Origin: Lachnospiraceae bacterium C1.1
GTDB taxonomy: Bacteria; Bacillota; Clostridia; Lachnospirales; Lachnospiraceae
Length of the DNA: 64,000 bases
Assembly: GCA_030434875.1 (NCBI GenBank)
Contig: JAUISW010000001.1
Location: forward strand, 3,424,001 to 3,488,000
Direction: 5' to 3'
Positions 1 to 64,000 of this stretch are shown here, in pieces. Positions within the stretch are counted from its first letter, which is position 1. Every line of letters begins with the position of its first letter. The translations under genes and the position numbers were made by a program. The notes beneath the pieces are model-generated. The model was not told where the DNA came from. It did no database searches and was given only the letters and a program-made list of their open reading frames with translations.

Positions 1-734
1 GTGGAGATCGAATCGACCTGCATTGCAAAGTCACTTACCATTCCGAGGATATTCGGATCGCAGTCCTCTGCACATAAAATTGCAAAATGCTGCTTTTCAT
101 TAATGATCGCCCTGATAAGTGCTAGACCGGCAATTCCAAGCTCTTTTGCGCTAAGAGTCGAATTGTTCATCTGTCTTATCAGATCAAGGTCGGGTTTCAG
201 TGAATCCTGCATATCACGGTCTATAGGATTATACATTTCATAGAAAGAGGTGGTATCCGTATAAAGACCATAATAAAGAGCGGTCTGAAGGTTACTGTAT
301 TCATCCACCGGGAAATGCTTTTCTAAAAGCATTGTCCAGATGAGTGTGGAACAGCTTCCGTAATCAGGCCGGATATCAGCGATTATGCCTTCGTCAAGAT
401 TTCCCGGCTGGTGGTGGTCGATAACAGCGATATCATTGGCGCGGAGCTTTGTAACATTTCCGCTTCCGTACTGGCTGTCGACAGTTACCAGTATCCCCTC
501 AGGTATATATTGCTCACTGACATAACTAATAGGGATATCAAGCTTTTCGACCATCATAATGAAATTTCTCTTGGAAAGTTTTTCTTTTCCGGAATAGATA
601 AGTTTTACACGTCTATTCGGAAGCGAAGAGAAGTAAAGATAGAGTCCGAGCCCTGAAGCAAGTGCATCTGCATCGGGATTATCGTGGCACTGTATCGTTA
701 TACAATTGTGTAAAGCTATATCATCAAGTATCAT
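1..734 (-). CDS. DHH family phosphoesterase (3' end beyond window)
   Basis: Reading the minus strand from an ATG at 734 gives an uninterrupted frame to the window edge, about 244 residues. The N-terminal region carries a DNPDADALAS motif and the middle an IDHHQPG motif. These are the metal-binding signatures of DHH phosphoesterases (RecJ, NrnA and GdpP relatives), which hydrolyse phosphodiester bonds of nanoRNA or cyclic dinucleotides. No N-terminal membrane segment or PAS/GGDEF domain precedes the DHH motif, which argues against GdpP and favours a stand-alone NrnA-like or bifunctional exopolyphosphatase-like protein. The C-terminal DHHA1 part is outside the window. A GAGG ribosome binding site lies 7-11 bases upstream of the ATG. 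It is divergent from glgX. The family is clear; the substrate is not. Confidence 0.85.
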   Translation of the reverse strand, partial: MILDDIALHNCITIQCHDNPDADALASGLGLYLYFSSLPNRRVKLIYSGKEKLSKRNFIMMVEKLDIPISYVSEQYIPEGILVTVDSQYGSGNVTKLRANDIAVIDHHQPGNLDEGIIADIRPDYGSCSTLIWTMLLEKHFPVDEYSNLQTALYYGLYTDTTSFYEMYNPIDRDMQDSLKPDLDLIRQMNNSTLSAKELGIAGLALIRAIINEKQHFAILCAEDCDPNILGMVSDFAMQVDSIS

Positions 735-853
735 AAAAAACCTCGTATAATCAAAAAAGGCAAGATTGCCCTGTAAAATTTAAAGATGTATAAAAAAATA
801 AATAAAAAAATTAAATGTATAGATATTAATACATTACTATTGTTCTTAATAAA

Positions 854-895
854 ATTCAAGTCATTCTTGAATTGTAAAATAAAAAAAGTTAAAAT
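854..895 (+). promoter_or_regulatory. sigma-A promoter of glgX with overlapping inverted repeat
   Basis: TTGAAT (867-872) and TAAAAT (890-895) are separated by exactly 17 bases. An inverted repeat ATTCAAG-N5-CTTGAAT (854-872) ends on the -35 hexamer, a typical position for a repressor operator. The start codon of glgX follows about 50 bases downstream. The hexamers and dyad are read from the sequence; operator function is inferred. Confidence 0.6.
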
Positions 896-947
896 GGAGT
901 AGAAGGGTGAGAGTATCTAATATGAAAAGAAATGATAGGGGGACGCT

Positions 948-3095
948 ATGGCAGAGCTTACTGTGGATGATGTAAGGGCATCTGATATAGCCCGGGCAGT
1001 CAGAGTAGAGGCGTTAAGTGATAGTAAGATCCACATGCAGGCGATCGACCACATCGCCGGCTATGATGTGAGACCGGGATTCTATGAGATTAATGGTGCA
1101 ACCGCTATTCCGGTAGGAGTTAATTTTACAATACATTCAAATCAGGCAACTTCTGTGGAACTTCTCTTGTTCAGACCTGAAGAGGAGACTCCTTTTGCCG
1201 ACATTAAATTCCCTCATAATTACAGAATAGGAAATGTCTGGTCAATGATAGTTTTTGGCGTGGACATTGAGACATTTGAATATGCCTATAAAATAGACGG
1301 TCCGTATAATCTCGAAAAGGGGCAGATCTTTGACAAGACTAAAGTCATACTGGATCCATATGCGAGAGCCATCACGGGACAGAGTGTCTGGGGAACCAGA
1401 CATCATGGCATTTACAAGGCAAGAGTGGTAAAGAACAACTTTGAGTGGGGAAATTCCGAACAGCCTAATCACAGCATGGAGGATCTTGTCATATATGAGC
1501 TTCATGTAAGGGGTTTTACCAAGGATCCGCTCTCCGGGGTAATACATAATGGTACTTTTGCCGGTGTGCTTGAAAAGCTTCAGTATTTAAAGGATTTAGG
1601 CATAAATGCGATCGAGATGATGCCTATCTTTGAATTTGACGAAATGCTGGGAAGGCGTGACTACTATGGACGCGAACTCATGGATTACTGGGGATATAAT
1701 ACGGTCGGTTTTTTTGCGCCGAATACAAGCTATACCTCAGTAAAGGAAGAACATCAGGAAGGTACGGAATTAAAGGAAATGATACGTATCTTTCATGAGA
1801 ACAACATAGAGGTCATACTGGACGTTGTATTTAACCATACAGCGGAAGGAAATGAGAGCGGTCCGTTTTTCAGCTTCAAGGGAATAGATAACAATATCTA
1901 CTATATGCTGACACCGGAGGGATATTATTATAATTTCAGCGGTTGTGGAAATACGCTCAACTGTAATCATCCGATCGTACAGCAGCTGATCCTGGACTGT
2001 CTGCGCTATTGGGTTACTAATTATCATATAGACGGATTCCGCTTCGATCTTGCAACCATACTTGGACGTAATGAGGATGGCAGTCCTATGGAAAAGCCTC
2101 CGCTTTTGCAGAGTCTTGCGTTTGATCCGATCCTCGGACGGACGAAGCTGATAGCCGAAGCCTGGGATGCAGGAGGACTTTATCAGGTAGGAACATTCCC
2201 GTCATGGTCGCGCTGGTCTGAGTGGAATGGCCGCTTCAGGGATGACATGAGATCCTTCCTGAAGGGGGATAACGGGCGCGCGGCAGCGGCAGTCCAGAGA
2301 ATGATGGGGTCGAGGGATATCTACCAGCCTGAAAAGAGAGGCTATCATGCAAGCGTAAATTTCCTTACCTGTCATGATGGATTTACCCTGCATGATCTCT
2401 ATACGTATAACGAAAAGCATAATGAAGACAATAACTGGAATAATACAGATGGTGCAAATGACAATCTGAGCTGGAACTGCGGCTTTGAGGGTGAGACGAC
2501 CGACCCGGAGATAAGGAAGTTGAGGCGCAGGATGATAAGGAATGCGTTTGCTGTGCTCCTTACAAGCCGTGGTACTCCGATGTTTTTCATGGGGGATGAA
2601 TTTGGTAATTCCCAGAGCGGAAATAACAATGCCTACTGTCAGGATAATTATCTGGCATGGCTTCGCTGGAGGGATTTAAGGACTAACAGACCATTGCACG
2701 ACTTTGTCAGATACCTGATCAATTTCCGCACCAAGCACAGAGTGCTCCGTTCACATTCAGAACTCTGTTCACTTGGATATCCTGAACTTTCGGCACACGG
2801 GATTGAGCCATGGAATGCGGATTTCAGGGATGATTCGCATTTTGTCGGGGTAATGTTTGCGGGCAGGAAAAAGAACGGCAAAGGTGACGATGTCGTTTAC
2901 GTGGCAGTAAATACCTATTGGGAGGCGCTGGAATTTGAGCTTCCGGGTGTCCCGGAGTATTCACAGCTGGAATGGTTCTGTGCGGTTGACACATACAATG
3001 AAGAACCTGTAATAAAGGGAAAGGGATCCGTAAGGGGGAAGATCAGGATAGAACCCAGAACGGTAATGATCTTTTTCCTGGCATACAATACGTAA
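948..3095 (+). CDS. glgX: Glycogen debranching enzyme, GlgX/isoamylase type (GH13)
   Basis: A 715-residue cytoplasmic alpha-1,6-glucosidase that removes limit-dextrin branches during glycogen breakdown. An N-terminal CBM48-like beta domain (about residues 50-160) precedes the GH13 barrel. Barrel motifs appear in order: DVVFNH, then DGFRFDLA with the nucleophile Asp near residue 366, then LIAEAWD with the acid/base Glu near 404, then TCHDGFTLHD near 475. Length and motif order match GlgX-type debranchers. A GGGGG ribosome binding site supports the ATG at 948. It is monocistronic, with its own promoter and a strong terminator, and no other glycogen genes are adjacent. A pullulanase specificity cannot be fully excluded, but there is no signal peptide. 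Confidence 0.93.
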   Translation: MAELTVDDVRASDIARAVRVEALSDSKIHMQAIDHIAGYDVRPGFYEINGATAIPVGVNFTIHSNQATSVELLLFRPEEETPFADIKFPHNYRIGNVWSMIVFGVDIETFEYAYKIDGPYNLEKGQIFDKTKVILDPYARAITGQSVWGTRHHGIYKARVVKNNFEWGNSEQPNHSMEDLVIYELHVRGFTKDPLSGVIHNGTFAGVLEKLQYLKDLGINAIEMMPIFEFDEMLGRRDYYGRELMDYWGYNTVGFFAPNTSYTSVKEEHQEGTELKEMIRIFHENNIEVILDVVFNHTAEGNESGPFFSFKGIDNNIYYMLTPEGYYYNFSGCGNTLNCNHPIVQQLILDCLRYWVTNYHIDGFRFDLATILGRNEDGSPMEKPPLLQSLAFDPILGRTKLIAEAWDAGGLYQVGTFPSWSRWSEWNGRFRDDMRSFLKGDNGRAAAAVQRMMGSRDIYQPEKRGYHASVNFLTCHDGFTLHDLYTYNEKHNEDNNWNNTDGANDNLSWNCGFEGETTDPEIRKLRRRMIRNAFAVLLTSRGTPMFFMGDEFGNSQSGNNNAYCQDNYLAWLRWRDLRTNRPLHDFVRYLINFRTKHRVLRSHSELCSLGYPELSAHGIEPWNADFRDDSHFVGVMFAGRKKNGKGDDVVYVAVNTYWEALEFELPGVPEYSQLEWFCAVDTYNEEPVIKGKGSVRGKIRIEPRTVMIFFLAYNT

Positions 3096-3099
3096 AAGG

Positions 3100-3131
3100 A
3101 ACCGGCAGCTTGATCAGAAGCTGCCGGTTTT
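3100..3131. terminator. Bidirectional intrinsic terminator between glgX and nth
   Basis: An 11-bp stem, ACCGGCAGCTT pairing with AGCTGCCGGT across a GATCAG loop, is followed by a T-rich run on the plus strand. It sits between convergent genes and ends just before the nth stop codon. Confidence 0.85.
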
Positions 3132-3132
3132 G

Positions 3133-3780
3133 TTATTTGTCTTTCTTTTTTGATAAAGTTTTGTAATAGGGACAGAGGTCGCTTAAGAAGCATTCGGAGC
3201 ATTTAGGACTTCTTGAACTGCATATCGTTCGGCCGAGGGTGATAAGCTGGAGATTTATATCTGACCAGTAAGCCTTCGGTATTTTTTTCATCAGATCAAA
3301 TTCTATTTTTACGGGATCAGTTTCTTTAGTCATTCCAAGCCGGTTGGAGATACGTTTCACATGAGTATCCACAACGATAGAAGGTTCGTGGAAGATATGC
3401 GTCCTCACGACATTTGCAGTTTTTCGGCCTACTCCCGGGAGTTTGGTAAGAGACTCGATGTCTGATGGGATCTCACCGCCGTATTCGCGGATAAGGGCAG
3501 CGGCACAGTCTTTTATGTGCAGGGCCTTCATATGATAAAAGCCACAGCTTTTAATAGCACTTTCCAGCTCGGGGATATCGGCATTTGCAAAGGCTTCAAG
3601 ATCCGTATATTCTTTGTAGAGCTCTTTAGTCACCTGATTTACACGCTCATCGGTACACTGGGCTGAGAGGATCGTGGCAAATAGAAGCTCATAAGGATTG
3701 CTGTAATCAAGGGTAGCGTCTATATTCCGGCCATATTTAACGGCCAGTCTTTCAAGGATTTCCTTCACTCGTTTGTCCAT
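3133..3780 (-). CDS. nth: Endonuclease III
   Basis: A 215-residue base-excision-repair DNA glycosylase/AP lyase acting on oxidised pyrimidines. The helix-hairpin-helix reads LPGVGRKTANVV and contains the catalytic lysine; the essential aspartate follows in VDTHVKRISNRLG. The C-terminus carries the [4Fe-4S] cluster ligands with spacing C-x6-C-x2-C-x5-C. All catalytic elements and the length are standard. Its start overlaps the end of the upstream TPR-like gene by 29 bases, so the two are probably translationally coupled. Confidence 0.96.
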   Translation of the reverse strand: MDKRVKEILERLAVKYGRNIDATLDYSNPYELLFATILSAQCTDERVNQVTKELYKEYTDLEAFANADIPELESAIKSCGFYHMKALHIKDCAAALIREYGGEIPSDIESLTKLPGVGRKTANVVRTHIFHEPSIVVDTHVKRISNRLGMTKETDPVKIEFDLMKKIPKAYWSDINLQLITLGRTICSSRSPKCSECFLSDLCPYYKTLSKKKDK

Positions 3781-4402
3781 TATCTACACACTCCATAAGC
3801 AAAAGGGTCTGGCTGAGCTTATCACTGATGGTTTCAGCCCTTTCAGAATTAAGCTTGTCTGCAATTTCTTTAAGTCTATAAATGGCATCATAATTTTCAT
3901 CTTCCAAATAATAAGAAGACAAAGCTTCAAACTGCTTCGGATCATCTGAACCTGCTTCGACTGCAAACTGCAGGAGCTGCATGGCTTCGTCATAATGATC
4001 GTTTTTTATATAAATTTCTGCGAGCGATGAAATATTTCGCAAAAGGACTATGCAGTTAGAATCTGCTGCGCTCAGTTCTTTGAGATTCACCGCACCGTAT
4101 TCGAGCTTTAGATCGGTATTCGTAAATCCGCTTAAATTTGTTATTTTTTTAAGGGATAGATTATGGATGCTTTCAGAGATCTTTGACGCCTTTGAATCTT
4201 CAGGCATAATATCGAGCGGAAGTGAATCGGGAATTTTGATCCACCTTATCTTATCAAGATTCTGGGAAGGTGTTCTTGATGCTTTTTCTTCACGCTCTAA
4301 ATAACGCCGTCTCTTTTCTTTGTCGAAGCGGTTTGACCGGCGGATAGCGCCGTTGATTATAAGTGTTGCGAGCAGAATACTTGTCAATGGAAGAAAATTC
4401 AT
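3752..4402 (-). CDS. Membrane-anchored TPR-like protein of unknown function
   Basis: A 216-residue protein with one N-terminal transmembrane segment (about residues 4-20) followed by a very basic stretch (RRSNRFDKEKRRR), so the rest is predicted to be cytoplasmic. The C-terminal half (about 110-205) is helical with tetratricopeptide-like spacing (AEIYIKNDHYDEAMQLLQ, then a second helix pair), suggesting a protein-protein scaffold. An AAGGAA ribosome binding site precedes the ATG at 4402. It lies directly upstream of nth and overlaps it. No specific family is recognised; a role with Nth is only suggested by the overlap. Confidence 0.65.
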   Translation of the reverse strand: MNFLPLTSILLATLIINGAIRRSNRFDKEKRRRYLEREEKASRTPSQNLDKIRWIKIPDSLPLDIMPEDSKASKISESIHNLSLKKITNLSGFTNTDLKLEYGAVNLKELSAADSNCIVLLRNISSLAEIYIKNDHYDEAMQLLQFAVEAGSDDPKQFEALSSYYLEDENYDAIYRLKEIADKLNSERAETISDKLSQTLLLMECVDNGQTSEGNP

Positions 4403-4519
4403 CTATAATAATTCCTTAGCAATTTGGTTTGAACGATAGACTGTGGAAAAAGCCGCAGTCACGCTCTTTAGCAGACATGCGGAGATGTCCGAAAGCTGCT
4501 TTGACTGGAGGTAAATAAA

Positions 4520-4624
4520 ATGTTCTTTAAATTTTTTACCGGAAAAAACAGAAAGGTTATTTCTTCAGCGATAATCATCTTTATAATACTTGCGATGGTT
4601 ATCTGTTTCATCCCTGGAAATTGA
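4520..4624 (+). CDS. 34-residue single-pass membrane microprotein
   Basis: A short frame opens with ATG at 4520, nine bases after a strong GGAGG (4507-4511), and ends with TGA at 4622-4624. The product starts MFFKFFTGKNRK, which is basic, and continues into about 19 hydrophobic residues. It would be a single-pass membrane peptide with the basic end in the cytoplasm. It is the only candidate gene in the 302-base gap between the divergent TPR-like gene and the VanW gene. The ribosome binding site and basic-then-hydrophobic layout support real translation; function is unknown. Confidence 0.6.
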   Translation: MFFKFFTGKNRKVISSAIIIFIILAMVICFIPGN

Positions 4625-4704
4625 CCTTATTTAACTTATTTCCGATAATGGTTACTTTCATATTATAACATACAGGGTTTTATTTTTTAAGTAAGAGGGA
4701 AATT

Positions 4705-6279
4705 ATGAAAAAATTATTATTGGCTGCAGCGCTTTTACTTGCAGTTAGTGGCACAGCTGCGCCCATAGAGGCGGCAGAAAAAAATGTAAACATCAAGGAA
4801 GGTGTTTACGCAGAGGATATTGACCTGAGCGGACTTACTGAGGAGGAAGCATCAGCTAAGATCGAGGAATATGTTGATTCCATGAAAGACGCGACCATCA
4901 GCTTTACAGTAGCCGGTGATAATACTGTTTCTGTTTCAGCGGGTGACCTTGGGATTCACTGGAGCAATACGGATATCGTAGAAGATGCTGTAAATTTAGG
5001 TCAGGGCGGAAATCTTATCCAGAGATTTAAGGATCTCATGGATCTTAAATCAGAAAATAAAGTCTATGAAGTAGAAGTTGCAGCTGATGAAGAAAAGCTG
5101 GCATCAGTTCTTTCCGGAAACTGTGCTTCATATGATAAGAAGGCCGTTAATGCGACAATAAGCCCGAACAGTACGGGTAGCTTTGATATAGAAGATGGCT
5201 CTGATGGTGAGGAGCTGAATGTTGAAGCCTCTGCGGAAGTTATCTCAAATTTTTTGAGAGATGAGTTTAAGGGCGAGGATGCAAGCCTTGCACTTGTGGT
5301 TGATACGGTAAAGCCTAAGGGAGATGCCGAGAGCCTTTCAAAAATAACGGATGTACTCGGAACCTATTCGACAACTTATAAATCGTCATCATCGGACAGG
5401 GCGAAGAACGTATCTACAGGCTGTGCGCATATAAACGGAACACTCCTTTATCCGGGAGAGCAGTTCTCAGTGTATGAAACAGTAAGTCCTTTCTCAGAGG
5501 AGAACGGATATGCTCTGGCAGGATCTTATCTGAACGGACTTGTAGTTGAGTCATTAGGCGGAGGTATCTGCCAGGTTTCCACCACTCTTTATCAGGCGGT
5601 ACTCAGAGCCGAGCTTCAGGTGGATGAGAGATCGAACCATTCGATGGTTGTTGATTATGTGCCTCATTCCGGAGATGCTGCAATATCAGGAACTTCGAAG
5701 GACTTTAAATTTACTAATAATACAGATAACCCGATCTATATAGCGGGAAAAACTGCAGACAGGACGATCACCTTTACGATCTACGGCGTGGAGACAAGAC
5801 CTTCAAACAGAACACTGGAGTTTGAAAGTGTCGATCTTTCAACTACAGAGCCGGTAGGCGACAAGGTAATAGGAGATTCCTCACATCCTGCAGGATATGT
5901 ACATGTACAGTCGGCTCATACAGGATACAGTTCGGAATATTGGAAGATAGTGAAAGAGGATGGTGTAGAAGTTTCGAGAAACCGTGTAAACAGAAGCACA
6001 TATAAGGCGGTTGAAAGAACGATCACGCTTGGAACTGCTACAGATAACGCAATAACGGCATCGGCGATCCAGACGGCAATAGCTAGTCAGGATGGAAATT
6101 ATGCCAAGGCTGTTGCGGCTTCAATCTCATTGGACGGCGGTGCAGGAGTTGTGGCAGAGCAGCAGGCACAACAGCAGGCACAACAGGCTCAGCAGGCACT
6201 TGTGGCAGCAGCGGCTGCAGCACAGGCTCAGCAGGCGGCTGATGCAGGCCAGGAAGCGGTAGAAGAGTCACAGCAGTAA
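4705..6279 (+). CDS. Secreted VanW-domain protein
   Basis: A 524-residue exported protein with a signal peptide (about 1-24, ending AAPIEAAE). A putative peptidoglycan-binding region (about 70-200) follows, then a VanW domain (about 235-365) recognised by NGTLLYPGEQFSVYETVSPF and GGGICQVSTTLYQAVLRA. The tail (about 470-524) is almost entirely Gln and Ala and is likely a flexible or coiled extension. VanW proteins occur in some glycopeptide-resistance clusters, but their biochemical role is unproven and there is no van operon here, so this is a general cell-wall-associated protein. It ends 15 bases before the AIR-synthase-like gene, with which it may be co-transcribed. Confidence 0.88.
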   Translation: MKKLLLAAALLLAVSGTAAPIEAAEKNVNIKEGVYAEDIDLSGLTEEEASAKIEEYVDSMKDATISFTVAGDNTVSVSAGDLGIHWSNTDIVEDAVNLGQGGNLIQRFKDLMDLKSENKVYEVEVAADEEKLASVLSGNCASYDKKAVNATISPNSTGSFDIEDGSDGEELNVEASAEVISNFLRDEFKGEDASLALVVDTVKPKGDAESLSKITDVLGTYSTTYKSSSSDRAKNVSTGCAHINGTLLYPGEQFSVYETVSPFSEENGYALAGSYLNGLVVESLGGGICQVSTTLYQAVLRAELQVDERSNHSMVVDYVPHSGDAAISGTSKDFKFTNNTDNPIYIAGKTADRTITFTIYGVETRPSNRTLEFESVDLSTTEPVGDKVIGDSSHPAGYVHVQSAHTGYSSEYWKIVKEDGVEVSRNRVNRSTYKAVERTITLGTATDNAITASAIQTAIASQDGNYAKAVAASISLDGGAGVVAEQQAQQQAQQAQQALVAAAAAAQAQQAADAGQEAVEESQQ

Positions 6280-6294
6280 TAGGAGTAAATACAG

Positions 6295-7281
6295 ATGAAA
6301 ACTGGTAAGGTAAGTGAAAGCATACTGAAACGCTCAATTTTGAAAGAAGTTAAGACTACACGTCCTGAAGTTCTTGTTGGAGCTGCAGTCGGAGAAGACT
6401 GCGCAATGATGCAGCTTGAAGACGATGAGATTTTTGTTATGTCAACCGATCCGATTACCGGTACAACCAGAGATATAGGTGCACTTTCGATAAATGTTAC
6501 ACTTAACGATCTTGCATCAGCAGGAGCAGAACCCGTAGGGGTTCTGCTTTCGTGCCTTTTACCGGAATATATCGAAGAAAAAGATATACGTGAGATAATG
6601 CATCAGGTATCGGAAGAGTGTGCGAAACTCAATGTACAGGTAATGGGTGGCCACACCGAGGTAACACGGGCTGTAAGACAGCCGATCATAACTGTGACCG
6701 GAGTCGGCAAGGTAAAAAAAGGCCATGAAATAAAAACAGGCGGAGCCGAGGCCGGAGATGATATAATAGTTACTAAATGGATAGGTCTCGAAGGTTCGAG
6801 TATTATAGCCAAGGAAAAAGAGGAAGAGCTGCTGGGCAGATTTTCTTCGGATTTTGTTGATGAGGCAAAGAATTTCGACAAATATTTCTCGGTGGTAGAA
6901 GATGCGATGACCGCTGTGGCACACGGCGTTGATGCAATGCATGATGTTACGGAAGGCGGTATTTTCGGAGCTTTATGGGAAATGGGTGAGTCATCCTCAG
7001 TAGGTATCGAGGCAGATTTAAGGGCGATTCCGATAAAGCAGGAAACAGTTGAGATATGCAATTTTTATGATATAAATCCCTATGGCCTGATCTCAAGCGG
7101 ATCTATGCTGATGGCTGCAAAGGACGGAGTCGGACTTGTAAGAGAATTAAATAAAAAAGGAATAAATGCTGTAATAATCGGCAAGGCGACAGAAGGAAAT
7201 GACAGGGTTCTCATTAATAACGGAGAGAGACGATTCCTCACACCGCCGGAGACAGATGAATTGTATAAGGTCATAAAGTAA
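6295..7281 (+). CDS. AIR synthase-related (PurM/HypE/ThiL superfamily) protein
   Basis: A 328-residue two-domain protein. The N-terminal part (about 25-140) has the acidic and Gly-rich ATP/Mg motifs of the AIR-synthase superfamily (GEDCAMMQ, STDPITG, NDLASAGAEP), and the C-terminal part (about 150-310) has GGxxxGDD-like and MHDVTEGG motifs. Superfamily members are PurM, PurL, ThiL, SelD and the hydrogenase maturation factor HypE. The C-terminus lacks the Cys-containing tail expected of HypE, so HypE is unlikely. It is translated 15 bases after the VanW gene and 16 bases before the Lrp gene. The substrate is unknown. Confidence 0.75.
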   Translation: MKTGKVSESILKRSILKEVKTTRPEVLVGAAVGEDCAMMQLEDDEIFVMSTDPITGTTRDIGALSINVTLNDLASAGAEPVGVLLSCLLPEYIEEKDIREIMHQVSEECAKLNVQVMGGHTEVTRAVRQPIITVTGVGKVKKGHEIKTGGAEAGDDIIVTKWIGLEGSSIIAKEKEEELLGRFSSDFVDEAKNFDKYFSVVEDAMTAVAHGVDAMHDVTEGGIFGALWEMGESSSVGIEADLRAIPIKQETVEICNFYDINPYGLISSGSMLMAAKDGVGLVRELNKKGINAVIIGKATEGNDRVLINNGERRFLTPPETDELYKVIK

Positions 7282-7297
7282 AGAGAGGAAGAAGATT

Positions 7298-7795
7298 ATG
7301 GACAAAAATGAGCTCAGGATGAAGATCCTTAAAAGCATCGAGCACGAGGCAAGAGTCGACATTGGAGAACTTGCGGTAAGACTCGGAGTTGAAGAAGTTG
7401 ATGTTGCAAATGAAATGAGTGAGATGGAGAATGAGGGCATTATCTGCGGCTATCTTTCGCTTATTGACTGGGATAAGACGGATTCACAGACAGTTACCGC
7501 ACTTATCGAGGTTCGCTGCACTCCACAGAGGGGACAGGGATTTGATACTGTTGCAGAAAGAATCTATAAATACCCTGAAGTTAATTCAGTATACCTTATT
7601 TCCGGAGGCTTTGATCTCCTTATAACCCTCGAGGGAAAGACCTTAAGAGAGATCTCTACATTCGTAACAGACAAGCTTTCAGCGCAGGAATCAATACTTT
7701 CATGTGCTACCCACTTTATACTTAGACGTTACAAAGACCATGGAACTATTCTGGCTAAGAAATATACAGACGAGAGGCAGTTGATAACACCATGA
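7298..7795 (+). CDS. Lrp/AsnC family transcriptional regulator
   Basis: A 165-residue regulator. An N-terminal winged HTH (about 1-60) is followed by a C-terminal RAM ligand-binding domain (about 80-155), the standard Lrp/AsnC plan that binds amino acids and forms octamers. Its last codons overlap the start of the aminotransferase (ATGA, 4 bases), so the two are translationally coupled. By family precedent it probably controls the aminotransferase in response to its amino-acid substrate or product. Confidence 0.9.
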   Translation: MDKNELRMKILKSIEHEARVDIGELAVRLGVEEVDVANEMSEMENEGIICGYLSLIDWDKTDSQTVTALIEVRCTPQRGQGFDTVAERIYKYPEVNSVYLISGGFDLLITLEGKTLREISTFVTDKLSAQESILSCATHFILRRYKDHGTILAKKYTDERQLITP

Positions 7796-8955
7796 GAAAT
7801 CCTATTGCTGACAGAGTAGAAGCTCTTAAACCTTCAGGAATCAGAAAATTCTTTGATATAGTAAGCGAAATGAAAGATGCTATATCACTGGGTGTGGGAG
7901 AACCGGACTTCGATACGCCCTGGCATATCAGGGACGAGGGAATCTATTCCCTTGAAAAAGGTCGTACTTTCTATACCTCAAACGCAGGTTTAAAGGAACT
8001 GCGAAATGAAATAAGCATATATATCGAGAGAAGAGGGATAGCGAAATATGATCCCTTAAAAGAGGTGCTTGTAACAGTCGGTGGATCGGAAGGTATTGAT
8101 CTCGCAATGAGAGCAATGCTGAATCCGGGTGAGGAAGTCATCATACCTGAGCCGAGCTATGTGTCCTATGTTCCATGTGCGATAATGGCAGGCGGAACTC
8201 CTGTAGTGATCGATCTGCAGGCTAAAAACGAATTCCGACTGACGGCTGAGGAACTCGAGGCTGCAATAACACCAAGATCAAAGATCCTGGTGCTTCCGTT
8301 CCCTAATAATCCGACAGGAGCGATAATGGAGCAGTCTGACCTTGAAGCCATTGCGAAAGTCATCGAAAAGCATGATCTTTTTGTAATAAGTGACGAGATA
8401 TATTCAGAGCTTACTTATAAAGAAAAGCATATAAGTATTGCTTCTCTTCCGGGAATGCAGGAAAGGACCATCCTTATAAACGGATTTTCAAAGGCCTTTG
8501 CCATGACCGGATGGAGACTCGGATACTGCTGCGGACCTGCAGCAATCATAAAGCAGATGACGAAACTTCATCAGTTCTGTATAATGTGCGCTCCGACGAC
8601 GAGCCAGTATGCTGCCGTTGAGGCGCTTAAGCATGGCGATGATGATGTTGCAGAAATGAAGGATGCCTATAACCAGAGAAGAAGATTCCTCATGAATGAA
8701 TTTAAGAAGATGGGTCTTCCTTGTTTTGAGCCTTATGGGGCATTCTATGTCTTCCCCGATATTTCGGAATTTGGCATGACATCAGAGGAATTCGCAACAG
8801 AACTCTTAAAAGAATATAAGGTAGCGGTAGTTCCGGGAACTGCTTTTGGTGCAAGCGGAGAGGGATTTGTAAGAATTTCCTATGCTTATTCGATAGAAAA
8901 TCTGAAAATAGCTCTGGACAGAATCAACAGCTTTATCACAGAGAGGAGAAAATAA
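7792..8955 (+). CDS. PLP-dependent class I/II aminotransferase
   Basis: A 387-residue fold-type I aminotransferase. The PLP lysine lies in NGFSKAFAMTGWRLGY (about residue 234), with PNNPTGA and SDEIYSELTY motifs upstream and the C-terminal substrate arginine in GFVRISYA. The closest general match is the aspartate/aromatic aminotransferase group commonly paired with an Lrp gene in Clostridia. Substrate specificity cannot be read from the sequence. It overlaps the Lrp gene by 4 bases and is followed after 9 bases by a histidine kinase gene. Confidence 0.92.
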   Translation: MRNPIADRVEALKPSGIRKFFDIVSEMKDAISLGVGEPDFDTPWHIRDEGIYSLEKGRTFYTSNAGLKELRNEISIYIERRGIAKYDPLKEVLVTVGGSEGIDLAMRAMLNPGEEVIIPEPSYVSYVPCAIMAGGTPVVIDLQAKNEFRLTAEELEAAITPRSKILVLPFPNNPTGAIMEQSDLEAIAKVIEKHDLFVISDEIYSELTYKEKHISIASLPGMQERTILINGFSKAFAMTGWRLGYCCGPAAIIKQMTKLHQFCIMCAPTTSQYAAVEALKHGDDDVAEMKDAYNQRRRFLMNEFKKMGLPCFEPYGAFYVFPDISEFGMTSEEFATELLKEYKVAVVPGTAFGASGEGFVRISYAYSIENLKIALDRINSFITERRK

Positions 8956-8964
8956 GCCAAGATC

Positions 8965-10383
8965 ATGAAAATGAAGCGAACGCTTTATCTCAAGTTTCTG
9001 GCTGCTTATATTCTCTTCGGTGTGCTTTCGGTTATAACGATCGCGACGCTTACTTCCAAAATGACCTTAAATCATCTGACGAGGGTTCAGGCAGCTTCAC
9101 TTTACAGAGAGGCGCAGCTTGTTGCATCAAACTACGCGCTCAGAATATATTCAAATGATGAGAACGGTGCTGAGTCTGCAAAGGCTCAGCTGAAGGCTAT
9201 AGATACCTATATAAGCGCAAATATCTGGGTGATAAATAATTCTTCAAAGGTCTTGTTTGACTCAAGGGGACAGTATGACGACGGAGAGAGCAGCTACAGT
9301 GATTTCGATCCGTCCGCAACAGGCACATACTACATGACCGGGAATTTCTTCGGTGCATTTGAAGAGGACATGCTGTCAGTATTTGCACCGATCACATCGA
9401 ATTATAAGGTCATAGGTTATGTGGTGATCCACCAGAGTTTAAGCTCAATAGTAAGTTCGAGAAATGCTATATTGCAGATCTCATATTTTGCATTGGTAAT
9501 CATCCTACTTCTTTCGCTGATAATCCTCGTTGTATTCACTTTTGCCGTGTACTGGCCGCTGAATCGTGTAACAAAGGCAGCGGAAGAATATGCCAACGGA
9601 AATTTGACTTATCAGCTGAAGACCACAGGCGCTCATGACGAAATGGGATATCTATCGGGAACGCTTAACTATATGGCGCATCAGATCGCACGTTCTGAGG
9701 ATAATCAAAGAAAATTCATAGCGAATGTTTCACATGATTTCAGATCGCCGCTGACCTCTATCAGGGGATATCTCGAGGCCATGATAGATGGAACGATCCC
9801 GCCGGAGATGCATGAAAAATATCTCGTGATCGTGAAGAACGAGACGGAAAGGCTCACCAAGCTTACCAGTGGGTTGCTTGAACTTAACACCTTTGACAAG
9901 AACGGCCTTGTACTTGAACTGTCGAATTTCGACATAAATGCGGTAATCCGCCGGACAGCAGAAACTTTCGGAGGAATCTGCAAGGAGAAAAAAATATCGA
10001 TCGAGCTGATACTTTCAGGTAAAACGCTCTTTGTTCATGCGGATATGAGTAAGATTCAGCAGGTTCTGTATAATCTGCTCGATAATGCCATCAAGTTTTC
10101 GCATAACAATTCGATAATCAAGATCGAGACTACGGAAAAAAACGAAAAAGTTTTTGTTTCTGTTAAAGACTCGGGTATCGGTATTCCGAAAGATTCGGTT
10201 AAGCTCGTATTTGACAGGTTTTATAAAACTGACTTATCGCGAGGGAAAGATAAAAAGGGCACAGGACTTGGTCTTTCCATCGTAAAGGAGATCGTTCAGG
10301 CGCATAACGAAAATATCAACGTGATCTCCACGGAAGGCGTGGGAACTGAGTTTATCTTTACTCTTCCGAAAATTAAAAATTAA
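8965..10383 (+). CDS. Membrane sensor histidine kinase without adjacent response regulator
   Basis: A 472-residue kinase. TM1 lies at about 7-30, an extracytoplasmic sensor at about 31-168, TM2 at about 170-197, then HAMP, a HisKA domain with the phosphoacceptor His near 256 (VSHDFRSPLTSIRGY), and a HATPase domain with N, G1 and G2 boxes (LLDNAIKF, DSGIGIP, GTGLGLSI). No response regulator is adjacent, so it is an orphan kinase here. It is read with the Lrp/aminotransferase pair and ends at an intrinsic terminator. The sensed signal is unknown. Confidence 0.92.
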   Translation: MKMKRTLYLKFLAAYILFGVLSVITIATLTSKMTLNHLTRVQAASLYREAQLVASNYALRIYSNDENGAESAKAQLKAIDTYISANIWVINNSSKVLFDSRGQYDDGESSYSDFDPSATGTYYMTGNFFGAFEEDMLSVFAPITSNYKVIGYVVIHQSLSSIVSSRNAILQISYFALVIILLLSLIILVVFTFAVYWPLNRVTKAAEEYANGNLTYQLKTTGAHDEMGYLSGTLNYMAHQIARSEDNQRKFIANVSHDFRSPLTSIRGYLEAMIDGTIPPEMHEKYLVIVKNETERLTKLTSGLLELNTFDKNGLVLELSNFDINAVIRRTAETFGGICKEKKISIELILSGKTLFVHADMSKIQQVLYNLLDNAIKFSHNNSIIKIETTEKNEKVFVSVKDSGIGIPKDSVKLVFDRFYKTDLSRGKDKKGTGLGLSIVKEIVQAHNENINVISTEGVGTEFIFTLPKIKN

Positions 10384-10394
10384 TCTGTATTTTG

Positions 10395-10430
10395 ATCAAC
10401 GTCCTTAAAAAAGGGACGTTGATTTTTTTT
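10395..10430 (+). terminator. Intrinsic terminator after the histidine kinase
   Basis: The stem ATCAACGTCC / GGGACGTTGAT closes an A/T loop and is followed by eight T residues. Confidence 0.9.
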
Positions 10431-10447
10431 GTGTACAATTACCCTGT

Positions 10448-10474
10448 TAAGTATTTTCGAAAACTGTCCGATAC
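10448..10474 (+). promoter_or_regulatory. Sigma-28 (SigD/FliA) promoter of flagellin
   Basis: TAAG (10448-10451), a spacer of exactly 15 bases, then TCCGATAC (10467-10474) matches the flagellar sigma factor consensus TAAA-N15-GCCGATAW. It lies about 80 bases upstream of the flagellin start codon and just after the previous operon's terminator. Confidence 0.85.
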
Positions 10475-10496
10475 AATTGTTGAGACAGGTAAGTGA

Positions 10497-10543
10497 GCCC
10501 CGACATGATCCGGACGGGGCAGCGGCTATGAGGTTTTCGGAGG
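10497..10543 (+). promoter_or_regulatory. Flagellin leader: hairpin with GGA loop plus GGA in the Shine-Dalgarno
   Basis: A perfect 6-bp hairpin (GCCCCG 10497-10502 / CGGGGC 10515-10520) displays a GGA triplet at 10512-10514. A second GGA lies within the Shine-Dalgarno CGGAGG (10539-10543). Two GGA sites, one in a hairpin and one over the ribosome binding site, is the layout of CsrA control of the Bacillus subtilis hag leader. CsrA binding here is inferred; no csrA gene is in the window. Confidence 0.5.
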
Positions 10544-10552
10544 TAATACAGA

Positions 10553-11851
10553 ATGAAGATTAACAGCAATATTACCGCATATCTTACAAATAATGCACTT
10601 AAGATCAATGAAAGAAATAATGCGGCATCGAATCGTAGACTTTCATCAGGATACAAGATAAATGTTGCAGGAGATGATCCGACAGGTTATGCGGTATCCG
10701 GACGTATGAAAAAAATGATACGTGCGTTGGAGCGCTGTGACACAAATGCAGTCAATGGACAGTCAGTATGTGAAACGGCAGATGGTGCGCTGAGTGCCAT
10801 TACTGATATAATTCAGAGAATGAACGAGCTGGCAGTAAAGGGTGCCAACGGAGTTCTTACTTCTGCTGACAGAGGCTATATCCAGACAGAGGCTGAACAG
10901 CTTAGGAATGAGATAGACAGAATTTCAAATACTGCAGAGTTCGAGGGACAGGCGCTTTTTGACGGAACTTTTGTAAATAAGGGATATACAAATAATAAGG
11001 ATATAAAGGTAACAGGTTATAGTGATGAAACAGTTATTGATTCCAACACAAGTGTGACCATTTCCGAGGCTATCAATAACGGAAAAATAGAGATCACGGT
11101 AAACGGACTTGATTTCTGTGACGGAACGACAACTGCGATCAGTGTTGATTATCCACTTTATTATGATTCAGAAAAATTAAGTGGAGTTGATCTGGATGCT
11201 GATGGCGTCGAAGATAGTACAGGTGTAAGTTCGGGACTCTACACTGATGCCAATGGTAATTCGGTAAAGATCGATGCTGATGGAAACCAGTATATAACCA
11301 TTAACGGAACTAATGGTGAGTCCATATCCTTTATGGTGAGGGCAGACAGCGACATACTTACGTACAACAATACAAGAGAACCAATTGATAATATAACTTA
11401 TTGTGTTTCCGAACCAAGTTTTACATCTACAACAATTGAACTTACCTTGACCCATGATGGTGCCATGAGGATCCAGACAGGCGGAAATGAGAATGACTAT
11501 ATTGATATGACACTTCCGTCAATGTCATCGATAATGCTGGATCTGGACGATATTGACCTGTCTACAGAGGCAGGCGCTTCGGCAGGAATACAAAAGGCCA
11601 AAAATGCACTTGAATATGTAAACCAGGCAAGATCACGTATAGGTGCATATCAGAACAGAATAGAAAACTCTATCAGCTTTATTGCTGAAGCAACTCTGAA
11701 TCTTGAGAATGCGGTATCCAGGATAGAAGATACGGATATGGCTGAAGAGATGACGAATTTCACTAACTATCAGGTTCTGGTGCAGGCAGCAACATCAATG
11801 CTCGCACAGGCAAATGAGTCGCCGCAGACGGCTCTGCAGCTGCTTCAATAA
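10553..11851 (+). CDS. Flagellin
   Basis: A 432-residue filament protein with conserved terminal D0/D1 helices. The N-terminus has the LSSGYKINVAGDDPTGYAVSG signature and the C-terminus ends in the flagellin helix SMLAQANESPQTALQLLQ. The central region (about 150-330) is a variable surface domain that includes an Asp-rich DLDADGVED loop near 213-221 resembling a calcium loop. Unusually for a flagellin it has four cysteines (62, 73, 189, 284), two of them in the conserved D1 helix. Start, strong ribosome binding site and sigma-28 promoter agree. Export is through the flagellar type III apparatus, whose genes lie outside the window. Confidence 0.95.
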   Translation: MKINSNITAYLTNNALKINERNNAASNRRLSSGYKINVAGDDPTGYAVSGRMKKMIRALERCDTNAVNGQSVCETADGALSAITDIIQRMNELAVKGANGVLTSADRGYIQTEAEQLRNEIDRISNTAEFEGQALFDGTFVNKGYTNNKDIKVTGYSDETVIDSNTSVTISEAINNGKIEITVNGLDFCDGTTTAISVDYPLYYDSEKLSGVDLDADGVEDSTGVSSGLYTDANGNSVKIDADGNQYITINGTNGESISFMVRADSDILTYNNTREPIDNITYCVSEPSFTSTTIELTLTHDGAMRIQTGGNENDYIDMTLPSMSSIMLDLDDIDLSTEAGASAGIQKAKNALEYVNQARSRIGAYQNRIENSISFIAEATLNLENAVSRIEDTDMAEEMTNFTNYQVLVQAATSMLAQANESPQTALQLLQ

Positions 11852-11970
11852 GGGAAAAGCGGCTTAAGTATGAAAAAAGGGATTTTGCTTAAAAAGGGAT
11901 TAAGCAAAAAAAATTTACAAAAGGGTTTTTAACAAAAAGGGTTTTTACAAGAAAAGGGGGACAGAAAATT
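11852..11970 (+). promoter_or_regulatory. Flagellin-fliS spacer with A-tract/GGG repeats and a stem-loop
   Basis: This 119-base spacer contains A-tracts followed by GGG at about 11879, 11896, 11923 and 11939, plus the Shine-Dalgarno run at 11956-11960. A 10-bp stem-loop, TTTTGCTTAA (11883-11892) / TTAAGCAAAA (11900-11909), presents one GGG in its loop. No T-run follows the stem on the plus strand, so it is not a standard terminator. An mRNA-stability or translational-control element is a plausible reading. Confidence 0.45.
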
Positions 11971-12435
11971 ATGACAGAAGAAAAGAAACAGGATTATACT
12001 CTCAGAATCTCTCAGGCAAACAAAACAGAGGTGGTTGTGATCATTTATGAAGTAGCCATGGATTATTTTGATGAAGCGATGGCAGCTGAAACAAATGAAG
12101 ATTTTGCAGAATCAGTCAAGAAGGCGAAGAAATGCGTAGAGCAGTTAAGAGACGCCCTTGATATGAATTATCCTGCAATCTCACTTCCGCTCAGCAGGCT
12201 TTATAATTTTGTGACGCTTGAGTGTGACAAGGCTGTTATGAAAAATGACAACACAAATATTCCTGCCTGCAGAAAAGTTATGGAAGGTCTTCACGGATCA
12301 TTCTCAGAGGTTGCAAAACAAGATACTTCCGGACCGATGATGCAGAATGCTGAGGAAGTATATGCCGGTATGACTTATAGTCCCACCGGAGTAAATGCCG
12401 GTGTAGTTGGAGCTGCAAGAGGCTTCACAGTATAA
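11971..12435 (+). CDS. fliS: FliS-like flagellin export chaperone with extended tail
   Basis: A 154-residue helical protein whose first 115 residues match FliS: an N-terminal helix leading to VVVIIYEVAMDYFDEAM, then paired helices around CRKVMEGLHGSFSEVAK. FliS caps the flagellin C-terminal helix and prevents premature polymerisation in the cytoplasm. Its position directly after flagellin supports the call. The family is usually about 120-135 residues; here a Gly/Ala/Val-rich, low-charge tail (about 125-154) is added. GGGGG (11956-11960) is the ribosome binding site. Confidence 0.8.
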   Translation: MTEEKKQDYTLRISQANKTEVVVIIYEVAMDYFDEAMAAETNEDFAESVKKAKKCVEQLRDALDMNYPAISLPLSRLYNFVTLECDKAVMKNDNTNIPACRKVMEGLHGSFSEVAKQDTSGPMMQNAEEVYAGMTYSPTGVNAGVVGAARGFTV

Positions 12436-12443
12436 AAAGAATA

Positions 12444-12501
12444 GCGAACCCCTGTCGGCGACTACTGAAAAGAAAATTTCCGGCAGGGGCTTTTCTGCTT
12501 T
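12444..12501 (+). terminator. Hairpin after fliS
   Basis: CCCCTGTCGG (about 12450) and CCGGCAGGGGC (about 12480-12490) form a GC-rich stem across an A-rich loop and are followed by TTTTCTGCTTTT, consistent with an intrinsic terminator of the flagellin-fliS transcript. Confidence 0.6.
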
Positions 12502-12532
12502 TATAATACTTTCGATAATAATAGAATCTTTG

Positions 12533-12783
12533 GTTACTGTTCACATGCAAACTGCGCACTCCGCTACTCTGTACGCTATTTCACTAAGTGCTGAAGCACT
12601 AAGTGAAATATGTGTGCGCAGTTATGCCACAATAACTTTGACTGAACACTGGGTTTTGCCCATTGCCGTATGTGCATAATACTTAGCGAAGCAAAGCTGA
12701 GCTTAGTATATGCCACACAGAGGGGGCAATTTTAAATGGCGAAACCCGTTACTGGAGCACGCTGTAGGCGTGTGAACAGTAAC
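12533..12783 (+). mobile_element. MITE copy A (251 bp, terminal inverted repeats, 8-bp target duplication)
   Basis: The ends GTTACTGTTCACATGC and the reverse complement GTTACTGTTCACACGC form a 16-bp terminal inverted repeat with one mismatch. The flanks are AATCTTTG (left) and AATCCTTG (right), an 8-bp duplication with one difference. The interior folds into nested hairpins and encodes no credible protein. Relative to copy B it carries about 50 extra bases forming another hairpin around TTTCACT...AGTGAAA. It lies in the 608-base gap between fliS and the antiterminator gene. Confidence 0.85.
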
Positions 12784-12914
12784 AATCCTTGCGAATATAC
12801 TTGTTAAAATAGACAAAAAAGATTGCTGCGTTTAGTATAAAATGCTAAAATTTATCTGCTCCTATTGACAGAGAAACAAAATGCATGTTAACTTGTACAT
12901 GTAATTGATGTTTC

Positions 12915-12944
12915 GGATTGTTACTGTTCGGCAGGCAAGACTGG
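12915..12944 (+). promoter_or_regulatory. RAT antiterminator site upstream of the licT-like gene
   Basis: GGATTGTTACTG, a TTCG loop, then GCAGGCAAGACTGG closely matches the ribonucleic antiterminator (RAT) recognised by LicT/BglG proteins. It overlaps the left arm of the terminator at 12937-13018, so protein binding would block termination and autoregulate the downstream gene. Confidence 0.85.
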
Positions 12945-13018
12945 ATCGTACCTTTAGGAGTTATCTGTATATTTGCAGAGCTCGCGTTGGATTTGGTATG
13001 GTTTGGTCTCTTTTTTTT
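12937..13018 (+). terminator. Conditional terminator overlapping the first RAT
   Basis: The left arm 12937-12952 (AAGACTGGATCGTACC) pairs with 12995-13009 (GGTATGGTTTGGTCT) using several G-U pairs, followed by CTTTTTTTT. The first bases of the left arm are the 3' side of the RAT, so the two structures are mutually exclusive. Confidence 0.8.
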
Positions 13019-13043
13019 GCATTAAATGTGGTGCTAGTGTTAT

Positions 13044-13874
13044 ATGAAAATAAAAAAGATCTTTAATAATAATGCTGCGCTGGCTACAGATACAAACGGA
13101 AACGAAGTTATATATACCGGCTGCGGGATATGTTTCCAGAAAAAAGTCGGCGAAGATCTTGATGAACGCAAGATAGAAAAAACCTTCGTAATGGAAAAGG
13201 CGAATGAGCAGTTTATGAAGCTCGTATCGGAACTTCCGTATGAGGAGATACAGCTAGCTGACGAGATAATACAATACGCGTCGAGCCATCTGAATAAAAA
13301 GCTCTGTAATAATATTTATATCACACTTACGGATCACCTGGGATTTGCGATAGAGAGAAGTAAAAACGGAACCGTTCTCAAAAACAAACTCTTATGGGAG
13401 ATCAAAAAATATTATACTCCGGAGTATTACATCGGAAAGCATGCGCTGGAAATTGTGAAGGACAGGCTGGGAGCCGAACTTCCTGAAGATGAAGCGGGAT
13501 TCTTCGCACTGCACATCGTAAATGCGGAACTTGACGGAAATATCCACCATACGATGGAAACACCGGAAGTAATTGATGATATTGTGAATATCGTCAGATT
13601 TACCTACAAGACAGATCTGGATGAGGAATCACTTTCTTACGAGAGATTTATCACCCATTTGAAATATTTTTTGCAAAGGGCTGAAAGCAAGGTTTATTAT
13701 CAGCCGGATGACGGTGAACTTTTTGACATCGTCAGAAAAAAATTTCCTGAAGCTTATAAATGCGCAAGCAGGATCAAGAGCTATATGGAAGCCAAATATC
13801 CTGATGAGATCACTGATGAAGAAATGTTGTATTTGACCGTACATATATCTCGCATCACAGGCAGGAATAACTGA
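13044..13874 (+). CDS. licT: BglG/LicT family transcriptional antiterminator
   Basis: A 276-residue regulator with an N-terminal CAT RNA-binding domain (about 1-58, starting MKIKKIFNNNAALA) and two PTS regulatory domains, PRD1 (about 65-170) and PRD2 (about 175-276), containing phosphorylatable histidines. Family members bind RAT hairpins when beta-glucoside is transported and are inactivated by their cognate EII. RAT/terminator switches precede both this gene and the PTS gene, giving autoregulation plus control of the permease. The symbol follows the family; the true ortholog name is not proven. Confidence 0.93.
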   Translation: MKIKKIFNNNAALATDTNGNEVIYTGCGICFQKKVGEDLDERKIEKTFVMEKANEQFMKLVSELPYEEIQLADEIIQYASSHLNKKLCNNIYITLTDHLGFAIERSKNGTVLKNKLLWEIKKYYTPEYYIGKHALEIVKDRLGAELPEDEAGFFALHIVNAELDGNIHHTMETPEVIDDIVNIVRFTYKTDLDEESLSYERFITHLKYFLQRAESKVYYQPDDGELFDIVRKKFPEAYKCASRIKSYMEAKYPDEITDEEMLYLTVHISRITGRNN

Positions 13875-13877
13875 TAA

Positions 13878-13990
13878 GGATTGTTACACTAAGCTGGCAA
13901 GACCTGAATGGAGATAACGCATATATTTTATTTAATGGCAGAAATGCTGTTTATTATGTGTATATTCAAAATTCGGGACTTGTCTTTTTT
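13878..13990 (+). promoter_or_regulatory. Second RAT and overlapping terminator before the PTS gene
   Basis: The RAT GGATTGTTACACTAAGCTGG...GACCT (13878-13905) starts four bases after the antiterminator stop codon. The terminator arm AAGACCTGAAT (13899-13909) overlaps the RAT and pairs with ATTCGGGACTT (13971-13981), with one mismatch, ahead of a T-run at 13985-13990. This is the classic BglG/LicT switch controlling the permease. Confidence 0.8.
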
Positions 13991-14058
13991 AGTTTAAGCA
14001 AATAAAAGAATTTGCAGGGTTGTGACAAAACCTGTAAAGATAAGGTCAATCATTTTAA

Positions 14059-15960
<1,902 letters not shown>

Positions 15961-15977
15961 TAAATAAAACGCAATGA

Positions 15978-16009
15978 GGCGCAGATCCATAAGGGGTCTG
16001 CGTCTTTTT
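15978..16009 (+). terminator. Intrinsic terminator after the PTS permease
   Basis: GGCGCAGATCC pairs with GGGTCTGCGTC (one G-U pair) around a short ATAAG loop, followed by TTTTTC. Confidence 0.88.
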
Positions 16010-16010
16010 C

Positions 16011-16039
16011 TTGTCCTTAACGGTATTCAGTAATATAAT
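16011..16039 (+). promoter_or_regulatory. Sigma-A promoter of the ECF S component
   Basis: TTGTCC (16011-16016), a spacer of exactly 17 bases, and TATAAT (16034-16039). The predicted start of transcription leaves a 5' leader of about 115 bases before the gene. Confidence 0.7.
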
Positions 16040-16059
16040 GGTGAAAATCAATTTAGGGA

Positions 16060-16128
16060 GCCAGCAGCTGTCGGAACATGCGTCAGCATGTGACATACAG
16101 ATGCGGCAACCGACAGGCTATGTCAACA
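16060..16128 (+). promoter_or_regulatory. Structured 5' leader, candidate riboswitch
   Basis: CTGTCGG (16068-16074) pairs with CCGACAG (16110-16116). Inside lies a perfect hairpin ACATGC/GCATGT (16076-16081, 16086-16091). GACATA (16092-16097) inside the outer loop pairs with TATGTC (16119-16124) outside it, forming a pseudoknot. ECF S components are often controlled by vitamin or precursor riboswitches. I do not recognise the consensus of the TPP, FMN, THF, cobalamin or preQ1 classes here. Confidence 0.5.
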
Positions 16129-16159
16129 TATAAACTTACGTTTATTAAGGAGAGAAAGA

Positions 16160-16714
16160 ATGGATACGAAAAAATTAGTTCAGACAGCAATGTTTACGGC
16201 ACTGGTATTACTGGCAACGATGGTGTTTAAGATACAGACGCCGGTTTTGGGTTATATACATCTGGGAGATGCATTTGTACTGCTGTCAGCTGTTATCTTA
16301 GGACCGCTGAGCGGTGGAGCGGCAGCGGGACTTGGATCGGCGCTCGCAGATCTTCTCGGAGGATATGCGGTATGGTGTCCGGGAACTCTGGTCATCAAGT
16401 TTCTTACGGCATTTACGGCTGCGCACATCTATCACGGAATTGACCGATTTTATTCAAAAGAAAAATATCATCCGTCGAGAATGATATTAGCATCGGTTTC
16501 AGGTGAGATCGTAATGGTCATAGGTTATTTCATTTTTAATATATTGATCGTTATCTTCAGCGGCGGTGAGATCAGTGAGACTGCCTTTTCAAATGCAGTC
16601 ACGGTTTCGGTCGCAGAGGTGCCTTTTAATATCATACAGGCAGTTTCCGGTATAATCATTGCGTCACTCCTCTGTCCTGTTTTTGAAGGGATCATGAATA
16701 AGATTAAGAATTGA
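16160..16714 (+). CDS. ECF transporter substrate-binding S component
   Basis: A 184-residue integral membrane protein with about five or six transmembrane helices. The N-terminal helix VQTAMFTALVLLATM with small residues is the usual contact with the ECF T subunit, and IHLGDAFVLLSAVILGPLSGG is a typical S-component motif. S components capture vitamins or precursors and share a common ATPase/T module, which is not in this window. Substrate cannot be assigned from sequence alone; the leader RNA may provide it. It is monocistronic, between the PTS terminator and MITE copy B. Confidence 0.88.
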   Translation: MDTKKLVQTAMFTALVLLATMVFKIQTPVLGYIHLGDAFVLLSAVILGPLSGGAAAGLGSALADLLGGYAVWCPGTLVIKFLTAFTAAHIYHGIDRFYSKEKYHPSRMILASVSGEIVMVIGYFIFNILIVIFSGGEISETAFSNAVTVSVAEVPFNIIQAVSGIIIASLLCPVFEGIMNKIKN

Positions 16715-16743
16715 ATTGATCTTTTTTACCCTTCGAAAATCCT

Positions 16744-16944
16744 GTTACTGTTCACACGCTTTCAGCGTGCTCCAGTAACGGGTTTTGCCATTTAAGATTG
16801 CCCCCTCTGTGTGGCATATACTAAGCTCAGCTTTGCTTCGCTAAGTATTATGCACATACGGCAATGGGCAAAACCCAGTGTTCAGTCAGAGTTATTGTGG
16901 CATAACTGCGCAGCGGAGTGCGCAGTTTGCCTGTGAACAGTAAC
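16744..16944 (-). mobile_element. MITE copy B (201 bp, inverted relative to copy A)
   Basis: The terminal inverted repeat GTTACTGTTCACA is present at both ends. The flanks are AAAATCCT on each side, a perfect 8-bp target duplication. The interior is the reverse complement of copy A (shared blocks include the GGGGGCAA stretch and the AGCTCAGCTTTGCTTCGCT hairpin) without copy A's extra hairpin. It fills most of the 341-base gap upstream of the citrate synthase gene. Confidence 0.88.
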
Positions 16945-17055
16945 AAAATCCTCTGATTATTAACATAACGTTAACATTGATTAATTTAAATGAAGTCGGC
17001 TTTGTGTTAAAATGGAATGTGGGAAAATATTGGATGAGAACAGGCAGGAGGGTAT

Positions 17056-18426
17056 ATGGAGCTTAATTCTAAAGACTATGCAGAAGTTACTCCCCAGATA
17101 AGGGAACTTGCAAAAAAGGCTGAGGAGTCAACTATAATTGATTCATCGCTTTATGCAAAATATGATGTAAAGAGAGGTCTTCGTGACCTTAATGGTAAGG
17201 GCGTTCTTGCAGGACTGACCCATATTTCGGATGTCAAGGCAAAAAAAATCGTTAACGGAGAAGAGGTTCCTGCAGAGGGAAATCTTTTTTATCGAGGATA
17301 TAATGTAAAAGATCTGGTAAACGGTTTTGTACATGAAAATCATTTCGGATTTGAAGAGATCACATATCTGCTTCTTTTTGACAAGCTTCCGAGCAAAAAA
17401 GAATTAGAGGAATTTTCGAATCTTCTTAGCCATTACAGAAGTCTGCCTACGGGATTTGTGCGCGACAGTATAATGAAAGCCCCGAGCAGGGATATGATGA
17501 ATGTACTTTCGAGAAGCGTTCTGACGCTTTATGCATATGATGAAAATGCAGATGATATTTCAATTCCAAATGTTTTAAGACAGTGTCTGGAGCTCATTGC
17601 AATCTTTCCGCTCCTTTCTGTTTACGGATATCAGGCGTACAGACATTATCATGAAGGGGAAAGCCTTTTCATTCACCCTCCGGTAAAAGAGTATTCTGCA
17701 GCTCAGAATATTCTGCATGTGCTGCGTGCAGACAGTAATTTCACTGATCTCGAGGCGAAAATACTTGATCTGTCACTTGTGCTGCATATGGATCACGGCG
17801 GAGGAAACAATTCTACTTTTTCAACACACGTAGTCTCCTCAACAGGTACAGATACATATTCCGTCATAGCGGCTGCACTCGGTTCGCTTAAAGGTCCGAG
17901 ACACGGCGGAGCAAATGTCAAGGTTGTGCAGATGTTTGATGACCTTATGGAAAATGTACACGATTTCAAGGATGAGGATGAAATTTCGGATTATTTAAGA
18001 AAGCTTCTACATAAAGAGGCTTTTGATAAGGCCGGACTCATATACGGTATGGGACATGCGGTATATTCGCTGTCAGATCCGAGAGAAGTTATATTTAAGT
18101 CTTACGTTGAAAAGCTGGCACGCGCCAAGGGGATGTCGGAGATATTTGATCTTTATGCGACAGTTGAAAGACTCGGTCCAAAGATCATTTCAAAAGAACG
18201 TCCGATCTACAAGGGTGTATGCTGTAATGTCGACTTTTATTCCGGTTTCGTTTATAAAATGCTCGGACTTCCGGTAGAACTCTTCACGCCTTTATTCGCC
18301 TGTGCAAGAATATCGGGTTGGAGCGCTCACAGGATAGAGGAGCTTTCAAACAAAGGAAAGATCATACGTCCTGCATTCAGGACTGTGGCTGCACCTCAGA
18401 TTTATAAACCTATGGATGAAAGATAA
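17056..18426 (+). CDS. gltA: Citrate synthase
   Basis: A 456-residue citrate synthase condensing acetyl-CoA and oxaloacetate. Catalytic histidines lie in MDHGGGNNS (about 247) and GMGHAVYSLSDPR (about 334), and the C-terminal active-site region reads ARISGWSAHRIEE. The N-terminal extension of about 60 residues and overall length fit the long citrate synthases of Clostridia. No aconitase or isocitrate dehydrogenase is adjacent. In this family a partial oxidative branch to 2-oxoglutarate for glutamate synthesis is the likely role. It is followed by a terminator. Confidence 0.95.
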   Translation: MELNSKDYAEVTPQIRELAKKAEESTIIDSSLYAKYDVKRGLRDLNGKGVLAGLTHISDVKAKKIVNGEEVPAEGNLFYRGYNVKDLVNGFVHENHFGFEEITYLLLFDKLPSKKELEEFSNLLSHYRSLPTGFVRDSIMKAPSRDMMNVLSRSVLTLYAYDENADDISIPNVLRQCLELIAIFPLLSVYGYQAYRHYHEGESLFIHPPVKEYSAAQNILHVLRADSNFTDLEAKILDLSLVLHMDHGGGNNSTFSTHVVSSTGTDTYSVIAAALGSLKGPRHGGANVKVVQMFDDLMENVHDFKDEDEISDYLRKLLHKEAFDKAGLIYGMGHAVYSLSDPREVIFKSYVEKLARAKGMSEIFDLYATVERLGPKIISKERPIYKGVCCNVDFYSGFVYKMLGLPVELFTPLFACARISGWSAHRIEELSNKGKIIRPAFRTVAAPQIYKPMDER

Positions 18427-18430
18427 AATA

Positions 18431-18457
18431 AGGGCGGACTTAGAGGTCCGCCTTATT
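18431..18457 (+). terminator. Terminator after citrate synthase
   Basis: GGCGGAC (18433-18439) pairs with GTCCGCC (18446-18452), followed by TTATT. The U-tract is short, so some read-through into the sensor operon is possible. Confidence 0.7.
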
Positions 18458-18476
18458 AATGCCGGAGAATTATTTA

Positions 18477-20084
18477 ATGGATCAGTATTCAGTTTTAATG
18501 GTAGATGATGAGGAAGAAATCCTTGAAATAATATTGCGAAAGCTAAACTGGGAAGAACTTGGCTTTAAGATCGCGGGAAGTGCGAAGAACGGAGTAGAGG
18601 CATTGGAGCTGGCAGAGGAGCTGCAGCCGGATGTGGTCATGACGGATATAAAAATGCCCTATATGGACGGGCTTACACTCGCACACCGTGTAAAAGACAT
18701 AAATCCGAAAACTAAGATAATAATATTTTCGGGATTCGATGATTTTGAATATGCAAAAGAGGCCATCAAGCTCGAGGCGGAGGAATACCTTTTAAAGCCG
18801 GTCAATTCTGAGGAACTCGAGAAGGTCTTCAGACGTATAAAGACCGGACTCGACAGAGAACTTGATGAAGAGAGAAATGTCGATAAGCTGAAAAATTATT
18901 ATATGCAGAGCCTTCCGATAATGCAGGAGAGTATATATACAGCACTTTTGCAGGGACAGCTTAAGGACAGAAAGAAAGAAGAACTCTTTGAGAATTATCA
19001 GATAGAATTCAATGCAGATTATTATATTGCAGCACTTATACATTTATCGACAAAGGAAAGACCGGAAGGGATAGAGCCTTCACTTTTAATGATCTCGGTC
19101 AGGAGACTGGCAGAGGATGAGCTTGCGCCTAAATGGAAGGGAAAATTCGTCAACTGGTTCGGTGACATCGTTATGATTGCAGAACTTGAGGACACAAAGG
19201 ATGTGATGGGATTTACGGATGACTGTGACCGTTTCTGCAGACTGGTGAAGAAGGTCACGGGAGCAGTGGTTACCGTGGGTATCGGCAATCTTACGGAGAA
19301 TCCCGAGGGACTTGCAGATTCCTTCAGCGGAGCTGAGAGTGCCGTCAGCTACAGGCTCATGTATGGAGCCGGAAAAGCAATAAATATTGCCGAGATAGAT
19401 CCTGGAGAAAATGTTTCGATGCCATCCGTTGAGGACGGGATGAGAGATGTCTTTCACAGGATCAAGGTCTCCGGAGAAGATGAGCTTAAAGAATCGGTAA
19501 AAAAGCTCGTGGATGAGATCATCGGCGCCAGGACAAGTATCCAGCAGTATAAGGTTTTTGTTATGGGTATGATCGCCGAGATATACAGATTTGGAAACAG
19601 CAATAGCTTAAACATCGAGGATATTTTCGGCAAAGATACGGATATTTACTCGGAGGCACTTTCGATAGGAACGCCGGAGCAGCTTGTAGACTGGCTCTAT
19701 GCGATCTCCCTAAAGATGCAGGAGAAAATATCGAGCGAGCGTGTGAGCTCCACAAAATCTTTTGTAGACAGGGCAAAGGAATATGTTAAGGAAAATTATT
19801 CCAATAAGGATCTGACAATAGAAATGGTCTGCAGCTATCTTGCGGTAAGTTCCGCATATTTTTCAACGGTATTTAAGAAAGAAACCGGAAAGACTTTCGG
19901 CAATTATCTGACCGAAGTCAGGATGAGAAAAGCTGTTGACATGCTTGTAAATGATAATGAGAAAACCTATGTGATAGCCGAAAAGACAGGTTATTCGGAC
20001 CCGAATTATTTCAGTTATGTCTTCAAAAAGCAGTTCGGAATGAGTCCGTCTAAATATAAGGCAGGGGTAAAAGCAGAGCAATGA
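18477..20084 (+). CDS. YesN-type response regulator with AraC DNA-binding domain
   Basis: A receiver domain (1-120) carries the phosphoacceptor Asp57 in VVMTDIKMPYMDG and the conserved Lys in LLKPV. A variable linker (about 130-420) follows, then a C-terminal double HTH of the AraC type (about 435-530), ending GMSPSKYK. The ATG at 18477 is preferred over the one 18 bases earlier, because GGAG (about 18463-18466) is correctly spaced for it and the earlier ATG abuts the terminator hairpin. The gene overlaps the partner kinase by 4 bases. It probably activates sugar-transport genes located elsewhere. Confidence 0.92.
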   Translation: MDQYSVLMVDDEEEILEIILRKLNWEELGFKIAGSAKNGVEALELAEELQPDVVMTDIKMPYMDGLTLAHRVKDINPKTKIIIFSGFDDFEYAKEAIKLEAEEYLLKPVNSEELEKVFRRIKTGLDRELDEERNVDKLKNYYMQSLPIMQESIYTALLQGQLKDRKKEELFENYQIEFNADYYIAALIHLSTKERPEGIEPSLLMISVRRLAEDELAPKWKGKFVNWFGDIVMIAELEDTKDVMGFTDDCDRFCRLVKKVTGAVVTVGIGNLTENPEGLADSFSGAESAVSYRLMYGAGKAINIAEIDPGENVSMPSVEDGMRDVFHRIKVSGEDELKESVKKLVDEIIGARTSIQQYKVFVMGMIAEIYRFGNSNSLNIEDIFGKDTDIYSEALSIGTPEQLVDWLYAISLKMQEKISSERVSSTKSFVDRAKEYVKENYSNKDLTIEMVCSYLAVSSAYFSTVFKKETGKTFGNYLTEVRMRKAVDMLVNDNEKTYVIAEKTGYSDPNYFSYVFKKQFGMSPSKYKAGVKAEQ

Positions 20085-21919
20085 AAAGACTAAGGGGATT
20101 GGGAAAAAAGGCAGTTGTCTTTTTTTACAGAAGGATACTGCGTCCTGAAATGAGGACCATACAGGTGACGACAGCTCTTTATTTTACGGCTGTAGCAATA
20201 ACAATGGTCTTTATTATCGCGATGATCCTCTATAAACAGTTTGCCTATAAAAGCGGGACGATGCAGATAGAGTCTACTAACCGCGTGCTCAATCAGAGTT
20301 TATTGAATCTCGAGGATTACTTAAGGAGCATGAGACGGATCTCGGATACGGTATATTACAGTGTAATAAAGGATAAAGAACTGTCCGAGACCAGCATCGA
20401 CTCGGATATGGGTCTTCTTTATGAGGCAAATAAGGACAGTATCATCAGCATAGCCTGTTTTAATTCGGATGGGGAACTTATGACGGCGATCCCGAATAAT
20501 AAACTTAAGGGAAACGCAGCCCCCAAAGAGCAGGATTGGTTCAAAAAGGCAATGGATGAGGTTGAGAACCTTCATTTTTCCACCCCTCATGTTGAAAATC
20601 TCTATGATGATCCCTCCTATCGCTATTACTGGGTAGTTTCGCTTTCAAGGGCGATAGAGCTTACCCGGAATGGCAGACCTGAGCAGGGAATGCTTTTGGT
20701 TGACATGAATTACTCGAGGATAAATGAACTTTTATCCAATGTGAATAATCCGGCCATCGGAGAATATATCTATCTGATGGATGGAGAAGGCAGGATCATA
20801 TATCATCCTAAGAACAGGCTCATTGCATCCGGAATTTATAAAGAGAATAACCTGCAGGCAGTAAATTATATTGAGGGTGTGACCAACGAGGTCTTTAACG
20901 GAGAGGAAAGGATTGTCATCAGCAAATCCGTAAGCTATACAGGATGGAAACTCATAGCGGTCGTGCCGATGAGTACCTTTAGGCTTGGATTCAGAGGAAT
21001 TCAGCTCTATGCGGTTTTGATGGTTTCGCTAGGACTTCTTGCAATAATAATCATAAATCAGCTCGTATCCTACAGGATCGCCCTTCCTTTAGGGAAACTG
21101 GACAGATCAGTCAGAAAATGGGAAGCCGGAGATTTAAAGACCAAGATCTATATCGGAGGAAACTCCGAAGTTGTCCATCTGGGACGGACAATGGCGACGA
21201 CGCTCGCCCAATTGAGAAAACTTATGACTGATATAGTCATAGAGCAGGAGCAGAAGCGAAAAAGCGAGCTGGATGCGCTTCAAAGCCAGATCAACCCGCA
21301 TTTCCTCTATAATACTCTCGAGTCGATCGTCTGGATGATAGAGGGAGAGCGCTATAAAGAAGCGGTCTACATGGTAACGGAGCTTTCGAGCCTTTTCAGA
21401 ATAAGTCTTTCCAAAGGAAAAACCATAATAAGGATCGCGGATGAGGTAAAACATGCAACAAATTATATGAATATCCAGAAGATCCGCTATAAAAATTCTT
21501 TTAGCATAAATTTTGATATAGCAGAGGATATTTTAGAGTGCTGTACGGTAAAGCTCGTATTGCAGCCACTCCTTGAAAATGCGATCTATTACGGCGTAGA
21601 AGGAATGGATGGCGACGGAGAGATAGAGGTTAGGGGATACAGAAAAGACTATGATGTCTATCTGGAAGTCACTGATAATGGCATGGGAATGCCGGAAAAT
21701 GTCAGGGATTCGCTCCTTAGCGAAGAGGGCAGACAGTATGCGCACGGCTCCGGAGTAGGAGTTATAAACGTGCATCGCCGGATACAGATAAGATTTGGCG
21801 AGGAATACGGCCTTGAAATAGAGAGTGAGCCGGATGAAGGTACAACCATGAGGATCCATCTGCCCTATGCGCTTTACAGCACGGACGACAAGGATAAAAC
21901 TAAGGAGGGGCGCAGATGA
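20081..21919 (+). CDS. YesM-type sensor histidine kinase
   Basis: A 612-residue kinase. TM1 lies at about 27-50, an extracytoplasmic Cache-like sensor at about 51-300, TM2 at about 305-330, HAMP at about 330-385, a His_kinase domain with His407 in QINPHFLYNTLES, and a HATPase domain with LLENAIYYG and DNGMGMP. This is the LytS/YesM class that pairs with AraC-type regulators. It overlaps the regulator upstream and the binding protein downstream by 4 bases each, so the three products are made in one coupled operon. Confidence 0.93.
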   Translation: MKRLRGLGKKAVVFFYRRILRPEMRTIQVTTALYFTAVAITMVFIIAMILYKQFAYKSGTMQIESTNRVLNQSLLNLEDYLRSMRRISDTVYYSVIKDKELSETSIDSDMGLLYEANKDSIISIACFNSDGELMTAIPNNKLKGNAAPKEQDWFKKAMDEVENLHFSTPHVENLYDDPSYRYYWVVSLSRAIELTRNGRPEQGMLLVDMNYSRINELLSNVNNPAIGEYIYLMDGEGRIIYHPKNRLIASGIYKENNLQAVNYIEGVTNEVFNGEERIVISKSVSYTGWKLIAVVPMSTFRLGFRGIQLYAVLMVSLGLLAIIIINQLVSYRIALPLGKLDRSVRKWEAGDLKTKIYIGGNSEVVHLGRTMATTLAQLRKLMTDIVIEQEQKRKSELDALQSQINPHFLYNTLESIVWMIEGERYKEAVYMVTELSSLFRISLSKGKTIIRIADEVKHATNYMNIQKIRYKNSFSINFDIAEDILECCTVKLVLQPLLENAIYYGVEGMDGDGEIEVRGYRKDYDVYLEVTDNGMGMPENVRDSLLSEEGRQYAHGSGVGVINVHRRIQIRFGEEYGLEIESEPDEGTTMRIHLPYALYSTDDKDKTKEGRR

Positions 21920-22887
21920 AAAGCGACAAAATACTGCTTATTGCTGCTATCACGATCCTTCTTTCGGTTACCGGATTTGTCGGATGGCAGATATTGAATA
22001 TGGGCAGAAAGGAGGAACCGGTAAAGGTTTCGGTAATAGTAAATAATTCGAGCCTTGACCGCTGGACTAATTTTAAGGAAGGTCTCGAACAGGGCGGAGT
22101 GGATTTCGGGATCAGAATAAATATCGTGTCCACTTCTGAAATATCTTCTATGTCTGCAGAAAAAGAGATCATAGAAAAAGAGATCTCCAATGGAGCCGGA
22201 GCCCTTATAGTAGAGCTTTACAACAGCTATAACCAGGCTGCATATCTGGAGGAACTGAGTGCAGAAATACCGCTGGTGCTTGTTGAGACAGATACTTCAC
22301 CTGAGGATGTATTTTACTCGGTAACGGCCGATAATTATAATCTCGGACAGACTCTGGCAAAAGAACTCTTAAAGGACTTGAACGGGAGAAGCGCAAAAGT
22401 CGGCATAATAGCCGGGAATCAGGAGCAGCTTTCGATGTTTCAGCGGCTGAGCGGTTTTCGTGACGGGCTGAAGGGCAGCGGCGTCAGTGTAGTCTGGCAG
22501 ATCTCGGGATATAATGATGCCGGAGTTGTGGCAGAGATGTCAGAGTATCAGAAGGAAAATCATGCGGATTTCTGCGTGGGACTCGGAAATTCTGAAACAG
22601 AAAAGGCAATTGATTATTACAACGTTTTTAACGGAAATTTTGAAGGTGTTATTTATGGAGTAGGCTGTTCGGAGAAGGCGGCTTATTATCTGGATAACGG
22701 ACTTATAAAAAAGCTTATTGTACCGGATGAATTTGATATGGGCTATCAGAGCGCGCTTTCCATAGCAAAGAGAGTCTCATATATCACCGAGGCAGAAAAG
22801 CATATAGAGACCGTCTATAAAGTTATCGATGCGGAAAGTCTATACAGTCCTGAAAATGAGATGTTAATATTCCCGGAGAAGCCATAA
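21916..22887 (+). CDS. Membrane-anchored periplasmic-binding-protein-like sensor
   Basis: A 323-residue protein. A single N-terminal hydrophobic segment (about 5-25) has no lipobox cysteine, so it is an uncleaved anchor. The rest is a type I periplasmic sugar-binding fold (Peripla_BP_4 like): VSVIVNNSSLDRW, GAGALIVELYNSYNQA, VGIIAGNQEQLSMFQR. No permease or ATPase gene accompanies it. Overlap with the kinase gene suggests it presents sugar to the kinase, as in three-component sensors where a binding protein partners a LytS/YesM kinase. The ligand is unknown. Confidence 0.8.
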   Translation: MKSDKILLIAAITILLSVTGFVGWQILNMGRKEEPVKVSVIVNNSSLDRWTNFKEGLEQGGVDFGIRINIVSTSEISSMSAEKEIIEKEISNGAGALIVELYNSYNQAAYLEELSAEIPLVLVETDTSPEDVFYSVTADNYNLGQTLAKELLKDLNGRSAKVGIIAGNQEQLSMFQRLSGFRDGLKGSGVSVVWQISGYNDAGVVAEMSEYQKENHADFCVGLGNSETEKAIDYYNVFNGNFEGVIYGVGCSEKAAYYLDNGLIKKLIVPDEFDMGYQSALSIAKRVSYITEAEKHIETVYKVIDAESLYSPENEMLIFPEKP

Positions 22888-22923
22888 ATATCCGATCCGG
22901 ACAGGGATACAGGGGAAAATGAA

Positions 22924-23937
22924 ATGCTTCAAAAAATCATAAAAAATTCTTTTATTTTTTTCCTGGCAGGCATCACGCTTTTCTCAACTGCCTGCGCCAG
23001 AAAAAGCGAAGAAAAAACTTCGATAAAGGTCGGAGTTTCTGTTTATGACAGTCATGATACTTTTATTTCAGAGCTTATGTCGGATTTTAACGAAATTCTG
23101 GCTGAAAAGGCAGATGACAGCGGGATCGCAATGAGTGTGGACATAAGGGATGCAGCGTGGAACCAGTCTACGCAGAACAGCAATGTCGAGGATATGCTGG
23201 AGAACGGATGTGATATAATCTGTGTAAACCTTGTGGACAGAACAGCGCCTGCGGCTATAATAGATCTGGCACGTCAGAAAAATGTACCGGTCATATTTTT
23301 TAACAGGGAACCCGTGGAGGGTGATCTCGACAGATGGGAACATCTTTATTACGTAGGAACCGACGCGGAACAGGCGGGAAAACTGCAGGGAGAGATAGCT
23401 GCAGAAGCATTCAGAGAGCACCCGGAATACGATAAAAACGGGGATGGCGAGATCAAGTATGTAATGCTGGAGGGAGAAAGCGGCCATCAGGATGCGATAG
23501 TAAGAACAGAAGTATCCATAGCTACAGTTTTAGAGCAGGGATTTAAGGTCAAGAAGCTTAAATCTGCGATAGCCAACTGGGACAGGGCTCAGGCATTTAC
23601 AAAAATGGAACCGATAATCGAAGAATTCGGAGATGAGATAGAGCTCATCATGGCAAATAATGACGATATGGCTTTGGGAGCAGTGGATGCCTATGAATCA
23701 GCCGGATTCTTAAAGGACGATCGCCCTGTTATAGTCGGAATTGATGGAACAAAGTCCGGGCTGATGGCGATAGACAAGGGAGATATGTTCGGAACGGTCT
23801 ACAATGATAATGAAGGGCAGGCCAGAGCCATGGCAGATCTGGTCTACGCTGAGAAGGTCACGGGTGACCTTTCGGAAATAGATTTTACAGAGGGCAGATA
23901 TATCAGAGTGCCCCACAGCAAGATTTTAGGAGATTGA
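22924..23937 (+). CDS. Galactose/glucose-binding (MglB-like) lipoprotein
   Basis: A 337-residue lipoprotein with signal peptide and lipobox (LFSTAC, Cys24). The mature part is a type I sugar-binding protein with an EF-hand-like calcium loop, DKNGDGEIK, characteristic of the galactose/glucose-binding protein MglB, plus NNDDMALGAV and VGIDGTKSG motifs. No MglA or MglC transporter follows; dnaE starts after 4 bases. It may serve the adjacent sensor kinase or a transporter encoded elsewhere. The ATG at 22924 fits GGGG at about 22911-22915. Confidence 0.85.
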   Translation: MLQKIIKNSFIFFLAGITLFSTACARKSEEKTSIKVGVSVYDSHDTFISELMSDFNEILAEKADDSGIAMSVDIRDAAWNQSTQNSNVEDMLENGCDIICVNLVDRTAPAAIIDLARQKNVPVIFFNREPVEGDLDRWEHLYYVGTDAEQAGKLQGEIAAEAFREHPEYDKNGDGEIKYVMLEGESGHQDAIVRTEVSIATVLEQGFKVKKLKSAIANWDRAQAFTKMEPIIEEFGDEIELIMANNDDMALGAVDAYESAGFLKDDRPVIVGIDGTKSGLMAIDKGDMFGTVYNDNEGQARAMADLVYAEKVTGDLSEIDFTEGRYIRVPHSKILGD

Positions 23938-23941
23938 TTTA

Positions 23942-26900
23942 ATGTCATTTGTGCATTTGCATACCCATACGGAATATTCACTTCTGGATGGATCAAATAA
24001 AATAAGTGAGTATGTCTCGAGAGTCAAAGAACTCGGAATGACTGCGGCGGCGATAACCGATCACGGAGTCATGTACGGAGTCATTGATTTCTACAAGGCC
24101 TGCAAGGCAGCGGATATCAATCCGGTGCTGGGCTGCGAAGTCTATGTGGCGCCGGGATCGAGACATGATAAAAGCGGAAGGGCGGATGATGACAGATATT
24201 ATCACCTTGTGCTCCTGGCAGAAAATAACGAAGGCTATCAGAACCTTATGAAGATAGTCTCGATCGGCTTTACAGAAGGATATTACTATAAGCCGAGGGT
24301 GGACAAGGAAGTGCTGAGGCAGTATCACAGTGGGATAATCGCACTCTCTGCCTGCCTCGCAGGTGAGATACCGAGGGCGCTGGTCCGGGGTCAGAGAGAA
24401 GAAGCGGAAAAGCTTGCCCGCGAATATGAAGAAATCTTCGGAAGGGGAAATTTTTTCCTGGAGCTTCAGGATCATGGCATCAGTGCGCAGAGGCTTGTGG
24501 ATCAGGAACTTGTGGCAATGTCTGCGAAGCTTGATATACCGCTGGTTGCAACAAATGATATTCACTATACCTACCGCGAGGATGAAAAGCCGCATGACAT
24601 TCTTTTATGTCTGCAGACCGGTAAAAAGCTTGCCGATGAGGACAGGATGCGCTATGAGGGCGGTCAGTATTATGTAAAATCAGAGGACGAGATGAAAGCC
24701 CTTTTCCCCTATGCAGCAGAGGCGCTTGAGAATACGCAGAAAATAGCGGACAGATGTCATGTTGAGATCGTATTTCATGAGACAAAGCTTCCGCATTTCG
24801 ATGTGCCGGAGGGATATGATTCCTGGTCGTATTTAAATCATTTATGCGAAGAAGGCTTTAAGGAGCGCTATCCCGATGATGACGGAAAACTGCATGAGCA
24901 GATGGTCTATGAGCTTTCAGTCATAAAAAAGATGGGCTACGTCGACTATTTCCTGATAGTCTGGGATTATATAAATTATGCGAAAGAGCATGGGATCCCG
25001 GTTGGTCCGGGGCGAGGCTCGGCAGCGGGAGCGATAGTTTCCTATGCCTTAAAGATAACGGACATCGATCCTGTTAAATATGACCTTCTTTTTGAGCGAT
25101 TCTTAAACCCTGAGCGAGTATCCATGCCCGATATAGACGTGGATTTCGCCTACGAAGGACGACAGCAGGTAATTGATTACGTAGTGCAGAAATACGGCAG
25201 GGATAAATGCGTACAGATCGTTACCTTCGGTACCCTGGCGGCAAAGGGTGTTATAAGAGACGTGGCTAGAGTCATGGATCTGCCCTATTCCTTCGGCGAT
25301 AACCTTGCGAAAATGATCCCGAATGAGTTAAATATCACACTGGATAAGGCTCTGAAGGAAAATAATGATTTAAGGAAATTATACGAAAACGATGATACTG
25401 TTCACACGGTGATAGATATGTGCAGAAGACTCGAGGGACTTCCGAGACATACCTCCATGCACGCAGCCGGAATCCTTATCACGCCTGAATCTGCAGACAG
25501 CTATGTACCGCTTTCAAGAGGATCTGCAGGCGAAGTAACGACCCAGTTTACCATGACGACTTTAGAGGAGCTGGGACTTCTGAAGATGGATTTCTTAGGT
25601 TTAAGAACCCTGACGGTAATCCAGGATGCTGTAGATTTCGCGAATGAAAGGCATCCGGGACTGAACCTTGACATCAATAAAATAGATTACGATGACCCGA
25701 AGGTTTTAAAATACATTTCGACCGGAGATACGGCCGGAATATTCCAGCTCGAGTCCGGCGGAATGCAGCGCTTTATGAAGGAGCTCAGCCCGGAATCCTT
25801 AGAGGATATCATAGCCGGGATCGCGCTTTACAGACCGGGTCCGATGGACTTTATCCCTAAATATATCGAGGGTAAAAAGAACGGCGGAAATGTAAAATAT
25901 GACTGTCCGGAGCTGGAGCCGATACTTAAGCCGACTCACGGCTGTATCGTATACCAGGAGCAGGTAATGCAGATAGTGCAGCAGCTCGGAGGATATACCT
26001 TGGGAAGAGCCGACCTCGTCCGCCGTGCCATGAGTAAGAAAAAGCAGCATGTCATGGAGGAGGAGAGAGCTAATTTCGTACACGGAAATGAAGCGCAGAA
26101 CGTTCCGGGCTGCGTATCCAAGGGAATTCCGGAGCAGGTGGCTTCCAAAATCTATGACGAGATGATGGACTTCGCAAAATATGCCTTCAATAAATCCCAT
26201 GCAGCCTGCTACGCCTATGTTACGATGCAGACGGCATTTATGAAATACTATTATCCGGTGGAATTCATGGCATCGATCATGACGAGTTTCATAGATAATC
26301 CGGGTAAGGTCGCAGGATATATAATGGTCTGCCGCGATATGGGAATTTCAATACTTCCTCCGGATATAAATGAGGGAGAGGCAGGGTTTACACCTTCGGG
26401 AGATAAGGCTATCAGATATGGCCTGAATGCAATAAAATCAGTCGGAAGGCCGGTAATCGATACTATCGTAAAAGAGAGAGAGCTCAACGGAAAATATAAA
26501 AATATCGATGATTTTATAGAGAGGGTCAGCGGCACGGAGGTAAACAGGCGTGCAGTAGAAGCCTTTATCAAGTCCGGAGCCTTTGACTCGCTTGGCGGCA
26601 CGAGAAAGCAATATATGACCGTTTATAACGTGATCATGGATGATGTGGCAGACGAGCGTAAGAACAATATTGCAGGGCAGATGTCGATATTTGATATGCT
26701 CGGAAACGGAAATGAAAAGAGCAAACGTTTTTCGCTTCCGAATGTCGGAGAATATCCAGAGGATGAGAGACTTTCCTATGAAAAGGAAGTCCTCGGAGTT
26801 TATGTAAGCTCACATCCGCTATTAGAGTATGAAAAGCTGATAAAAAAGAACAGCAGCGCGAGCAGCGTGGATTTCGAGCTCGATGAGGAAAAGGGCGTTC

Positions 26901-27397
26901 CAACAGTGCCGGAGGGCAGTAAACAGACTGTGGGCGGAATAATCAGTGATGTGGTCATACGTCATACAAAAAAGGGAGATACGATGGCAATCTTAAAGCT
27001 TGAGGATCTTTTAGGTACCATAGAGGTCATCGTCTGGCCTAATAAATACCTTGCTTATGCACCGTGTCTCGTAGCTGACAAAAAAGTTTTTATCAGCGGC
27101 AGGGCAAAGTGTGATGACGAGCGTGATGCGCAGCTGGTAGCAGATACGATCACACCATTTGAGGATATCCCGAGGAAGCTTTTTATCCAGTTCCATACAA
27201 TGGATGAATACAAGAGCGGAAATGAGAAGCTTATGGCTGCAATAAAAGACCACGGCGGCAGAGACAGCATAGTGGTTTACATAAGAGATGAGAAAAAACA
27301 GAAGGTTCTTCCGAGAAGCCAGAACGTAAAGGCTGATAAGGAACTTATAACAAGGCTCGGGGAAATCTTCGGCGAAGAAAATGTAAAGCTTTCATAA
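23942..27397 (+). CDS. dnaE: DNA polymerase III alpha subunit
   Basis: An 1151-residue replicative polymerase of the DnaE class. A PHP domain at the N-terminus begins VHLHTHTEYSLLDG. The polymerase catalytic aspartates lie in PDIDVDF (about 396-402). The fingers, a tandem HhH region and a C-terminal OB domain (GGIISDVVIRHTKKGDTMA) follow. It lacks the N-terminal exonuclease insertion of PolC. It begins 4 bases after the sugar-binding lipoprotein gene, so transcription of a core replication gene is at least partly tied to the sensor operon unless an internal promoter exists. Confidence 0.97.
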   Translation: MSFVHLHTHTEYSLLDGSNKISEYVSRVKELGMTAAAITDHGVMYGVIDFYKACKAADINPVLGCEVYVAPGSRHDKSGRADDDRYYHLVLLAENNEGYQNLMKIVSIGFTEGYYYKPRVDKEVLRQYHSGIIALSACLAGEIPRALVRGQREEAEKLAREYEEIFGRGNFFLELQDHGISAQRLVDQELVAMSAKLDIPLVATNDIHYTYREDEKPHDILLCLQTGKKLADEDRMRYEGGQYYVKSEDEMKALFPYAAEALENTQKIADRCHVEIVFHETKLPHFDVPEGYDSWSYLNHLCEEGFKERYPDDDGKLHEQMVYELSVIKKMGYVDYFLIVWDYINYAKEHGIPVGPGRGSAAGAIVSYALKITDIDPVKYDLLFERFLNPERVSMPDIDVDFAYEGRQQVIDYVVQKYGRDKCVQIVTFGTLAAKGVIRDVARVMDLPYSFGDNLAKMIPNELNITLDKALKENNDLRKLYENDDTVHTVIDMCRRLEGLPRHTSMHAAGILITPESADSYVPLSRGSAGEVTTQFTMTTLEELGLLKMDFLGLRTLTVIQDAVDFANERHPGLNLDINKIDYDDPKVLKYISTGDTAGIFQLESGGMQRFMKELSPESLEDIIAGIALYRPGPMDFIPKYIEGKKNGGNVKYDCPELEPILKPTHGCIVYQEQVMQIVQQLGGYTLGRADLVRRAMSKKKQHVMEEERANFVHGNEAQNVPGCVSKGIPEQVASKIYDEMMDFAKYAFNKSHAACYAYVTMQTAFMKYYYPVEFMASIMTSFIDNPGKVAGYIMVCRDMGISILPPDINEGEAGFTPSGDKAIRYGLNAIKSVGRPVIDTIVKERELNGKYKNIDDFIERVSGTEVNRRAVEAFIKSGAFDSLGGTRKQYMTVYNVIMDDVADERKNNIAGQMSIFDMLGNGNEKSKRFSLPNVGEYPEDERLSYEKEVLGVYVSSHPLLEYEKLIKKNSSASSVDFELDEEKGVPTVPEGSKQTVGGIISDVVIRHTKKGDTMAILKLEDLLGTIEVIVWPNKYLAYAPCLVADKKVFISGRAKCDDERDAQLVADTITPFEDIPRKLFIQFHTMDEYKSGNEKLMAAIKDHGGRDSIVVYIRDEKKQKVLPRSQNVKADKELITRLGEIFGEENVKLS

Positions 27398-27470
27398 GTT
27401 TATGGATCATTGAAATTGTACTCAAAGCGTCAGAATATATAAATCTGATAGAAATTTAACGAATTTATAA

Positions 27471-27499
27471 TTGAAAAGTTGCTATATATTTTATATAAT
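27471..27499 (+). promoter_or_regulatory. Near-consensus sigma-A promoter of pfkA
   Basis: TTGAAA (27471-27476), 17-base spacer, TATAAT (27494-27499), 60 bases upstream of the start codon. This is the best sigma-A match in the window and predicts strong constitutive expression. Confidence 0.85.
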
Positions 27500-27558
27500 A
27501 ATATGACGGTTTATGAGGAATAAAGGAATTATTTAAAAGATAGAAGAGAGGTTGTGCT

Positions 27559-28536
27559 ATGGCAGACAAAAAAATTAATACTATTGCGGTACTTACAAGT
27601 GGCGGCGATGCCCCCGGAATGAACGCAGCTATCAGAGGTGTTGTAAGAAAAGCTCTGACTAACGGCATGAAGGTTATGGGTATTGAAAAAGGCTATCAGG
27701 GCCTGCTCAACGGAGAGATTCACGAGATGACTTCCAAAGACGTTTCTGATTCCATCCAGAAGGGCGGTACCATCTTAAGAACTGCAAGAAGTGAAGAATT
27801 CGGTACAGAGGAAGGAAAGATCAAGGGTGCTGAGATCCTTAAGTCAAAGGGTATCGACGCTGTTGTTGTAATCGGCGGAGACGGTTCCTACAAGGGTGCT
27901 CTCGGACTTTCACATCACGGAATCGCAGTTGTCGGACTTCCGGGAACTATCGATCTTGATATTGCTTGTACTGATTACACTATCGGTTTTGATACTGCTA
28001 TCAACACAGCTATGGATGCCATCGATAAGGTTCGTGATACATCTTCATCACATGAGAGATGTTCCATAGTAGAAGTTATGGGAAGACATGCAGGATATAT
28101 CGCTCTCTGGTGCGGTGTTGCCAGCGGTGCTGAGGAGATCCTTCTTCCTGAAAGCTATGACTACGATGAGCAGCATATTATAAATCACATTATCGAAGCA
28201 AAGAAGATCGGAAAGACTCATTTCCTTATCGTAAATGCTGAGGGTATCGGTCATTCAACATCTCTTGCAAGACGTATCGAAGCAGCAACAGGTATGGAGA
28301 CAAGAGCTACTATTCTCGGATACATGCAGCGAGGCGGTTCACCTACATGTAAGGATCGTTTCTATGCAACTATCATGGGTGCATACGCAGCTGACCTTCT
28401 TCGTGATGGTAAGTTCAACAGAGTTGTATGCCACAGAAACGGTGAATTCTGCGACTTTGATATCGATGAGGCACTGGCTATGAAGAAGACCATTCCGCCT
28501 TACCTTGAGGAAGTTGCAAGGTCTATGTCAAGATGA
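27559..28536 (+). CDS. pfkA: ATP-dependent 6-phosphofructokinase
   Basis: A 325-residue glycolytic kinase converting fructose 6-phosphate to fructose 1,6-bisphosphate. The nucleotide loop reads GGDAPGMNAAIRG, and GGDGSYKGA retains the Gly that distinguishes ATP-type from PPi-type enzymes. The catalytic motif reads PGTIDLD where the usual sequence is PGTIDND, so the catalytic Asp is kept but the next Asn is Leu. MGRHAGYIA and the C-terminal GGSPT motifs are intact. It overlaps the following methyltransferase gene by 4 bases. Confidence 0.95.
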   Translation: MADKKINTIAVLTSGGDAPGMNAAIRGVVRKALTNGMKVMGIEKGYQGLLNGEIHEMTSKDVSDSIQKGGTILRTARSEEFGTEEGKIKGAEILKSKGIDAVVVIGGDGSYKGALGLSHHGIAVVGLPGTIDLDIACTDYTIGFDTAINTAMDAIDKVRDTSSSHERCSIVEVMGRHAGYIALWCGVASGAEEILLPESYDYDEQHIINHIIEAKKIGKTHFLIVNAEGIGHSTSLARRIEAATGMETRATILGYMQRGGSPTCKDRFYATIMGAYAADLLRDGKFNRVVCHRNGEFCDFDIDEALAMKKTIPPYLEEVARSMSR

Positions 28537-29291
28537 TAAGCTCATACACGAACGCACGCCTTAACGGCGTGCGCTCTCTTCGAGACAGATCCAAGGCAAG
28601 ACGTGAGAAGGATGCCTTCGTAGTGGAGGGAATTCGCGCCTATAAAGAAATACCGGAAGAAGATCTTCTGGAGACATACGTATCAGAGAGTTTTCATAAA
28701 AGATATCCTTCGATAAAGGGAGAGATCGTAAAGGAAGAAGTTTTTAAGAAGCTCAGTGATACAACCAGCCCACAAGGCGTGCTCGCTGTCGTGCGTCAGA
28801 AGCATTACAAACTTGCTGACCTCATAAAAGCTGAGAACGGCCTTTTTTTAGTTTTGGAAGGAATTCAGGATCCGGGAAATCTTGGAACCATGCTCAGAAG
28901 CGGAGAGGGCGCCGGAGTTACGGCGTTGATAATGGACAGAAAAACGGCTGATATTTATTCGCCTAAGGTCGTTCGCTCAACAATGGGAACGATCTTCAGG
29001 GTACCGTTTATATATACTGATGATCTCAGATCAACTGTGGAAGAAATGAAAAAGGCAGGTGTGCGTTTTTATGCGGCACATCTGAAGGGAAGTAAAAACT
29101 ACTGCGATATCGAATATGCGCCCAAAACGGCATTCATGATCGGAAACGAAGGAAATGGACTTTCCGATGAACTGACTGCGATGGCGGATGAGAGGTTACT
29201 CATTCCCATGAAGGGAAAGGTAGAGTCGCTTAACGCATCGGTATCGGCATCAATACTTATGTATAAATACGCTGAGAAAAATTACGGCTGA
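28533..29291 (+). CDS. TrmH/SpoU-family RNA 2'-O-methyltransferase
   Basis: A 252-residue SPOUT methyltransferase. An N-terminal substrate-binding domain (about 1-95) is followed by the knotted domain with motif 1 (LEGIQDPGNLGTMLRSGEG), motif 2 (MIGNEGNGLSDE) and motif 3 (LNASVSASILMYK). It methylates a ribose in rRNA or tRNA; the exact target cannot be read. The start overlaps the end of pfkA, giving translational coupling. Confidence 0.92.
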   Translation: MISSYTNARLNGVRSLRDRSKARREKDAFVVEGIRAYKEIPEEDLLETYVSESFHKRYPSIKGEIVKEEVFKKLSDTTSPQGVLAVVRQKHYKLADLIKAENGLFLVLEGIQDPGNLGTMLRSGEGAGVTALIMDRKTADIYSPKVVRSTMGTIFRVPFIYTDDLRSTVEEMKKAGVRFYAAHLKGSKNYCDIEYAPKTAFMIGNEGNGLSDELTAMADERLLIPMKGKVESLNASVSASILMYKYAEKNYG

Positions 29292-29345
29292 GGTAATTTC
29301 ATAGCTGTTAGGATACAGATAAAATCATTTGGAAGGGGAAAACAG

Positions 29346-30347
29346 ATGAAATCATTAAAAGGCAGACACTTACTTTCACTTAGGGACTACACAACAGAAG
29401 AGATCACATATCTTATTGATCTGGCTGCAAAATTCAAGGAGATGAAAAAAGAGGGCATCGCACATGATGTGTTTAAGACAAAAAATATTGCCCTTATCTT
29501 TGAGAAGACTTCAACACGTACACGCTGTGCCTTTGAAGTTGCAGCCCACGATCTCGGAATGGGTTCAACTTACCTTGATCCTAAGGGTTCACAGATTGGA
29601 AAGAAAGAGTCTATAGCCGATACTGCCCAGGTTCTTGGCCGTATGTTTGACGGAATCGAATACAGAGGTTTTGGTCAGGAAATAGTTGAAGAGCTGGCAC
29701 AGTATGCCGGAGTTCCCGTATGGAACGGCCTTACAAATGAGTATCATCCGACACAGATCCTTGCAGATATGCTTACAATAAGGGAGACCTTTGGAAAATT
29801 AAAGGGTCTTAAATTCGTATATATGGGAGATGCCAGATACAACATGGGAAATTCCCTCATGATAGGCTGCGCAAAGCTCGGGCTTGATTTCGTAGCCTGT
29901 GCTCCTGAGAAATACTTCCCTAATCCTTCACTTGTAGAGGAGTGCAGAGAGTGGGCAGCATCTTCCGGATCAACCATTACACTTTCAACAGACCCTGCTG
30001 AAGCAGTAAAGGGTGCCGATGTGATCTATACAGATGTATGGGTTTCAATGGGTGAGAGCGATGCCGTTTGGGAAGAGCGTATAAAGGATCTCACACCTTA
30101 CAAGGTAACAATGGATCTCATGAGAAAAGCCGGCGAAGATGCAATCTTTATGCACTGCCTGCCTGCTTTCCATGACCTTAAGACTGAGATCGGTGCTGAA
30201 ATGGGAAAGAGATTCAAGATTACAGAGATGGAAGTTACCGACGAAGTATTCAATCATTACAGTGATTCAGTATTTGAAGAAGCTGAGAACCGTATGCATA
30301 CCATAAAGGCAGTTATGGCTGCAACACTTGGATATGAAGATAAATAA
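29346..30347 (+). CDS. argF: Ornithine carbamoyltransferase
   Basis: A 333-residue enzyme forming citrulline from ornithine and carbamoyl phosphate. Signatures include [15 protein letters not shown] (carbamoyl phosphate), [11 protein letters not shown], the Asp-rich ornithine site VSMGE, and HCLPAFHD. Length is standard. No other arginine genes are adjacent, and no arginine-deiminase neighbours are present to indicate a catabolic role, so the anabolic name is used by default. An AAGGGG ribosome binding site precedes the ATG. Confidence 0.95.
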
Positions 30348-30618
30348 TAAAAATGAAATATTGGGCGCTGACAAAAACCGGCGCCTCTATATAACGCTCG
30401 ATGTAGTAAATTTCATTCTCTCGCTCATCAGTATAGCAATATCTATTTTATTATTGATATTTCAGGATAGTGCAACGATATTCTACAGGATAATATGCAT
30501 TATTTTTGCTGTAATATGCCTTTTAAGCATGATCCGTTTTTATCGGGATAAGCCGAAGGTATCAGTACTATGTCTCATGCTTGCATCATTGATGGCGGCT
30601 TTGAGCGTTTTATTATAA
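30334..30618 (+). CDS. Small three-helix membrane protein
   Basis: A 94-residue protein starting at the ATG at 30334 (a TTG two codons earlier is an alternative), overlapping the end of argF by 14 bases. Three hydrophobic segments lie at about 20-45, 50-70 and 77-94, separated by short charged turns. There is no clear ribosome binding site, so it may depend on translational coupling from argF. No family is recognised. Because the overlap and start are weak, it could be a minor gene. Confidence 0.5.
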
Positions 30619-30647
30619 TAATATAATAAGAAATTCTGGTTTGGTTT

Positions 30648-31457
30648 ATGGAAGATTTTACAGAAGCAGGCTTAAGGAATGAGCTCCGGACAAAATGGCT
30701 GGGGCAGGGAGACAGACTTAAGTTCTATAAGATAATAGATTCAACTAATGAAGAAGCCAAAAGGCTATTTGAAAAAGAGGGAAGAGGCGGGATCCTTTTC
30801 GCCGCTGATTCCCAGAGTGCAGGTAAAGGAAGGCGGGGACGTGTATGGCAGTCGCCGCTTTCCACGACTATAGCAATGAGCTATCTTTTAACACCTGAGT
30901 TCTCTGCAGACAGGGCATCAATGCTGACCTTAGTCATGGCGCTTGCTGCGGCAAAGGGAATAAAGAAAGCCTGCGGCCTCGAGACAAAGATCAAATGGCC
31001 GAATGATATAGTTATAAACGGGAAAAAGATCTCCGGAATACTTACGGAGCTTTCTGCTGAAAAAAATGAGATCCGCTACTGCATCATTGGAACGGGGATA
31101 AATGTCTCTGTTACGGATTTTCCTTCGGAAATAAAAGAAACAGCGACTTCCCTATATCTCGAATCCGGAAAGAAATTTTCAAGGTCGGAGATAACAGCGC
31201 GGATCGCAGAGGTCTTTGAGGAATATTATGAAGGCTTCTTAAAAAATAAGGATCTGTCGGATTTCAAAGATGAATATAATTCAATCTGCGTGAATGTCGG
31301 CAGACGCGTCAGAGTCCTTGACCCAAAGGGTGAATACGAGGCTTTGGCAAAAGGGATCAACGATGAAGGTGAGCTTTTAGTCGAAAGAGACGACGGAAGC
31401 GAAGAAACAGTTTATGCCGGAGAAGTTTCGGTAAGAGGAATTTATGGATACACTTGA
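30648..31457 (+). CDS. birA: Biotin--[acetyl-CoA-carboxylase] ligase
   Basis: A 269-residue biotin protein ligase. The catalytic loop is GKGRRGRVWQSP, followed by KWPNDIVINGKKISGIL and GTGINV. A C-terminal SH3-like domain (about 220-265) is present. The N-terminal HTH of E. coli BirA is absent, so this is a class I ligase that does not itself bind an operator. It overlaps the downstream small gene by 14 bases and heads a three-gene run with dusB. Confidence 0.94.
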   Translation: MEDFTEAGLRNELRTKWLGQGDRLKFYKIIDSTNEEAKRLFEKEGRGGILFAADSQSAGKGRRGRVWQSPLSTTIAMSYLLTPEFSADRASMLTLVMALAAAKGIKKACGLETKIKWPNDIVINGKKISGILTELSAEKNEIRYCIIGTGINVSVTDFPSEIKETATSLYLESGKKFSRSEITARIAEVFEEYYEGFLKNKDLSDFKDEYNSICVNVGRRVRVLDPKGEYEALAKGINDEGELLVERDDGSEETVYAGEVSVRGIYGYT

Positions 31458-31800
31458 AACAAATAACGGAAAAGAACTTGTCGTGCTTTGTGCGGCAAAT
31501 CATTATACAAAGAAGTATTATCTGAATCCTGCATTCAGCAAGCTTCCTCAGTCAGTAAAGGATCAGCTTGAAATAGCATGCGTGGTATTTACAGAGCAGG
31601 CAGGAGGAGAGCTTCGTATCGTATTTGACGATGAGGGCGAGATGCTCCTGCAGACCTTTGGTTCTGAGGAAGATTTTAACTATGATGAGATCGGCGCAGG
31701 ACTGATGGTAAAGGAACTTCAGAAAGAAAAAAGAGAGCTTTTCCAGGAGCTTACACTTTTTTACAGAGTTGTATTTTTAGGAGAGAAGATAGATTTATGA
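31444..31800 (+). CDS. Conserved hypothetical protein between birA and dusB
   Basis: A 118-residue soluble alpha/beta protein, overlapping birA by 14 bases and dusB by 4. It resembles a small uncharacterised Lachnospiraceae family (possibly DUF6145, from memory) found in this gene order. Features are an N-terminal basic AANHYTKKYYLNP segment, an acidic middle and an amphipathic C-terminus (KELQKEKRELFQELTLFY). No catalytic motif is visible. The overlaps indicate coupled expression with a biotin ligase and a tRNA-modification enzyme. Confidence 0.7.
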   Translation: MDTLETNNGKELVVLCAANHYTKKYYLNPAFSKLPQSVKDQLEIACVVFTEQAGGELRIVFDDEGEMLLQTFGSEEDFNYDEIGAGLMVKELQKEKRELFQELTLFYRVVFLGEKIDL

Positions 31801-32753
31801 CAGGTTCTCTCAGGATAGGAAATATAGAGCTTGATAACAGATTTATACTGGCGCCGATGGCAGGGGTAAGTGACCTGCCATTTCGTCTTATTTGCAGGGA
31901 ATATGGGGCAGGTTTAGTCTGCACTGAAATGGTAAGCGCCAAGGCTCTTCATTATAAAAATAAAAATACTTATTCACTAATGCAGAGTGTTCCGGAGGAA
32001 AGACCTCTGGCGCTGCAGATATTTGGCTCCGATCCGGAAACAATGGGCGAGCAGGCAGAAGCCATAAGCGGCGGGGATTTTGATATCCTCGATATAAATA
32101 TGGGCTGCCCGATGCCGAAAATTGTAAATAACGGCGACGGTTCCGCTCTGATGAAAGATCCGGAACTTGCGGAGAAGGTAGTTGCCGCAGTGGTAAAGGG
32201 ATCATCAAAACCGGTGACTGTAAAGATAAGGGCAGGTTTTGATGCAGAGCACAAAAATGCCGTGGAAATGGCAAAGAGAATCGAAAATGCCGGAGCTGCG
32301 GCAGTTCAGGTGCATGGCAGGACGAGAACCCAGTATTACGAGGGAAAAGCGGACTGGAATATCATCGCAGATGTAAAGGCAGCGGTGAAGATCCCCGTTA
32401 TAGGCAACGGAGACATCAATTCACTCGAGGATGCCGAGCGCATGATGACGGAAACCGGCTGTGATGCAGTATCTGTCGGAAGAGGCGCAAAGGGACGTCC
32501 CTGGATATTTAAGGAGCTTGCTGAAGGAAAGCATTATGAGCCCTCAGTTGAAGAGCGCATCGCGGTGATGAAAAGACATATCGCCCTTGAAAAAGAGCTT
32601 AAGGGTGAGTTCACAGCGGTCAGGGAAATGAGAAAGCATATCGCCTGGTACACGGTCGGAATGAAGAACTCTTCAAAACTCCGTACTTCGGTTTGTAAGG
32701 CAGAGACTGCAGATGAGCTGTACTCACTTATAGATGAGCTCATTGAAATTTAG
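31797..32753 (+). CDS. dusB: tRNA-dihydrouridine synthase
   Basis: A 318-residue flavoenzyme reducing uridine to dihydrouridine in tRNA. The TIM barrel starts APMAGVSDLPFR. The catalytic cysteine lies in DINMGCPMPKIV, and KIRAGFD, VHGRTRTQ and GNGDI motifs follow, with a C-terminal helical tRNA-binding domain. Length and motifs fit DusB. It ends the birA run; a promoter for the next operon overlaps its stop codon. Confidence 0.95.
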   Translation: MTGSLRIGNIELDNRFILAPMAGVSDLPFRLICREYGAGLVCTEMVSAKALHYKNKNTYSLMQSVPEERPLALQIFGSDPETMGEQAEAISGGDFDILDINMGCPMPKIVNNGDGSALMKDPELAEKVVAAVVKGSSKPVTVKIRAGFDAEHKNAVEMAKRIENAGAAAVQVHGRTRTQYYEGKADWNIIADVKAAVKIPVIGNGDINSLEDAERMMTETGCDAVSVGRGAKGRPWIFKELAEGKHYEPSVEERIAVMKRHIALEKELKGEFTAVREMRKHIAWYTVGMKNSSKLRTSVCKAETADELYSLIDELIEI

Positions 32754-32778
32754 ATTATGTAAAAATATTATGTATAAT
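32749..32778 (+). promoter_or_regulatory. Candidate promoter of the TerB/BrxD/helicase module
   Basis: TTTAGA (32749-32754, overlapping the dusB stop) and a perfect TATAAT (32773-32778) separated by 18 bases, 44 bases upstream of the first gene. This suggests the module is transcribed independently of dusB. Confidence 0.5.
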
Positions 32779-32821
32779 TATTATGTTAACTAAAAATATG
32801 TAATTCGGGGAATCAGAATTA

Positions 32822-34495
32822 ATGAAACGAAGAGACGATCCGAAAACTGAATATTATACAGATGTGAAATTAAGAAAGAGCCCGGACGGAAAACTTGTAT
32901 CAGAAGCGAATTCGTCAGGCTCTTTTGACTTTGTGGAAGCTAAGGCAGAGGATAAAAATCCTGCTGAAGAATACCTGACTCCGGCTGAAAAAGCCCTTCC
33001 GGAAAAAATGAGGGAGCTTAAGGCATTTATGAATTCGGATGAGCGAATGAGAATGTCGAAGACTCAGGCTTTCTATACAGAGGCTAAAATGATGGAGGAC
33101 TACGAGGACGATTTTGAAGGGGAAGGCAGGATATATTCAGCTTTCAGAACTGTATATGAAGACCTTGATATTGAAGCCCTCCGTTCCTATTTCAGCTTTA
33201 GGACAGCCTTCAGGCGCGGGGATTATATAAGGCCGGAGAAAGAGAATTATTTATATATTCTTATTGGCGAGCTTCTGATGCAGATAGGAGTAAAAAGTCC
33301 TGAAGAAGGTTTACATAAGTTATATGAAATTTCGGTAAATTACCGCTATAATCACTGGGTATATGGGCTTGAGCTCGACAGATGGATGAAGGATTACGTA
33401 GTAAATTACGGACTTCCGAATAAATATGTGCGTTACGTTTTCAAATCAGAAATAAAGACTGACTGGGCGCTCTATGTTCTGGACAATTGCGAAGATTTTT
33501 CGGATGAGGATCTTTTCAAATCAGTATCAATGCTTTCGGATTACGGAATGGCTGATACGCCTTTTGCAAAGAAATATCCGGAGGATGCCCTGCATGGAAC
33601 TGCGACGGCTTTGCGGGCTATGGATGCAGAGAGCAGACGATTTTATAAGAAAAGCCTCGCGGGATATCTGCATTATTTTATGAGGACAGAAAATTATCGG
33701 CTCTTCGAAGGAGCGGTATTTTATAATAATGAAAGACCTGACAGCGGCAGCTTCAAGGTGGACTCTGCCAGGATATTTAAGAAGAATTTCCGGAGCTGGA
33801 AATGTGAAAGCTATGGCATTGATATAGGCCGTTTCATATGGGTAAAGGAATTAAATACGCTGATCCGCGAGATCGACCGGCAGTTAAGAAAGGCATTTAA
33901 GTTTGGAAAAGCCCTGAAGAAAAGACCGGTAAGCTTTGAAACGGAAGAGGCCATAGCTGATGGAATTCAAAAATATATAAAAGAAAAAGAGGAAGCAAAG
34001 AAACCAGTAATAAAAGTCGATCTTTCCAAGCTTTCAAATATCAGGAGCGATGCCGAATATACAAGGGATTCGCTTTTGGAGGGCACAGAGGAGGATTATG
34101 ACGCTGAGGAAAATCCTGCAGACAGCGGGGCGGAAGAGAAAGAAGCGATTTATGATTTTCATGAGATAAATTCTGACTCCGAAAATATGACAGATGATAT
34201 AAATGTTGAAGAATCAGCGGAAAATATAGAAATATCAGCGGATATTTTTGAAGGATCATCAGAAATCCCGGCAGGGCTCAGTGCAGATGAGGCAGCCCTT
34301 ATAAAATGTCTCCTTAATGGGGAGTCAGCGAAAGATTTTGCCAGGGAAAGACATCAGATATTGTCTGTTCTGGTGGACTCGATCAACGAAAAATTATATG
34401 ATATATTTGCAGATACAGTAATAGATATGGCAGATGATATCCCGGAAATTATCGAAGATTACAGGGATGATCTGGAGGAAATGTTCAGCTCCTGA
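32822..34495 (+). CDS. TerB-N / TerB-C domain protein
   Basis: A 557-residue acidic, soluble protein. About residues 55-180 match the TerB N-terminal domain: MRELKAFMN, then ALRSYFSFRTAFRRGDY and LIGELLMQIGVKSPEEGL. A helical middle (about 180-400) follows, then a low-complexity acidic linker (about 415-480). The C-terminal 80 residues match TerB-C (LSADEAALIKCLLNG, SINEKLYDI, EDYRDDLEEMF). TerB-N/TerB-C proteins are described next to P-loop ATPases and helicases in proposed stress or DNA-processing systems. It is 22 bases upstream of the BrxD-like ATPase gene. No enzyme motif is seen, so it is more likely an adaptor or sensor. Confidence 0.82.
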   Translation: MKRRDDPKTEYYTDVKLRKSPDGKLVSEANSSGSFDFVEAKAEDKNPAEEYLTPAEKALPEKMRELKAFMNSDERMRMSKTQAFYTEAKMMEDYEDDFEGEGRIYSAFRTVYEDLDIEALRSYFSFRTAFRRGDYIRPEKENYLYILIGELLMQIGVKSPEEGLHKLYEISVNYRYNHWVYGLELDRWMKDYVVNYGLPNKYVRYVFKSEIKTDWALYVLDNCEDFSDEDLFKSVSMLSDYGMADTPFAKKYPEDALHGTATALRAMDAESRRFYKKSLAGYLHYFMRTENYRLFEGAVFYNNERPDSGSFKVDSARIFKKNFRSWKCESYGIDIGRFIWVKELNTLIREIDRQLRKAFKFGKALKKRPVSFETEEAIADGIQKYIKEKEEAKKPVIKVDLSKLSNIRSDAEYTRDSLLEGTEEDYDAEENPADSGAEEKEAIYDFHEINSDSENMTDDINVEESAENIEISADIFEGSSEIPAGLSADEAALIKCLLNGESAKDFARERHQILSVLVDSINEKLYDIFADTVIDMADDIPEIIEDYRDDLEEMFSS

Positions 34496-34517
34496 AGCGG
34501 GATAAAATGAGGAAGAT

Positions 34518-35873
34518 ATGGCGGATATAAAGACAAATGCGGCAAAGAGGAAAGTGCCGAAAAGAATAGCGCAGGCAGTGATAAATTCTCTTAAAGGCGG
34601 AGTAGTACCGAGGATCGGCCTGCCATATATTGCAGTCGGAAGAAAAAGAGAGATAGAAGCTCTTTTGCACGACGTGGATATAATAGGCGAGGGCGGAGCT
34701 TCGTTCAGATTTATAGTCGGCAAATACGGAAGCGGAAAAAGCTTTCTTTTGCAGACTATAAGAAATTATGTAATGGACAGGAATTTCATAGTGGCAGATG
34801 CAGATCTTTCACCGGAAAGAAGACTGCAGGGCTCGAAGGGCCAGGGACTTGCGACCTACAGAGAGCTTATACAGAACCTTTCGACCAAAACAAGACCCGA
34901 GGGCGGAGCTCTTACATTGCTGCTCGACAGATGGATAAGCTCTGTGCAGAATGAAGTTTTAACGGAGGGTAATTTCAAAGCAGAGGATCCGGGATTTGGC
35001 GACGAAGTGGAAAAACGGATCCATGAAGTCGTAAATAACGTGAGCGAACTAGTGCACGGATTTGATTTTGCGAGACTTTTGTCCCTTTATTATAATGCGA
35101 GCGTTAATGGAGATGACGAGACCAAGGGTAAAGTAGTTAAATGGTTCAGAGGCGAGTATCCCACAAAAAGTGAGGCAAAGAGCGAACTCGGTGTAAACGT
35201 CATTATTTCGGATGATGACTGGTATGAGTACTTAAAGCTTTTCGCCTTCTTTTTCAGACAGGCGGGATATGAAGGAATGCTCGTGTTTTTCGATGAGCTT
35301 GTAAATATCTATAAAATTCCGAACAGCATTACCAGACAATATAATTATGAAAAAATCCTCACGATGTATAATGATACATTGCAGGGGAAGGCGAAACATT
35401 TAGGAATTATCATGTGCGGAACGCCCCAGTGCGTCGAGGATACGAGGCGAGGGATATACAGCTACGAGGCGCTTCGTTCGCGACTGGCGGAGGGCAAGTT
35501 TTCGAGAGAAGGTGCACGCGATATGCTGGCTCCGGTGATCAGGCTTGAGCCATTGACGCCCGAGGAAATGACTGTTTTATCGGAGAAGCTTGCGGATCTG
35601 CATGCGGAACTCTACGGATATGAAAGACATATCAGCGAGGCTGATATAGTTGATTTTATAAAGATTGAATTTGCCCGGATCGGTGCTGATACAAATATCA
35701 CGCCGAGAGAAGTAATAAGGGATTTTATAGAGATCATGGATATAGTTTATCAGAATGAGTCGGTTGACATAAAATCCTTGCTGAATTCCGATGAATTTGC
35801 CTATGCAAAATCCGAAGCGGTAAGCGATGACACCGGCGAAGAGGGAAACGAATACGCTGAGTTTACTTTGTGA
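34518..35873 (+). CDS. BrxD-like (DUF2791) P-loop ATPase
   Basis: A 451-residue ATPase. Walker A GKYGSGKS lies at about 69-76, followed by the family-typical DADLSPERRLQGSKGQGLAT segment. Walker B MLVFFDEL lies at about 253-260, and an AAA-like C-terminus follows. The layout GRKREIEALL...GGASFRFIVGKYGSGKSFLLQ is the signature of BrxD in type 2 BREX and related proteins. It is usually found beside a BrxHI-like helicase, as here. In BREX its role is unresolved. Here no pglX, pglZ, brxC or methyltransferase accompanies it. It lies 22 bases after the TerB gene and 39 bases before the helicase. Confidence 0.85.
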   Translation: MADIKTNAAKRKVPKRIAQAVINSLKGGVVPRIGLPYIAVGRKREIEALLHDVDIIGEGGASFRFIVGKYGSGKSFLLQTIRNYVMDRNFIVADADLSPERRLQGSKGQGLATYRELIQNLSTKTRPEGGALTLLLDRWISSVQNEVLTEGNFKAEDPGFGDEVEKRIHEVVNNVSELVHGFDFARLLSLYYNASVNGDDETKGKVVKWFRGEYPTKSEAKSELGVNVIISDDDWYEYLKLFAFFFRQAGYEGMLVFFDELVNIYKIPNSITRQYNYEKILTMYNDTLQGKAKHLGIIMCGTPQCVEDTRRGIYSYEALRSRLAEGKFSREGARDMLAPVIRLEPLTPEEMTVLSEKLADLHAELYGYERHISEADIVDFIKIEFARIGADTNITPREVIRDFIEIMDIVYQNESVDIKSLLNSDEFAYAKSEAVSDDTGEEGNEYAEFTL

Positions 35874-35912
35874 TTTTGGAGAGAAGACACAGGATCTTTA
35901 TTAGCGGAGGAA

Positions 35913-38135
35913 ATGATGGATATTTATTCCAGATATGCACCATTTATACAGGATTATATATATCGTAATAACTGGGAAAGTCTCCGTGCTGTACAGGTAG
36001 CGGCGGGTGAAGCGGTCTTCGGCACAGAGGACAATGTCCTTCTCTGTGCATCGACGGCATCGGGAAAAACAGAAGCAGCCTTTTTCCCTATACTGACTCT
36101 TTTTATGGAAGAGCCGCCGCTCTCAGTGGGATGCATTTATATTGCACCGCTTAAATCGCTGATAAATGACCAGTTCGGACGACTGAACGATCTCTGCGAA
36201 GAAGCCGGAATACCGGTCTGGCACTGGCATGGAGATGTTTCGAGCTCGCATAAAAATAAAATGCTTAAACACCCCTCCGGGATATTGCAGATAACTCCGG
36301 AATCTCTGGAGGCGATGCTCATACATAAGCATTCTTTTATACCGAAATTATTCGGGGATTTAAGGTTTATCGTAATAGATGAGATACATTCTTTTATAAG
36401 ATCGGATAGGGGTGGACAGACTTTATGTCTGATAGAGAGGCTTTCTAAAATTGCCGGAGTGAAGCCAAGAAGAATCGGACTTTCGGCAACTATCGGTGAT
36501 CCGAAGGATGTGGGAGAATTTCTGGCAGCCGGCAGCGGCAGGGGAACGGTGATACCGAAGATCAAAGAAGGAAATATCAAATGGCGTCTTTCGATGGAGC
36601 AGTTCTTTAAGACAGAGCCGCAGTCCGGAGGACAGCATCCAAAGACTGCACTTAAGGCGGCAGACCCCGGAATGGCCTATGTATTTGAGCATACCAGGGG
36701 AAAGAAATGTCTGGTATTTTCAAATTCCAGAGAGGAATGCGAGGCAGTAACCTCTACACTTCGTCAATACGCAGAGTCGATAAATGAAAAAGACAGATTT
36801 TTGATACATCATGGAAATCTCTCAACCTCGTTTAGGGAAACGGCCGAGGATCTGATGAAGCGTGAGGAGGAAAATCTCACGACCTGTACTACGGCTACAC
36901 TGGAGCTGGGAATAGATATCGGAAGGCTTGAGAGGGCATTTCAGATAGATGCACCTTTTACAGTATCGTCCTTTCTGCAGAGAATGGGCCGCACCGGAAG
37001 GCGTGAACTTCCGCCGGAAATGTGGTTCGTTATGATAGAGGAGCATGCGGAATCGAGGGCGATGCTGCCGGAGACGATTCCCTGGAAACTCTTGCAGGGC
37101 GCGGCTCTGGTGCAGATTTATTTAGAAGAGCGCTGGGTGGAGCCTATGAGAAAAGGCCGTCTTCCCTACAGTCTTCTCTACCATCAGACCATGAGCACTC
37201 TGGCTTCCTGCGGCGAGATGACACCTGCAGAACTCGCATCAAGAGTGCTCAGCCTAAACTATTTCAAACTCATAAGCCAGGATGATTACAGGGTTTTACT
37301 GAGGCATTTAATAGAGATTGACCATATCGAGCAGACGGAGAACGGCGGTCTCATTGTAGGAATTGCCGGCGAGCGCGTTACCAACAATTTCAAATTCTAT
37401 GCGGTCTTTCAGGAGAATGAGGAATACTCTGTCCGTTCGGAATCAGAAGAGCTCGGAACTATTGTAAAGCCGCCGCCGGTTGGAGATAAGATAGCCATTG
37501 CCGGCCATGTATGGGTAGTGGAATCAGTTGACATAAAACGACATCAGGTTTATTGTCATATGGTAAAAGGTCAGATTCCGGCCTATTTCGGAGAAGTGCC
37601 GGGGGACATCAATACCCGTATAATGGAGCGGATGCTGCAGGTTCTGAGGGAGGATAAAGTTTACCCCTACCTTATGCCGAATGCGGTGGCAAGGCTCGCA
37701 GAAGCAAGGGCAAATGCAAGGCTTTCGGGTATCGTAAACAAGCCCATGATATGCCTCGGAGGAAATATGTACTGCCTTATTCCCTGGCTCGGAACCTACG
37801 CCTTTCTGGCGCTGGAAAGATTTATAAGGCTTCGCTGCGGCAAAAGGCTTAAAATAAAGGGATTTGACTCGGTCAGACCTTATTATATGCAGTTTACAAT
37901 GGGAGTCAGTGAAGAGGAATTTTTTGAAATTTTGCATGATGAAATATCGAAGCCGCTTGATCCAATGGAACTTTTATTTCCGAAAGAAGTTCCGATATTT
38001 GAGCGCTACGACGAAATGCTTCCGGAATCACTCGTAAGAAAGGGATTTGCCTGCGGCGTCTTAGACGTTGAGGGGATGAAGACCCGTGTAATGCAGTGGG
38101 CCCCGAATAAGGAAACTTTTATAGTAAAATTATGA
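35913..38135 (+). CDS. Lhr/BrxHI-like superfamily II DEAD/DEAH helicase
   Basis: A 740-residue helicase. Motif I ASTASGKTEAAF lies at about 45-56, motif Ia IAPLKSL, motif II IDEIHSF at about 153-159, motif III LSATIGD at about 190, motif V TATLELGIDIG, and motif VI QRMGRTGRR at about 355. The C-terminal 300 residues correspond to the Lhr-type extension. BrxHI helicases in type 2 BREX are Lhr-like. GGAGG (35905-35909) serves the ATG at 35913 or the adjacent ATG. Third gene of the TerB module; a GC-rich hairpin lies about 75 bases downstream. Confidence 0.9.
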   Translation: MMDIYSRYAPFIQDYIYRNNWESLRAVQVAAGEAVFGTEDNVLLCASTASGKTEAAFFPILTLFMEEPPLSVGCIYIAPLKSLINDQFGRLNDLCEEAGIPVWHWHGDVSSSHKNKMLKHPSGILQITPESLEAMLIHKHSFIPKLFGDLRFIVIDEIHSFIRSDRGGQTLCLIERLSKIAGVKPRRIGLSATIGDPKDVGEFLAAGSGRGTVIPKIKEGNIKWRLSMEQFFKTEPQSGGQHPKTALKAADPGMAYVFEHTRGKKCLVFSNSREECEAVTSTLRQYAESINEKDRFLIHHGNLSTSFRETAEDLMKREEENLTTCTTATLELGIDIGRLERAFQIDAPFTVSSFLQRMGRTGRRELPPEMWFVMIEEHAESRAMLPETIPWKLLQGAALVQIYLEERWVEPMRKGRLPYSLLYHQTMSTLASCGEMTPAELASRVLSLNYFKLISQDDYRVLLRHLIEIDHIEQTENGGLIVGIAGERVTNNFKFYAVFQENEEYSVRSESEELGTIVKPPPVGDKIAIAGHVWVVESVDIKRHQVYCHMVKGQIPAYFGEVPGDINTRIMERMLQVLREDKVYPYLMPNAVARLAEARANARLSGIVNKPMICLGGNMYCLIPWLGTYAFLALERFIRLRCGKRLKIKGFDSVRPYYMQFTMGVSEEEFFEILHDEISKPLDPMELLFPKEVPIFERYDEMLPESLVRKGFACGVLDVEGMKTRVMQWAPNKETFIVKL

Positions 38136-38211
38136 TACTGAAACTTCAATACGACCAACTAATGAGGAAGAGGACAAATGACAGAAAGTTCAGCAGCATA
38201 GGAAATGAGCC

Positions 38212-38229
38212 GGGGCGTTTATACGCCCC
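38212..38229. terminator. GC-rich hairpin between converging genes
   Basis: GGGGCGT/ACGCCCC with a TTAT loop, overlapping the stop codon of the RpiR gene. It has no T-run on either strand, so it may be a weak terminator or an mRNA end-protecting hairpin. Confidence 0.4.
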
Positions 38230-39085
38230 ATTCCCCACGGATTGCTTCCTGGTATTTATTGGTTTCGATCAATTCACGAACATTTTTTTCGTAATTAGCA
38301 TCAAAAACGAAGCATGCGATCGTGTCGAGAACGAGCTTCATTGCCACGCTTGAGCTTAAAGGACCGATTTTGGGATCGCATTCTTTTACATCGACACGAA
38401 TGACCTCGTCAGCCATTCTTGAAAGAGTATTATCTTTTGGCCCGGTAAGAAGAATGATCTCTGTCTGATGGCGTTTGAGCTGTTTTGCAGCCTCTACTAT
38501 CTCAAAACTTTCTCCGCCAAATGAAATTATAAAAGCAAGTTCATCCATATCGGTATTGGAAGCCATGGATACCGGAAAACCTACAAGCATAAATGATGCG
38601 GCTTTTATCTGGCTTCTCATGAGCATGATCTGGAACTCTGCGCCTAAAAGGGCTGATTCCTGTTTGCCGAATATGAGCACGGATTTGTGTTTTAAGATAT
38701 TATCGGCAACTCTTGAAAGCTGGGCGATATCGATCTTTGCCATTACATCATCGACGGTCTGGTGAAATAGTCTCGATAATTTACCGGATATATCTTCTTT
38801 AGAATCACCATGATGAAAAGGAAAGTTTTCAGTTACACGTTCGCGTTCGTTGATGCTGGAGGCGCCTATTTCGGCAGCCAGATGAATGCAGAGATCGCGG
38901 TGTCCCTGAAAACCAAGCTTATTTGCAAAACGATTAAGTGATGATTTGCTCACATAAAGATTATCAGTCAGAACCTTGACTGCTTCCGATACAAATGACT
39001 GAGGGTGCTCCAGAATATAATCTGCTATGTGAATTTCGGTGTCTGTGAGTCCTTTCTTACTCACAAGTTTTTCTCTAATAGACAT
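38219..39085 (-). CDS. MurR/RpiR family transcriptional regulator
   Basis: A 288-residue regulator. An N-terminal RpiR-type HTH (about 1-80: LTDTEIHIADYILEHP, LYVSKSSLNRFANKLGF) and a C-terminal SIS sugar-phosphate-binding domain (about 125-260: IFGKQESALLGAEFQ, IISFGGESFEI). SIS domains sense phosphosugars, and this gene lies beside a beta-glucoside-type PTS locus, so it most likely controls that locus in response to a phosphorylated disaccharide or hexose phosphate. It is followed in the same orientation by the AEC remnant and EIIB. Confidence 0.9.
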   Translation of the reverse strand: MSIREKLVSKKGLTDTEIHIADYILEHPQSFVSEAVKVLTDNLYVSKSSLNRFANKLGFQGHRDLCIHLAAEIGASSINERERVTENFPFHHGDSKEDISGKLSRLFHQTVDDVMAKIDIAQLSRVADNILKHKSVLIFGKQESALLGAEFQIMLMRSQIKAASFMLVGFPVSMASNTDMDELAFIISFGGESFEIVEAAKQLKRHQTEIILLTGPKDNTLSRMADEVIRVDVKECDPKIGPLSSSVAMKLVLDTIACFVFDANYEKNVRELIETNKYQEAIRGEWGV

Positions 39086-39205
39086 ATTAACTCCCTGAAT
39101 CTGTTCTTTGTTTCATTCGCCCCTCGTCTAACAGTTTATCATAATTATATGTTCGTTGTTCGACTTTTATGATTTATTGCGTTAAATCACTGAAAATTCA
39201 CAAAG

Positions 39206-39789
39206 TCAAATATGCTCGTAGAGCCATACCATTAAGGGCATAGTTCCGATGCAGAGAAGGGTCGATAAGATATTTATCGAACTTGCATAGGAAGTATCTT
39301 TCTTATAAAGAATCGCAAACTGATTTATGGTGGCAGCCTGCGGAGCCATTGCAGCGAGGAAGCTGATAAGGAAGATAGTGCTTCCGGACTGGATCATCTC
39401 TTCCAGGCTGAAAAGCTTTATGATAAGCAGTATCACAAGTGGACAGACCAGCAGACGCATGAGGATTATGAGCCAGATCCTGTGATTTTTGAAAAGCTCG
39501 TCTAATTTCATGGAACCCAAAAGCATACCGGTCACGAACATGCTCGCAGGACCGATGGCACTGCCTACAGTAGTCATTGCCTGAAGGGGAATGCCGGTAA
39601 TTTTTACACCGCTGAAAAGAAAGATCATTCCGATGATTATTGAGATAACATTTACATTGAGGAAGATCTTTTTTAATGAGGCTAAAGAAAAATTTCCATT
39701 TTTATAAGGCCTGCGCGGACAAGGACAGCTCCCATAAGCATATAGATAAAGAGTTCCGCGATCTTTTTAACCAAAAGCAGACTTATCAT
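39206..39789 (-). pseudogene. AEC family transporter, internally deleted
   Basis: On the minus strand an ATG at 39789, behind an AAGGGA ribosome binding site, encodes a normal AEC (auxin efflux carrier-type) N-terminus: a first helix with LVKKIAELFIYMLMGAVLV. It runs into a stop (TAG) after about 35 codons. From about 39696 another frame resumes in the second half of the family (NVNVISIIIGMIFLFSGVKIT onward) to a normal C-terminus at 39206. Intact AEC proteins are about 310 residues; about 100 or more residues around helices 2-5 are missing. This is an internal deletion with a frame change, not a start-site artefact. Confidence 0.8.
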
Positions 39790-39835
39790 TATTTTTCCCT
39801 TTTTAACCTTTTTAATCTTCTAACCATAAAATACG

Positions 39836-39870
39836 ATGACCCCTCCCGAGACTGTCAGGAGGGGTCATGC
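39836..39870 (-). terminator. Terminator-like hairpin after EIIB
   Basis: ATGACCCCTCC pairs with GGAGGGGTCAT across a CGAGACTGTCA loop. On the minus strand it is followed by CGTATTTTATGG, a weak U-tract. Confidence 0.55.
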
Positions 39871-39883
39871 TGGGTGGCAAAAA

Positions 39884-40186
39884 TTAGTCAATTATCATGG
39901 ACTGAGCCTTTGCAAGGACTTTTTTGCCGTTCATTGTTCCATAGTCTCTCATATCGATAGAGTCTACCGGTACGTTCGGAAGTTTGCTCTGAACATCTTT
40001 TACGGCAAATCTTACCTGAGGGCCTAAGAGCACTGCTGCTGCATCTGAAGCAACTTTCTCTGCCTCAGCTACGGGATAAGCTGCGATATCATATTCAAGA
40101 CCCTGCTCTTTACTGGCCTTTTTCATATTGGATACAAGTAAGCTTGTTGACATTCCTGCTGCACATAATAAAATAATTTTCTTCAT
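39884..40186 (-). CDS. PTS lactose/cellobiose EIIB subunit
   Basis: A 100-residue cytoplasmic phosphocarrier. The phosphocysteine loop CAAGMSTSLL is at residues 7-16, and the rest is the small alpha/beta EIIB fold (IAAYPVAEAEKVA, VLLGPQVRF). The start at 40186 is preferred, because the AAGGAG ribosome binding site is inside a 7-codon longer frame. It is transcribed divergently from the GH1-EIIC-EIIA operon it presumably serves; EIIB is usually encoded within such an operon. Confidence 0.92.
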   Translation of the reverse strand: MKKIILLCAAGMSTSLLVSNMKKASKEQGLEYDIAAYPVAEAEKVASDAAAVLLGPQVRFAVKDVQSKLPNVPVDSIDMRDYGTMNGKKVLAKAQSMIID

Positions 40187-40294
40187 GATAACCTTCTCCT
40201 TAAACATAAAAACTATTCTTTAATCTTTTTCTTTTATTAAATTGTTCAGAATGATCAATTGTGAATAATGCGCGCGCTATTCGTGATCTGATCA

Positions 40295-40325
40295 GCTGTA
40301 TTAGTGCAAAAAGCCTTAATACAGC
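40295..40325. repeat. Inverted repeat in the divergent cel-type promoter region
   Basis: GCTGTATTA (40295-40303) and TAATACAGC (40317-40325), a 9-bp dyad with a 13-base spacer in the 365-base gap between EIIB and the first GH1 gene. It lacks a T-run, so an operator, perhaps for the RpiR regulator, is more likely than a terminator. A possible promoter for the GH1 operon (TTGACG at 40482, TAAAAA at 40506) lies downstream. Confidence 0.45.
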
Positions 40326-40485
40326 GCCTTTATCTCTTGGATGTTATATATTTTAACAAGTGAAAAAACAAATTACAAGAAGATTGCACAAAAAAGTATG
40401 CAACAAAAGTTTCAGAATTAGACAGATTTTTTGGCATCGGCTCAAAGTTTGAACTCTTTGTTTCAAAACTGTCATAAATTATTGA

Positions 40486-43526
<3,041 letters not shown>

Positions 43527-43569
43527 GACGCGTGGGGTATAAAAAAATCATTTCAAAACGGAGGTATTT

Positions 43570-44979
43570 ATGAAAGAAAAGTTTATGAACGGCATGCTCA
43601 TATTTGCCGGCAAGCTTCAGTCCAACAGGTATATGGCTGCAATTAAAGATGCCTTTACCGACCTGATGCCGATAGTTATCATCGGATCATTCTGTACACT
43701 CTTTTCAAACGTTATCTGCTCGACAGCAGATGGCTATCTGTCACTCGCAAACGTTCCGGGACTTGCTTTTTTAAGCAAACTTAATCCTATTTTTACAGCT
43801 GCTAATTACGCCTGCATGAATTTCATGGCGGTAATGCTGGTAATACTGGTATCGATCTATCTTGGAAATTATTATAAATTTAAGGGCGATCTTGTTTTAC
43901 CGCTCACATCACTCGGTTCCTTTATCGCTCTTTGCTCAACAACACAGAGCACCAGCCTTACAGGCGACATCGTTACAACACTTGGAAAGACCATCGGTCT
44001 CGGAGAGGGTGATTCGATCACGGCTTCGATCTCAAACACCCTCGGAAGTGAGTACACAAATGCAAGAGGTCTTTTCGTAGCAATGATCGTTGGTGTTCTT
44101 GCAACTGAGTTCTATGTAAAGCTCGTTCAGTCGAAGAAGCTCGAGATCAAGCTTCCTGACTCAGTTCCTTCAAACGTAGCTCACGGCTTTTCGGTACTTT
44201 TCCCTTCAGCTGTAGTTATGCTCGTCATTTCACTTGTTGGCTGGCTCTTTGAGACATTTATGGGACTCACAGTATTTGCAGCCATCACAAAGTTTATTCA
44301 GGCTCCTCTTTCAAACGCACTCGGCGGACTTCCGGGATATCTCGTATTACTCTGGGCTTCACTTCTGCTCTGGATCTTCGGTATTCACGGAACACAGACA
44401 CTTAAGGCTATCTATGAGGCAGCTTATCTTTCACTCTTCGCAGAGAATGAGGCATATTTCCTTGCAAACGGCACAACAGTAGGCGCTCCAAACATCATCA
44501 ACACACCTTTCATGAGCTGCTTCGGAACACTCACAGGTGCAGGATGCACAGGCGGACTTATTATCGCTATCATGCTCTTCTCAAAGAGAGATGACTATAA
44601 GGCAATCGGTAAGATCGCCATCCCTTGCGGAATTTTCAACATCAATGAGCCTCTGACTTTCGGACTTCCGATCGTTCTTAACCCGCTCCTTGCAATTCCG
44701 TTCATGATCACACCACTTGTTAACTCAGCATTTGCTTATTTCATGACATCTATCGGTTTCTGCGGAAGAATGGTAGTAAACGCACCATGGACAACACCGC
44801 CCGGAATCATGGCATTCCTTGCATCAGGCGGAAATATTGGGGCAGCAGTAACACAGCTTATCTGCGTAGCTATTTCGGCAGTTATCTACACACCGTTCGT
44901 ACTTATTGCAAATAAGCAGCCTATCGAAGATGAAGATTACATGAATGATAACGAAGAAGGAGAAACACAGACAGCATGA
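43570..44979 (+). CDS. PTS lactose/cellobiose-type EIIC permease
   Basis: A 469-residue integral membrane channel with about ten transmembrane helices and the conserved FNINEPLTFGLPIVLNP loop near the sugar site. It belongs to the lactose/N,N'-diacetylchitobiose/beta-glucoside family. EIIA is encoded 0.8 kb downstream and EIIB divergently upstream, completing the permease. It overlaps the next small gene by 4 bases. Confidence 0.94.
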   Translation: MKEKFMNGMLIFAGKLQSNRYMAAIKDAFTDLMPIVIIGSFCTLFSNVICSTADGYLSLANVPGLAFLSKLNPIFTAANYACMNFMAVMLVILVSIYLGNYYKFKGDLVLPLTSLGSFIALCSTTQSTSLTGDIVTTLGKTIGLGEGDSITASISNTLGSEYTNARGLFVAMIVGVLATEFYVKLVQSKKLEIKLPDSVPSNVAHGFSVLFPSAVVMLVISLVGWLFETFMGLTVFAAITKFIQAPLSNALGGLPGYLVLLWASLLLWIFGIHGTQTLKAIYEAAYLSLFAENEAYFLANGTTVGAPNIINTPFMSCFGTLTGAGCTGGLIIAIMLFSKRDDYKAIGKIAIPCGIFNINEPLTFGLPIVLNPLLAIPFMITPLVNSAFAYFMTSIGFCGRMVVNAPWTTPPGIMAFLASGGNIGAAVTQLICVAISAVIYTPFVLIANKQPIEDEDYMNDNEEGETQTA

Positions 44980-45293
44980 GTAAAGTAAAAGCATCTAAAA
45001 CTAAAAAGAAAGTGAGTGCCGAGACCTTAAGGCTCAGGGAAGAAAATGCGCGTCTCTTAAGAGAGATAAACGAGCAGGATGCAGCCGCAGCAGCGACAAG
45101 CAATTCCCTTATGGAGGCACTTTCTCCAAAAAATCTCATATGTTATCTTTTGACGATATTTTTACCGCCGGTGGGAATTGCATTCCTCTGGCTCAAGCAT
45201 AACACGGTGACAGTGCCGGCAAAGGCTATGTGGACCGCAGTGGGTGCCATGATAATCTATGAGCAGATGCAGATGCTTTTGACTTTGTTTTAA
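44976..45293 (+). CDS. Small membrane protein embedded in the PTS operon
   Basis: A 105-residue protein translationally coupled to EIIC (4-base overlap). The first 15 residues are Lys-rich, a short coiled coil (about 18-40: TLRLREENARLLREINEQ) follows, and the C-terminal half has two hydrophobic segments (about 52-70 and 80-102). It would be a membrane protein with a cytoplasmic coiled-coil head. No family is recognised; location suggests an accessory to the permease. Confidence 0.6.
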   Translation: MSKVKASKTKKKVSAETLRLREENARLLREINEQDAAAAATSNSLMEALSPKNLICYLLTIFLPPVGIAFLWLKHNTVTVPAKAMWTAVGAMIIYEQMQMLLTLF

Positions 45294-45382
45294 TTATTGC
45301 CAGATTCTATGATCAATCTCTTTTATTAAATGTCAGGAGCCTTTGCTCCGACAAATTATTACGCGCCGTGGAACTTTATCTG

Positions 45383-45404
45383 CCGCCGTATCAGAAAACG
45401 GCGG
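45383..45404 (+). repeat. Hairpin upstream of the 83-residue gene
   Basis: CCGCCGT/ACGGCGG with an 8-base loop, 52 bases upstream of the next start codon. It has no T-run; it may stabilise or space the polycistronic mRNA. Confidence 0.45.
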
Positions 45405-45455
45405 TGGAGGGTTTCACAAAATCCGGGCGCAGATCAGTATTGGAGGTATAAAATT

Positions 45456-45707
45456 ATGAAACTTACAGTAGATGTGCCGCTTAATCCGGCAAGAGCAAAA
45501 GATTATCTTTTAGGACTTGAGAACCCGAAGTATGAATTCATAAGCCAGAAAAGGAATGCGATGACTTTCGAGGTAAATGACGCCGACGGAAGTGCAGGCG
45601 ACCTTGTAAGCTTTACAAAATCAACTATCAAGAGTCAGCCCTGGGGTGCAGCTCTTTATTTCAGAGTATTAAAAGAGGGCCAGCTTTACAGCACACAGAA
45701 GGTCTGA
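45456..45707 (+). CDS. 83-residue conserved-looking protein in the PTS operon
   Basis: The start at 45456 is chosen because TGGAGG lies 10 bases upstream, whereas the longer frame from 45330 has none. The product is soluble and alpha/beta in pattern, beginning MKLTVDVPLNPARAKDYLLG. It has no transmembrane segment and no recognised motif. It lies between EIIC and EIIA, a place where regulatory or accessory proteins are sometimes found. Function unknown. Confidence 0.65.
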   Translation: MKLTVDVPLNPARAKDYLLGLENPKYEFISQKRNAMTFEVNDADGSAGDLVSFTKSTIKSQPWGAALYFRVLKEGQLYSTQKV

Positions 45708-45783
45708 AGAGATTTATCCCCTAAGCGGGATCATATTAAAAATGCGCGAAAATAAAGCAATTTAAAAGTTAAAGAGGTAGGAT

Positions 45784-46149
45784 ATGGTAGAAGAGACAAA
45801 AGAATTAACGATCGATCTGACAGAAGAAGACGATGACATGAATCCCATCCAGCTTATATCATTTCAGATAATATCGGCTGTGGGAACTGCAAGGTCAAAT
45901 TACATTGCAGCTATAGATGAAGCATCTGAGGGCAATTTTGAGGAAGCGGAAAGGCTGGTACAGGAAGGCAAAGATATCTTTAACGAGGGCCACGTGGCTC
46001 ACGCAGAGCTCTTGACCAAAATGGCCAACGGCGAATTGGAGTACACAGACCTTTTACTCACCCATGCTGAAGATCAGCTTATGAGCGCAGAAGGCTTCGG
46101 CATCCTTGCAGAAAAATTCATTAAATTATATAGAAAAATGAATGGATGA
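45784..46149 (+). CDS. PTS lactose/cellobiose EIIA subunit
   Basis: A 121-residue three-helix phosphocarrier. The N-terminal residues are an acidic lead (about 1-18); the EIIA core begins LISFQIISAVGTARSNY. The phosphohistidine is His94 in LLLTHAEDQLMSAE. It accepts phosphate from HPr and passes it to EIIB. Last gene of the operon; a large palindrome begins right after its stop codon. Confidence 0.94.
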   Translation: MVEETKELTIDLTEEDDDMNPIQLISFQIISAVGTARSNYIAAIDEASEGNFEEAERLVQEGKDIFNEGHVAHAELLTKMANGELEYTDLLLTHAEDQLMSAEGFGILAEKFIKLYRKMNG

Positions 46150-46153
46150 ACCC

Positions 46154-46266
46154 TGGGAAATGAGCTGTGGGAAATGAGCTGTGGGGACGTTCTTCAGGGA
46201 TCATTTTTTGCAAAAATGATCCCTGAAGAACGTCCCCACAGCTCATTTCCCACAGCCCGTTTCCCA
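46154..46266. repeat. Palindromic repeat, copy 1 (44-bp perfect arms)
   Basis: Arms 46165-46208 and 46212-46255 are perfectly complementary over 44 bases with a 3-base loop; pairing continues outward to 46154/46266 with two mismatches. The core is GGGGACGTTCTTCAGGGATC. It begins 5 bases after the EIIA stop codon and is shared in part with copies at 60844-60924, 53566-53600 and 62961-62996. It could act as a terminator for the operon. Confidence 0.9.
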
Positions 46267-46357
46267 TTTTCATATTGAATTATCTTATAGGATGTGTTAG
46301 TATTTTATTGTTAGTTTTTTAACAAACAAAAACACATACAATTCATTGGAGGTTAAT

Positions 46358-47545
46358 ATGGGAAGAAAAGTGGTACTTGCAGGTGCTTGCCGTACAGCAA
46401 TAGGCGTAATGGGCGGAGGTCTTTCAACCACACCCGCAGCAGATCTCGGAACAATTGTTATTAAAGAAGCACTGAAAAGATCAGGCGTAAAAGCCGATCA
46501 GGTAGATGAAGTTTATATGGGATGTGTTATCCAGGCAGGACAGGGACAGAACATTGCCCGTCAGGCTGCAGTAAATGCCGGTATCCCGGTAGAAGTTCCC
46601 GCAACGACCATCAACGTTCTCTGCGGCTCAGGACTTCACTGCGTAAACCTTGCAGCAAAGCTCATCTCCATGGGAGATGCTGACATCATCGTAGCAGGCG
46701 GCACAGAGAATATGTCACTTGCTCCGTATGCTCTTGATAAGGCTCGTTTCGGTTACAGAATGGGCAACGCAACTCTTTACGATACAATGATAAAAGATGC
46801 TCTTACAGACGCTTTCGGCGGATATCATATGGGTATGACAGCTGAAAATATCTGTGATGACTGGGGACTTACCAGAGAGCAGCTTGATGCTTTCGCAGCA
46901 GATTCACAGCAGAAATGCGAAAAGGCTATGAAGAACGGTGTATTCAAAGAAGAGATCGTTCCGGTAGAAGTTAAGCAGAAAAAACAGACAGTTATAATAG
47001 ATACAGATGAAGGCCCGAGAGCCGGTGTTACAGAAGAGTCTCTTTCAAAGCTTCGTCCGGCATTCAAGAAGGACGGCGGCAGAGTAACGGCAGGTAACTC
47101 TTCGGGAATCAATGATGGTGCAGCAGCTATCGTGGTTATGAGCGAAGAAAAGGCAAAAGAGCTTGGCGTTAAGCCGATGGCAACCTGGATCGCAGGTGAG
47201 CTTGCAGGTGTAGAGCCCAGGATCATGGGTATCGGCCCTGTTGCTGCAACAAGAAAAGTTATGAAAAAGGCAGGAATGCAGGTTTCAGACTTTGACCTTG
47301 TTGAGGCAAATGAAGCCTTTGCAGCTCAGTCGGTTGCAGTAAAGCACGATCTCGGATTTGATCCCGAGAAACTCAATGTTAACGGCGGCGCAATAGCTCT
47401 CGGCCATCCGGTAGGATGCTCAGGCTGCAGAATCCTTGTAACACTTCTTTACGAAATGCAGAGAAGAGATGCAAAGACCGGTCTCGCAACCCTTTGCGTA
47501 GGCGGTGGAATGGGCGCAGCAGCTATCGTTAAACGTGAGGATTGA
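46358..47545 (+). CDS. Acetyl-CoA acetyltransferase (thiolase)
   Basis: A 395-residue thiolase joining two acetyl-CoA to acetoacetyl-CoA, the first step of butyrate formation in Clostridia. The nucleophile Cys89 lies in NVLCGSG, the catalytic His in [14 protein letters not shown], and the second Cys in [17 protein letters not shown] precedes the ATG at 46358; a start four codons earlier is less likely. The remaining butyrate genes (hbd, crt, bcd) are not adjacent. Confidence 0.95.
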
Positions 47546-47564
47546 TCTATAAATTAAGAATCTA

Positions 47565-47606
47565 AAAAAACAGGAATCCGTATTTACTGCGGATTCCTGT
47601 TTTTCT
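47565..47606. terminator. Bidirectional terminator between thiolase and MerR gene
   Basis: AACAGGAATCCG pairs with CGGATTCCTGTT across TATTTACTG, with A-run on one side and T-run on the other. Confidence 0.9.
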
Positions 47607-47619
47607 TTCGTAAAAATTT

Positions 47620-48441
47620 TCACTTCTTTCTTACCGGTATCGAGATAAAGGAACTGTGGCTGCGGCCGATGACGTTTACAGCTATCTCGCAGATGTCACC
47701 GTCGACGGCTTCACCCTCTGCATCGATATAGGCGAAAGCCTTCTCAAAATACTCCATTCTGGAGGAAACATAAAAATCAGTATCTCCTATTTTATCAGCA
47801 GGAGTCCGGATAACACCATATAGTGAGCGTTTGGAAGGGTATTCTAAGACTTCTTCGTTGTCAAAAATACGCCTGTCCAGTGAAAGACGCTCAATATCGC
47901 TGACCTTTATAGCCAGACTCGTGACAGGGCGGAAATATTTATGCTTTAAATCCTCATAATTATAGAAATGCATTATCTGCACTTCCGGGGAATTATAAAG
48001 AAAAGCATTGAATAGCTTAGCATTGTCACTGCTGTAGGGAATAAATTTGAGGGCGATATTATTCATATAAAGATAATCGTCACCAAGTTCATGAGCACTT
48101 CTGACCATCTTAAGGTTATCCTTGAGCCAGTGGCGCAGATGCTTGAGATTTTCGATCTCAATATCCAGTTCTTCAAGCCTTTTATTGCCGAGCTCGAGGA
48201 GAACATCATCATCCGACTTTATGATCTTCGAAATATTATTTAAGCTGAAAGAGCATTTCCGTAAAAGACTGATTATAAAAGAACGCATAAGCGATTCTAT
48301 TCCAAAGGTACGGTAGCCGGACTCGTTTCTTTTAGCCTTGATATAGCCGGCAGCTTCATATCTTCGTATCGTATTGGTGGTGACACCCAGTGCAGACGCG
48401 ATATCACCAACTCTTAAATTCTCCAGATTAAAATGCTTCAT
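47620..48441 (-). CDS. MerR family transcriptional regulator with large effector domain
   Basis: A 273-residue regulator. The N-terminal MerR winged helix (about 1-75) reads RVGDIASALGVTTNTIRRYEAAGYI, then GYRTFGIESL. A dimerising coiled coil (about 85-125) and an effector domain of about 150 residues, similar in size to GyrI-type multidrug/ligand sensors, follow. It is divergent from the first pectin esterase gene. A 19-bp-spacer dyad promoter of MerR type lies at that gene and again at its paralog, so it probably activates both. A second dyad (48489-48513) lies near its own start. Confidence 0.85.
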   Translation of the reverse strand: MKHFNLENLRVGDIASALGVTTNTIRRYEAAGYIKAKRNESGYRTFGIESLMRSFIISLLRKCSFSLNNISKIIKSDDDVLLELGNKRLEELDIEIENLKHLRHWLKDNLKMVRSAHELGDDYLYMNNIALKFIPYSSDNAKLFNAFLYNSPEVQIMHFYNYEDLKHKYFRPVTSLAIKVSDIERLSLDRRIFDNEEVLEYPSKRSLYGVIRTPADKIGDTDFYVSSRMEYFEKAFAYIDAEGEAVDGDICEIAVNVIGRSHSSFISIPVRKK

Positions 48442-48488
48442 ATATATTAACCAAAACCTTTCTAAATAATTAGTTTCAAACTATATAT

Positions 48489-48513
48489 AATAGATAAAAT
48501 TATTGTATCTATT
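48489..48513. promoter_or_regulatory. Dyad near the MerR promoter
   Basis: AATAGATA-N9-TATCTATT, perfect 8-bp arms, 48 bases upstream of the MerR start. A related TTGTATCT...AGATACAA pair is found upstream of the second esterase (55419-55468). Possibly an autoregulatory or second regulator site. Confidence 0.5.
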
Positions 48514-48590
48514 AAATACACTGTTCTTATAAATTCGATAAAAAAGATGAAAAATCTGTACTTTTTGATTATATCACACAAGTTTACGCG

Positions 48591-48621
48591 TTGACCATGA
48601 CACAGTGTCATGGATTATGTT
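48591..48621 (+). promoter_or_regulatory. MerR-type promoter of pectin esterase 1
   Basis: TTGACC (48591-48596) and TATGTT (48616-48621) are separated by 19 bases, 2 more than optimal. A perfect palindrome, CCATGACACAGTGTCATGG (48595-48613), covers the spacer. A dyad inside an over-long spacer is the defining architecture of MerR-activated promoters. Confidence 0.75.
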
Positions 48622-48670
48622 TAAATAAACAAACAATAGTGTCTGCGGCTTGCAGACCAGGAGGTAAGGT

Positions 48671-51600
48671 ATGAAGAAAAGTGCTAAGATAAAGCGCTCT
48701 CTTGCATCGATCTTATCGGCGGCAATGCTCTTTTCGTCGGTATTTGGCAATGCAGGTCTGACGCCGGTAAGCGCAGATGACAGTGTAACAACATTTGAAG
48801 AATGGGAATTATCAAAAGATGATGAGGGTGTAAACGTAGCCAGATGGTCAGGTTCGGATTTTTATTTCTATTCTGCATCTGATTTTGATTACAACACTAC
48901 CAGCGATACATTCGATGGGGAATCAAAGACATTTAACTATGTCAGAACTACGGGTACAAACGGAAAACAGGCCTCCGGAATAGTACAGACAAGCGGCGCA
49001 TACTGCGATTATGAAGCAAAATCATCCGGAGTTTTGAGCGTTTATATCAAAATCGCTTCCGGTAAGGCATTTTATGTAAGTAAGACAGATGAAGATGATG
49101 AAAGCAGTGAAGTTGGACATTTCACAATAGGTACAGAAAGCACCTATGATGATTACGAAGATATCGCAGTAACACCAAGTGATACCAACAAAACCATCAA
49201 GATCGATATCGACTGCGAGTCAGGAAATACCTACTATATGGCAGTTATCGGTTCCAAGGCATGGATCTACGGAATCGAAGAAGATATGGCAAATACAACC
49301 CTTAGCGGCGAGATCACAGGAAAAGTTGAGGATCTTCCTGAGGATTACAGCATTAATTTCATCGATGAGGATGAGGTAAGGCACGAGGCTACACGTTCAG
49401 ACAACAGTTACTCAATAGTTTTAAGACCCGGTGATTATACAGCATCACTTAAGGGTGCAAAGGGATTTGCTATCGCAAAAGACAGCAAAAAGGTAACTGT
49501 TGGAACAGATTCTGAGCAGAGTCATGATCTTGAGATAGTTGAAAGCGAAAGCTTTACAATGAGCGGTGCGATCAAGGGCGTGAGCGAGGACTATGATCTT
49601 TCAGACCTTAAGCTTACATTTACACCCGGCGATACAGCATCTAACGATCCGGTAAATGTAGAGATCGATACCGAAAACAGAAGCTATTCCGCAGAACTTG
49701 TAAGCGGTGAGAAATACAGCCTCAGTATGAGCGGAGCAGAGGATTATAAACTTTCTGAAGAAGTTACTGCAGAGCTCAGCGCAGATACTGAAAAGGATAT
49801 TGAACTTGCATTGAAGGACGTATATACAGTAAGCGGCGGATTCATCGGACTTACAGATGTTCGCGGTGAATATGAGAATTTAAGCGTAGCTCCCACATCC
49901 ATCAGTTTCAAAAATGTAGATGATGAATATGAGTACAGCGGAGATATCACAGACAACGGTTATAAAGTAAGCTTAAGACCGGGCTCATATCTGGCATCCA
50001 TCGAGTCAGATGACTATTCTACATCAACACACGTAGTTGTAGAGGACTCAGACCTTTCAAGGGACCTTCTTCTCAAGGCAGAAAAGACAGAAGCAGTTGA
50101 ATATTCTGCAGAGATCGAAGTCGGCGAAGACAAAGAGTACAAGAGCCTTCGTGCAGCAGTAGAAGCAGTAAAGAACATGACAAGAGAGAGCGACGAGAGA
50201 GTAACTATCGTCCTTGATCCCGGAACATACAGAGAGCAGGTATATATCGATACACCGAATGTTACACTCAAGAGTGCAAGCGGTGACAGAGATGATACAA
50301 CTATCAGCTGGTATTATGGTATCGGTTATAAATATTATAGTGTAGTAAACAGCCTCTACGATCCTTATGCTGATTATGATCAGTTTGAAAAAGGCAATGT
50401 AACAAGTTACTGGGGCTCAGCAGTTATCACAACAGCAAATGCAGAGGGCTTCAGGGCAGAAAACATCACATTTGAGAACTCTTTCAACAAGTATATGACT
50501 GAGGAAGAGCTTTCAGACGGAGTAGAAGTAGACGGACTTGAGTCCATCACAGTTGTACGTCGTGCTGCAACAGACGTAAAGACAAAGACAGCAACAGAGA
50601 GAGCTGCAGCATATGTAAACTATGCAGATCAGACAGAGTTCAATAACTGTGCATTCATCGGAAGCCAGGATACACTTTATACCTGCAACAGACAGTTGGA
50701 TGCATATTACAGAAACTGCTATATCGAAGGACAGACAGACTTTATCTATGGTAACGGCGATGTAATATTTGACGGCTGCGAGATCAATTTCTGCGGATAT
50801 ACAGATAAGGCAGCTGCAGGATACCTTACAGCAAACTCATGCTCAAAGAGCTATTATGCAGATAACGGCTATATTTTCAGAAGCTGCTACATCTCATATG
50901 CAGATGACAGCGATATGCTCACAACACCCGGATATTTCGGACGTACATGGGGCGACAGCGCAAAAGTAAGATTCATCAACACAAGACTTCAGGATAAGGA
51001 CATGATCCTTGCAGACGGCTGGTCATCAATGAGCAAGGTTAATCCCACTGATGAAACAGTTTCACTCCTTGAGTACAACACAACATTTGCAGGCGAGGCA
51101 GTATCAACATCAGGTCGTGTAACAGGCGTTCTTGACAGTATCGATGCAGATGACTATTCAGTAGAAAACGTATTTACAAAGAATGGCTGGACACCTTCCT
51201 ACTATACAGGAGATGCTTACAGCACACCTAAGTTCAGCGTAGAGCCTACACTTACATCAAACGGTGACCTTAACGCTCCCAACCCGGGTGAAAAAGTCAC
51301 AGTAATGTATGAACTCGGTAATGACTGGGCAGATGAAGATGCTTCGATTATCTCATGGTATGCAGTAGATACAGATTATGATAATTCTTCTCTTGAGAAT
51401 ACACTTAAGAGTGCAGAACTTATCTCAACTTCAGTAGCTTCAGTAACAAACAGCGTTCAGATCCCTATGTCAGCAGCAGGCAAATACCTCATGGTAGTCG
51501 TAACTGCAGCAGTAAATGACGGTTCTGTAGGCGCAACTGAGTATATCGTAAACGAAGGACTTGCAGCTATCAGCTCAACCTGGAGCGATCCTTCAAATCC

Positions 51601-53569
51601 GGATTCAATAAGCCCCGGATCAGGTATCAATATCTACCTTGCAGGAGATTCTACAGTTAAAGATTACTCTCCTAAGGGTATTTACAACAATGGTTCAAAT
51701 GATCCCAGAGCTTCATGGGGCGAATACCTTCAGGATTTCTTAAACGATGATTATGTAACAGTTAACAACTATGCACAGGGCGGACGTTCATCACGTTCAT
51801 TCATCAATGAAGGCAAACTTGATGCGATCCTTGAGAACATCGGCGAAGGCGATTACCTCTTCGTACAGTTCGGTCACAATGATGAAGGTAACCAGCAGAG
51901 CTACTATATCGACAGATTTGCTCCTCTTTGGGTAAAGGGTACAGGCACTATTTACTCCAACTTCCCTACAATTAAGCCGGAAGAGAGCATGATGACAGCA
52001 ACACCTTCAAGCCTTACATCAGCTATCAGCAACAGCAAATATTATGCATGGGACTGCGGAGCTACATTCAAGGGCTACCTCCAGTACTATGTAGATGAAG
52101 CACTTGCAAAGGGTGCAACACCGGTTATTGTTACACCTGTATCCAGAATGTACTATGGTACAGACGGAAAGATCTACGACCATCATGATGCAACAGGAAC
52201 AGATTATGCTGATACAGCAGAGTACGGCATTGCCAAGGAATACAGATGCGATACTTATGTAACAGCATGCAAGGAAGTTTACGAAGCAAATAAAGATAAG
52301 GGCGTTTTACTTGTAGACGCTTATGCAGCAACAAGAGAGATGTTTGATGATGCTTACGCAGCATGCGGAAGTGATGCTAACGGACAGGCTATCATGAACG
52401 CATCGGATAAGACTCACTCAAACAAGGTCGGCGGATTTATCCAGGCAGCAGTATTTGCAGAGTGGATCCAGGATGCAGGACTTGATATCTCAAAATATGT
52501 AGAGAAGCCCGCAAGCGTTTACGGTGATGATAATACAGATCAGTATATCTTCGAATTAAACGCAGACAGCGAGTTCAAGGCTTATGATAATAAGCACAAC
52601 TATCAGGAGTACTGGACAGAAGTTGGCCAGAAGCTTATCAATGAAGTAGCTGAAAAGCACGATCAGATCAATGCTTCTGAGGACACAGAAGACAAAGATA
52701 CAAGATCTGAAGATAGTGAAAAGACTGATGAAGATAAGACTTCAACTGATGAGGATAAGAAGACAGATGAAGACAAAACTGCAGCCGACGAAGATAAGAC
52801 AGCAACAGATGAAGACAAGACTTCAGCTGACGAAGACAAGACCGATGCAGATGAAGACAAGACAGTATCAAACGATGACGCCGCTGACGAAGACAAGACA
52901 GTATCAGATGATGAAGCAGTCGCAGATGATGATGCAGACTCAGATCTAGACGATAGTGTTTCTGATGATAATGCAGCAGTATCTGTAAATGAAGCAGAGG
53001 CTGCAAAAGCAGCAAATAAGCCTTATGGCGAAGTTACAAAGACTCTTGAAGTAAATGGTATGTCAGTAAGCGTTAACTATTTCGAGAATATCCCTTACAT
53101 GGGAGTTTCAGTTAAGAATGCTGAAGATATAGGACTTTCACTAACAGTTGACGGCAAGGAGATCCCTGCATCAGCCTTAAGGATCAAAGTAAAGGGTAAG
53201 AAAGGCGCAGGAAATCCGTTTACATTACAGCTCAAAGGCTTCAAGGGAGCTTACAACACAGCTGATTACAAGAAGGTTAAAGCTTCACTTAAGAAGCTGG
53301 AGATCGGCGGAACACAGTACGCAATGACTGTAAAGAAAGCGATCGCAAGCAAGCTCTCAGCTTCAGAGTCAGGACAGGTTATGGTAAAGCTTAATAAGAG
53401 CGGAAGCGGCGTACAGAACGCAAAGCTTGTTATCATTTATCATGACGCAAAGGGTGCATCAAAGAGAAAGCTTGTAAAGATCAATAAAGCCGATATCGCA
53501 GGCTATGATGCAGCCACAAAGACCGTAACATTCAGCGGCAACCTCAACGGTTCAGCCACCATAAAATGA
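48671..53569 (+). CDS. Secreted CE8 pectin methylesterase - CE12 acetylesterase fusion (paralog 1)
   Basis: A 1632-residue exported enzyme. The signal peptide is about 1-36. A domain of unknown type (about 37-210) precedes three Ig-like or carboxypeptidase-regulatory-like repeats (about 212-475). The CE8 pectin methylesterase follows (about 485-830): GTYREQV, GSQDTLYT, DFIYGNGDVIFDG with the catalytic Asp, and FGRTWG. The CE12 SGNH acetylesterase is at about 985-1290: GDSTV, GGRSSRSF, GHND and DKTHSN. An acidic linker of DEDK repeats (about 1337-1435) leads to a conserved C-terminal domain (about 1440-1632). It would remove methyl and acetyl groups from pectin outside the cell. Confidence 0.9.
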   Translation: MKKSAKIKRSLASILSAAMLFSSVFGNAGLTPVSADDSVTTFEEWELSKDDEGVNVARWSGSDFYFYSASDFDYNTTSDTFDGESKTFNYVRTTGTNGKQASGIVQTSGAYCDYEAKSSGVLSVYIKIASGKAFYVSKTDEDDESSEVGHFTIGTESTYDDYEDIAVTPSDTNKTIKIDIDCESGNTYYMAVIGSKAWIYGIEEDMANTTLSGEITGKVEDLPEDYSINFIDEDEVRHEATRSDNSYSIVLRPGDYTASLKGAKGFAIAKDSKKVTVGTDSEQSHDLEIVESESFTMSGAIKGVSEDYDLSDLKLTFTPGDTASNDPVNVEIDTENRSYSAELVSGEKYSLSMSGAEDYKLSEEVTAELSADTEKDIELALKDVYTVSGGFIGLTDVRGEYENLSVAPTSISFKNVDDEYEYSGDITDNGYKVSLRPGSYLASIESDDYSTSTHVVVEDSDLSRDLLLKAEKTEAVEYSAEIEVGEDKEYKSLRAAVEAVKNMTRESDERVTIVLDPGTYREQVYIDTPNVTLKSASGDRDDTTISWYYGIGYKYYSVVNSLYDPYADYDQFEKGNVTSYWGSAVITTANAEGFRAENITFENSFNKYMTEEELSDGVEVDGLESITVVRRAATDVKTKTATERAAAYVNYADQTEFNNCAFIGSQDTLYTCNRQLDAYYRNCYIEGQTDFIYGNGDVIFDGCEINFCGYTDKAAAGYLTANSCSKSYYADNGYIFRSCYISYADDSDMLTTPGYFGRTWGDSAKVRFINTRLQDKDMILADGWSSMSKVNPTDETVSLLEYNTTFAGEAVSTSGRVTGVLDSIDADDYSVENVFTKNGWTPSYYTGDAYSTPKFSVEPTLTSNGDLNAPNPGEKVTVMYELGNDWADEDASIISWYAVDTDYDNSSLENTLKSAELISTSVASVTNSVQIPMSAAGKYLMVVVTAAVNDGSVGATEYIVNEGLAAISSTWSDPSNPDSISPGSGINIYLAGDSTVKDYSPKGIYNNGSNDPRASWGEYLQDFLNDDYVTVNNYAQGGRSSRSFINEGKLDAILENIGEGDYLFVQFGHNDEGNQQSYYIDRFAPLWVKGTGTIYSNFPTIKPEESMMTATPSSLTSAISNSKYYAWDCGATFKGYLQYYVDEALAKGATPVIVTPVSRMYYGTDGKIYDHHDATGTDYADTAEYGIAKEYRCDTYVTACKEVYEANKDKGVLLVDAYAATREMFDDAYAACGSDANGQAIMNASDKTHSNKVGGFIQAAVFAEWIQDAGLDISKYVEKPASVYGDDNTDQYIFELNADSEFKAYDNKHNYQEYWTEVGQKLINEVAEKHDQINASEDTEDKDTRSEDSEKTDEDKTSTDEDKKTDEDKTAADEDKTATDEDKTSADEDKTDADEDKTVSNDDAADEDKTVSDDEAVADDDADSDLDDSVSDDNAAVSVNEAEAAKAANKPYGEVTKTLEVNGMSVSVNYFENIPYMGVSVKNAEDIGLSLTVDGKEIPASALRIKVKGKKGAGNPFTLQLKGFKGAYNTADYKKVKASLKKLEIGGTQYAMTVKKAIASKLSASESGQVMVKLNKSGSGVQNAKLVIIYHDAKGASKRKLVKINKADIAGYDAATKTVTFSGNLNGSATIK
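52680..52960 (+). repeat. DEDK-repeat linker in paralog 1
   Basis: About seven copies of a six- or seven-residue acidic unit ending DEDK, encoded by degenerate 21-base repeats. Shadow reading frames on the other strand here are compositional artefacts. It differs completely from the SENK linker at the same place in paralog 2. Confidence 0.8.
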
Positions 53570-53600
53570 CCCCTGGGGACGGAGTTTACGGCTCAAAATT
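53566..53600 (+). repeat. Palindrome-family fragment at the end of paralog 1
   Basis: AATGACCCCTGGGGACGG followed by AGTTTACGGCTCA, overlapping the stop codon of the esterase. It is nearly the same as the fragment at 62961-62996 and shares the CCCTGGGGACG core with the full palindromes. Confidence 0.7.
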
Positions 53601-53638
53601 AAGGTACCCCTTCATAATCAACCCAATAAATCTATGAA

Positions 53639-54180
53639 TTAGAAAATGCCCTCGCCGGACAAAGCCGGTGGGGGCATTTTCGTTGATGAGAGAGTAGCTC
53701 CGGAAGCAATTTCCTGGACAGCATGGGCAACATCCTCGGTGGTTTTTGAAATCTGATTTGTCATTTCAGAAAGCTCAAGTGATGACGAATTAACGTGTTC
53801 AGCAGATTCTTTGATATGACTTACAATTCCTTCGAGCTTGCCTATAACCGAATTCGTGTTATTGACCATAGCACCGAATTCATCCTTGCGCTGGGCAAAC
53901 TTGTTTATCTTTTCAAATTTTCCTTCTGCCAGCTCTGAAAGCGATCTGTTTACAGCTTTGATAGGCTCTGTAAAGCTGGAGGCTGTTTTTAATGAAAGGA
54001 AAACAGCAATGAGCAGAAATACTAATCCGATCAGAACAGTTACCATTGCTGCGCTGACTGCATTTTTAAGAGCGTCATTATAATTCTCGGAAACGACTAC
54101 TGTATATCCAGTTAAAGGATCTTTGTAATAAGAGCTTATGACAGGCTGGTCATAGCTGCTCTTATCAGATATTTTTAATC
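53639..54180 (-). pseudogene. Methyl-accepting chemotaxis protein fragment
   Basis: The minus-strand frame encodes the end of a Cache-type sensor (DPLTGYTVVVSENYNDAL), one transmembrane segment (SAAMVTVLIGLVFLLIAVFL), a HAMP domain and only the start of the signalling helix (VAHAVQEIASGAT). It then runs into a terminator hairpin instead of the cytoplasmic signalling tip. Upstream it is cut off at the end of hypB. Both the sensor half and the CheA/CheW-contact region are missing, so it cannot signal. Confidence 0.8.
53641..53682. terminator. Hairpin at the end of paralog 1 and the chemoreceptor fragment
   Basis: GAAAATGCCCTCGCCGG pairs with CCGGTGGGGGCATTTTC, with A and T runs on the flanks, so it can terminate in both directions. 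Confidence 0.8.
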
Positions 54181-54827
54181 TCATTTCTGAGCCAGTCGGC
54201 AAGCTTCTCAACGCCTTCGCCGCTGCTTGCACAGATAGGGATGATATCGATCCCCGGATGTCTCATATGAACATTCTTCTCGGCCTTCTCCATATCAAAA
54301 TTAAAATAAGGAGCAACGTCGATCTTGTTTATGATAACGACATCAGAAATCTGGAACATGAGCGGATATTTAAGAGGCTTGTCATCACCCTCGGGAACCG
54401 AGAGGATCATTGCATTTTTGCTGGCACCTGTATCGAATTCAGCAGGGCATACGAGGTTTCCGACATTTTCGAGGATCAAAAGGTCGTAATCCTTGAAATT
54501 AATGGAATCGAGACCCTGGGAAGTCATGTCAGCATCGAGATGGCACATGCCGCCGGTATGGAGCTGGACAGCATCGGCGCCTGCTTCGATAATGCGTCTG
54601 GTATCGACGTCGGAATCAATATCGGCTTCCATGACACCGATCTTGAATTCATCTTTCAGAAGCTTGATAAGCTGCGTCAGCGTGGTTGTTTTTCCTGATC
54701 CGGGCGAGCTCATAAGGTTTAAGAGGAAAGTTTTGCTTTCCTTTAACTTAGCTCTGAGCTCATCTGCTTTTTTGTCATTGTCTTCGAGCACGTTTGCCTT
54801 GAGATCGATAATTCTTATTTCACTCAT
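54165..54827 (-). CDS. hypB: HypB nickel-insertion GTPase
   Basis: A 220-residue SIMIBI GTPase. Walker A SSPGSGKTT (about 41-49), the metal/switch segment GADAVQLHTGGMCHLDA with Cys and His, LLILENVGNLVCPAEFD, and the guanine motif NKID. HypB with HypA delivers nickel to [NiFe]-hydrogenase or urease. The N-terminal His-rich nickel store of some HypB is absent. It overlaps hypA by 8 bases. No hydrogenase, urease or other hyp genes are in the window. Confidence 0.94.
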   Translation of the reverse strand: MSEIRIIDLKANVLEDNDKKADELRAKLKESKTFLLNLMSSPGSGKTTTLTQLIKLLKDEFKIGVMEADIDSDVDTRRIIEAGADAVQLHTGGMCHLDADMTSQGLDSINFKDYDLLILENVGNLVCPAEFDTGASKNAMILSVPEGDDKPLKYPLMFQISDVVIINKIDVAPYFNFDMEKAEKNVHMRHPGIDIIPICASSGEGVEKLADWLRNEIKNI

Positions 54828-55170
54828 TTTCCGCTATAATCTCCTTTAAAATAAATTCTCGTCCATGAATAATCTTCGCAAGTCCGCTTTTGCAATTTGG
54901 GCATAGATAGTCATGTTCTTTGTCGGGGAGATATTCTTTGCCGCAGTCTTCACAGCGGGCGCTGACCGGTATCATGATGCATTCAAGCTCGGATGAGCTC
55001 AAAATAGTATCCTTCACGGCGGATTTATAATACTTGATCATATATTCCGGAAGGATCCCGGTCATTTCCCCAATCTCAGATACGACCTTTTTTACATTGG
55101 AAATATTTTCCTCTTCGCACTTTTTTAGTGCAAGATTCACAAGTCGTACCACATAACTCATTTCATGCAT
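54820..55170 (-). CDS. hypA: HypA hydrogenase nickel incorporation protein
   Basis: A 116-residue metallochaperone. MHEMS at the N-terminus supplies the nickel-binding His2; the zinc site is built from CEDC and CPNC. Length is standard. It overlaps hypB, its functional partner. Upstream of the start there is no clear promoter before the AT-rich region at 55171-55400. Confidence 0.93.
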   Translation of the reverse strand: MHEMSYVVRLVNLALKKCEEENISNVKKVVSEIGEMTGILPEYMIKYYKSAVKDTILSSSELECIMIPVSARCEDCGKEYLPDKEHDYLCPNCKSGLAKIIHGREFILKEIIAENE

Positions 55171-55617
55171 AAATTCAGCCTCTTTGCGTGTTTTTTCATT
55201 GCCGTAATTATAGTTGAAATGCGGGAAAAAGGCAAACGTGTGAGGTCTTTACTCGTATTTAAATATATTGATTTTTGGATAATATTTTATTGGAATAGTA
55301 AGGCCTTCATCAGCCTCGTTTTTGAAAAAGAGCAATGGAATGAGCTCATTTCACCTCCAAATTTTAATTTTTTTTTTAGTAAATTTTTATAATTTCTCCT
55401 AAATCCTGCCTGAATATATTGTATCTTTCTGTGTACAATATACAGAAATTGTATACGATTAGATACAATGGTCCTATTTAAAATATCCAAAACATAGAAA
55501 AATCGTTGTATTTTCACGATTTATACACATTTACAAGTTATCCATGACATAGTATCATGATTAATGTTTTAAAAGAGGAACAATTTCGTCCGCGATTTGT
55601 GGATCAGGAGGTTAGGA
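55171..55617. promoter_or_regulatory. 447-base intergenic region with nested dyads and second MerR-type promoter
   Basis: Nested inverted repeats TTGTATCT (55419-55426) / AGATACAA (55461-55468) enclose TTTCTGT / ACAGAAA (55426-55432, 55442-55448). At 55538-55568 lies TTATCC, a 19-base spacer, and AATGTT; the spacer is covered by CCATGACATAGTATCATGA (55542-55560), the counterpart of the paralog 1 palindrome. The region 55171-55400 is AT-rich with nothing else recognisable. Confidence 0.65.
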
Positions 55618-58600
55618 ATGAAGACAAGTGCTAGGTTAAAGCGCTCACTTGCATCGATTTTATCGGCAGCAATGCTCTTAACATCAGTATTTGGAAATGC
55701 AAGTCTGACGCCGGTCAGCGCAGATGACAGTGTAACAACACATGGAAACTGGGAAATATCAAAGGACAGTAATGGAATAAATATTGCCAACTGGTCTGAT
55801 TCGGACTTTTATTATCATTCAAAAAGTGATTTTAAAACCGGAACTACAGGTGCTTACTTTAACAAAGAGAGAAAAGAATTTAACTATGTAGCATCGACAG
55901 GCTCAAATGGAAAAGAGTCTAAGGGGATAGTACAGACAAACAATACAGACTATGGATATTGCGATTATAAAGCAGATGCATCCGGAGTTTTGAGTGTCTA
56001 TATCAAGGCTGCTGTTGGTAAAAAATTTTACTTAAGCAAGAAAGATAAAACTGGCGATTCATCTGTTGTTGCAAATTTCGAAATGGTTTCAGAAAATGCA
56101 GCAGAAAAATATAGCGAAGTAGAAGGTGTTGAAATAACACCAAGTGATGATGAAGAAGCTCAAACCCTTAAGATCGATATTGACTGCGAAGCCGGAAGCA
56201 CTTACTACATGTGCGTATCCGGTTCTAAAGTTTATGTCTACGGCATCGAAGAGGACATGGCAAGTATAAATCTTAGCGGTGAGATCACAGGAGAAGTTGA
56301 TAAGCTTCCTAAAGATTACAGCATCAGCTTTATCGATGAAGAGGATAACGAGTACGAGGCAACACGTTCAGACAACAGCTACTCGGTAACCTTAAGACCC
56401 GGTGATTATACAGCGACAGTCAAGGGTGCAAGCGGATATACCGTTTCAAAAGAAAGCAAAGATATAACAGTAGGTTCAGATTCTGAGCAGAGTCACGACA
56501 TTGAGATCGTTGAAAATGATTGCGTTACAATGAGCGGTAATGTTAAGGGAGTAGATGAAGATTATGATCTTTCAGATCTCGAGTTTACATTTATACCTGA
56601 AGACAGCACATCAAACGATCCTGTAAAGGCAAAGGTCAATGCTGAAAAGAGAACTTACTCTGCAGAACTTGTAAGCGGTGAAAAATACAGCCTTAGCATG
56701 AACGGAGCAAAGGATTACGAACTTGCAGAAGAAGTAACAGCTGAGATAAGTGAAAATACTGAAAAAGATATTGAGCTTAGATCAATAGATAAATATACAG
56801 TAAGCGGCGGCTTTATCGGACTTACAGATATCCGCGGTGAATATGAGAAATTAAGCATATCAGCCGCATCGATCAGTTTCAAAAATGTAGCTGACGAATA
56901 TGAATACAGCGGAGAAATTACAGATAATGGCTATAAGGTAAGTTTAAGACCCGGATCATATCAGGCATCGATCGAGTCAGATGACTATTCTACAACAACA
57001 CACGTAGTTGTAGAGGATTCAAGCGTTTCAAGAGACCTTCTTCTCAAGGCAGAAAAGACAGAAACTCTTGAGTATGCTTCAGAGATCAAAGTCGGCGAGG
57101 ACAAAGAATATAAGAGCATCCGTGCGGCAGTAGAAGCTGTAACAAAGATGAGCAGAAGCAACGATCAGCGAGTAACGATCGTTGTTGATCCCGGAACATA
57201 CAGAGAGCAGGTTTACATTGATACACCGAATGTTACACTTAAGAGTGCAAGCGGTGACAGAAATGATACAAAGATCACATGGTACTATGGGATCGGTTAT
57301 AAATACTATAGTGCAGTAGACAGCCATTATGATCCATATGCAGACTACGATCAGTATGCAAAGGGCGATGTTGTTGATGATTGGGGTTCTGCTGTAATCA
57401 CAACAAGTGAGGCGAAAGGTTTCAAAGCAGAAAATATTACATTTGAGAACTCTTTCAACAAGTATATGACGGATGAAGAGATCGCGGATGGAGTAGAAGT
57501 AAACGGGCTTCAGTCTATTAAGGTTGTACGTCGTGCAGGAACAGAAGTAAGGTCAAAGTCAGCTACAGAGAGAGCTGCAGCATATGTAAACTATGCAGAT
57601 CAGACAGAGTTCAATAACTGTGCATTCATCGGAAGTCAGGATACACTTTATACATCTAACAGAACTTTTGATTCATATTATAAAAACTGCTATATCGAAG
57701 GACAGACAGACTTTATCTATGGTAACGGCGATGTAATATTTGACGGCTGCGAACTCAACTTCTGTGGTTATTCTGATAAGGGATATGCAGGATACCTTAC
57801 AGCAAATTCAAGTCAGACCAAATATTTGGCAAATGACGGCTATATCTTCAGAAGTTGCTATATCTCATATGCAGATGACAGCGATATGCTCACAACACCC
57901 GGATATTTCGGACGTACATGGGGCAACAGTGCAAAAGTAAGATTCATAAATACCAGACTTCAGAAAGAGGATATGATCCTTCCGGCCGGCTGGTCATCAA
58001 TGAGCAAGGTTAACCCGACTGATGAAACAGTATCACTCCTTGAGTACAACACAAGATTTGCAGGAGAGGCAGTATCAACGTCAGGGCGTGTAACAGGCGT
58101 TCTTGACAGCATTGATGCAGATGATTATTCAGTAGAAAACGTATTTACAAAGAACGGCTGGACACCTTCTTATTACACAGGAGATGCTTACAGCACACCG
58201 GAATTCAGCAAGAAACCTTCACTTACATCAAATGGTGACCTTAATGCACTTAACCCCGGTGAAACAGTTACAGTAATGTATGAACTTGGTGATGACTGGG
58301 CAGATGAGGATGCTTCAATCATCTCATGGTATGCAGTAGATACAGATTATGATAATTCTTCTCTTGAGAAGACACTTGAAAGTGCAGAACTTATATCGAC
58401 TTCTGCAGCTTCATCATCAAAGAGCGTTCAGATCCCTATGTCAGCAGCAGGCAAATACCTCATGGTAGTTGTGACTGCAGCAGTAAATGATGGATCTGTA
58501 GGTAATGCAGAGTATATCGTAAACGAAGGACTTGCAGCTATCAGTTCAACCTGGAATGATCCTTCAAATCCGGGATCAATAAGCCCCGGATCAGGTATCA

Positions 58601-60786
58601 ATATATATCTTGCAGGAGATTCTACGGTTAAGGATTACTCCGCAGAAGGTATGTACAACAGTAAAAATGATCCCAGAGCTTCATGGGGAGAATTCCTTCA
58701 GGATTTCTTCAATAAAGATTATGTAACAGTTAACAACTATGCACAGGGTGGACGTTCATCACGTTCATTCATCAACGAAGGAAAACTCGATGCGATCCTT
58801 GAGAACATCAGAGAAGGAGACTATCTCTTCGTTCAGTTTGGCCACAATGATGAAGGCAACGAGCAGAAATACTACATTGACAGATTTGCTCCTCTTTGGA
58901 CAAAGGGTTCAGGTAAAGTACTTTCAAACTTCCCTACTATCAAGCCTGAAGAGAGCATGATGACAGAAACACCTTCTGAGCTTTCATCATCTATCAGTAA
59001 CAGCAAATATTATGCATGGGACTGCGGAGCTACATTTAAAGGCTACCTTCAGTATTATATTGATGCGGCGATTGAAAAGGGAGCAACACCTGTGCTCGTA
59101 ACACCTGTATCCAGAATGTATTATGGTACAGATGGAAAGATCTATGATCACCACGATGCAACCGGAACAGATTATTTTGATACAGCAGAGTACGGACTTT
59201 CTAAACAAGAAAGATGCGACAGCTATGTAACAGCGGTTAAGGAAGTTTACGAAGAAAATAAGGATAAGGGCGTTTTACTTGTAGATGCTTATGCAGCAAC
59301 AAGGAAAATGTTCGATGATGCTTATGCAGCATGCGGAAGTGATGAAAACGGCAAGGCCATCATGAATGTCACGAATGAATCCACTGATAAGACACATTCA
59401 AATAAGGTCGGCGGCTTCATCCAGGCAGCAGTATTTGCAGAGTGGATCCAGGATGCAGGACTTGATATTTCAAAATATGTAAAGAAGCCTGCAAGCGTTT
59501 ATGGTGATGACAATACAGAGCAGTATATCTTTGAATTAGATGCTGACAGCAAGTTCAAGGCATATGACAACGACCACAACTACCAGGAGTACTGGACAGA
59601 AATAGGCCAGAAACTTCTTGATGAAGTTGCTGAAAAGCACGATAAGATAAACGCAGCAGTATCGGATAATAAGGCAGCTTCAGAGAATAAGGTACCATCG
59701 GAGAATAAAGCGCCTTCAGAGAATAAAGCGCCTTCAGAGAATAAGGCAGCTCCAGAGAATAAGGTACCATCGGAGAATAAAGCGCCTTCAGAGAATAAAG
59801 CGCCTTCAGAGAATAAGGCAGCTTCAGAGAATAAAGCAGCTTCAGAGAATAAAGCGCCTTCAGAGAATAAGGCAGCTTCAGAAAATAAAGCAACTTCTGA
59901 GAACGAAGCACCTGAAAAGACAGATGATAAGGAATCAACAGAAGAGAAGGATTCGACTGTAGAGGATGATAAGACTCTGACAGATGATGACAAGAAATCT
60001 GATGAAGAAAAAGATTCAGAATCAGATAAGGATGCTTCTGCGGACGAAGAAAAGAAGTCTGATAATAATAAGACAACATCAGATAATAATGTATCTGCAG
60101 ATGAAAATAAAGACTCAGAGTCAGATAATGAAGCAGCCGCAGATGAGGATACAAGCTCAGATGCAGATAAGAGCGTTTCAGATGATAATGCAGCAGTTTC
60201 TGAAAATGAAGCTGAAGCTGCAAAGGCAGCAAATAAGCCTTATGGCGAAGTAAGTAAGACAGCAGAAGTTGACGGAATTTCAGTAAGCGTCAACTATTGC
60301 GAGAATATCCCTTATATGGGAGCTGCAGTTAAGTATGCAGAAGATCTCGGACTTTCAGTAAATATTGATGGACAGGAAATTCCTGCATCGGCTCTTAAGA
60401 TCAAAGTAAAGGGCAAGAAGGGTGCCGGTAATCCGTTTACAGTACAGATCAAAGGCCTCAAGGGAGCTTATAATACCGCAAAATACAAGAAGGTAAAAGC
60501 TTCACTTAAGAAGATGGAGATCTCCGGAACACAGTATGCAATGACTGTAAAGAATGCAATTACAAGCAAGAGCTCTGCTTCAGAGTCCGGACAGGTTATG
60601 GTAAAAGTTAAAAAAGACGGCAGCAGCGTACAGAACGTTAAGCTTGTTGTTATTTACCACAACGCAAAGGGCGCAGCAAAGACAAAGCTCGTTAAAGTTA
60701 AGAAGTCTGATATCAGTAACTATGATTCAGCTGCAAAGACAATTACATTCAGTGGAAACCTGAGCGGTTCAGTTACAGTTCAGTAA
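55618..60786 (+). CDS. Secreted CE8 pectin methylesterase - CE12 acetylesterase fusion (paralog 2)
   Basis: A 1722-residue paralog of the enzyme at 48671 with the same order: signal peptide, unknown N-terminal domain, three beta repeats, CE8 domain (GSQDTLYT near 674, DFIYGNGDVIFDG, FGRTWG), CE12 domain (GDSTV near 1000, GGRSSRSF, GHND, DKTHSN), disordered linker, conserved C-terminal domain. The ATG at 55618, 8 bases after GGAGG, is preferred over a frame 7 codons longer. Both catalytic domains are intact. The linker (about 1346-1528) is longer than in paralog 1 and built from SENK units. The C-terminal domain has no SLH or LPXTG motif and may bind the cell wall by an unrecognised mechanism. 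Confidence 0.9.
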   Translation: MKTSARLKRSLASILSAAMLLTSVFGNASLTPVSADDSVTTHGNWEISKDSNGINIANWSDSDFYYHSKSDFKTGTTGAYFNKERKEFNYVASTGSNGKESKGIVQTNNTDYGYCDYKADASGVLSVYIKAAVGKKFYLSKKDKTGDSSVVANFEMVSENAAEKYSEVEGVEITPSDDEEAQTLKIDIDCEAGSTYYMCVSGSKVYVYGIEEDMASINLSGEITGEVDKLPKDYSISFIDEEDNEYEATRSDNSYSVTLRPGDYTATVKGASGYTVSKESKDITVGSDSEQSHDIEIVENDCVTMSGNVKGVDEDYDLSDLEFTFIPEDSTSNDPVKAKVNAEKRTYSAELVSGEKYSLSMNGAKDYELAEEVTAEISENTEKDIELRSIDKYTVSGGFIGLTDIRGEYEKLSISAASISFKNVADEYEYSGEITDNGYKVSLRPGSYQASIESDDYSTTTHVVVEDSSVSRDLLLKAEKTETLEYASEIKVGEDKEYKSIRAAVEAVTKMSRSNDQRVTIVVDPGTYREQVYIDTPNVTLKSASGDRNDTKITWYYGIGYKYYSAVDSHYDPYADYDQYAKGDVVDDWGSAVITTSEAKGFKAENITFENSFNKYMTDEEIADGVEVNGLQSIKVVRRAGTEVRSKSATERAAAYVNYADQTEFNNCAFIGSQDTLYTSNRTFDSYYKNCYIEGQTDFIYGNGDVIFDGCELNFCGYSDKGYAGYLTANSSQTKYLANDGYIFRSCYISYADDSDMLTTPGYFGRTWGNSAKVRFINTRLQKEDMILPAGWSSMSKVNPTDETVSLLEYNTRFAGEAVSTSGRVTGVLDSIDADDYSVENVFTKNGWTPSYYTGDAYSTPEFSKKPSLTSNGDLNALNPGETVTVMYELGDDWADEDASIISWYAVDTDYDNSSLEKTLESAELISTSAASSSKSVQIPMSAAGKYLMVVVTAAVNDGSVGNAEYIVNEGLAAISSTWNDPSNPGSISPGSGINIYLAGDSTVKDYSAEGMYNSKNDPRASWGEFLQDFFNKDYVTVNNYAQGGRSSRSFINEGKLDAILENIREGDYLFVQFGHNDEGNEQKYYIDRFAPLWTKGSGKVLSNFPTIKPEESMMTETPSELSSSISNSKYYAWDCGATFKGYLQYYIDAAIEKGATPVLVTPVSRMYYGTDGKIYDHHDATGTDYFDTAEYGLSKQERCDSYVTAVKEVYEENKDKGVLLVDAYAATRKMFDDAYAACGSDENGKAIMNVTNESTDKTHSNKVGGFIQAAVFAEWIQDAGLDISKYVKKPASVYGDDNTEQYIFELDADSKFKAYDNDHNYQEYWTEIGQKLLDEVAEKHDKINAAVSDNKAASENKVPSENKAPSENKAPSENKAAPENKVPSENKAPSENKAPSENKAASENKAASENKAPSENKAASENKATSENEAPEKTDDKESTEEKDSTVEDDKTLTDDDKKSDEEKDSESDKDASADEEKKSDNNKTTSDNNVSADENKDSESDNEAAADEDTSSDADKSVSDDNAAVSENEAEAAKAANKPYGEVSKTAEVDGISVSVNYCENIPYMGAAVKYAEDLGLSVNIDGQEIPASALKIKVKGKKGAGNPFTVQIKGLKGAYNTAKYKKVKASLKKMEISGTQYAMTVKNAITSKSSASESGQVMVKVKKDGSSVQNVKLVVIYHNAKGAAKTKLVKVKKSDISNYDSAAKTITFSGNLSGSVTVQ
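59656..59909 (+). repeat. 18-bp tandem repeats encoding SENK units
   Basis: About 14 in-frame units of 18 bases, encoding APSENK, AASENK and VPSENK variants. Several adjacent units are identical at the DNA level, indicating recent slippage or unequal crossover. The array is continuous, with no spacers, so it is not a CRISPR. Confidence 0.9.
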
Positions 60787-60811
60787 ATACTGAGAAAATA
60801 TTGGACTTCAG

Positions 60812-60840
60812 AAAACCCTCACTTCGGTGGGGGTTTTTTA
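60812..60840 (+). terminator. Terminator after paralog 2
   Basis: AAAACCCTCAC, TTCG loop, GTGGGGGTTTT, then T-run. Confidence 0.9.
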
Positions 60841-60843
60841 TGA

Positions 60844-60924
60844 GAAATGAGCTATGGGGACGTTGTTTAGGGATCATTTTGCTTTACAAAATGATCCCTA
60901 AACAACGTCCCCATAGCTCATTTC
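60844..60924. repeat. Palindromic repeat, copy 2 (38-bp perfect arms)
   Basis: Arms 60844-60881 and 60887-60924 are perfectly complementary with a 5-base loop. The arm begins GAAATGAGCTATGGGGACG and ends GGGATCATTTTG, the same order as copy 1, with compensatory differences on both arms (CTTC versus TTTA region). Confidence 0.9.
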
Positions 60925-60941
60925 CTACTACACTTGACTCA

Positions 60942-61904
60942 TTATTTACAAGTTATATGTATCTTAAACTTTTTATTTGTACCGTCTTCGTTCGAATAGA
61001 TAAGAGTATATTTACTTCCTTTTTTAGCGTGGAAATACCATACACGTCCGTTCATCCAGAAATATTGCGGGTACTCATCTTTTGGCATTTTAACAGAGAT
61101 ATCTCCAAAACCATTATCATATTTAGCATGTTCTGCATTTGCGGATACAGCTTTTCCTCTGTAGCAGTAGATCCGGTTATTTATGATATGCCAGGGAGCC
61201 TGTACGTCGATTTCAGTTCCATCGCTGACCGTTAAATTGACGGTACTTGTAAGCTTTCCGTCGATAGTTGTTGCTATTTTTGTCACAGGGTTGCGTACAC
61301 AGAATTTTTTGTAATTGCTTTCTCCGTCATAAGATGCCGTAACTGTGAAAGTTGTTCCATCGGGAACGTTTTTCTTTACTTTGAGTTTGCCTGTTTTTGA
61401 AAGAATGATCCCATCCGAAGAAGTAGTTAGACTGTAGGTACCTTTTGCTTTCTTTTTGCTAATGATGTTTCCTTCTGCATCAACCAGGGAAAGCTGTATG
61501 GATTTGCCGCGTGCTATATACATAGTAGATTGATAGTCACGGAGACCTGCAAGGATCCTAAACCCTTCTAATCCGAGAAAGTTCCTTTTAATATGCTTAT
61601 TTTTAACAGCAGCTTCAACATCCAGTCCGCCATAAATGACATCTTCACTGTCTGTTTCCTGCTCTGTTTCATAGGAGCAACGCATTTTATTGTTGAGAAT
61701 TCTGCTTTTTACTTTTTGGGCAGTTGCGTAACAGTGCTTTTTCATAAGCTTCTTATCAGAGGAAAGCACAAGAGCAGCGGTTCCGGCAACCATTGAAGCT
61801 GCCATTGCATTGCCGGGATGTGCTTCGTAGCCGCCATTGGCATTGAGACTGTATATTCCAATTGAGTAATCGTCGCCGCAGCCCCACAGCTCATTCCAGT
61901 TCAT
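60942..61904 (-). pseudogene. 5'-truncated subtilisin-like (S8) protease with C-terminal Ig-like domains
   Basis: 320 codons on the minus strand. The N-terminus enters the family just before the serine motif, reading GNAMAASMVAGTAALVLS where GTSMAAPHVAGAAALV is expected, so the catalytic Ser is Ala. The Asp and His catalytic regions are missing. The remainder is Big-like beta domains (about 110-215) and a Cys-containing, Trp-rich tail. No ribosome binding site precedes the first ATG. It is a remnant, or at best a non-catalytic surface protein fragment. Confidence 0.7.
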
Positions 61905-61956
61905 TCATGTTATTATTATATAAATAAAATACAAAAATTAATAAAAGGTGAAGCAT

Positions 61957-62643
61957 ATGAACGATCATAAAGCAGAAGTTATATATGAAAATACAATAAC
62001 AGCAGAATTCATTAAAAGAAACAATCGTTTTACAGCAGAAGTTCTGATAGATGGCAGGCAGGAAACGGTTCATGTAAAAAATACGGGACGCCTTTCCGAG
62101 CTGCTTCTTCAGGGAGCAAAAGTAACATTGCAAAAGGCGGATGACCCCTCGCGCAAAACACAGTATGATCTGATATCGGTATATCATCCGGAACTTGAAT
62201 GGGTAAATATAGACAGTCTGGTTCCAAATAAGCTTGTAAAAAAACTATACATACCAAAATATGATCTTGTAAAAGCAGAATATAGGTATGGAAATTCAAG
62301 ATTCGATTTTTATATGGAAAAAGCCGGCGAAAAATATCTTACAGAAGTCAAAGGCTGCACACTCTCTTACGATAGAAGTAGCAGAATAGGATATTTTCCG
62401 GACGCTCCGACAGAGCGTGGAATAAAGCATCTTAAAGAACTGGCACAAGCCGCACAAAAAGGCTTCCATGCCGCTATTGCATTTGTGATACAAATGAACG
62501 GGATTGACAGGGTAGTTCCAAATGACCAAACCCATCCTGAATTTGGCCGCGCGTTAGAGTCAGCAATAAAGGCAGGAGTAAATGTCAAATATTACAGCTG
62601 CCATGTCGAAGCGGATAGAATAAGAATAAAAGATATGAAATAA
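61957..62643 (+). CDS. sfsA: SfsA family DNA/RNA nuclease-like protein
   Basis: A 228-residue protein. The N-terminal OB-like domain (about 1-85) includes HVKNTGRLSELL, and the C-terminal nuclease-like domain (about 90-228) includes RFDFYMEKAGEKYLTEVKGCTL and FPDAPTERGIKHL, the SfsA signature. The PD-(D/E)XK-like residues D, E and K are present. The ATG at 61957 with AAAGGTG is preferred over GTG at 61948. The original link to sugar fermentation in E. coli is not established for other bacteria. Confidence 0.93.
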   Translation: MNDHKAEVIYENTITAEFIKRNNRFTAEVLIDGRQETVHVKNTGRLSELLLQGAKVTLQKADDPSRKTQYDLISVYHPELEWVNIDSLVPNKLVKKLYIPKYDLVKAEYRYGNSRFDFYMEKAGEKYLTEVKGCTLSYDRSSRIGYFPDAPTERGIKHLKELAQAAQKGFHAAIAFVIQMNGIDRVVPNDQTHPEFGRALESAIKAGVNVKYYSCHVEADRIRIKDMK

Positions 62644-62648
62644 AAATA

Positions 62649-62682
62649 TACCCCTCGCCGATTAAAAACGGCAGGGGTGTTT
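62649..62682. terminator. Terminator after sfsA
   Basis: ACCCCTCGCCG pairs with CGGCAGGGGT around ATTAAAAA, followed by GTTT. It separates convergent sfsA and the 57-residue gene. Confidence 0.75.
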
Positions 62683-62687
62683 CAAAT

Positions 62688-62861
62688 TCATTTCCTTCCT
62701 GCTTCGTTTTCTTCTTCCATAAAATTAACGTACCTGGTAAAGGCTTTTTTCGCACTCTCTGGAGAATCTTCTCTAATGCCCACGATAAAATTAGCTTTTT
62801 CATCCGGCATATCACGCAAAATCACATAATCCTTAAACTCATTGATTATTGGTCCAATCAT
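62688..62861 (-). CDS. 57-residue acidic protein of unknown function
   Basis: The minus-strand frame starts at 62861, 8 bases after AAAGGAG, and ends with TGA at 62688. The product, beginning MIGPIINEFKDYVILRDMPD, is soluble, charged and probably helical at the C-terminus. The strong ribosome binding site and the terminator at the far end support a real gene. No family is recognised. Confidence 0.6.
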   Translation of the reverse strand: MIGPIINEFKDYVILRDMPDEKANFIVGIREDSPESAKKAFTRYVNFMEEENEAGRK

Positions 62862-62960
62862 TGCTAAATCTCCTTTTTTGATCAGTGTTTATAATATCTA
62901 TAATAATCTGACAAAGAATTTAAATCCGGTTGGAATAGCATATAAAAAATTTTATAATAT

Positions 62961-62996
62961 AATGATCCCTGGGGACGTTGTTTAGAGCTCATAATT
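62961..62996 (+). repeat. Palindrome-family fragment upstream of the 63 kb gene
   Basis: AATGATCCCTGGGGACGTT followed by GTTTAGAGCTCA joins pieces that lie in different parts of the full palindrome. It matches the fragment at 53566-53600 at about 29 of 35 positions. Confidence 0.65.
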
Positions 62997-63063
62997 ATAT
63001 AGCTGTAAATTATTATCAGAGGTAAATTAAGGATAAATTTTTTTAAGGGTGACTTTGGGCAAT

Positions 63064-63720
63064 ATGATCAGAAGATTTAATGAAAAAAACGGACTTTATA
63101 TTGAGAAGATAATTGGACAGGACAGACTTGCCTATGCAATGACCGATACTGAGGATTTATATGATCTTGTGGAATTTGCGGAACGGGGCGGATATCAGGG
63201 ATCGGTGATCAAATTCTATGATTTTGAGAATGGAAATGTTTATACGCCTTTTGAAAAGAAAAGAAACGTAATTTATGGCAAGCCGGCATACGTAGATGAC
63301 TTTTATTATTTTTTACAGGCTGATTATGACCGAAAGAAGGTAATTCTGTATAAATATTTTCCGGAAGAACTTTTGGAAGAAATAACCGTATTCAGCACGG
63401 ATGAGGTAAATCTTTATAACCTCATGATCATTGGCGAAAAGGTGCATGTTATCAGTCAGGATACAAATAAGTTTTGCTGTTATTATCCCGATAAAATCCA
63501 ATTAACACTTAAAGATCATGAGTCGGTGTCATTGATAACTGAGGACAAGATCATTACAGAAGAATGGATCGAAGAGGGATGGGATGACGAGAATGATTGC
63601 GCAACTGACAATTACAAATACTATGAAAAGGTAATTACAAAGAATTTTAATGGAGATATTATTTCTGAGGAAATTGGATCAGTATATCAGGCAGCGGACG
63701 GAACTTATTGGATATCGTAG
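63064..63720 (+). CDS. Hypothetical soluble protein
   Basis: A 218-residue acidic, aromatic-rich protein (start at the ATG at 63064; GTG at 63049 is an alternative, and neither has a strong ribosome binding site). Repeated beta-strand-like segments (YDFENGNVYTPFEK, YFLQADYDRKKVILYKYF, HVISQDTNKFCCYYPD) are spaced like WD or beta-propeller-type repeats, as in DUF5050-like proteins, but I do not assign it. There is no signal peptide. It lies in a decayed stretch near the window end. Confidence 0.55.
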   Translation: MIRRFNEKNGLYIEKIIGQDRLAYAMTDTEDLYDLVEFAERGGYQGSVIKFYDFENGNVYTPFEKKRNVIYGKPAYVDDFYYFLQADYDRKKVILYKYFPEELLEEITVFSTDEVNLYNLMIIGEKVHVISQDTNKFCCYYPDKIQLTLKDHESVSLITEDKIITEEWIEEGWDDENDCATDNYKYYEKVITKNFNGDIISEEIGSVYQAADGTYWIS

Positions 63721-63755
63721 ATAATAACAGATTATGATGTTTGTAAAGAGGTATT

Positions 63756-63842
63756 ATGTTTTTCCGGAAAAAAATTGAAAAGAAATTTTATGACAGGGAT
63801 AGTAAAAAGCCGGTAATTAATACGTGCATATTAGACAGATAG
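63756..63842 (+). pseudogene. Short remnant reading frame
   Basis: 28 codons from ATG at 63756 with GAGG upstream, ending TAG. The product begins MFFRKKIEKKFYDRDSKKPV, resembling the N-terminus of a small Lachnospiraceae protein I recall but cannot verify. It stops abruptly, so it is either a microprotein or a truncated start. Confidence 0.3.
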
Positions 63843-63908
63843 AAGTTATAATAGTGGATAGTTGAGACAATTGAAACTCGCAATACTACATATTACGGGG
63901 TATGAACT

Positions 63909-63998
63909 ATGGCAGATACTATTACACTTAATATTAAGAAACAGAAAAATATTGCACTGATCGCGCATGATGGAATGAAAGCGGAGTTGATCCAGTAG
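63909..63998 (+). pseudogene. mgsA: Methylglyoxal synthase N-terminus interrupted by TAG
   Basis: ATG at 63909 opens a frame whose residues 13-20 (KNIALIAHD) are the N-terminal signature of methylglyoxal synthase, which converts dihydroxyacetone phosphate to methylglyoxal. A TAG stop follows at codon 30, two bases from the window end. In relatives a Trp (TGG) often occurs at about this point, so a single G-to-A change would explain the stop. Only the edge is visible, so decay is not proven. Confidence 0.5.
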
Positions 63999-64000
63999 TG

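Follow-up and report, generated by a model that had tools for sequence, protein, structure and literature searches.

What are three tightly packed genes doing immediately downstream of dusB in Lachnospiraceae bacterium C1.1? Within the stretch of 64,000 nucleotides that we analysed (hereafter the window), three open frames follow one another on the + strand, the strand of all the features located below, at 32822-34495, 34518-35873 and 35913-38135. Intergenic regions of 22 and 39 bases separate them, as an earlier sequence-only reading had described. That reading saw there a new arrangement, in which a TerB protein would have taken the place of the modification and phosphatase genes of BREX. 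Judged from its PADLOC profile matches, the trio is almost certainly an intact Shango anti-phage operon, sngA-sngB-sngC. Shango being an already described system, the view of an undescribed module has been dropped.

The first gene, sngA (32822..34495), encodes a protein of 557 residues that does combine, as had been proposed, a TerB_N domain (PF13208; residues 57-246, 32990..33559; 48 bits for a cut-off of 25) with a TerB_C domain (PF15615; residues 383-552, 33968..34477; 84.5 bits for a cut-off of 26.3). The PADLOC SngA profile recognizes it with 192 bits (E 7.5e-57), residues 60-554 aligning to positions 68-526 of the 528 in the profile. The second gene, sngB (34518..35873; 451 residues), specifies an AAA+/P-loop ATPase. 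With standard patterns for the Walker and SF2 helicase motifs, a motif scan located a Walker A motif, GKYGSGKS (residues 68-75, 34719..34742), and a Walker-B-like motif, LVFFDE (residues 255-260, 35280..35297). G71, G73, K74 and S75 of the former, D259 and E260 of the latter, are invariant in an alignment (A3) of 39 SngB sequences, made of 38 of the 80 SngB loci introduced below and of the window. The P-loop ATPase expected at this place is there, with a match of 581 bits to PF10923 (BrxC_BrxD), but the BrxD signature ascribed to it fits SngB instead: PADLOC gives 641.5 bits for SngB against 180.7 for BrxD, and the NCBIfam BrxD model NF033438 stops at 182.2 bits, below its cut-off of 350. The third gene, sngC (35913..38135; 740 residues), encodes an SF2 DEAD/DEAH-type helicase (Pfam DEAD 97.9 bits, Helicase_C 60.6 bits). 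Its motifs I (ASTASGKT, residues 46-53, 36048..36071), II (DEIH, residues 156-159, 36378..36389) and VI (QRMGRTGR, residues 356-363, 36978..37001) are in place, and the SAT and TATLELGID motifs are intact. PADLOC scores it at 908.8 bits for SngC against 405.6 for BrxHI. Membership in the Lhr family was considered and rejected: the winged-helix family PF19306 reaches 13 bits where 27 are required, so that the label 'Lhr-type' that had been given to the protein, correct as to its SF2 motifs, is valid for the helicase core only.

A TerB-like SngA, an ATPase distinct from BrxD, an SF2 helicase distinct from BrxHI, all co-directional and adjacent in the order A-B-C: the sequence features that make a Shango operon are found here. 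The arrangement that had been thought new is therefore Shango. What the trio shares with the BrxD/BrxHI pair of type 2 BREX is the BrxC_BrxD domain of SngB and the helicase clade common to SngC and BrxHI. PMC12278908 assigns SngC, BrxHI, DruE and DpdJ to what may be a helicase clade of their own, and this distant kinship would account for the initial impression of BREX. The difference is that BREX profiles give under half of the Shango bit scores on both SngB and SngC. Membership of the trio in BREX is ruled out by these scores and by gene content, with no pglX, pglZ, brxC-pglY or pglW among the neighbours scanned at the locus (dusB, an rpiR-type regulator, transport and glycosidase genes).

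The likeness extends to systems with a known phenotype. In Pseudomonas aeruginosa PA14, according to the part of PMC10250203 that we could use, Shango consists of three genes for a TerB-like protein, an ATPase and a DEAD/DEAH-box helicase; it reduces plaque formation modestly (10-100 fold, some phages being unaffected) and protects strongly in liquid culture. Work by others on the Escherichia coli system, cited in the same part of that paper, found an effect of about 10-fold on two phages. The window operon has the same three genes in identical order, with near full-length profile matches and the TerB/ATPase/helicase layout of PA14. It differs in being chromosomal, beside metabolic and core genes, and its SngA is without the N-terminal extension of at least 120 residues carried by 38 of 62 SngA proteins. 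The likeness to the PA14 and E. coli systems is one of profile and layout. Bunzi and Dionysus, as far as the partial descriptions at hand allow comparison, also place a TerB-type protein in an anti-phage system. Their partner genes differ from those of Shango.

Is the trio conserved as such? An alignment of SngB proteins (A1) was used as a query, and the best 80 of at least 517 confirmed loci were fetched, mostly from Bacillota to judge by record titles, with some labelled Bacteroidales, Bacteroidetes, Spirochaetales or Flexilinea. Among these 80, sngA is found near sngB in 78, sngC in 76 and both in 74, which answers affirmatively the question of whether the three genes are conserved together. 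They are also compact: the gap between sngA and sngB does not exceed 300 bases in 71 of the 74 complete loci, that between sngB and sngC in 71 as well, and both are short in 69. As for incomplete trios, sngB lies near a contig end on the missing side in L100, L148 and L151; other genes occupy the expected position of sngC in L144 and L153; and sngA is absent from L179 despite 5.9 kb of upstream sequence. A block of genes follows sngB in two congeners, G001 (L153) and G047 (L144). In G001 it comes directly after sngB (L082:12344-18394) and comprises NIF3-like, AraC-type, esterase and MFS transporter genes, as identified by Pfam on L082 only; blocks with similar ORF lengths occur in two other congeners, L084 and L085. 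Beyond the block, sngC is present in G001 (L082), on the opposite strand, and in G004 (L084).

The company kept by these operons was explored by taking, to the left and to the right of the operon in L101-L179, whichever ORF of 120-800 residues lay closest, a set of 130 neighbours obtained with a crude ORF picker that may include spurious frames. PADLOC (1e-10) assigned them to 49 families, and none of the 25 listed has more than two members; as the list is sorted by membership, the remaining 24 have at most two members each. No BREX family appears among the 25 of 49 listed, from which it follows that the operon is mostly not embedded in BREX, and a stand-alone anti-phage module outside BREX, as the sequence-only reading had it, is very likely. 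C1.1 does possess BREX genes, about 1.1 Mb from the trio: brxB, brxC, pglX, pglZ, the Shedu gene sduA and brxL, a set (sduA apart) that we take to be type I BREX, and which holds the sole PglZ match of the genome. That locus spans G000:C1:2356001-2376000 (L183:3246-19988), with sduA between pglZ and brxL; the sequence analysed stops at brxB on one side, and beyond brxL it has an ORF of 1204 residues without a PADLOC match at 1e-20. One might then think of SngB and SngC as a detached BrxD/BrxHI pair acting in trans with this distant locus, a view to which the presence of the locus and the shared BrxC_BrxD domain lend some appeal. It is nevertheless scarcely credible: Shango scores are far above those of BREX for both proteins (the NCBIfam BrxD model giving 182 of the 350 bits required), BrxC and BrxL are already encoded in the distant locus, and sngB has sngA near it in 78 of the 80 loci, with no BREX family among the 25 of 49 listed for the 130 neighbours.

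The operons themselves are occasionally interrupted. While 69 of the 74 are without insertion, an MmeI-type enzyme lies between sngB and sngC in L127, which also has a DUF3990 protein between sngA and sngB, and a RhuM/Fic protein lies between sngB and sngC in L169. Between sngA and sngB we find a PD-(D/E)XK protein in L137, a Sel1-repeat protein in L142 and a KilA-N protein in L151, so that the inserts are not all defence genes. In L125 (3783-6810), two DNA methylases and an EcoRI-type endonuclease separate sngB from sngC. The literature accessible to us, in part only and thus no proof of absence, makes no mention of insertions inside Shango operons.

TerB domains have long been tied to stress systems. 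The trio might thus be a housekeeping or stress module processing DNA (in response to tellurite, oxidative stress or DNA damage) rather than mainly an anti-phage device, and it is consistent with this that the scanned neighbours are metabolic and core genes, and that the 130 near neighbours yield at most two matches to any one PADLOC family. We consider it improbable. Its distribution is patchy, unlike that of a housekeeping gene: of the 48 genomes in the genus, 9 have a match to the SngA profile, as do 25 of 250 in the family, C1.1 being counted in each. Plasmids have SngB-like sequences too, Shango and BrxD pooled, with 692 records of which 542 are predicted to be conjugative; the two plasmid records that were opened both carry the trio, and phage records gave no SngB match. 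Finally, protection against phages, if not against every phage tried, is described in the published account (PMC10250203) for Shango of P. aeruginosa and of E. coli.

How did the operon come to lie where it is? A DUF6145 gene, located 5' of dusB, is found in 46 of the 48 genomes of the genus, and the order of genes around dusB was followed in 30 of these 46 loci, that of C1.1 included. In 24 of the 30, greA comes after dusB. The gene sngA occupies this place in C1.1 and in the relative G040; in G024, other genes fill about 6 kb there, and G039, G020 and G043 have no greA within the stretch examined. In C1.1, greA-lysS is found 46.2 kb further on, the trio splitting the usual order dusB-greA-lysS. 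This displacement, together with sngA following dusB, makes it probable that the junction between dusB and greA was the point of entry of the operon, which a small clade would have acquired there, and that the operon now forms the left border of a larger accessory segment of 46 kb. In the part of this segment that lies inside the window, the 14 ORFs scanned include PTS, GH1, thiolase, MerR-type, pectinesterase-domain and SfsA genes, three are without a Pfam family match, and none is an integrase; searching the window for tRNA genes, and for Rfam families at gathering threshold, revealed nothing that could mark an integration site. The place had been said not to be an obvious defence island, which holds for the near neighbours scanned; beyond the view of that reading, the operon borders a 46-kb segment parting dusB from greA-lysS, and a separate BREX locus exists in the genome. 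Two very large proteins of 1632 and 1729 residues with pectinesterase domains are encoded at 48671-53569 and 55597-60786. Protein identities make a mixed case for horizontal gain: SngB is 69-74% identical to that of the congeners L083 and L086-L088 against 75.7% for Lactobacillus L101, and SngC 67-73% against 66.1%. Repeated loss of the operon is possible instead.

A draft of the same species, G023, gave no match to the SngA profile, but there the end of sngC stands at a contig edge. Downstream of sngC the two strains diverge at once: the window keeps the first seven codons of a TetR-type gene (38178-38198), followed by an immediate stop and other sequence, and this gene is whole in G023 (L076). 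An 83-base element (window 60843-60924; L077:320-402) is palindromic, aligning with the G023 contig whichever way it is read; inverted copies of the rpiR end flank it there, an arrangement that may have arisen in assembly. The rearranged region just 3' of sngC, with its truncated TetR-type gene, might suggest that the operon is non-functional and being lost in the lineage. This we hold to be very improbable, the three frames being open over their full length, the motifs of SngB and SngC being kept, and a piece of 318 bases around the end of sngC being 99% identical in G023.

Expression of the operon may depend on its left neighbour. The start of sngA is 68 bases 3' of the end of dusB (31797..32753; identified by Pfam and synteny). 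Across the dusB stop, at 32743..32778, weak promoter-like sites match the consensus at 10 of 12 positions, read as TTGAAA-17-TATTAT (32743-32771) or TTTAGA-18-TATAAT (32749-32778). The separate promoter that had been placed there retains this match, but 15 sites of this kind occur in 32500-38400, shuffled sequence giving 10.7 (sd 3.0), and the hexamers are not conserved in G040, which has the operon at the same place. No terminator-like site is listed between dusB and sngA; read-through from dusB, and hence co-transcription of sngABC with it, is possible.

The three proteins do not evolve at the same pace. From 90 sources (the 80 loci, nine longer stretches and the window) we extracted 57 full-length trios, one genome being present twice, as L083 and L160, with the same values. 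Over 300 random pairs of these trios, mean identity is 36.5% for SngA, 76.0% for SngB and 72.4% for SngC (medians 32.3, 74.1 and 68.9), and SngA is the member of lowest identity in all 300. As loci were picked via SngB, it is the contrast between SngA and SngC that makes a fair comparison. Even with the close relative G040, the window shares 62% identity in SngA as against 91% in SngB. In an alignment (A2) of 62 SngA proteins, TerB_N is found in 62 and TerB_C in 61, YjbR being matched in nine and the N-terminal extension, where present, preceding about residue 60 of the window protein. This alignment gathers 57 of the 64 full SngA from L100-L179, the window protein and four others from a SngA protein search, which retained five proteins, itself included, out of 7999 scored candidates and is too narrow for counts. 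Conservation is best at about residues 81-160, 401-420 and 521-540. The last 74 residues (about 484-557; 34271..34492) are predicted by a structure model to fold as a winged helix, in which the acids D519, D527, D531 and D546 are among the residues conserved; this suggests contact with a protein more than binding to DNA. Searching by sequence with SngA retrieved no solved structure at E up to 1. A fold search had its best hit at E 0.61, with nothing at or below 0.001, and a second one covered mainly the C-terminal winged helix.

With SngB, likewise, no solved structure was found by sequence at E up to 0.01, the A1 profile giving two rows at E 0.11 and 0.29. A structure model of SngB (mean pLDDT 64.5) brought up, with Foldseek, a mitoribosomal protein (E 1.3e-4) and HslU first, RdrA and ORC lower, so that resemblance of the modelled fold to ORC/Cdc6 is a lead. 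The best overall explanation, which we regard as very probable, is an intact Shango operon for which a sensor-ATPase-helicase mode of action may be proposed. The available portion of the literature offered no mechanism for Shango; the one that we put forward on phage DNA is tentative, well short of probable. SngA would be a variable sensor or adaptor for a phage-linked structure or protein, and its conserved C-terminal region would recruit SngB. As an ORC/Cdc6-like AAA+ ATPase, SngB might then load or license SngC on phage DNA, where SngC would translocate and strip, unwind or block the replicating molecule. Our model here is Hachiman HamAB, in which, in the accessible descriptions, an SF2 helicase is DNA sensor and motor; HamB is close to Ski2 helicases in the available part of PMC12278908. 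HamA is a nuclease in those descriptions, whereas neither Pfam nor PADLOC matched a nuclease domain in SngA, SngB or SngC, which implies that any destruction of DNA would depend on a nuclease supplied by the host or by a neighbouring gene. One may go further, in a reading that we hold to be doubtful. SngA would be a fast-diversifying recognition subunit on a nearly frozen SngB-SngC engine, and the A-B and B-C junctions would dock other genes, among them defence genes lending the missing nuclease. The EcoRI-type and MmeI-type restriction-modification genes, the PD-(D/E)XK protein and RhuM/Fic would be the candidates.

The locus thus adds one clean Shango operon and removes the claim of a new BREX-like module. 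The trio itself is not what makes it of interest; the contrast in rates and the inserted genes are. The variability of SngA across the 57 trios names the subunit to swap or mutate for learning which signal Shango detects, and candidate partners for the system are suggested by the restriction enzymes that a few operons contain.
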